Shown: positions 1-21,494 of the stretch, piece by piece
Layout of the letters: every line of letters starts with the position of its first letter
Position numbering within the stretch: the stretch's first letter is position 1
Virus record (IMG/VR): IMGVR_UViG_3300005911_000018
Span: 1-21,494 of that record
Direction: 5' to 3' (one strand)
DNA from: a virus
Length of the DNA: 21,494 nucleotides
The notes under the pieces: generated by a model
Databases searched by the model: none
What the model saw: only the letters and a program-made list of their open reading frames with translations
Told to the model about the DNA's origin: nothing
Made by a program: the position numbers and the translations under genes

Positions 1-24
1 ATAATAATCCGTAAATAATTACAT

Positions 25-363
25 ATGAAACGTATCATACTGAAAATAAAGATGTTAATTGATAAGCGAGGTACGACAAATTCTAAGCTTGCAAATGCTA
101 TTGGGTTAACAAGACAGTCTGTTTCGGATATGATGAATGGGAAAACGGCAATAAGTATTAAAAACCTAGAAAAAATTGCTAAACATTTTGAGGTTCCTAT
201 GGTACACTTCTTTCAGGATGGTGACGAAAAGCCCGCTTTAAGTGCAGCCAGTGAGCCACATACGGAGTATGGCAATTTACACGAGCAACTAAAATCAGAG
301 AATACACAATTAAAGGATCAGATTAAATTTTTACAGCATATAATCGATAAAGACTATAAGTAG
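25..363 (+). CDS. XRE-family helix-turn-helix regulator
   Basis: This 112-residue protein is a likely phage repressor or regulator. Residues about 5-60 form a Cro/CI-type helix-turn-helix: a 'SKLANAIGLTRQSVSDMMNG' segment holds the recognition helix and is followed by a conserved 'ISIKNLEKIAKHFEVP' helix. Residues about 81-110 are charged, with heptad-like Leu/Ile spacing (LHEQLKSENTQLKDQIKFL), so a short coiled coil probably dimerises it. It is transcribed away from, and converges on, the leftward late operon, as expected of an early/lysogeny module. No Shine-Dalgarno is visible; the leader is A/T-rich. The operator cannot be seen because only 24 bases lie upstream. Class assignment is firm; the role as lysogeny repressor is inferred. 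Confidence 0.85.
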   Translation: MKRIILKIKMLIDKRGTTNSKLANAIGLTRQSVSDMMNGKTAISIKNLEKIAKHFEVPMVHFFQDGDEKPALSAASEPHTEYGNLHEQLKSENTQLKDQIKFLQHIIDKDYK

Positions 364-398
364 CTCCCCGCCATTTATTAACCTTTAAAACACCAAGT

Positions 399-800
399 AT
401 GTCAAATGATGCTATTAACGAAAACAAACAAAACTATTTAGAATGTTTTGATTTTGAAAAATTTCCTATCAGTAAAAAAGAATTTAATATTAAAGCAGCT
501 GGCGTATCTCATTTTAATGAAGATACACAAACCGAAAGGCAATTGATTATTAAAGATGCTAAAATAGGCGAGCATTTAATGCTGATCCCTGAATTAGATA
601 ATCCATACGATTCGTATGCCGTTATAATTAAAAGATTCAATGGCTTTACGATTGGTTATTTTCCTTCTGGATCTAATAAAGAAATATTTGATAAAATTAA
701 TAATCGGTGTTTTATTGATGCTGAGTTAATTGAAAAACCATTTTTCGAAGGAACTTATGGAGCTGTTTTAAAAATATCCGTTTATGGTAAAAAATTGTAA
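399..800 (+). CDS. stand-alone HIRAN-domain protein
   Basis: The 133-residue protein is almost entirely one HIRAN domain (about residues 28-128). Visible family features are the opening 'AAGVSHFN' strand, an Arg/Ile pair after it, 'GEHLMLIPELDNPYDSYAV' (the NPYD-x-x-AV core) and 'IGYFPSGSN'. In known proteins HIRAN domains bind 3' ends of single-stranded DNA, as in HLTF and Rad5-like helicases. Free-standing versions occur in bacteria and phages with no settled role. It lies 35 bases after the XRE gene and is followed closely by a small exported protein, so the three may be co-transcribed. A role in DNA repair or replication is inferred only. Confidence 0.75.
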   Translation: MSNDAINENKQNYLECFDFEKFPISKKEFNIKAAGVSHFNEDTQTERQLIIKDAKIGEHLMLIPELDNPYDSYAVIIKRFNGFTIGYFPSGSNKEIFDKINNRCFIDAELIEKPFFEGTYGAVLKISVYGKKL

Positions 801-804
801 AAAA

Positions 805-1155
805 ATGACAAGACAAATTTTAACTATTTTATTAATCGCTGCAGGTTTAAGTTTGTCAGCTCAGGAAAGTATTCAGCCCTTTAAAAAGGCTAATGTTATC
901 ATTGTTTATACTAATGATAGTGATAGTGTAAACTTTAAGCAGTTTGCTAGGCATTTAATGAAATTTGATTATACCATTAAAGAGTCTGATTCTGAATTTC
1001 TAACAATATCAACTAAGTATCATCAATTAAAAACAAAATCAGGATGGAATTATAATTATTCCTATGATATCTTCTTTAATGAAGGGCAGGTAATAATTAA
1101 AATACATTGGATATTAGGTCTTACTGTTGAGTTGTATGGTGTTAAAGTATATTAA
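805..1155 (+). CDS. small exported protein of unknown function
   Basis: I do not recognise this 116-residue protein. Starting at the ATG at 805, four bases after the HIRAN stop, it has a clean signal peptide (MTRQILTILLIAAGLSLSAQ) with a probable signal peptidase I site after Ala-19; many Bacteroidetes exported proteins begin with Gln after cleavage. An upstream in-frame ATG at 784 would add seven residues and overlap the HIRAN gene by 17 bases; it is less likely. The mature part is rich in aromatic and beta-strand-forming residues (WNYNYSYDIFF) and has no membrane helix. It is the last rightward gene before the shared terminator. A phage-encoded periplasmic or surface protein, for example for superinfection exclusion, is possible but untested. 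Confidence 0.6.
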   Translation: MTRQILTILLIAAGLSLSAQESIQPFKKANVIIVYTNDSDSVNFKQFARHLMKFDYTIKESDSEFLTISTKYHQLKTKSGWNYNYSYDIFFNEGQVIIKIHWILGLTVELYGVKVY

Positions 1156-1198
1156 GGGTGGTGGTCGAAACGCTCTACATCGTAGTAATACAAAGAAA

Positions 1199-1226
1199 AA
1201 GCCCCTTAAAATTTATTAAGGGGCTT
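1199..1226. terminator. hairpin terminator closing the late operon, probably bidirectional
   Basis: Perfect 11-bp arms AAGCCCCTTAA / TTAAGGGGCTT enclose a 6-base loop. On the minus strand the hairpin is followed by TTTTTC then TTTG, so it best fits the end of the leftward late operon, whose last stop is at 1310. It also lies 44 bases after the last rightward gene. Confidence 0.75.
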
Positions 1227-1309
1227 CGGTGTTGTGTGATTCGCCCGAGGCTAATCAACTTACATGAAATGAGTGATATATAGTGAGGGGTAGCGCATTG
1301 GTATCGCAA

Positions 1310-1861
1310 TTACTTCTTTTTGAATAAGCCTTTTTTCTTGATAAGATAAAGCAATACTAGGATAATTAATACAATTATTCCTCCTGCAGTGAGAGTAATT
1401 TTAGGTCCTAAAGTAAAACTTGTTTCTTTATTAACCTCCGATTCTGTATTTTTCTTCTCGTTAATATCTATTTTTTGAATTGCTTCGTATTGTGTTGTAT
1501 CAATTCTACGTTTTATTGTCTCAAAAACTGCCACACTATCAATTTCAGAATTAAAAAGTATTTCGTTATCAATAATTTGAATGCTTGGTTTTATGTCTTT
1601 ACCCGCTTTATAATCAATAATACTTAAAGAGATATTCCCTTTTTTATCAACCTTAACTTTTGCTTTGATTGCAGCTTTATCAGGTCGGGATACTGTTTTT
1701 TTAGTATGGGTAATCATTTCCGTAAACGAAGATCTTTCATTAACTGTATTATCGCTCTTAACTGTTTTGATTGTTTCAACTTTATTAGAAGTTGTTTTTT
1801 TACTTACACTACACGATATCATTAATAGTATAATAAAAATGAATAATATGATTTTTTTCAT
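1310..1861 (-). CDS. lipoprotein with C-terminal membrane helix: candidate unimolecular spanin
   Basis: The start at 1861 gives 183 residues with a lipoprotein signal, MKKIILFIFIILLMISC; Cys-17 would be lipidated. A longer frame opens at 1921 but overlaps the amidase and masks the signal. The middle is charged and hydrophilic, and residues about 156-176 form one strong membrane helix followed by a Lys-rich tail (KKKGLFKKK). A lipid anchor at one end and an inner-membrane helix at the other is the architecture of unimolecular spanins such as T1 gp11, which fuse inner and outer membranes at lysis. It directly follows the endolysin gene, where spanins belong. Sequence similarity to a known spanin cannot be claimed. 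An alternative is an ordinary phage lipoprotein. Confidence 0.6.
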   Translation of the reverse strand: MKKIILFIFIILLMISCSVSKKTTSNKVETIKTVKSDNTVNERSSFTEMITHTKKTVSRPDKAAIKAKVKVDKKGNISLSIIDYKAGKDIKPSIQIIDNEILFNSEIDSVAVFETIKRRIDTTQYEAIQKIDINEKKNTESEVNKETSFTLGPKITLTAGGIIVLIILVLLYLIKKKGLFKKK

Positions 1862-1863
1862 AG

Positions 1864-2322
1864 CTAATATTTTATTAAACAATTTAATTCCATAATAGTT
1901 AAAGGATCTATCCCGGCGCAATAAGGTTTTTTGCGATCCAGGTCTGAATGCTGAACAATTTCAGTAATTTTAAACTGCTCTTTTAATAAGTTAATTAATT
2001 CGAATAGTTTTTTTAATTGATTTTGCGAGAAGTGGCCCGATAAACCAATCAAACAAATACCTACAAAATTATTATAACCACGAGCATGAGCTCCTAATTC
2101 GTTGCTCGAAATAATTCCATCGTCGTTCAAAGGGCGGCCCGTTTCTAAATGTCCATCAAAATTTTTATTGAATAATTTTGAAGCTAATTGACCATTTAAT
2201 ATTACGTAATGATACCCAATATTTGACCATCCGCGGCCTTGGGGCTTTGGTAGTGAATGCCACCTTGTAATCAATGCAGCATTTCCGAAACTAGAATCTG
2301 AACAGTGGAGCACAATTTTCAT
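1864..2322 (-). CDS. endolysin, N-acetylmuramoyl-L-alanine amidase (Amidase_2, T7-lysozyme type)
   Basis: This enzyme cuts the amide bond between MurNAc and L-Ala in peptidoglycan. The ATG at 2322 gives 152 residues and overlaps the upstream stop as ATGA; an in-frame GTG one codon earlier is possible. It matches T7 lysozyme motif by motif: His-6 in 'VLHCSDS', 'WHSLP' near 22, 'GYHYVI' with Tyr-37, 'GAHARGYNNFVGICLIG' near 77-93, then His-125 and Cys-135 in 'QHSDLDRKKPYCAG'. His-6, His-125 and Cys-135 are the expected zinc ligands. It has no signal peptide, so release needs a holin; holin candidates lie just upstream. It starts four bases upstream of the spanin candidate's coding region in a coupled lysis cassette. 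Confidence 0.9.
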   Translation of the reverse strand: MKIVLHCSDSSFGNAALITRWHSLPKPQGRGWSNIGYHYVILNGQLASKLFNKNFDGHLETGRPLNDDGIISSNELGAHARGYNNFVGICLIGLSGHFSQNQLKKLFELINLLKEQFKITEIVQHSDLDRKKPYCAGIDPLTIMELNCLIKY

Positions 2323-2555
2323 CACGCGCCCCCCTTCTCAATTTGCCTGGCTTTATTTTCGCCTGCTTTACTCATTCCCCAAAGTGCTAAAGCTGTACCT
2401 GTCATTGCACCCCAAAGCATGATTAAATCTAAAATATCCTTATCTTTTATCATTCCAAAAATAACGATCAATAAAGCTGTTATTAATACTATAAAGGCTC
2501 CTAATCGTTTTGATGAAGGATTTCCGTCGGTGTCTGTAAAATAAGTTTTATTCAT
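2322..2555 (-). CDS. putative holin, two membrane helices
   Basis: The 77-residue protein has a short polar N-terminus (MNKTYFTDTDGNPSSKRLG), a membrane helix at about residues 19-36, a short polar turn (KDKDILD), a second helix at about 43-61 and a charged tail (KAGENKARQIEKGG). Size, two-helix topology and the ATGA overlap with the amidase start make it the best holin candidate, as class II holins look like this. The 'SSKRLGAF' N-terminal stretch is typical of small Bacteroidetes phage holin-like proteins as I recall them. Function is inferred from topology and position; the next membrane ORF upstream is the rival candidate. Confidence 0.65.
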   Translation of the reverse strand: MNKTYFTDTDGNPSSKRLGAFIVLITALLIVIFGMIKDKDILDLIMLWGAMTGTALALWGMSKAGENKARQIEKGGA

Positions 2556-2805
2556 GTCTATTATTTTTTTTGGTTTCTATTTCGATTTCTTTCAGTTCAT
2601 TATCTAATTCGATTGAACGATTTTTTTTGCGGTAGTTTTGAATAATAAAATAACTCGATACACTTCCCAGGATGGCAAAGATTATTTGAATACAGAAATT
2701 AATATTATTCTGACTAAACCAGCCATAAAAATTAACACTGATATCGCTCAATAGCGATAAAATAAAAACCCTTCCCGGTTGAAGCTGTATGAGTTTAGAT
2801 AACAT
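2548..2805 (-). CDS. small membrane protein, possible second holin or antiholin
   Basis: This 85-residue protein has two hydrophobic stretches (about residues 12-30 and 36-54) and a long charged, helical C-terminal tail (YRKKNRSIELDNELKEIEIETKKNN). It overlaps both neighbours by 8-11 bases, so translation is probably coupled. The topology fits a holin/antiholin partner or a membrane-tethered regulator of lysis. No family is recognised. Confidence 0.5.
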   Translation of the reverse strand: MLSKLIQLQPGRVFILSLLSDISVNFYGWFSQNNINFCIQIIFAILGSVSSYFIIQNYRKKNRSIELDNELKEIEIETKKNNRHE

Positions 2806-3247
2806 AGAATAGAAGTATTATATTGGTTAAGATTAAAGCAGCTCTAAAGATCCATATACCAAGCTCGCTAAGATGATCAATAAACCAGGCATTAATACCT
2901 TTATTATCGATATGCCAAATACCGATAATGAGCCTATTCATTTTGTCGTGGTAATAATTTCGGATGTAGTTAATGGTTAAGTCGTAGATGGTCCATGAGA
3001 AGTTTAGGAATGTTAAGCCCCAAAACACCCAGGATAAAACACTGAAATGATTTATCCACATAACCAAGCCCAATACAATGCCGATCATGGCCCGGAGTAT
3101 TAAACCATCTTTATGCCATATCCGCGAAAAGAGATCGCGCCAAACGGGTAGGGAAGTGGTGCCCCATAAAACAACGTAGGCGTTCCATACTGCAGTAATA
3201 AAAATTATTGCAAGTCCTGATAACATAATTAAGATTGGGTGTGTCAT
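2795..3247 (-). CDS. multi-pass membrane protein of unknown function
   Basis: The 150-residue protein has about four membrane helices: residues about 5-28, 50-64, 68-88 and 130-149. A Trp/Tyr-rich segment with conserved-looking charges lies between them (NYYHDKMNRLIIGIWHIDN). It is rich in Trp. It overlaps the genes on both sides by a few bases (ATGA-type with the upstream one), so it belongs to the lysis/membrane cluster. I do not recognise a family. It is longer than usual holins; superinfection exclusion or a lysis accessory role are guesses. Confidence 0.5.
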   Translation of the reverse strand: MTHPILIMLSGLAIIFITAVWNAYVVLWGTTSLPVWRDLFSRIWHKDGLILRAMIGIVLGLVMWINHFSVLSWVFWGLTFLNFSWTIYDLTINYIRNYYHDKMNRLIIGIWHIDNKGINAWFIDHLSELGIWIFRAALILTNIILLFYVI

Positions 3248-3477
3248 TTGATTAAATTTTTATGTTCATCGGTTAATACAAAATTATTTTCTTTGGTGGT
3301 GGCTTCTATTTGTTGAATGGTGGCGGTGGATTCGAACCAAAATTCAGTACAATGATAAGAGGTGTTTTCTTCTTTTTGTACTTTGGTTTCGTTGAAACGA
3401 ATTAAAATGCCGCCTTGTAAATAGTCTACTATTTTTTGCGGTTTACTGCTGTCTGAGGGTCTTAGTTTATATTTCAT
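3244..3477 (-). CDS. small hypothetical protein
   Basis: A 77-residue soluble protein with no recognised domain. It alternates charged and hydrophobic residues (ILIRFNETKVQKEE, CTEFWFESTATIQQIEATTKE), suggesting a small alpha/beta fold. It sits seven bases after the DGR accessory gene and overlaps the membrane protein gene by four bases, so it links the DGR and the lysis cassette in one transcript. Coding status rests on tight spacing and an ATG start. Confidence 0.45.
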   Translation of the reverse strand: MKYKLRPSDSSKPQKIVDYLQGGILIRFNETKVQKEENTSYHCTEFWFESTATIQQIEATTKENNFVLTDEHKNLIK

Positions 3478-3484
3478 TTTCGAT

Positions 3485-3766
3485 TTATGTTAATGAGTAA
3501 TATTTATTTATCTTTCGAATTGTGGTTTTAAAAGGGAGTTCAGATTCATATTTTTTTACTTGATCTATTAAAACTTCGCTACCGGTGAATGCCACATATT
3601 TTTTATCGTTTCGTTTAATTTGAATAGTCAAATAATTTTTTTCTTTGTACTTGCTTTCCTTAATGTTAAAAGCTAGTAGTTCAATTTCTTCGTTAACTAT
3701 ATCATCAATCTTTATTTTATCGCCATCTAAAACGCTTTCTTTTGAAAAATCAGAAAATTTCTTCAC
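3485..3766 (-). CDS. DGR-associated small protein, beta-rich, possibly OB-fold-like
   Basis: A 93-residue protein whose GTG start overlaps the reverse transcriptase stop (GTGA), so it is probably made by translational coupling. It has an N-terminal amphipathic segment (MKKFSDFSKESVLDG), then alternating strands: IKIDDIVNEEIELLAFNI, YLTIQIKRNDKKYVAFTG, and a final TTIRKINKYYSL with a Lys/Tyr-rich end. A 'FTGSEVLIDQVKKY' helix joins the strands. Size, basic and aromatic content and strand order suggest a nucleic-acid-binding OB fold, which is my inference only. It does not look like Avd, the four-helix-bundle partner of the BPP-1 RT. By position it is the likely DGR accessory factor, perhaps chaperoning template RNA or cDNA. 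Confidence 0.6.
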   Translation of the reverse strand: MKKFSDFSKESVLDGDKIKIDDIVNEEIELLAFNIKESKYKEKNYLTIQIKRNDKKYVAFTGSEVLIDQVKKYESELPFKTTIRKINKYYSLT

Positions 3767-4815
3767 GCTACTTTTTTTAATGGATTGTTAATATTTTGAT
3801 CTTTACACGTATGTTTTACAATCCAACAAATTTCAGGATCGAAATATTTATTTTGTAAATTTTTACAATTAGCATATTTAAACCAACCGTAATAACTCAT
3901 AAGGCTATTTATGATTTCAGTCCATTTAATTTTTTGATGACTTTTAATTATTCGCTTTACAGATTTTATAAATTTTTGTTTTATTGATTTACGCAATAAA
4001 ATATAATTAGGAAAAAACCGATAACCCAAAAAATCAATGCCCCGTTTTTCGACTGGGAACACTTGCCAATTTTCTTTTAATTTCAATTTTAAATTATCTT
4101 TTAGATAGGTGCTAATTTCATTTTTTAGCTCGTGCAAATATTTTTTACTTGAATGTAAAATGACAATATCATCGCAATAGCGGAAATAATATTTAACTTT
4201 TTCTTTACAATTATGATCGAGCTTTGATAAATATAAATTGCCGAAATATTGACTTAAATAATTACCTATCGGGATTCCTTTTGTACTGAAAATAATTTCG
4301 TCAAGTAGCCATAAAAGATTTTTATCTTTAATTTGTTTTGAAATTATTTGTTGTAAAATTTTATTATCAATAGATGGGTAGTATTTTTTTACATCCATTT
4401 TAAGACAGTATTTTGTATTTTCTGTGTCTTTTAATGCCTTTTTTATTCGTTTAACACCATCGTGAATGCCGCGTCCTTTTATTGCTGAATACGTATCTCT
4501 AATTAATGATTTAAACCAAATAGGCTCAACAACCTGTATTATTGCATGATGAATAATTCGATCAGGAAAATAAGGGAGTTTATATATTTCCCTGACTTTT
4601 CCGTTGTCGGTTGTTCTTGTCATTATTTTATATTCAGAATTTTTGTACGTTTTATTTTTAAGCATCTCCTGAATTTTTTCAAAGTATTTTTCAGGGTTTT
4701 CATCAATCATTTTCACTTCGGTATAATGCTTTTTTCCTTTTCGCGCATTTTTATGCGCTAGTTCGATATTTGCTAAATCGTACACTTTTTCGTATAAATA
4801 ACCGTGTCTTTTCAT
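3763..4815 (-). CDS. DGR reverse transcriptase
   Basis: This enzyme copies the TR transcript into cDNA, misincorporating opposite template adenines, and so drives diversification of the target gene. At 350 residues it is normal for the family. Motifs in order: 'LPYFPDRIIHHAI' (80-92); 'LKMDVKKYYPSID' with catalytic Asp-141; 'GIPIGNYLSQYFGN' (180-193), the GxxxSQ motif characteristic of DGR RTs; 'YFRYCDDIVIL' with YCDD at 213-216, giving catalytic Asp-215 and Asp-216; 'RGIDFLGYRFFPN' (258-270); and a thumb-like 'SYYGWFKYANCKNL' (307-320). There is no maturase HNH or protease fusion. A GGAGGTG Shine-Dalgarno lies about 12 bases before the start, just inside the TR-downstream region. Confidence 0.95.
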   Translation of the reverse strand: MKRHGYLYEKVYDLANIELAHKNARKGKKHYTEVKMIDENPEKYFEKIQEMLKNKTYKNSEYKIMTRTTDNGKVREIYKLPYFPDRIIHHAIIQVVEPIWFKSLIRDTYSAIKGRGIHDGVKRIKKALKDTENTKYCLKMDVKKYYPSIDNKILQQIISKQIKDKNLLWLLDEIIFSTKGIPIGNYLSQYFGNLYLSKLDHNCKEKVKYYFRYCDDIVILHSSKKYLHELKNEISTYLKDNLKLKLKENWQVFPVEKRGIDFLGYRFFPNYILLRKSIKQKFIKSVKRIIKSHQKIKWTEIINSLMSYYGWFKYANCKNLQNKYFDPEICWIVKHTCKDQNINNPLKKVA

Positions 4816-4827
4816 GTTTGCTTATTT

Positions 4828-4834
4828 CACCTCC
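4828..4834 (-). promoter_or_regulatory. strong Shine-Dalgarno of the RT gene
   Basis: GGAGGTG on the minus strand lies 12 bases before the RT ATG at 4815. It sits downstream of the TR, so RT translation from a TR-RT transcript seems intended. Confidence 0.55.
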
Positions 4835-4884
4835 AATTTTCCGAGAATTAACCTACTAAACTGAATGAGGCATTTCTTTATTTT

Positions 4885-4898
4885 TTGCCAAGTGGCAA
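4885..4898 (-). repeat. short palindrome downstream of TR
   Basis: TTGCCA-AG-TGGCAA (6-bp arms, 2-base centre) lies 33 bases past the TR 3' end on the transcribed strand, between TR and RT. It could cap a structured template RNA or mark RNA processing. It has no T-run suited to termination of the RT-bound transcript. Its function is not known from sequence. Confidence 0.4.
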
Positions 4899-4930
4899 GG
4901 TTTTTAGTTTTGAAAAAACTATTTTTTATT

Positions 4931-5049
4931 AAGCATAGCTGACTGCCAATATTCGCATTGGCATTCGACCAAGTGTTATTCGCATTAACCGTAAAAGCGC
5001 CAGCTTTGCCACTGTTATTCGCATTACTGCCGACTAGAAAAACCCGCCT
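4931..5049 (-). ncRNA. DGR template repeat (TR)
   Basis: This is the invariant template copied by the RT. It aligns without gaps to 5102-5220 at a constant offset of 171 bases: 119 bases, 26 mismatches. On the minus strand 31 adenines fall in the repeat and 22 of them differ in VR (14 A-to-G, 7 A-to-T, 1 A-to-C). Nine codons in the VR-equivalent frame are AAY, the classic DGR template codon because mutation of its adenines samples many residues and avoids stops. The frame across 4822-5070 stays open (82 codons) only because it mirrors the target, so I treat it as template RNA, not a gene. The transcript probably runs on into the RT gene. Exact RNA ends cannot be seen. Confidence 0.93.
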
Positions 5050-5068
5050 GGTAAAAACTAAAAACCAC

Positions 5069-5074
5069 ATTATA
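5069..5074 (-). promoter_or_regulatory. possible -10-like element before TR
   Basis: A TATAAT hexamer on the minus strand lies 20 bases upstream of the TR start. No convincing -35 or Bacteroidetes TAnnTTTG element accompanies it, and the region is AT-rich, so this is weak. A dedicated TR promoter is plausible. Confidence 0.2.
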
Positions 5075-5080
5075 TTTTTA

Positions 5081-5097
5081 TTTATACACGTTATAAA
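5081..5097 (-). repeat. hairpin just downstream of VR
   Basis: TTTATA-ACGTG-TATAAA begins directly after the target stop codon, three bases beyond VR. DGRs such as BPP-1 carry a hairpin/cruciform at this place in the target DNA that promotes mutagenic homing. The stem here is only six A:T pairs, weaker than the BPP-1 element. Position is the main evidence. Confidence 0.5.
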
Positions 5098-6708
5098 TTA
5101 AAAGCAAAGCCGACCGCCAATCCTCGCACTGGCATACGACCAAGCGTACCTCGCATCAACCGAAAAAGCGCCAGCCGAGCCACCGCCATCCACATAACCG
5201 CCGACCCGAAAAACCCGCCAATAATCACGGCCCACTTCTGAATATTGATAGTAATAATCTGTTAGTTTTGTTGTTGAGCTTGCCCCTACTGTGGAAGGAA
5301 TAAAGCCGACTACATTTTCAATGTTAGCCGCATAATCTGAGCTTACACCTATATAAGTAGCATCACAAATATGTTTCATATTTACGCTTGTTTCGTCTGC
5401 AAAATAATCGGAATTATTCGTTACATAAATAGGCTGAGCGGCTTCGGTGCCAGTCCATCGGCCATCCCAGGTAATACCATCGGCCATTTTCCATACATTA
5501 CCGTAAAGGTTTTCAATGCCTCGGTAAGTCATATAATCGGTTAAATAACCTAAAGTTGTGCCGTTACTTACGGAATTACTACTATTAGCATCTGCCACCG
5601 ATAAGCCCGTTAAGCCTATATAACTATCGGCCGTCCAACCGCCACCGCTTAAATCAGTTCTACCCGCTCCTATCATACTTTGGCTATTAAAATCGGCATA
5701 CTCAACCAAATAAAGTAGTTGTATGGCTGAATGTAAATAGTAATCTAATTGTCGCCATCCTGTACCACGTTCGGCCGACATTGTTCGATATTCTACCCTT
5801 GTTTCGTAAGTTTTCGCCCAGGTGCCTGCAACGGATGTCATTTTATCGCCCGTAGTGTAAATTGAAGTTGGAATACTTGCCTTTGCACACATGGCAGATG
5901 TTGAGGCATCGTACATACCACCTTCGAATGCTCCTATATATCTATAATTAACTTCTTGCCCATCCTTCCAAAAAGCAGGGTGAAGCTCAAAGCCTGGTAA
6001 GTCGTATTTTGAAATATACCAACTGTTTAAAGTTGTAACTAAAGTGTGTTTATAATAAAATTTTGGAATTTCAACCATCACTTGCCCATCAGATCCCCCA
6101 AAATTTGCGGTGCCAATTTCGTAAACTTCGCCGCTTATTATAATATCTCTTTCGAGCGAAAGCGTGTTTAAATCGTCAATAGCTGTTATTATTGAATAAG
6201 TGGTGTCGGTTACATTTTTTATGTATTGCCCTGCTACTATTCCATCAGTAACAAAATCGGCGCCTGAATCAATTAATTTATAGGCGGTGGTTCCATCGGT
6301 GGTGTCGGTTACTGTTATGCTTGTGCCATCTTTATTAAGTGAATTATCTAAATCAATATAATAGTTAACCGTGCCATCGTCATTAAGCAAGCATCTGCGC
6401 ATATCGCTTTGAATAGGCAAATAGTCGTTGCCTGCACTTTGTGAGGTGGCTATGTCTACCAATGATCCTAAACGAGCATATACATCGGTTGAGCTATTCC
6501 AGCTTAAGCCTTGAAAAAACCCGTTAAAATCATATTTATCGGCTAAGTTTGTACTGTCGGCAGCTATACGAGCCGAGAGGTTTGCATCAGTCGCTTGGCG
6601 AGCTGTACGTTCTGTTGTAATTGAATTTTTACGTTCAGTGGTTTGCGCTTCGACTTCGCTCAGCGACCACAAAAAAGCGAATAGTAATATTAATAATATC
6701 TTTTTCAT
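5098..6708 (-). CDS. DGR target: diversified tail-fibre-like protein with C-type-lectin-fold end
   Basis: This 536-residue protein is the DGR variable protein, probably the receptor-binding or surface-display ligand. It starts with a signal-peptide-like segment (MKKILLILLFAFLW, likely cleavage after 'EVEA'), then a polar helical stretch (about 23-60) like tail-fibre stalks. The C-terminal third resembles the formylglycine-generating-enzyme/C-type lectin fold used by DGR targets: 'GNVWKMADG' near 405 and 'VFRVGG...SAGAF' near 499-515. Residues 497-536 are encoded by VR; 18 differ from the TR translation through adenine sites. The AGGAGGT site six bases before the ATG is among the strongest in the window and fixes the start. 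It lies 13 bases after a gene for another exported protein. Confidence 0.9.
   Translation of the reverse strand: MKKILLILLFAFLWSLSEVEAQTTERKNSITTERTARQATDANLSARIAADSTNLADKYDFNGFFQGLSWNSSTDVYARLGSLVDIATSQSAGNDYLPIQSDMRRCLLNDDGTVNYYIDLDNSLNKDGTSITVTDTTDGTTAYKLIDSGADFVTDGIVAGQYIKNVTDTTYSIITAIDDLNTLSLERDIIISGEVYEIGTANFGGSDGQVMVEIPKFYYKHTLVTTLNSWYISKYDLPGFELHPAFWKDGQEVNYRYIGAFEGGMYDASTSAMCAKASIPTSIYTTGDKMTSVAGTWAKTYETRVEYRTMSAERGTGWRQLDYYLHSAIQLLYLVEYADFNSQSMIGAGRTDLSGGGWTADSYIGLTGLSVADANSSNSVSNGTTLGYLTDYMTYRGIENLYGNVWKMADGITWDGRWTGTEAAQPIYVTNNSDYFADETSVNMKHICDATYIGVSSDYAANIENVVGFIPSTVGASSTTKLTDYYYQYSEVGRDYWRVFRVGGYVDGGGSAGAFSVDARYAWSYASARIGGRLCF
5102..5220 (-). repeat. DGR variable repeat (VR)
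   Basis: This is the 3' end of the target gene, replaced by mutagenised cDNA during homing. Compared with TR it has 22 changes at TR adenines plus four others (TR to VR on the coding strand: T-to-G at 5036, 4978 and 4951; C-to-T at 5021). It runs to within two bases of the stop codon, so nearly the whole last 40 residues are diversified. Invariant blocks include 'RVF', 'AGAF' and 'AWS'/'TWS' framework positions. Confidence 0.93.
6645..6670. repeat. palindromic intergenic-type repeat inside the DGR target signal peptide
   Basis: The segment GCTTCGACTTCGCTCAGCGACC belongs to the same 'CGACT(C/T)CGCTC' family found between genes elsewhere in the window. Here it lies inside the coding region and encodes residues W-S-L-S-E-V-E-A at the signal peptide cleavage region. 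Confidence 0.6.
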
Positions 6709-6712
6709 CTTA

Positions 6713-6719
6713 AACCTCC
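6713..6719 (-). promoter_or_regulatory. strong Shine-Dalgarno of the DGR target
   Basis: AGGAGGT on the minus strand ends five to six bases before the ATG at 6708. Most late genes in this window lack any such site, so high or regulated translation of the target is suggested. Confidence 0.6.
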
Positions 6720-6721
6720 TT

Positions 6722-7141
6722 TTAATTTGGGTGAGCTGTTACCGTTAATGTACCGGCTGTGATCGTGCTTTTGGTAATCACTAAATACAGATATTTGAAT
6801 CCGGGCTTTTCGAGTACCTGGGCATCCTTATCGGTGCCGCTGAGTGCAATATCTACAGGATCGGAAGTATCATATTCAAATAAGGATGTTTGCCCGCTTA
6901 GGTCGTGAAATTTATATTCTAAAGTTCCGGCACCTGTTAAGCTGGTCCAATCCGCGATAAGGGTTAAATCATAGTTAGGGATCTGTACGTAAAAAGTAGT
7001 ATCGCTTCCTGCGATATCGCTCAAATCGAAGCTATCTAAAACGGTGGTTACCCGATTGGCATTTACCGAGCGTTGTGCATAGGCTTGTGGCGTAGCCAGG
7101 AATAAGCCTATAATTGCGATGATTAAAATTTTTGTTTTCAT
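6722..7141 (-). CDS. exported beta-rich protein, probably phage structural
   Basis: I do not recognise this 139-residue protein. It starts with a clear signal peptide (MKTKILIIAIIGLFLATPQA, probable cleavage after 'AYA' before Gln-23). The mature part is strongly beta-like, with Thr/Ser/Asp-rich strands (FYVQIPNYDLTLIADW, YLYLVITKSTITAGTLTVTA). It lies between the large tail protein and the DGR target. Position suggests a tail-tip or fibre-attachment role, yet the signal peptide suggests export by the host. Both this and the target carry signal peptides, so they may act together at the envelope. No Shine-Dalgarno precedes it. Confidence 0.55.
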   Translation of the reverse strand: MKTKILIIAIIGLFLATPQAYAQRSVNANRVTTVLDSFDLSDIAGSDTTFYVQIPNYDLTLIADWTSLTGAGTLEYKFHDLSGQTSLFEYDTSDPVDIALSGTDKDAQVLEKPGFKYLYLVITKSTITAGTLTVTAHPN

Positions 7142-7184
7142 TTTATGTTTGTTTTAAGTTAGTATTTACTTTACCACCTGTTTG

Positions 7185-7209
7185 CCCCTCGACTCCGCTC
7201 GGGGTTCAG
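7185..7209. repeat. palindromic repeat, CTCGACTCCGCTCGG family
   Basis: CCCCTCGACTCCGCTCGGGG with a following TTCAG lies in the gap between two tail genes. It is an imperfect palindrome and matches the copies at 12718-12743 and 14554-14577 almost exactly. Confidence 0.8.
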
Positions 7210-7211
7210 TT

Positions 7212-9269
7212 TTATTCATATTGTGCTTTTATCCAGGTGGCGGTCCATTGATTGCGATTTGCATTGAATGATCCCGTACTAAAAATATATTTATCGCTAT
7301 CCATTACCAAGGCGTTATGTGCGTAAATTCCTACTCCATTAATAATACCCGACCAGCATTTTACCGCCGATTTTTGTCCGGCCATGACTTCCTCTAATAA
7401 TAAATCATCAATTTGCTGAGCCGTACCCGTGGCTTGTATTTTCCATAAGTAAGAGTTCGTCCAATATGTACCATTGGATACTTTAATTGCTCCTACCGAA
7501 AACAATTCGGGACCATCGCCCTGAAATACTTCTGACAATGATTTATGTGTACCCGCATTGGTATTGGTATCATTATCTAATTCGGTGGTTTGCTCCATGA
7601 TGGCAGTATCAGGATTATCGGGATATACCATTTGAAATACTTCGGAGTTAAGGGTAAACGAAAAAGCCGCAGGTACATAGGCTGTTGATGAAAGCGCGAT
7701 ACTAAAATCCATTACTCCCGTTATTGGAATATTATAAGCAATCATTGTAAGCTCTTTATTTTCTCTAAAATTTGCACACGGACCGCCTGTTAATGTATAG
7801 GTTTGTGCGGTGGTCGACCATGTTTGAGAATCGCCATAATAGTAACTACCAATTTTAATGGTTAAATCGTAAGCCGATACATACGAATCGTCATAATAGT
7901 GTGGTGTAGCTTCGTCTATATCTAAAGTAATTTCTAAATCTAAACCTGAACCGCCCGGAATGGTATCGCCATCTTCGTAGGCATCGGGATACGGGTTAGA
8001 ACCTATCCGATATTTATATAAGCTACTTATATTGGCTAATATGGGTAAGAAATTAATAATTCCATCGGTACGATTAAAGCTTGATACTTTTATATCGGCA
8101 GCCGAATCGGTGGTATGTGCCACAGCATCGGTTTTATAAGAATTTGTTATTAAAGTGGTATTCCGTTTTTGATTGCTTTGAATAAATCGCCAACTCCCTT
8201 CGGACTGCATCAATTGTGCATCCCATTGGGTGCAAATACTTTTTAATACTTCGAGACAATTCATCGCTTCGAGACTGTCGTCGCTCTTAATTTTTATATA
8301 TGCTTCGTGATTTACGGCGGCCAATGTTAAAGGATTACTCGTAAACGGAGAGCTTACACCCATATAATCTTCGAACCATTGCACACAGCTTATTAAATAT
8401 TCGTCAGCTATAGGTTTTACAGAAATATTATCGATAGTAGCTGCTGTATTTTCATCTGATATAAAATATAATCTATCATCTCCATCACATATAATTTCTT
8501 CGGTAAATGTTCCACTTGTGCTTCTATCCGTTCCAAAACCACCGTAACCACATAAAACTTGTATAGATCCTGAGCTTATAGAAGTGATAGTATAAGTTAC
8601 CTCATATTTTTTACCTTTTTCTATAGCAATAACTTGATATAAAATACCTAAATAACCAGCTACTGAAACAGCTCCCACTCCCGAAGCTATTGTCCAACCA
8701 GGACCTTTAATCCAATCCGTATCGGTAGTAAGCGTGCCATTAGTAACTAATTCATTATCAATTTCGAAATACGTTTGTAAGCCTGTTTTATTTAGTAGAT
8801 TAAATAAATGCTCTAAAAAAGTTTCCTGTCCGGTATACCAGCTAGCCCCGTTTTTATAGTCGATGTTTGCCAATCGCCCGAGACTGTCAGTAGCGGTAAG
8901 TATTACTTTATATGGGAAAGCCGCATCGGGATACGAAATTAAATCGGTAAGAATATATCCCAGCCAATCGAGTTTCCAATTACCCGATACTTTTTTGTAA
9001 ATCTTTAAAACGAATTGTTGCTCATCGGCATTGGCAATATCACTTATCAGGGTTTCGGCGGCGGTATTATTACAACCCAATGTTACGGTACATTTCGAAG
9101 CTAAAATAGGATTTGTACGATTGGCCGGATCACCTTCGTAATTAAGTGTAAAGCCGTCGAAATCAATATCGAAATCCGATGCCGTACTGCTATAGTCCGT
9201 ATCGAGTATATCGATTTTATAATCGACCTCTTTCATTGATTTCCATATGGCTGAATAGCGTACTCCCAT
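7212..9269 (-). CDS. phage tail/baseplate protein with inserted carbohydrate-binding-like domain
   Basis: I start this gene at the ATG at 9269 (MGVRYSAIW..., 685 residues). The longer frame to 9308 would begin inside an intergenic repeat and add an Arg-rich tail of no sense. The N-terminal part (about 1-170, with 'YKIDILD', 'WLGYILTD', 'YPYKVILTATDSLGRL'-like segments) resembles Bacteroidetes phage tail-tip or hub proteins that follow the tape measure. Residues about 172-287 look like a separate beta-sandwich carbohydrate-binding module: it starts 'ELVTNGTLTTDTDW' and ends 'AATIDNISVKPI', a pattern typical of CBM_4_9-like domains. The C-terminal half is beta-rich and unassigned. Role is inferred: tail tip with glycan binding. 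Confidence 0.7.
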   Translation of the reverse strand: MGVRYSAIWKSMKEVDYKIDILDTDYSSTASDFDIDFDGFTLNYEGDPANRTNPILASKCTVTLGCNNTAAETLISDIANADEQQFVLKIYKKVSGNWKLDWLGYILTDLISYPDAAFPYKVILTATDSLGRLANIDYKNGASWYTGQETFLEHLFNLLNKTGLQTYFEIDNELVTNGTLTTDTDWIKGPGWTIASGVGAVSVAGYLGILYQVIAIEKGKKYEVTYTITSISSGSIQVLCGYGGFGTDRSTSGTFTEEIICDGDDRLYFISDENTAATIDNISVKPIADEYLISCVQWFEDYMGVSSPFTSNPLTLAAVNHEAYIKIKSDDSLEAMNCLEVLKSICTQWDAQLMQSEGSWRFIQSNQKRNTTLITNSYKTDAVAHTTDSAADIKVSSFNRTDGIINFLPILANISSLYKYRIGSNPYPDAYEDGDTIPGGSGLDLEITLDIDEATPHYYDDSYVSAYDLTIKIGSYYYGDSQTWSTTAQTYTLTGGPCANFRENKELTMIAYNIPITGVMDFSIALSSTAYVPAAFSFTLNSEVFQMVYPDNPDTAIMEQTTELDNDTNTNAGTHKSLSEVFQGDGPELFSVGAIKVSNGTYWTNSYLWKIQATGTAQQIDDLLLEEVMAGQKSAVKCWSGIINGVGIYAHNALVMDSDKYIFSTGSFNANRNQWTATWIKAQYE

Positions 9270-9276
9270 TTTATCA

Positions 9277-9319
9277 CCCCTCTCCCGACTTCGCCGGGAT
9301 CTCCCCAAAGGGGAGAATG
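9277..9319. repeat. tandem hairpin repeats before a tail gene
   Basis: Two hairpins stand side by side: TCCCGACTTCGCCGGGA and CTCCCCAAAGGGGAG. They begin only eight bases upstream of the ATG at 9269 and account for the false N-terminal extension of that frame. Confidence 0.7.
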
Positions 9320-9353
9320 TTTAGTTTGTAATTATTTAATTTTTCCTTTTTCG

Positions 9354-9381
9354 CCTTCACTTCGATGAACTCAGTGTTCAG
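9354..9381. repeat. palindromic repeat, CACTTCGATGAACTCAGTG type
   Basis: CACTTCGATGAACTCAGTG is an imperfect stem (CACT...AGTG). It is related to the copies at 12624-12647 and 12671-12700. Confidence 0.65.
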
Positions 9382-9407
9382 CGAGTTTTGTTTATATTTA
9401 TATTAAT

Positions 9408-9443
9408 CCCTATCTCCCCCCTTCGGGGGGATTAAGGGGGGTT
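9408..9443. repeat. C/G-tract hairpin repeat, CCCCC..GGGGGGATTAAGGGGGG type
   Basis: CTCCCCCCTTCGGGGGG followed by ATTAAGGGGGG lies just after the tape measure stop. Nearly the same unit recurs at 14993-15031. It could act as an RNA hairpin in the late transcript. Confidence 0.75.
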
Positions 9444-11896
9444 TATCCTGTTACTCGACCCTGTATAAGCATGACTTTATTATATGTTTTAACTAAATCA
9501 TCGCCTTTGGCTTTTAACTCACCATCAATCATAATATGAATTGGAATAGGTTTAAAGTTCATCGTTCCAGGACCGGGCGAAGCCATGGCCATATTTGCCA
9601 TTGCATTGGCCGGATTCATTTTTTGCATGAAGCTATTTAAAAAGGTTTCGAGTTTTTTAGGTGGCATTATAATTTCGTCGCTGTCTAAATTAGCGGGGTA
9701 TTTATCGCCACGATATCCTTTAGGAACTACACCGCCTGCTGCCATGCTTGGGCCTTTTTTAACGATTGCCTTAAATATCTTTGACGCAGCATACAAAGCT
9801 ATACCTGCACCCAAACCAGCAAAAGGATTACCTAATAAAGCTTTAAATGCTATGGCGGCTTTTGATGTAATAATTAATTGCTTACCCATATTTCCCATAA
9901 AGTCAGCAATTTTTGATATCATCCCACCCAAAAAATCTTCCATTGAAGTCATGCCCGTAAACACATCCACTAAACCATCAGCCATACTTAAACCCATACC
10001 AAGCATTCCTTCTTGAAACATAGATGATACTTGTAATGAGGTTTCACCAAAACTTGTCATGGCCGCTTGTGCTGCCAGTGCATTGGTTGTAACTATTTGT
10101 AAGCTACCGCCATTAATCATATTCCCCATTCCTCCAATACCCATATTTGAAGCCATGCTATTCTTTTTACCGGCATTGACATCAACACCCCCGGTTTTTA
10201 TCATGGACGCAGAAGTAGGAGCGCTTTGATTTCTTTTCAGTCCGCCGCCATTAATCGAGTTTAATTGTCCTTCGAGCTTGGTGATTTCGGCAGTAAGATT
10301 TTTAATTTTTGTTAATTCGCTTGCTGGAATTAACTCTATATTTTCGGAAGCTGCTTCGGCTAATAAATCGCGTTCGGCACGTAAATCGTTTAGCTTGGTT
10401 TCGAGGGCTGTTACATTTATAGTTTGCTCGTTTACTGCATCAGCATCATCAAGTTTTTTTTGCTGTTCTTTAGTTAATGCTTTTGAGTAATCGAGCGATG
10501 ATTGAGTAAGTTTGTTGTAATTATCAATTTGATCGCGTTGCTGTTTTGTTAATAATTCAGCATCGGGCGTAAGGTTAAAAATACGTTTATAAGTATCTTC
10601 GTATTCGCCGATTTTTGTTTCAAGTTCGGTTTGTAATCCTAATTCTTTTGCTTTTGCTTTTACTATTCTTGATGATAGTAAAGCCGCCATATTGGTAGAA
10701 GCATAATGAGCCTGATCGCGTTTATTTATTTCGCCAACTACCTTATTAATTTCCTTCTCTTTTTCTAAAACATCCATTTTAGATAAGAGAATATCGTTTA
10801 TACGATTAGCCGCTTCCTGGTCGACGGCTGCAATTTTCTCATGGATTTTAAATAACTGCTTACTTAAATTATTTTCATCCTGAATACGTTTAGCGATTTG
10901 ATGTCCTAATTTTTCGCGCTGACCGGCCACCACTTCTTCGCTCTCCTGGATAGCTATTTTTTTAACGAGCTCGGCATTATACTTTCGTAGATTTTCTTTG
11001 AGTTTACCAACTTCAATATTCTCGGCATTTAAACCTTTAACAATATCGGGAGCCAAATCTTTTAATTGATTAAGTATTTTTAAACGATCGGCTTCGCTTA
11101 AATTGGTATTATTAAGCTGAGTGGCTAATAAATTAGCTTCGCGTTGCTGATCATGTAGTCCTTGCGATACCGATTTTGTAGGGCTCATTAATTCCTTAAA
11201 CCCTTCGATCATTGGGCGAATACCTTCGTATAATACTTTACCGGCACGTTCGCGCATATCGCCCCAAATATTTGAGAGCTGAGTTAGTCCGCCGGTGCCT
11301 GCCAAAGCCGCTGCCTGGGCTTGCCCTTCGAATGCCGATGATAAACCTTTAGATAAAGAAGCCAATCGCTCGTTACTACCCACGGCTCCCGTTACTTCAA
11401 TACCATAACGAGCCAGGGCATTGGTTGTGCTTCCTAATGTTTTAGAAACTAAATCGGCCGCTCCGGCAAGGTCCATTTTTTTTGCGGTTGCTAAATCCTG
11501 AACCAATGGGATGATAGCTTTTATTTGGCTTTCTTCTTTTACAAAAGCCCCAATTAAGGCTTGTGCACGTATGGTTTCTTCATCGCCAAATAAGGTAATT
11601 TTTTGTAATGCCTGGGCTTGTGTGATCAGTCTTTTTTGTGCACCCTCACGACCTTTTAAAGCCGTTAATAAACTGGCTTCGGCTTTATCCTGAACATCGA
11701 AAGCTTTTAACGAGGCAGATCCGTAACGAGTTATCGCACCAATGGCAAAAGCTCCGGCTATCATGCCACCAAATTTTTTAATTTGCCCTGCAAAAGCTTT
11801 TGTAGTCTTTTGGGAGCGTTTCATTTCACGATCAAAGGACTTGGTATTTCCTCTAAACGCTACAGTCATGTTATGTTGTGTTTTTGCTACTCCCAT
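9443..11896 (-). CDS. tail tape measure protein
   Basis: At 817 residues this is the longest gene of the tail module, directly after the chaperone pair, where tape measures lie. The N-terminus (MGVAKTQHNMTVAFRGNTKS) leads into a conserved-looking region with 'QAQALQKITLFGDEETIRAQALIGAF' segments. The middle, about 230-530, is long charged helix with coiled-coil character (KEKEINKVVGEINKRDQ, LNDLRAERDLLAEAA). Hydrophobic Gly/Ala/Met-rich segments at about 650-730 fit a membrane-active region released at DNA entry. At the usual rule of about 0.15 nm per residue the tail would be near 120 nm. It is shorter than many tape measures, and no lytic domain is visible. Confidence 0.88.
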   Translation of the reverse strand: MGVAKTQHNMTVAFRGNTKSFDREMKRSQKTTKAFAGQIKKFGGMIAGAFAIGAITRYGSASLKAFDVQDKAEASLLTALKGREGAQKRLITQAQALQKITLFGDEETIRAQALIGAFVKEESQIKAIIPLVQDLATAKKMDLAGAADLVSKTLGSTTNALARYGIEVTGAVGSNERLASLSKGLSSAFEGQAQAAALAGTGGLTQLSNIWGDMRERAGKVLYEGIRPMIEGFKELMSPTKSVSQGLHDQQREANLLATQLNNTNLSEADRLKILNQLKDLAPDIVKGLNAENIEVGKLKENLRKYNAELVKKIAIQESEEVVAGQREKLGHQIAKRIQDENNLSKQLFKIHEKIAAVDQEAANRINDILLSKMDVLEKEKEINKVVGEINKRDQAHYASTNMAALLSSRIVKAKAKELGLQTELETKIGEYEDTYKRIFNLTPDAELLTKQQRDQIDNYNKLTQSSLDYSKALTKEQQKKLDDADAVNEQTINVTALETKLNDLRAERDLLAEAASENIELIPASELTKIKNLTAEITKLEGQLNSINGGGLKRNQSAPTSASMIKTGGVDVNAGKKNSMASNMGIGGMGNMINGGSLQIVTTNALAAQAAMTSFGETSLQVSSMFQEGMLGMGLSMADGLVDVFTGMTSMEDFLGGMISKIADFMGNMGKQLIITSKAAIAFKALLGNPFAGLGAGIALYAASKIFKAIVKKGPSMAAGGVVPKGYRGDKYPANLDSDEIIMPPKKLETFLNSFMQKMNPANAMANMAMASPGPGTMNFKPIPIHIMIDGELKAKGDDLVKTYNKVMLIQGRVTG

Positions 11897-11897
11897 T

Positions 11898-12287
11898 TTA
11901 TCCGTCTTTTATGCCCATGAACTGAAATAATTGCTCTTTTGTTTTGATGGTTACTTCATTTGCTTTCTCCGTTTTTTTATCACTTTTAAAGCTTTTTAAA
12001 TAGTCGTCGAACGATTTTGGTTTGTCGCGTTTTTCGATGTACGGATTATTCATTAATTCGCTATACATCAATAATTGGGTTTGCAAAAATTGCGCTTCGC
12101 TCGTTTGATTTCGCAATTCGATAAAACCGTTTAATCTGTTAAAGAACTCACGCGGCGTACTATTCCAAAATTCGTCGGGCGACATTTGCATTTGCCCGAA
12201 AGCAATTTGCATTAGCCTATCAAATGTTAAGCTTTCGGGTGGCCCGCTTTCTTCGATGGCTTTTTGTTCATCGTTAGGGCCATCTGC
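11898..12287 (-). CDS. tail assembly chaperone, frameshift-accessed T domain
   Basis: This -1 frame is open from the slippery site at 12287-12293 to 11898, giving 129 residues that would be fused to the first 105 residues of the G-like protein (234 in total). An internal ATG at 12212 opens the last 104 residues, but no Shine-Dalgarno precedes it. The domain is helical and charged ('MSPDEFWNSTPREFFNRLNGF', 'SFDDYLKSFKS'). It has the typical start of tail chaperone second domains, which link the tape measure to the tail tube. It ends two bases before the tape measure start. Functional assignment follows the lambda G/GT paradigm and gene order. Confidence 0.75.
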   Translation of the reverse strand, partial: ADGPNDEQKAIEESGPPESLTFDRLMQIAFGQMQMSPDEFWNSTPREFFNRLNGFIELRNQTSEAQFLQTQLLMYSELMNNPYIEKRDKPKSFDDYLKSFKSDKKTEKANEVTIKTKEQLFQFMGIKDG

Positions 12288-12601
12288 TTTCCCATTATTT
12301 CCAAGCTACTACTGAAATATCTAATCAGTTTTACACCTTCCTCAAAAAACAAAACTTCGATAATATCATCTTCGGCAAATGGTAATTCATCCTCGATACA
12401 TCGCTCAAAACCAAGTTTAAAAATTGCGATCAGTTTTTCGATATCAACGGCCGGCATTTTTTTCCAATCAACACTAGCATACCAAAGCATGAAATCAGTA
12501 AATGATTCTAAACCTTGATCGATGCAAAATTTATTGATCACTGCCATGTCGAATTTAGCCGGGTGATTTTTGCCTTTGATTTTAAATTGTTCGTTTTTCA
12601 T
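12227..12601 (-). CDS. tail assembly chaperone (lambda G-like)
   Basis: This 124-residue protein lies between the tail tube and tape measure genes, the conserved place of tail chaperones. It is helical and acidic in the middle (VDIEKLIAIFKLGFERCIEDELPF, EDDIIEVLFFEEG) and Lys-rich at the end (NKKPSKKAGHPKA). Codons 103-105 are ATG-GGA-AAG, so the heptamer G GGA AAG lies in the zero frame, and the -1 frame is open beyond it. Most ribosomes would stop at 12227 and a minority would make the fusion. An AGGAG site lies about eight bases before the ATG. Sequence family is not certain from memory. Confidence 0.75.
   Translation of the reverse strand: MKNEQFKIKGKNHPAKFDMAVINKFCIDQGLESFTDFMLWYASVDWKKMPAVDIEKLIAIFKLGFERCIEDELPFAEDDIIEVLFFEEGVKLIRYFSSSLEIMGKQMALTMNKKPSKKAGHPKA
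12287..12293 (-). promoter_or_regulatory. programmed -1 ribosomal frameshift site
   Basis: The minus-strand heptamer GGGAAAG is in the correct phase (G GGA AAG) and is identical to the lambda G-T slippery sequence. Two mutually exclusive stems can form downstream: GATGGC (12284-12279) with GCCATC (12260-12255), or TGGCCC (12282-12277) with GGGCCA (12245-12240). They begin two or five bases after the heptamer. Confidence 0.8.
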
Positions 12602-12623
12602 TTTTTCTTCTCCTGTTTTTAAT

Positions 12624-12647
12624 GGACACTGAGTTTATCGAAGTGTC
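12624..12647. repeat. palindromic repeat, GACACTGAG..CGAAGTGTC
   Basis: GACACT...AGTGTC arms enclose GAGTTTATCGA. It is the first of three repeats in the 216-base gap between the tail tube and chaperone genes. Confidence 0.7.
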
Positions 12648-12670
12648 GTTATTGTATTATTTTTAATTAA

Positions 12671-12700
12671 TCGGGCATTTCGATAAGCTCAATGTCCGAT
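12671..12700. repeat. palindromic repeat, TCGG.CATTTCGATAAGCTC
   Basis: TCGGGCATT and AATGTCCGA form imperfect arms around TCGATAAGCTC. It is a variant of the 12624 unit. Confidence 0.65.
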
Positions 12701-12717
12701 TGTTTCACCCCTCGATT

Positions 12718-12743
12718 CCCCCTCGACTCCGCTCGGGGATCAG
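12718..12743. repeat. palindromic repeat, CTCGACTCCGCTCGG family
   Basis: CCCCTCGACTCCGCTCGGGG followed by ATCAG. It is the second close copy of the 7185 unit. Confidence 0.8.
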
Positions 12744-12817
12744 CTTATTAAATCGCCAATCCAACCCCAGCTATTTACCTGATTAGGGCAGCCAGGGGAG
12801 GAGTGGAGAAGGGTCGT

Positions 12818-13231
12818 TTATGCCTCTATAATGGCTTTAGTTGGTGCACCCGATCCTTTAAATGAGTAATCGAATTCTATACCATCTTCTGTACCTGTGC
12901 TCATACCTAAACTTTCGATCAGCATGGTTCCTGAAAACTCAAAATCGCCACTTACATCGGTGGTAAAGGTTACTGTCAACTTGGTTTTAGCCATTAAAGC
13001 CGCTACCAAAGTGTCGTAGCCTGTAGTTGCATCAAATGTTAAGTGAGCTTTTCCGCTCATATCCCAGCTAGCTTTGCCGTATTCAAAATCGGGATAGCCT
13101 CCTGAATCTTTATTCATAAATTCAATTAATTCGCGTGAAAAATTGATTGCAGCTTCGATTTGTTCTTCGATAGCTACATTGCTAATTTGAATTTTAACGA
13201 TCGTTCCGTTTACTTTACCTGCAGTTGCCAT
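12818..13231 (-). CDS. major tail tube protein
   Basis: This 137-residue protein matches the pattern of siphovirus tail tube proteins of the TP901-1 type: an N-terminal 'GKVNGTIVKIQISNVAI' strand, 'SRELIEFMNKDSGGYPDFEYGKASWDMSG' with Asp/Gly turns, 'YDTLVAALMAKTKLTVTFT', and a final 'GIEFDYSFKGSGAP' strand, where 'SFKGSG' is typical. It forms the hexameric rings of the tail. It lies after the completion/HhH genes and before the chaperones. Isolated by repeat-rich gaps on both sides, it could have its own RNA ends. There is no Shine-Dalgarno; the leader is A/T-rich. Confidence 0.85.
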   Translation of the reverse strand: MATAGKVNGTIVKIQISNVAIEEQIEAAINFSRELIEFMNKDSGGYPDFEYGKASWDMSGKAHLTFDATTGYDTLVAALMAKTKLTVTFTTDVSGDFEFSGTMLIESLGMSTGTEDGIEFDYSFKGSGAPTKAIIEA

Positions 13232-13280
13232 TGTATAATTTTTTTATGGTTTGTATTCAATTGCTTTCCTTCTCCACAGG

Positions 13281-13300
13281 AACCCGTTTTTATGCGGGTT
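13281..13300. terminator. hairpin between HhH gene and tail tube gene
   Basis: AACCCG (13281-13286) pairs with CGGGTT (13295-13300) across an 8-base loop. The T-run follows on the plus strand, so it would stop antisense transcription. On the late-gene strand it is a hairpin without a T-run just after the HhH stop. Confidence 0.45.
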
Positions 13301-13301
13301 T

Positions 13302-13589
13302 TTATTTTAATAAATATTCAATAATTTTCTTTTCAGTGATTTCGCCGATTCCTTCTATTTCGTCGAAGTCTTTAATAGCACTTACTTTTTCGAGGCTATT
13401 AAAGCCTGCAGTAATTAAATGCTTTCGCCCTGGGAAATCGGCTGGTAATTCAAGCTCGATTACTTCGCGAGCGGTGCCGTTTTCGATCAGCTCGTTTGCT
13501 TTACGGTTTGCTACTTCGGCCAACTGGCCTACCTTAATAATATGCCCCGGAAAGTGTTCCCAATCTTTATCAAATAGTAGTTTTTTCAT
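13302..13589 (-). CDS. small phage protein with C-terminal helix-hairpin-helix (copy 2)
   Basis: This 95-residue protein has two parts. The N-terminal half ('FPGHIIKVGQLAEVANRKANELIENGTAREV') resembles the small phage domain that ends '..A.eLI..g.A' and is often seen near head-tail connectors. The C-terminal half ('DFDEIEGIGEITEKKIIEYLL') is a helix-hairpin-helix, with the I-x-GIG core of DNA-binding HhH motifs. It is clearly related to the protein at 15683-16009: both share 'LPA....L...G....', then 'I.DF.EI.GIG..T...I..YL'. It lies between the tail completion and tail tube genes. Function unknown; DNA or protein binding at the head-tail interface is a guess. Confidence 0.7.
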   Translation of the reverse strand: MKKLLFDKDWEHFPGHIIKVGQLAEVANRKANELIENGTAREVIELELPADFPGRKHLITAGFNSLEKVSAIKDFDEIEGIGEITEKKIIEYLLK

Positions 13590-13594
13590 GGCGT

Positions 13595-13984
13595 TTATCT
13601 TTTAATTCTTAATGAATATTCTTGTATAAAATGATGGTGATCAGTGTCGGGATCTTCTGGGCCTTCATGCTCATTCAAAAAACGAATGCTTTGTACTTCG
13701 GTGCTTCCTACGGTTCCGCTATAGCGATCTAAATTTGTGCGAACCAATCCGGCTAAGGTTTCGAGGGCATCGTAATCGCTTCCGTAAAGCGATAGCTGAA
13801 CACGTATAACATCTAAAGTGCTTACGCCATTTTTTGTATCGCTAGGATCAGTACCTACTTTAAAAAACACTATAAAAGGAACGACATCGAATTGCTCCGC
13901 CTTACCAGGATAAATCCGCGTACTTACCAAGTCGGTAACGGCTGTTACATTCTTTAAAATTCCATATATAACCGATGCACTCAT
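13595..13984 (-). CDS. tail completion protein, DUF3168-like
   Basis: The 129-residue protein fits DUF3168 (SPP1 gp17/HK97-type tail completion), which joins the tail to the head. It shows an N-terminal helix ('SVIYGILKNVTAVTDLVSTRIYPGKAEQ'), then 'PFIVFFKVGTDP', 'VIRVQLSLYGSDYDALETLAGLVRTNLD' with the family's helix, and a final strand 'IQEYSLRIKR'. Its start overlaps the upstream gene's stop (TAATG). It lies just after the gp10-like gene, the normal order. Confidence 0.82.
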   Translation of the reverse strand: MSASVIYGILKNVTAVTDLVSTRIYPGKAEQFDVVPFIVFFKVGTDPSDTKNGVSTLDVIRVQLSLYGSDYDALETLAGLVRTNLDRYSGTVGSTEVQSIRFLNEHEGPEDPDTDHHHFIQEYSLRIKR

Positions 13985-14475
13985 TAGATTGCTTTTGCGT
14001 GTTTAACAATTAATTTCCTGATTTCGCCCATTATTGTGTATGAAATAGAATCTTGTACTCGTCCTTTCATCCGTTGCCATGCAGGGCGTATAAATGGTTG
14101 AGCCTTTTGCTTTACGGTACCAAACTCAACAAAGTGAGCATACCATCCGTCGTTTGCTTTTGCACCTCCGTAGCGAGTACCAACGTAAACTGCAGCGATC
14201 GGTCCTTTACCTATAATTACACCGATTGAGCGTTTTAATTCTCCCTTTTTATGTTTTACTAATTTAGTAGAACGAGCCCCTTTTTTAAAATCATTATGGG
14301 ATGTTAAAAATGCTTTTTTACTGCCTACCGGTGCACGACTTTTCATTTCGGCTATCAAAGGTTTTGCTGCTTTACGAAAAGCTTTAACCAATAGCGGCTT
14401 CTTTACCTTTTTAGGTAACTGTTCGAGAATTTTTATTAATTCTTTATCGCCGCTTAAGTCTATTCGTAATGGCAT
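13984..14475 (-). CDS. HK97 gp10-like head-tail joining protein
   Basis: The 163-residue protein fits the HK97-gp10_like family. Visible features are the N-terminal helix 'LIKILEQLPKKVKKPLLVKAFRKAAKPLIAEMKSRAPVG', the 'GELKRSI' element, 'YVGTRYGG', and the near-C-terminal 'HFVEFGT.....QPFIRPAW' signature. It is Lys-rich, as usual for a DNA-proximal connector component. It is coupled to the tail completion gene by a TAATG overlap. Confidence 0.9.
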   Translation of the reverse strand: MPLRIDLSGDKELIKILEQLPKKVKKPLLVKAFRKAAKPLIAEMKSRAPVGSKKAFLTSHNDFKKGARSTKLVKHKKGELKRSIGVIIGKGPIAAVYVGTRYGGAKANDGWYAHFVEFGTVKQKAQPFIRPAWQRMKGRVQDSISYTIMGEIRKLIVKHAKAI

Positions 14476-14499
14476 TTTATTTTGTTTTGTTTAGCCGGT

Positions 14500-14577
14500 C
14501 CTCGAGCGGAGTCGAGAGGTGAGGCTATGTATTATTTTTTTTATTCACTTTATCCCTCGACTCCGCTCGGGGTGCAG
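14500..14577. repeat. facing pair of CTCGACTCCGCTCGG repeats
   Basis: CCTCGAGCGGAGTCGAGAGG (14500-14519) and CCCTCGACTCCGCTCGGGG (14554-14572) are in opposite orientation. They fill the gap between the head-closure and gp10-like genes and could pair into one long hairpin in the late mRNA. Confidence 0.8.
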
Positions 14578-14583
14578 TTTTTT

Positions 14584-14922
14584 TTATTTTGTTAGTTGTG
14601 TATTGAATTTTAAAAATCTGTTTCGGCCTATAACTTCAATTACTTTGATATCGTAGTTTTGATTGTTAAATACGATCCGCATGCTCTCATCTATTCCGCT
14701 GGCCCAGCGTGCTGTAAATTTTGCGTTTTGTTTTGTTAGTATAGATCCGCCTTGATCGGGTTCGCTACCTCCGGCATATTCTACTTTTGCATTAAGCGTA
14801 TATAATGTTACCCATGCCTTAGTTTCAGCACCCGATTTAGAGCTTTTACTATTCGTAAAGCTTTGTATATGGATGGGGCGATTTAATTCGCCTATGTTTG
14901 GATATGGGCTTTTTATTGCCAT
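14584..14922 (-). CDS. phage head closure protein (SPP1 gp16-like)
   Basis: This 112-residue protein fits the phage head-tail joining (Phage_H_T_join) family. Features are 'IGELNRPIHIQSFT' at the N-terminus, 'ETKAWVTLYTLNAKVEY' and then 'RWASGIDESMRIVFNNQNYDIKVIEVIGRNRFLKF', where the 'I..M.i.......Y.I..v......r' pattern is diagnostic. It seals the portal after packaging and binds the tail. Order between the connector and gp10-like genes is canonical. Confidence 0.88.
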   Translation of the reverse strand: MAIKSPYPNIGELNRPIHIQSFTNSKSSKSGAETKAWVTLYTLNAKVEYAGGSEPDQGGSILTKQNAKFTARWASGIDESMRIVFNNQNYDIKVIEVIGRNRFLKFNTQLTK

Positions 14923-14930
14923 AATTATTA

Positions 14931-15031
14931 CCCCCTGTTCGCCTTGCGGCGAATCCGTCCCCCGAAGGGTGACTTTAGTTTATATTTATTTAAATCCCCT
15001 GTCCCCCCTTTGGGGGGGATTAAGGGGGGTT
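14931..15031. repeat. cluster of hairpin repeats between connector and head-closure genes
   Basis: The cluster holds TTCGCC-TTGC-GGCGAA (14939-14954), CCCCCGAAGGG (14959-14969), and a C/G-tract unit CCCCCCTTTGGGGGGG plus ATTAAGGGGGG (from about 14993). The last unit is nearly the same as at 9408-9443. It runs to the connector stop codon, leaving no coding space. Confidence 0.75.
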
Positions 15032-15611
15032 ATATTATTTGTAATCGGTAATCTTTTAATAAAAATTCGATGGTTTTTGGTAATGTGCGGAAACCTTCAT
15101 CGCCGCGATTAGCTTCCATATGTGCAATAAACATCAACATGGCCGCTTGTATAGTACTTGGTACATCGGTGGCCGCTGCTCCATAACCTGCAGTAAATTC
15201 AATTTGTACGGCATTCGGGCGACTGTAAGTATCAGGCCAGGAATAATTATAAGCTGGCTCAATGCGTGCGGGTTCGCTAATAGTATCTACTATATAATCA
15301 GTATCCACAACAAGCGCTGTAAGCTCATTATCGCTATCGTAATATTTTACGGAAGCAATGGCCGAAATCGGCAGCTTATATAAATCGATTACCCATGATG
15401 GGAATTCATCTAAATAGGCTGTCCAGGTGGCATTAATTAATGAGCGATTGGTATATTTTTCGACATACTCGCGAGCGGCTTTAATTAAAGAATTAAGCAG
15501 GGTGTCCATACTTGTATCGCCTGCAGTTAATCCAACTTGCGAGCGTGCCAATTCAATGGTAACGGGCTCGGTTGTTGGTGCTGTTGGTCGCTTATATGTT
15601 ATTTTGCTCAT
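15030..15611 (-). CDS. head-tail connector protein (phiE125 gp8/HK97 gp6-like)
   Basis: The 193-residue protein fits the gp6-type head-tail connector (adaptor) family. It has 'VTIELARSQVGL', then 'LLNSLIKAAREYVEKYTNRSLINATWTAYLDEFP' (the helix followed by 'tnR.l...tw...ld.fp' is very typical), 'IDLYKLPISAIASVKYYD', 'VQIEFTAGYG', and a C-terminal helix 'TIQAAMLMFIAHMEANRG'. It forms the first ring beneath the portal. It lies between the HhH protein and the head-closure gene. Confidence 0.92.
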   Translation of the reverse strand: MSKITYKRPTAPTTEPVTIELARSQVGLTAGDTSMDTLLNSLIKAAREYVEKYTNRSLINATWTAYLDEFPSWVIDLYKLPISAIASVKYYDSDNELTALVVDTDYIVDTISEPARIEPAYNYSWPDTYSRPNAVQIEFTAGYGAAATDVPSTIQAAMLMFIAHMEANRGDEGFRTLPKTIEFLLKDYRLQII

Positions 15612-15617
15612 TATATT

Positions 15618-15676
15618 AATTTGATAATTCGTTAATTTGCTAATGTGCTAATGAATATTCCGCCTAAGCGGAGCAT
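15618..15676. repeat. intergenic repeats before the connector gene
   Basis: AATTTGCTAATGTGCTAAT (15634-15652) is the exact reverse complement of 20197-20215. A small CCGC-CTAA-GCGG hairpin (15660-15671) follows. Confidence 0.7.
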
Positions 15677-15682
15677 TGTTTT

Positions 15683-16009
15683 TTATTCACCTTGGTTTGC
15701 TTCCAAATACGCGAGTATTTGATCGTTTGTGCTTTTGCCAATTCCGCTGATTTCAGTGAAATCGGTAATCGATCTTACATCTACCATAGTTTTACAGCCT
15801 TTAGCGATGAGTATATCGCGTGCTGGTAAATCTTCGGGAAGATCACAAACAGGATCTTTAATTTCTTTTTCTCCTTTAGCGAGTTTTACATGCTTACTTT
15901 TAATCAGTTCTTTTGCTCTATCTTCGGATAGTTCGCATTTACTACCTACAGAATAAGCATACTTTGGATGGCTTTTAATCCACTCCACTTTTGTTTTTTT
16001 ATTAGCCAT
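15683..16009 (-). CDS. small phage protein with C-terminal helix-hairpin-helix (copy 1)
   Basis: This 108-residue protein lies directly after the capsid gene terminator. The N-terminal half ('YAYSVGSKCELSEDRAKELIKSKHVKLAKG') matches a widespread small phage domain that commonly follows capsid genes ('..G...els...A..LI..g.a..'). The C-terminal half ('DVRSITDFTEISGIGKSTNDQILAYLE') is a helix-hairpin-helix with a GIG core. It is paralogous to 13302-13589. Its place after the capsid gene suggests a head-completion or capsid-accessory role. The exact function is unknown. Confidence 0.7.
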   Translation of the reverse strand: MANKKTKVEWIKSHPKYAYSVGSKCELSEDRAKELIKSKHVKLAKGEKEIKDPVCDLPEDLPARDILIAKGCKTMVDVRSITDFTEISGIGKSTNDQILAYLEANQGE

Positions 16010-16045
16010 TGTATTAATTATTGATTAATGTTTAAGGCGTTTAAA

Positions 16046-16082
16046 AAAACCTCCCTTAGCACATAAGGGGTCGGGAGGTTTT
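16046..16082 (-). terminator. strong terminator/attenuator just after the capsid gene
   Basis: AAAACCTCCC (16046-16055) pairs with GGGAGGTTTT (16073-16082), with an inner CTTA/TAAG extension. On the minus strand a run of seven T follows. It lies 23 bases after the capsid stop, so capsid mRNA should exceed downstream mRNA. Confidence 0.8.
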
Positions 16083-16104
16083 AAGTATTTAATTATGAGA
16101 TTTT

Positions 16105-17541
16105 TTATGCTGTTAAAGCATCTTGCATTGCTGCGAAACTTGCTGCACGTTTCACCAATACATCCCACCATGAGTTAATTACTAAGCGAACTAAGCCGCT
16201 TGTGGCTTGTGTATAAGGATCAACAACGATATCCATTCCGCCCCATTGACCGATCAATAAATCGGCAAAGTTTCCGAATATAATAGCTGAACAAACATCA
16301 GAATTGCCTTTTGTTAAAGTGCTAGGCACCTGAGTGGTAACAGCCGCTTTAAATCCATTAAGGTCGTTTGCAGACTGAGGCCATACAAATAATCCTGAAC
16401 CACTATCTAAAGCAGTCGCTTTTAATTTCGCTTTTACTTGTGGGTTGGTTAAATAACCAAGGCTACCCATATCAGCGTTATCTATGGCTACTTCTCTTTC
16501 GAGATTAATAATATCAGCCCATGTAGGAGCAGCACCATTTGTGCCTCCTGCTACAGCACCGATACCCGTAGTTTGTAAAATACCTTCGGGCACATTAGAT
16601 GCACCTGCACCATTAATACCAGCTGCTTCAACCGCTAAAGCGATTCGTGATAAAATTTCGTTTTGAACAAAACTTTGCACTCCAATTGAAGATTGGATCA
16701 ACAATTGCTTGGAGAAATCAGCATAAGCCCCTAAGCGATTAGGCGTTAATGATAATTTTGAATGAGTTGAAAGCGTTTCGGCTCCGGCATCAGTTTCACC
16801 TTCCCATGCTACAGAAGTAGCTCCACCTGCAGGAATATCGACATTGCCAGTTAAGCCAGTTAAATACTGAGCCCCTAAACCAGCCAATACCATTTTAGCT
16901 TTTAATGGCTCGATAAAACCTTTTAACTCGGTTGGAACACCATACCCACCGGAAGCATCAGTGCCAGCTACATGATCGGCACGCTGCTCGGCTCCTTGCA
17001 TAATAACAGAAGGAACTCCAATACCTTGAACTTCTTGCCCGATTGCACGCATTTCACGTTCTGCTTCTTCGTGCATATCTTTTTCAACTCCTTCGAGTGG
17101 TTTTCCTAAAACGGCTGAACGAATAGCCGACATCATATTATAGCTTTTCAATTCAGGGTTTTGGTTTCTTTCGTTGGCTTTTTTTCTATCAAAAGTTTTT
17201 CCAACTTCTTCGGCCACAAGTCTTTCGTGCTCTTTAGCTCGTTTTATTTGAAGATCAATCTCGCCCATACGTGTTAAATATCCATCGTATTCGGTGGTTT
17301 GTTCCTCAGTCATTGCACGAGTTTCGGATTCTTTAGCCGTTACTATAATTGCTTTTGCCTTCTCCCATATTGCGCGTTTTTCTTCGCCTAATTCTGTAGA
17401 AGATTTCATACTAGCAATAATTGGTAATCCAGCCGACATTACAGCTATACCCTCTAAGGGATTTAAATTAAGTAATCCGCAAACGATTGTACCAACCAGA
17501 AGGATTACTAAGCCTACGATAATTTTAAAAGAGTTTTTCAT
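16105..17541 (-). CDS. major capsid protein, HK97 fold, with hydrophobic N-terminus
   Basis: The 478-residue protein is an HK97-type capsid subunit. Residues about 50-115 form the charged coiled coil of the scaffold-like delta domain (EKRAIWEKAKAIIVTAKESETRAMTEEQTTEYDGYL). The capsid fold follows from about 190 ('DASGGYGVPTELKGFIEPLKAKMVLAGLGAQ', 'SVAWEGETDAGAET', 'SLTPNRLGAYADFSKQLLIQSS', 'NGAGASNVPEGIL'). The protease should remove the delta domain. Oddly, residues 5-28 and about 33-44 are strongly hydrophobic, like a membrane anchor. A shorter start at the ATG at 17406 (MKSSTELGEEKRAIW) would remove them, but neither start has a Shine-Dalgarno. Order after the protease is canonical. Confidence 0.95.
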   Translation of the reverse strand: MKNSFKIIVGLVILLVGTIVCGLLNLNPLEGIAVMSAGLPIIASMKSSTELGEEKRAIWEKAKAIIVTAKESETRAMTEEQTTEYDGYLTRMGEIDLQIKRAKEHERLVAEEVGKTFDRKKANERNQNPELKSYNMMSAIRSAVLGKPLEGVEKDMHEEAEREMRAIGQEVQGIGVPSVIMQGAEQRADHVAGTDASGGYGVPTELKGFIEPLKAKMVLAGLGAQYLTGLTGNVDIPAGGATSVAWEGETDAGAETLSTHSKLSLTPNRLGAYADFSKQLLIQSSIGVQSFVQNEILSRIALAVEAAGINGAGASNVPEGILQTTGIGAVAGGTNGAAPTWADIINLEREVAIDNADMGSLGYLTNPQVKAKLKATALDSGSGLFVWPQSANDLNGFKAAVTTQVPSTLTKGNSDVCSAIIFGNFADLLIGQWGGMDIVVDPYTQATSGLVRLVINSWWDVLVKRAASFAAMQDALTA

Positions 17542-17614
17542 TTTGTTGTGATTTTTAGTTTTTGATTAAATTTTAGATTTCAATTTTGTGCCCCCTCCTG
17601 GTATATATTGGATT

Positions 17615-18256
17615 TTAGGGTTTGTATAATTCGAGCTCAGCCTCGAAAATTTCGAGAGGGATGGCTCGCTTTTCTTCGCCGGGTTTATCTTCACCCTTAC
17701 GATGCTCAGTACAATAAGCTTCGTGCTCGCGTTTGGCCACGTCAACCGTGGCATCGGGATAAGCGGGGAAGGTTACGGGCGATACATCGATTAATCGCTC
17801 TACTTCTAAAATGGTGCGATCTTCTTCGATGTCGTTATCTTCGGTATTTTTAGCCCATTCGGCACGCTTTACCGAAAATTGAAAAGATGAGCTTGTAATG
17901 TTTTTTAATCTCACATTTTCGAGCAAATCGTTACCGGCGGTTGTATTGGGTGCTTCAAATTCGTAACGCAATCCTTTATCATCAATCGAAAGCTTTAAAG
18001 TGGCGTTATTACGTGCTAGCACTACATTACGATCGTGATTAAAAAGGGCGACCGTGTCCTGGCTTAAGACATCGTTAAATGCTGCAGGATCTATTTTTTC
18101 GCGGAACCACATAATTGGATCGCTCCACGTATTAAATACAGCGGCATATCCTGAAATGGTTCGGCTTTCGTTGTCGCCATCCCTTTGCTCGATACTTACC
18201 GGAAGGTTAATATATCGACGTTCTACTTTATTGGGTAGTTTATGTTCTTTAGCCAT
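17615..18256 (-). CDS. prohead maturation protease (HK97 family, peptidase U35)
   Basis: This 213-residue serine protease trims the capsid delta domain during maturation. Motifs: 'RTISGYAAVFNTWSDP', 'FREKIDPAAFNDVLSQDTVALFNHD' with the likely catalytic His in 'NHD', 'LARNNATLKLSIDDKGLRYEFEAPNT', and 'ITSSSFQFSV' with the likely nucleophile Ser. 'VSPVTFPAYPDATVDVAKR' closes the domain; 'SPVTFPAYP' is a near-universal family signature. Its start overlaps the portal stop by one base (TAATG), so translation is coupled. Confidence 0.95.
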   Translation of the reverse strand: MAKEHKLPNKVERRYINLPVSIEQRDGDNESRTISGYAAVFNTWSDPIMWFREKIDPAAFNDVLSQDTVALFNHDRNVVLARNNATLKLSIDDKGLRYEFEAPNTTAGNDLLENVRLKNITSSSFQFSVKRAEWAKNTEDNDIEEDRTILEVERLIDVSPVTFPAYPDATVDVAKREHEAYCTEHRKGEDKPGEEKRAIPLEIFEAELELYKP

Positions 18257-19602
18257 TATTCCTTGGGATTTTTGGGTTCGGTATTTGTATTTTTAGGGGC
18301 GTATTTTATTTTCATAACTTCGCCTAAATCTTTTATAGGGATCATATTTTGCATGATGTAGAACGTATCGCCGCCTTCATCTTTAGGCATAGGATTCATA
18401 TCTTCGAGGGCACGGATCTCGTTTGGAGTAATTGCACTTAAATTATATAAACCTTTGTATAATGATGTGCGAGCGGCAGAATCGCCACGTAATAATCCGT
18501 TGACATTAAATTTTGTAAAGCGGCCAGCATCAAATCGGGTACTAAACAATTTGTCGTTCAGTTCCTGTTCGAACTGAACAAACCAGGGCATCATAGTATC
18601 GGTTACAAAAGCAATACTTTGTTGCTCCAAACTATTGTATGAGGAATTTGTATTTATCCCTATTTTAGTAGGTTGAAACATGCCAAAGAATTGACAGATC
18701 TCGCGCTGCGAAAATTCTTTAGAATTAATAAAATCGGCATCGCTTGGATTCATTCCAAACTTACCTAATGTTAAACCAGCTTCTAAAACCAATGAATCGC
18801 CAAATGTTCCATCTTCGCCATTAAGCTGTTTATGAACATTGTTTCGGATATTTCTTTTGGTATTCTCTTCCAGTTTATTATTCGACATTATTACCGGACG
18901 TTCGCCACCACCATTTTTATAGGTTTTACTGCCATACTCCTGTTCGACAATGGCAAAGCCTAATGACTCTTTGGCGGCCGTAAGTATTGATTTACCGTTT
19001 AATTGATCGTCGCCCGATTTACCGCTTATAATCGGATTGCGGAAGTGTAATACATCCCCAGCAGGGATGGGGAGTTTATAACCTGTTATGCGATACCATA
19101 AACTTTCGCGACCACTTTCAGGATCTTTAAATAAAAAGGCTTTGGCATCGTTCGACGGTAATGGTCTACCTAATTCAATAGCCATACCCATCGCGTTGCG
19201 AGTAATTACAGATACGGAATTACCGGTATCAATTACATTTTGAACGATAGCCGATAGCCACATTAAAGAGGTTTGAAAAGGATTTGGCTTTTTAGAAATC
19301 AGATAATGTATAGGATGATCGGTGTCGATGATCTTATTTCCAGTCTTATCTTTTTGGCGAACGCCTAAAGGAATCATCGAAACGGTATTGGAAATTAATA
19401 GTCGGCAGGCATAGTAAGACGGGACATTTTCGGCATTGCTTTCGCTAACCGAAACGCCTGAATGACTTTGATTTCCCATCATTTTTAATAACCAATAAGG
19501 GGGATTTTTTAGGGATGAGCGTTTTTCGATAAAGTCGAGAGTTCGAACTTTAATAGCATCGGCAATTGCCGAACGAATACCAGGGATTTTAATTTTACTC
19601 AT
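18256..19602 (-). CDS. portal protein (HK97 family)
   Basis: The 448-residue protein forms the dodecameric DNA gate of the head. Visible HK97-portal features are 'YYACRLLISNTVSMIPLGVRQKDKTGNKIIDTDHPIHYLISKKPNPFQT', 'GDVLHFRNPIISG', 'GGGERPVIMSNN', 'NSKEFSQREICQFFGMFQPTKIGINTNSSYNSLEQQSIAFVTDTMMPWFVQFEQELNDKLF', and 'NGLLRGDSAARTSLYKGLYNLSAITPNEIRALEDMNPMP' with the typical GD..AR and itpNE.R..e...p. It is the first gene of the late operon here; the terminase usually found just upstream is absent. A weak AAAGGT lies before the ATG. Confidence 0.95.
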   Translation of the reverse strand: MSKIKIPGIRSAIADAIKVRTLDFIEKRSSLKNPPYWLLKMMGNQSHSGVSVSESNAENVPSYYACRLLISNTVSMIPLGVRQKDKTGNKIIDTDHPIHYLISKKPNPFQTSLMWLSAIVQNVIDTGNSVSVITRNAMGMAIELGRPLPSNDAKAFLFKDPESGRESLWYRITGYKLPIPAGDVLHFRNPIISGKSGDDQLNGKSILTAAKESLGFAIVEQEYGSKTYKNGGGERPVIMSNNKLEENTKRNIRNNVHKQLNGEDGTFGDSLVLEAGLTLGKFGMNPSDADFINSKEFSQREICQFFGMFQPTKIGINTNSSYNSLEQQSIAFVTDTMMPWFVQFEQELNDKLFSTRFDAGRFTKFNVNGLLRGDSAARTSLYKGLYNLSAITPNEIRALEDMNPMPKDEGGDTFYIMQNMIPIKDLGEVMKIKYAPKNTNTEPKNPKE

Positions 19603-19906
19603 ACCTTTAGCTAAAATGTATGCTGTAAAACTAGGGTCGAAATCTGTTAATATTTATGCAACATTGTTGCATTTCTTTTAACAGATTTATTTTATTCAGT
19701 ATTAAACGACTAATTATTTTTAAATAAAGGGGTACTTTTTTTAAAAAATGGTATTAATGATTGAACCCTCAATTAATATTCGGTGTGTTTGTTTTTAAAA
19801 ATAGGCATTGGTTAATGTAATCGAATGTTTTGAGGTTTTTTTTATTTAATATCGAGACATTTTTCATATTTGGGTATATAATAAAACATTAACCAAATTT
19901 TATAAT
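19603..19906. other. AT-rich intergenic control region upstream of the portal
   Basis: There is no coding sequence here. It separates the leftward portal from a rightward leader/55-codon pair, so it must hold divergent start signals. The only strong structure is a nested dyad at 19640-19688; the remaining ~215 bases are A/T-rich with poly-T tracts. No TAnnTTTG Bacteroidetes promoter could be assigned with confidence. Confidence 0.5.
19640..19688. promoter_or_regulatory. symmetric nested dyad upstream of the late operon
   Basis: Outer arms AAATCTGTTAA (19640-19650) and TTAACAGATTT (19678-19688) are perfect. Inner arms ATGCAAC (19656-19662) and GTTGCAT (19666-19672) are perfect around ATT. Spacers are five bases on both sides. 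The geometry suits a multimeric regulator operator or a recombination site, 38 bases before the portal start. Confidence 0.55.
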
Positions 19907-19951
19907 ATGCCTAGATTTAGTATTTTTTTAAAAAAAGGAGGTGATAAATGA
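19907..19951 (+). CDS. 14-residue leader peptide candidate
   Basis: The frame MPRFSIFLKKGGDK ends with a TGA that overlaps the next ATG (ATGA). Its own codons for KKGGD are the Shine-Dalgarno of the downstream gene, so ribosomes translating it would cover or reinitiate at that site. No Shine-Dalgarno of its own is seen. It could be chance. Confidence 0.35.
   Translation: MPRFSIFLKKGGDK
19935..19945 (+). promoter_or_regulatory. near-perfect Shine-Dalgarno of the 55-codon gene
   Basis: AAAGGAGGTGAT matches the 16S 3' end almost fully and lies a few bases before the ATG at 19948. Such a strong site is unusual for Bacteroidetes. Confidence 0.6.
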
Positions 19952-20115
19952 CAGATCTAATCCGTTTATTGCCTGAGTTTAAAGATTCAATTTCGATTAT
20001 TAATTGTGAATTAATTCGGCTTTATGCCGAAAACAAAGAGTCGCCACCTATCGAAATAGCCGATGCTGTTTATAATTTGCGACTACTCCGCTCGAAACTT
20101 AATAAAATAGAGTAA
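19948..20115 (+). CDS. small rightward protein of unknown function
   Basis: A 55-residue acidic-to-neutral helical protein (MTDLIRLLPEFKDSISIINC..., ending LRLLRSKLNKIE). It has no recognised domain. It is supported by an almost perfect Shine-Dalgarno, an ATGA overlap with a leader frame and a terminator immediately downstream (20119-20160), which together make a compact stand-alone transcription unit. It runs opposite to the late operon and to the small ORFs on its right. Size and helicity would fit a small regulator such as an anti-repressor, which is a guess. Confidence 0.55.
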   Translation: MTDLIRLLPEFKDSISIINCELIRLYAENKESPPIEIADAVYNLRLLRSKLNKIE

Positions 20116-20118
20116 GTT

Positions 20119-20160
20119 AAAAAACCCGTGATCACTGATCGAAGTGAGAGCGGGTTTTTT
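20119..20160. terminator. bidirectional terminator
   Basis: AAAAAACCCG (20119-20128) pairs with CGGGTTTTTT (20151-20160). The loop holds a second small stem, TCACT/AGTGA around GATCGA, which resembles the CACT..CGAAGTG repeat family. It serves the rightward 55-codon gene and, on the other strand, the leftward small ORFs. Confidence 0.8.
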
Positions 20161-20190
20161 AGGTTTTATTCATTGGATTTTTTTTTTAAT

Positions 20191-20235
20191 TAGCACATTA
20201 GCACATTAGCAAATTGACTAATTAATTCACTAATT
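20191..20235. repeat. ATTAGCACATTAGCA repeat tract
   Basis: Tandem 9-base units (TTAGCACAT repeated) lead into AAATTGACTAATTAATTC. Bases 20197-20215 are an exact reverse complement of 15634-15652. The tract covers the end of the 64-residue ORF. Confidence 0.7.
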
Positions 20236-20416
20236 TACGATTTCTCACATTCCGGAAGGAATTATAATTGGAATATTTTACGCATCCGTATTTTTTTTCG
20301 TGCTCAGTATTCACAGCTTCGAAAGCCGATTGCTTGGTAGGGTATTTACCGGAGCTGATTTTTTCTTCGTACTCAGCGATAAATCCGTCGGTTTGAATGA
20401 GGGGTTTTTTAGTCAT
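20222..20416 (-). CDS. small hypothetical protein
   Basis: A 64-residue basic protein with an ATG start (MTKKPLIQTDGFIAEYEEKI...). The middle reads as a short helix-turn-helix-like pattern ('YPTKQSAFEAVNTEHEKKYG') and the end is basic (FRNVRNRKLVN). The 'ptkq.A...v' segment recalls small DNA-binding or phage regulatory proteins, but I cannot name a family. Its stop region lies in the repeat tract. It is the last of four small leftward ORFs. Confidence 0.45.
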   Translation of the reverse strand: MTKKPLIQTDGFIAEYEEKISSGKYPTKQSAFEAVNTEHEKKYGCVKYSNYNSFRNVRNRKLVN

Positions 20417-20425
20417 GATTATGAA

Positions 20426-20635
20426 TTAGTAATTAGGAATTATACCAGTTGCTTGATTTATTACATGACCAACACCCGCATAAACAGCATCAATAATTTT
20501 AAAATTAAGATCCCATTTAATACGAACTTTAATCCCATTTTCAGTATCATGCTCTTTTACCAGGTAATAAACATCCTGTTTTAATTTTTCGTTTTCAGCT
20601 TTAAGTTTTTGGTATGAAGATAATTTTTGGCTCAT
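20426..20635 (-). CDS. small hypothetical protein with N-terminal coiled coil
   Basis: I use the ATG at 20635, giving 69 residues: MSQKLSSYQKLKAENEKLKQ followed by a 'DVYYLVKEHD' strand and a C-terminal region 'KVRIKWDLNFKIIDAVYAGVGHV'. The first 25 residues form a short coiled coil. The frame runs upstream to 20740, but that extension overlaps the zinc-ribbon-like ORF and has no sense as a start. The last lines resemble small Bacteroidetes phage proteins seen near lysis or early genes, without known function. Confidence 0.5.
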   Translation of the reverse strand: MSQKLSSYQKLKAENEKLKQDVYYLVKEHDTENGIKVRIKWDLNFKIIDAVYAGVGHVINQATGIIPNY

Positions 20636-20648
20636 AATTCGTAGTTGT

Positions 20649-20831
20649 TTAAATTTCTCTTTGAGTTTCACAGTGTACGCATTGCTCGAGGGTGTGGTGG
20701 CTATCCTGGCCCACTTCCTCGAATTTATGCTCGCAAACATTCTGCAGGGATTTAATGGCTTTGCGGATTAATTCAAGCTTTTCGCTTAATTCGCTTTCGC
20801 GAGATCTTAGTTTTTTAATTTCAGGATTCAT
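20649..20831 (-). CDS. small coiled-coil protein with zinc-ribbon-like end
   Basis: A 60-residue protein from the ATG at 20831; a TTG three codons earlier is possible. Residues about 4-30 form a heptad-patterned coil (IKKLRSRESELSEKLELIRKAIKSL). The C-terminus has CEHKF...HHTLEQCVHC, so Cys, His and a CxxC pair could bind one zinc ion. Small proteins of this form are common in Bacteroidetes phages and are usually unassigned. Confidence 0.55.
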   Translation of the reverse strand: MNPEIKKLRSRESELSEKLELIRKAIKSLQNVCEHKFEEVGQDSHHTLEQCVHCETQREI

Positions 20832-20832
20832 T

Positions 20833-20973
20833 TTATTCAAAATTTTTATCTATAATTTCGTCCAGCACCTTACAAAATTTTACATACATTTTATAAAACT
20901 CCGGGAGCTTTTTTATTCGCCCTTTTAGCTTATAGTACATTTTTATATGCTCGATAATAAAGTACTTGATCAT
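20833..20973 (-). CDS. 46-residue basic helical protein
   Basis: The ORF reads MIKYFIIEHIKMYYKLKGRI... and ends DEIIDKNFE. It is basic, aromatic-rich and helical, with a Lys/Tyr-rich middle. The ATG lies four bases beyond the stop of the recombinase remnant and the frame ends two bases before the next small ORF, so spacing supports a real gene. No family is recognised. Confidence 0.4.
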   Translation of the reverse strand: MIKYFIIEHIKMYYKLKGRIKKLPEFYKMYVKFCKVLDEIIDKNFE

Positions 20974-20976
20974 TAC

Positions 20977-21072
20977 TTAAGCGACTTTTAATTTAACATT
21001 TGAAAGATTGATGGTCGATACATGTAAATATTTTTCAGTGGTTTTTATACTCGAATGCCCGAGAATTTCTAA
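20977..21072 (-). pseudogene. C-terminal remnant of a tyrosine recombinase (integrase)
   Basis: The frame ending at 20977 reads EILGHSSIKTTEKYLHV and then STINLSNVKLKVA before TAA. This is the C-terminal end of tyrosine recombinases: 'LGHSS...T...Y.HV' contains the conserved His (GH) and the catalytic Tyr (in EKYLHV). The frame is closed by a TAG at 21073-21075 and nothing of the core domain (R...HxxR) lies upstream. The gene is therefore cut off at about 21069. The sequence beyond belongs to another short frame, suggesting a deletion or recombination junction, or a misassembly. Confidence 0.75.
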
Positions 21073-21127
21073 CTAACTTTAAATCTTTAATTTCTTGTTC
21101 TGTTATTTCAATTCTAATTTGTCTCAT
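21035..21127 (-). pseudogene. truncated 30-residue ORF fused onto the recombinase remnant
   Basis: MRQIRIEITEQEIKDLKLVR starts at the ATG at 21127, then the frame runs out of phase into the recombinase tail sequence and stops at 21035. The first ~20 residues look like a genuine small-protein start with an A-rich leader; the rest is antisense-in-frame noise from the junction. It may be the beginning of a gene whose remainder was lost. Confidence 0.3.
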
Positions 21128-21494
21128 AATATTGTATTTTAAAAATTAAATCTCGATTAAAAACATGAAGATATAACGATCTTCATTTGTCTTTGCTTAT
21201 TCGTGCGAACAAAGCATAACATCATGTAATAAATCAGTTAAACCTCAATAATTTTGTACTATATTTTAAAGAACGCAAATCCAATGAACGCTTCAAACTC
21301 TCAGTATTATTAACTTGTCGGAAAAACCGACCAGTTCAAATCCTTTCGTTTTCACCGATTCATACATGAAGATCGTTATCGACAATGTCGCAAGCGAACA
21401 GTCGAAGACGAAATGTTAATTACTATCTAACCAACACCTATCACAACAATCAGACTTATCTGCTATTTCTAATGAGTTTAACTCATTTCCACAA
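21128..21494. other. non-coding right end with small inverted repeats
   Basis: No frame of interest is seen. It contains TGAAGAT-ATAACG-ATCTTCA (21166-21185), a GTCGG-AAAAA-CCGAC hairpin (21317-21331), and a 14-base inverted pair ATAACGATCTTCAT (21173-21186) / ATGAAGATCGTTAT (21365-21378). These could be attachment-site arm sequences or regulator sites beside the lost integrase; nothing proves it. Confidence 0.4.

Follow-up and report, generated by a model that had tools for sequence, protein, structure and literature searches.

An Avd-less diversity-generating retroelement in a viral genome, with a candidate OB-fold accessory protein and a structured TR-RT spacer RNA

The viral record IMGVR_UViG_3300005911_000018 comprises 21,494 bases, and the window analysed here spans this whole stretch. 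An earlier note, made from the sequence alone, had described in it a complete diversity-generating retroelement (DGR) arranged as one leftward block, and all the core DGR features that were tested hold (Table 1). The target gene, the VR, the TR, the reverse transcriptase (RT) and an accessory gene, whose product is here called ACC, do lie together on the (-) strand, but the hairpin that had been counted in the same block is weak and is not conserved. On this strand, the target gene is preceded by structural genes (portal, head protease, capsid, connectors, major tail protein, and tape measure), and a weakly holin-like gene and an amidase come after the DGR. A repressor-like HTH gene at 25-363 (+), divergent from the late genes, hints at a temperate phage. 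The attribution to a Bacteroidetes host is not established: the portal and capsid proteins match at about 30% identity to sequences from many different hosts, so no host is proposed. An 82-aa open frame at 4822-5070 (-) spans the TR and the spacer; because this region consists of the TR and a conserved structured RNA, the frame is probably not a gene.

Table 1. Features of the DGR locus, with positions in the window.
Feature	Positions	Strand	Description and evidence
Target gene	5098..6708	(-)	536 aa, tail protein with the VR at its C-terminus; ORF, PHROG 5302, TaqVP profile match
VR	5102..5220	(-)	Repeat pair with the TR; 22/26 differences at TR adenines; varies between the window and L003
Putative IMH	5102..5120	(-)	Last 19 nt of the VR
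Weak A/T stem-loop after the VR	5080..5098	(-)	ATTTATA-ACGTG-TATAAAT; probably not a BPP-1-type element
TR	4931..5049	(-)	Terminal bases, the putative IMH*, form part of the closing stem of the spacer RNA; identical in L003
Structured TR-RT spacer RNA	4807..4949	(-)	Rfam RT-17, covariation, fold
DGR RT	3763..4815	(-)	350 aa; Pfam, PHROG, motifs
ACC accessory protein	3485..3766	(-)	93 aa; GTG start overlaps the stop codon of the RT; predicted fold is OB-like; distinct from Avd

The TR and the VR align over 119 nt without gaps, as originally reported, and differ at 26 positions: 22 fall at the 31 adenines of the TR and four at the 88 other sites (Fisher p = 4e-13). The adenine sites alter 18 residues of the target, and a C-to-T change adds one, which brings the residue differences to 19 overall. 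When the whole record was searched, the VR was the sole other copy of the TR; it ends 4 nt short of the end of the target gene. The RT matches Pfam RVT_1 (E 1.7e-18) and PHROG 1423 (E 1.5e-115), and it carries the motifs that had been read from its translation, GIPIGNYLSQ from residue 180 (the GxxxSQ motif) and YCDD at 213. Relatives have TR/VR pairs.

Two further viral contigs, L003 and L004, match the window almost perfectly. L004 shows a single difference over 6,881 bases, and its VR is identical. The proposed check for VR variation at positions matching TR adenines was run at the level of contigs, with a positive outcome: L003 differs from the window at 26 of 5,523 shared bases, and 24 of these differences are found in the 119-nt VR (chance p = 3e-38 for this clustering), 19 of them at TR adenines. 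The TR, the RT, ACC and the lysis genes are unchanged between the two. The other two differences, 116 and 125 nt upstream of the VR, are within the target gene; these sole differences outside the VR, at window positions 5336 and 5345, both alter residues (V/A and D/G). Between these near-identical contigs, the VR turns over faster than the rest of the genome, and this comparison of contigs, rather than of reads, indicates that the DGR has recently been active.

The VRs of the window and L003, otherwise very different, have in common the adenine differences at VR positions 1, 106, 110, and 114. Because they are common to both, these four may be constant features of the repeat ends or the IMH and not products of new mutagenesis. 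Position 1 and the last 19 nt of the VR are identical in the window and L003 yet unlike the TR, and the relatives L190 and L191 show the same pattern at the VR end, constant between VRs and unlike the TR. Such a constant 3' end would fit an IMH spared from overwriting, and the context of an A followed by a G could explain part of it: since about 90% of the adenines that precede a G are read as G in this family, A106 and A110 may be context effects.

TR adenines before G read G in the VR in 91% of cases in the ACC set and in 96% in the others, far above other contexts; this excess reflects either an RT that is strongly biased by context or glycine being favoured by selection. Among the adenine changes of ACC-type pairs, A-to-G is the most frequent, which matches the predominance of dC misincorporation by the BPP-1 RT in E. 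coli. Outside adenines, a second kind of change recurs. In 85 ACC-type TR/VR pairs, with the ends left out, 29 of the 36 non-adenine mismatches are T-to-G. Similarly, T-to-G accounts for 9/12 non-adenine polymorphisms in groups with an identical TR and different VRs (p = 4e-7), and for four of the five non-adenine VR changes between the window and L003. It is enriched before A (p = 3e-4). Drift of the TR was ruled out as the cause, since T-to-G persists among VRs with identical TRs, and template slippage is unsupported, the next base being mostly A rather than G. Codon selection may lie behind these changes. Sister DGRs without ACC show T-to-G too (9/17), and it is therefore not tied to ACC. 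Taken from these alignments, the lineage appears to have a minor T-to-G signature besides A-to-N, which, if true, would show how these RTs err beyond adenine.

The target matches the tail proteins of PHROG 5302 (E 6e-77). A profile built from the C-terminal halves of its relatives gave one convincing match to a solved structure, 5VF4 (E 2.6e-5), which is TaqVP, a DGR variable protein with a C-type-lectin fold. This match is weak in the VR part, a second stretch is not significant, and the predicted structure of the target is too poor to confirm the fold. By the profile evidence, the C-terminal half of the target is related to TaqVP. The N-terminus of the target is signal-peptide-like, as are those of the targets of L008, L009, L086, and L138. 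The gene upstream (6722-7141) opens likewise, and in this gene, the target and the targets of the four relatives the signal-like sequence ends in ..A-Q. Starts of this kind are surprising in tail proteins, which are put together in the cytoplasm.

The spacer between the TR and the RT contains a match to Rfam RT-17 (RF03020) at 4814-4902, with 47.3 bits vs. a threshold of 40.4; among the spacers of relatives, RT-17 was above threshold in 6 of the 16 tested. The closing stem, in which 4930-4935 pairs with 4819-4824, links the TR end to the bases directly before the RT start, and a hairpin is located at 4885-4898. In 32 relatives, whose spacers were aligned by fitting them to the model, a procedure that favours pairing, 89.8% of cells pair, and 17/22 pairs are changed on both sides, compared with 5 to 9 pairs in slid controls. 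Compensating changes in the closing stem are also found in the raw sequences (GCTTAT/ATAAGC vs. GCCTTA/TAAGGC in L178). The single-sequence fold of the spacer alone is not significant (z -1.07). The hairpin previously assigned to the region just after the VR fared poorly: its 7-bp stem is all A/T, its shuffle p is about 0.04, it is unconserved in the close relatives L005, L007, and L008, and no conserved stem was found at this place among about 25 relatives. Judged by covariation, the conserved structured element is the TR-RT spacer RNA and not a post-VR hairpin. The RT-17 spacer found here links this Rfam RNA to DGRs.

The accessory gene is present in the block, behind the RT, but its product is not Avd. 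Avd was absent from the window record with profiles PF22296 and PF05635 (a BPP-1 control was positive for PF22296), and the bAvd profile gave one match, below the cut-off, on 26 other ACC-bearing records. The ACC of the window has no family match in Pfam, PHROGs or NCBIfam and nothing credible in the PDB by sequence; the ACC family as a whole found no credible family in Pfam. PHROG 19665 (function unknown) matches 13 of 20 ACC members. Relatives of ACC, gathered from viral and genome contigs, amount to 102 distinct proteins: 90 are encoded behind a DGR RT, seven before the RT, two in fused frames, and three in contigs without an RT. ACC thus adjoins the RT in 97 of the 102, in addition to the two frames fused to RT sequence, and 77 of the 90 genes behind the RT overlap it or begin within 30 nt. 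In the upstream cases that were checked (L101, L109, L157, L164, L165, and L174), the TR begins 337-390 nt behind the VR, which leaves room for ACC between the two; in BPP-1, avd sits in the same place as the upstream ACC of these six loci.

An intact RT-ACC fusion, in one 421-aa frame, is present in L020 and L021, two contigs of identical sequence. In a MAG, the frame L110:3326-4255 joins the RT start in frame to ACC, with the catalytic part missing, and looks like a deletion, in either a decayed cassette or a misassembly. At L088:4914-5192 and L089:4914-5192, the RT is missing and the TR runs into the second half of ACC. The TR/ACC junction is identical in these two contigs and their VRs differ; it looks as if they share one RT deletion, with some doubt left by many homopolymer indels. 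A frameshift in the VR of L088 was taken as a sequencing error, as the comparison with L089 shows many such indels.

The distribution of ACC on the RT tree can be explained by 5 changes, vs. 35.6 with shuffled labels, and ACC is present on either side of the midpoint root. Because of these few changes and this distribution, ACC looks old in the lineage, although its share of the tree is inflated, many loci having been found via ACC itself. The predicted structure of ACC (pLDDT 88.6) has the element order b-b-b-a-b-b, which is the OB order, and most of the folds closest to it are OB domains (RuvB-like DII, HIN, RPA), the matches being weak (E of at least 0.06). From this model, ACC is apparently an OB-fold protein that travels with this DGR branch, and perhaps a single-strand nucleic-acid binder. 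Gene order, co-occurrence, one fusion and the predicted fold suggest that ACC most likely does the job that Avd does elsewhere, as a partner of the RT/RNA/cDNA complex. The known DGR accessories are given in a review as Avd, HRDC, and MSL (PMC10053308); the review also mentions one further accessory, which was described by Wu et al. 2018 and belongs to no Pfam family, and ACC may be that protein. We found no description of an OB-like DGR accessory, though the Wu 2018 survey, considered here through its mention in the review, may include one.

The locus shows the anatomy of a DGR, a spacer RNA that covaries and, between genomes that are nearly identical, change that is centred on adenines and confined to the VR, and we regard it as nearly certain that the window holds a phage DGR in working order, lacking Avd. 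The TR and the VR could be suspected of arising from the duplication of one region during assembly, a concern already raised in the earlier note, as the two copies are 171 bases apart in a metagenome contig. This explanation is excluded, its probability being practically nil, because relatives of different sequence hold the same TR/VR pair at the same place; about 85 distinct relatives have the pair, in sequences of their own and with the same adenine bias, and two further contigs assemble the same structure. It is also very improbable that the DGR is dead or dormant and that the TR/VR differences are left over from activity in the past. Decay does occur in this group, since L088 and L089 have visibly lost the RT; in the window, however, the RT, ACC and the spacer RNA are intact, and two genomes that are identical elsewhere differ at 24 VR sites.

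The role of ACC leaves more room for doubt. It could be a phage gene that merely happens to follow the RT (a tail chaperone, say, or a general single-strand binder) and has no role in mutagenic homing, which we consider unlikely. Sister DGRs carry other small genes at the same place, which would suit a bystander; against this, the family is found almost exclusively beside DGR RTs, on either side and also fused to the RT, and is spread over deep RT branches, including that of the archaeal virus ANMV-1. Moreover, its sole RT-less loci are one related contig pair resembling RT deletions. We give a slightly smaller chance to the proposal that export carries the variable protein to the surface of the host cell, where it would be displayed, and that it is not a part of the virion tail. 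Signal peptides are frequent in cellular DGR targets (PMC8144416), and this proposal would account for the signal-peptide-like N-termini of the target, of the targets of four relatives and of the upstream gene, but the match to a PHROG 5302 tail protein, the position of the gene inside the tail/lysis operon and the other relatives without such a signal all favour a tail protein.

In a working DGR with a tail target, the RT would copy an RNA that holds the TR and the structured spacer, misreading adenines, and the mutated cDNA would replace the VR at the 3' end of the tail-protein gene. This replacement would vary a binding surface of C-type-lectin-like form, which most likely serves to attach to the host, and ACC, in Avd's place, would act as partner in the RT/RNA/cDNA complex. 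The transfer of cDNA, the location in the tail and the binding of a receptor are proposed here by analogy with known DGRs. More generally, we suggest, tentatively and with somewhat less than even confidence, that ACC is a widespread and undescribed OB-fold family which replaces Avd in a deeply branching lineage of DGRs from phages and archaeal viruses, that it works with RT-17 RNA and in some cases forms a fusion with the RT, and that the RTs of this lineage also err regularly by placing dC opposite template U (T-to-G in the VR), mostly at a U before A. The kind of element is already known; less familiar are the ACC family and its fusion to the RT, the use of an RT-17 RNA as spacer, and the T-to-G signature. 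The partner protein of DGR cDNA synthesis is known in detail for Avd alone, and a small OB-like protein that is tied to a whole DGR lineage, is naturally fused to the RT in one case and comes with a spacer RNA that covaries would provide a compact alternative system to reconstitute.

Compared with the DGR of BPP-1 (mtd-avd-TR-brt), the window shares a phage tail target with a 3' VR, a TR before the RT and adenine-centred change, as well as IMH/IMH*-like ends and a structured spacer RNA. This RNA belongs to Rfam Phage_DGR in BPP-1 and to another family, RT-17, in the window; in addition, BPP-1 has avd before the TR, whereas the window has no Avd and has ACC after the RT. DGRs of the BPP-1 type have a GC-rich hairpin/cruciform just after the VR, with a GRNA loop, which affects efficiency and does not define DGRs (PMC3240598); the window instead has an A/T-only stem with an ACGTG loop. 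The DGRs of crAss-like phages have the order target-TR-RT, with avd absent (PMC7290462). They share with the window RTs that are 46-53% identical, the order target-VR-TR-RT, the lack of Avd and a tail target. At the sensitivity used, the ACC relatives in the phage collection were limited to two archaeal-virus records, none of them crAss-like. The DGR of the archaeal virus ANMV-1 also has the order target-TR-RT, and a relative of ACC, AJP62065.1 ("hypothetical protein"), is encoded right behind an RT that is very distant from that of the window on the tree. An Avd has been labelled in ANMV-1 (PMC4372165), a label that could not be assigned to AJP62065.1. Finally, TaqVP of Thermus aquaticus (PDB 5VF4) is a sequence-detectable relative of the C-terminal half of the target; its solved C-type-lectin fold is of the FGE subtype, and the target of the window has a longer N-terminal region.
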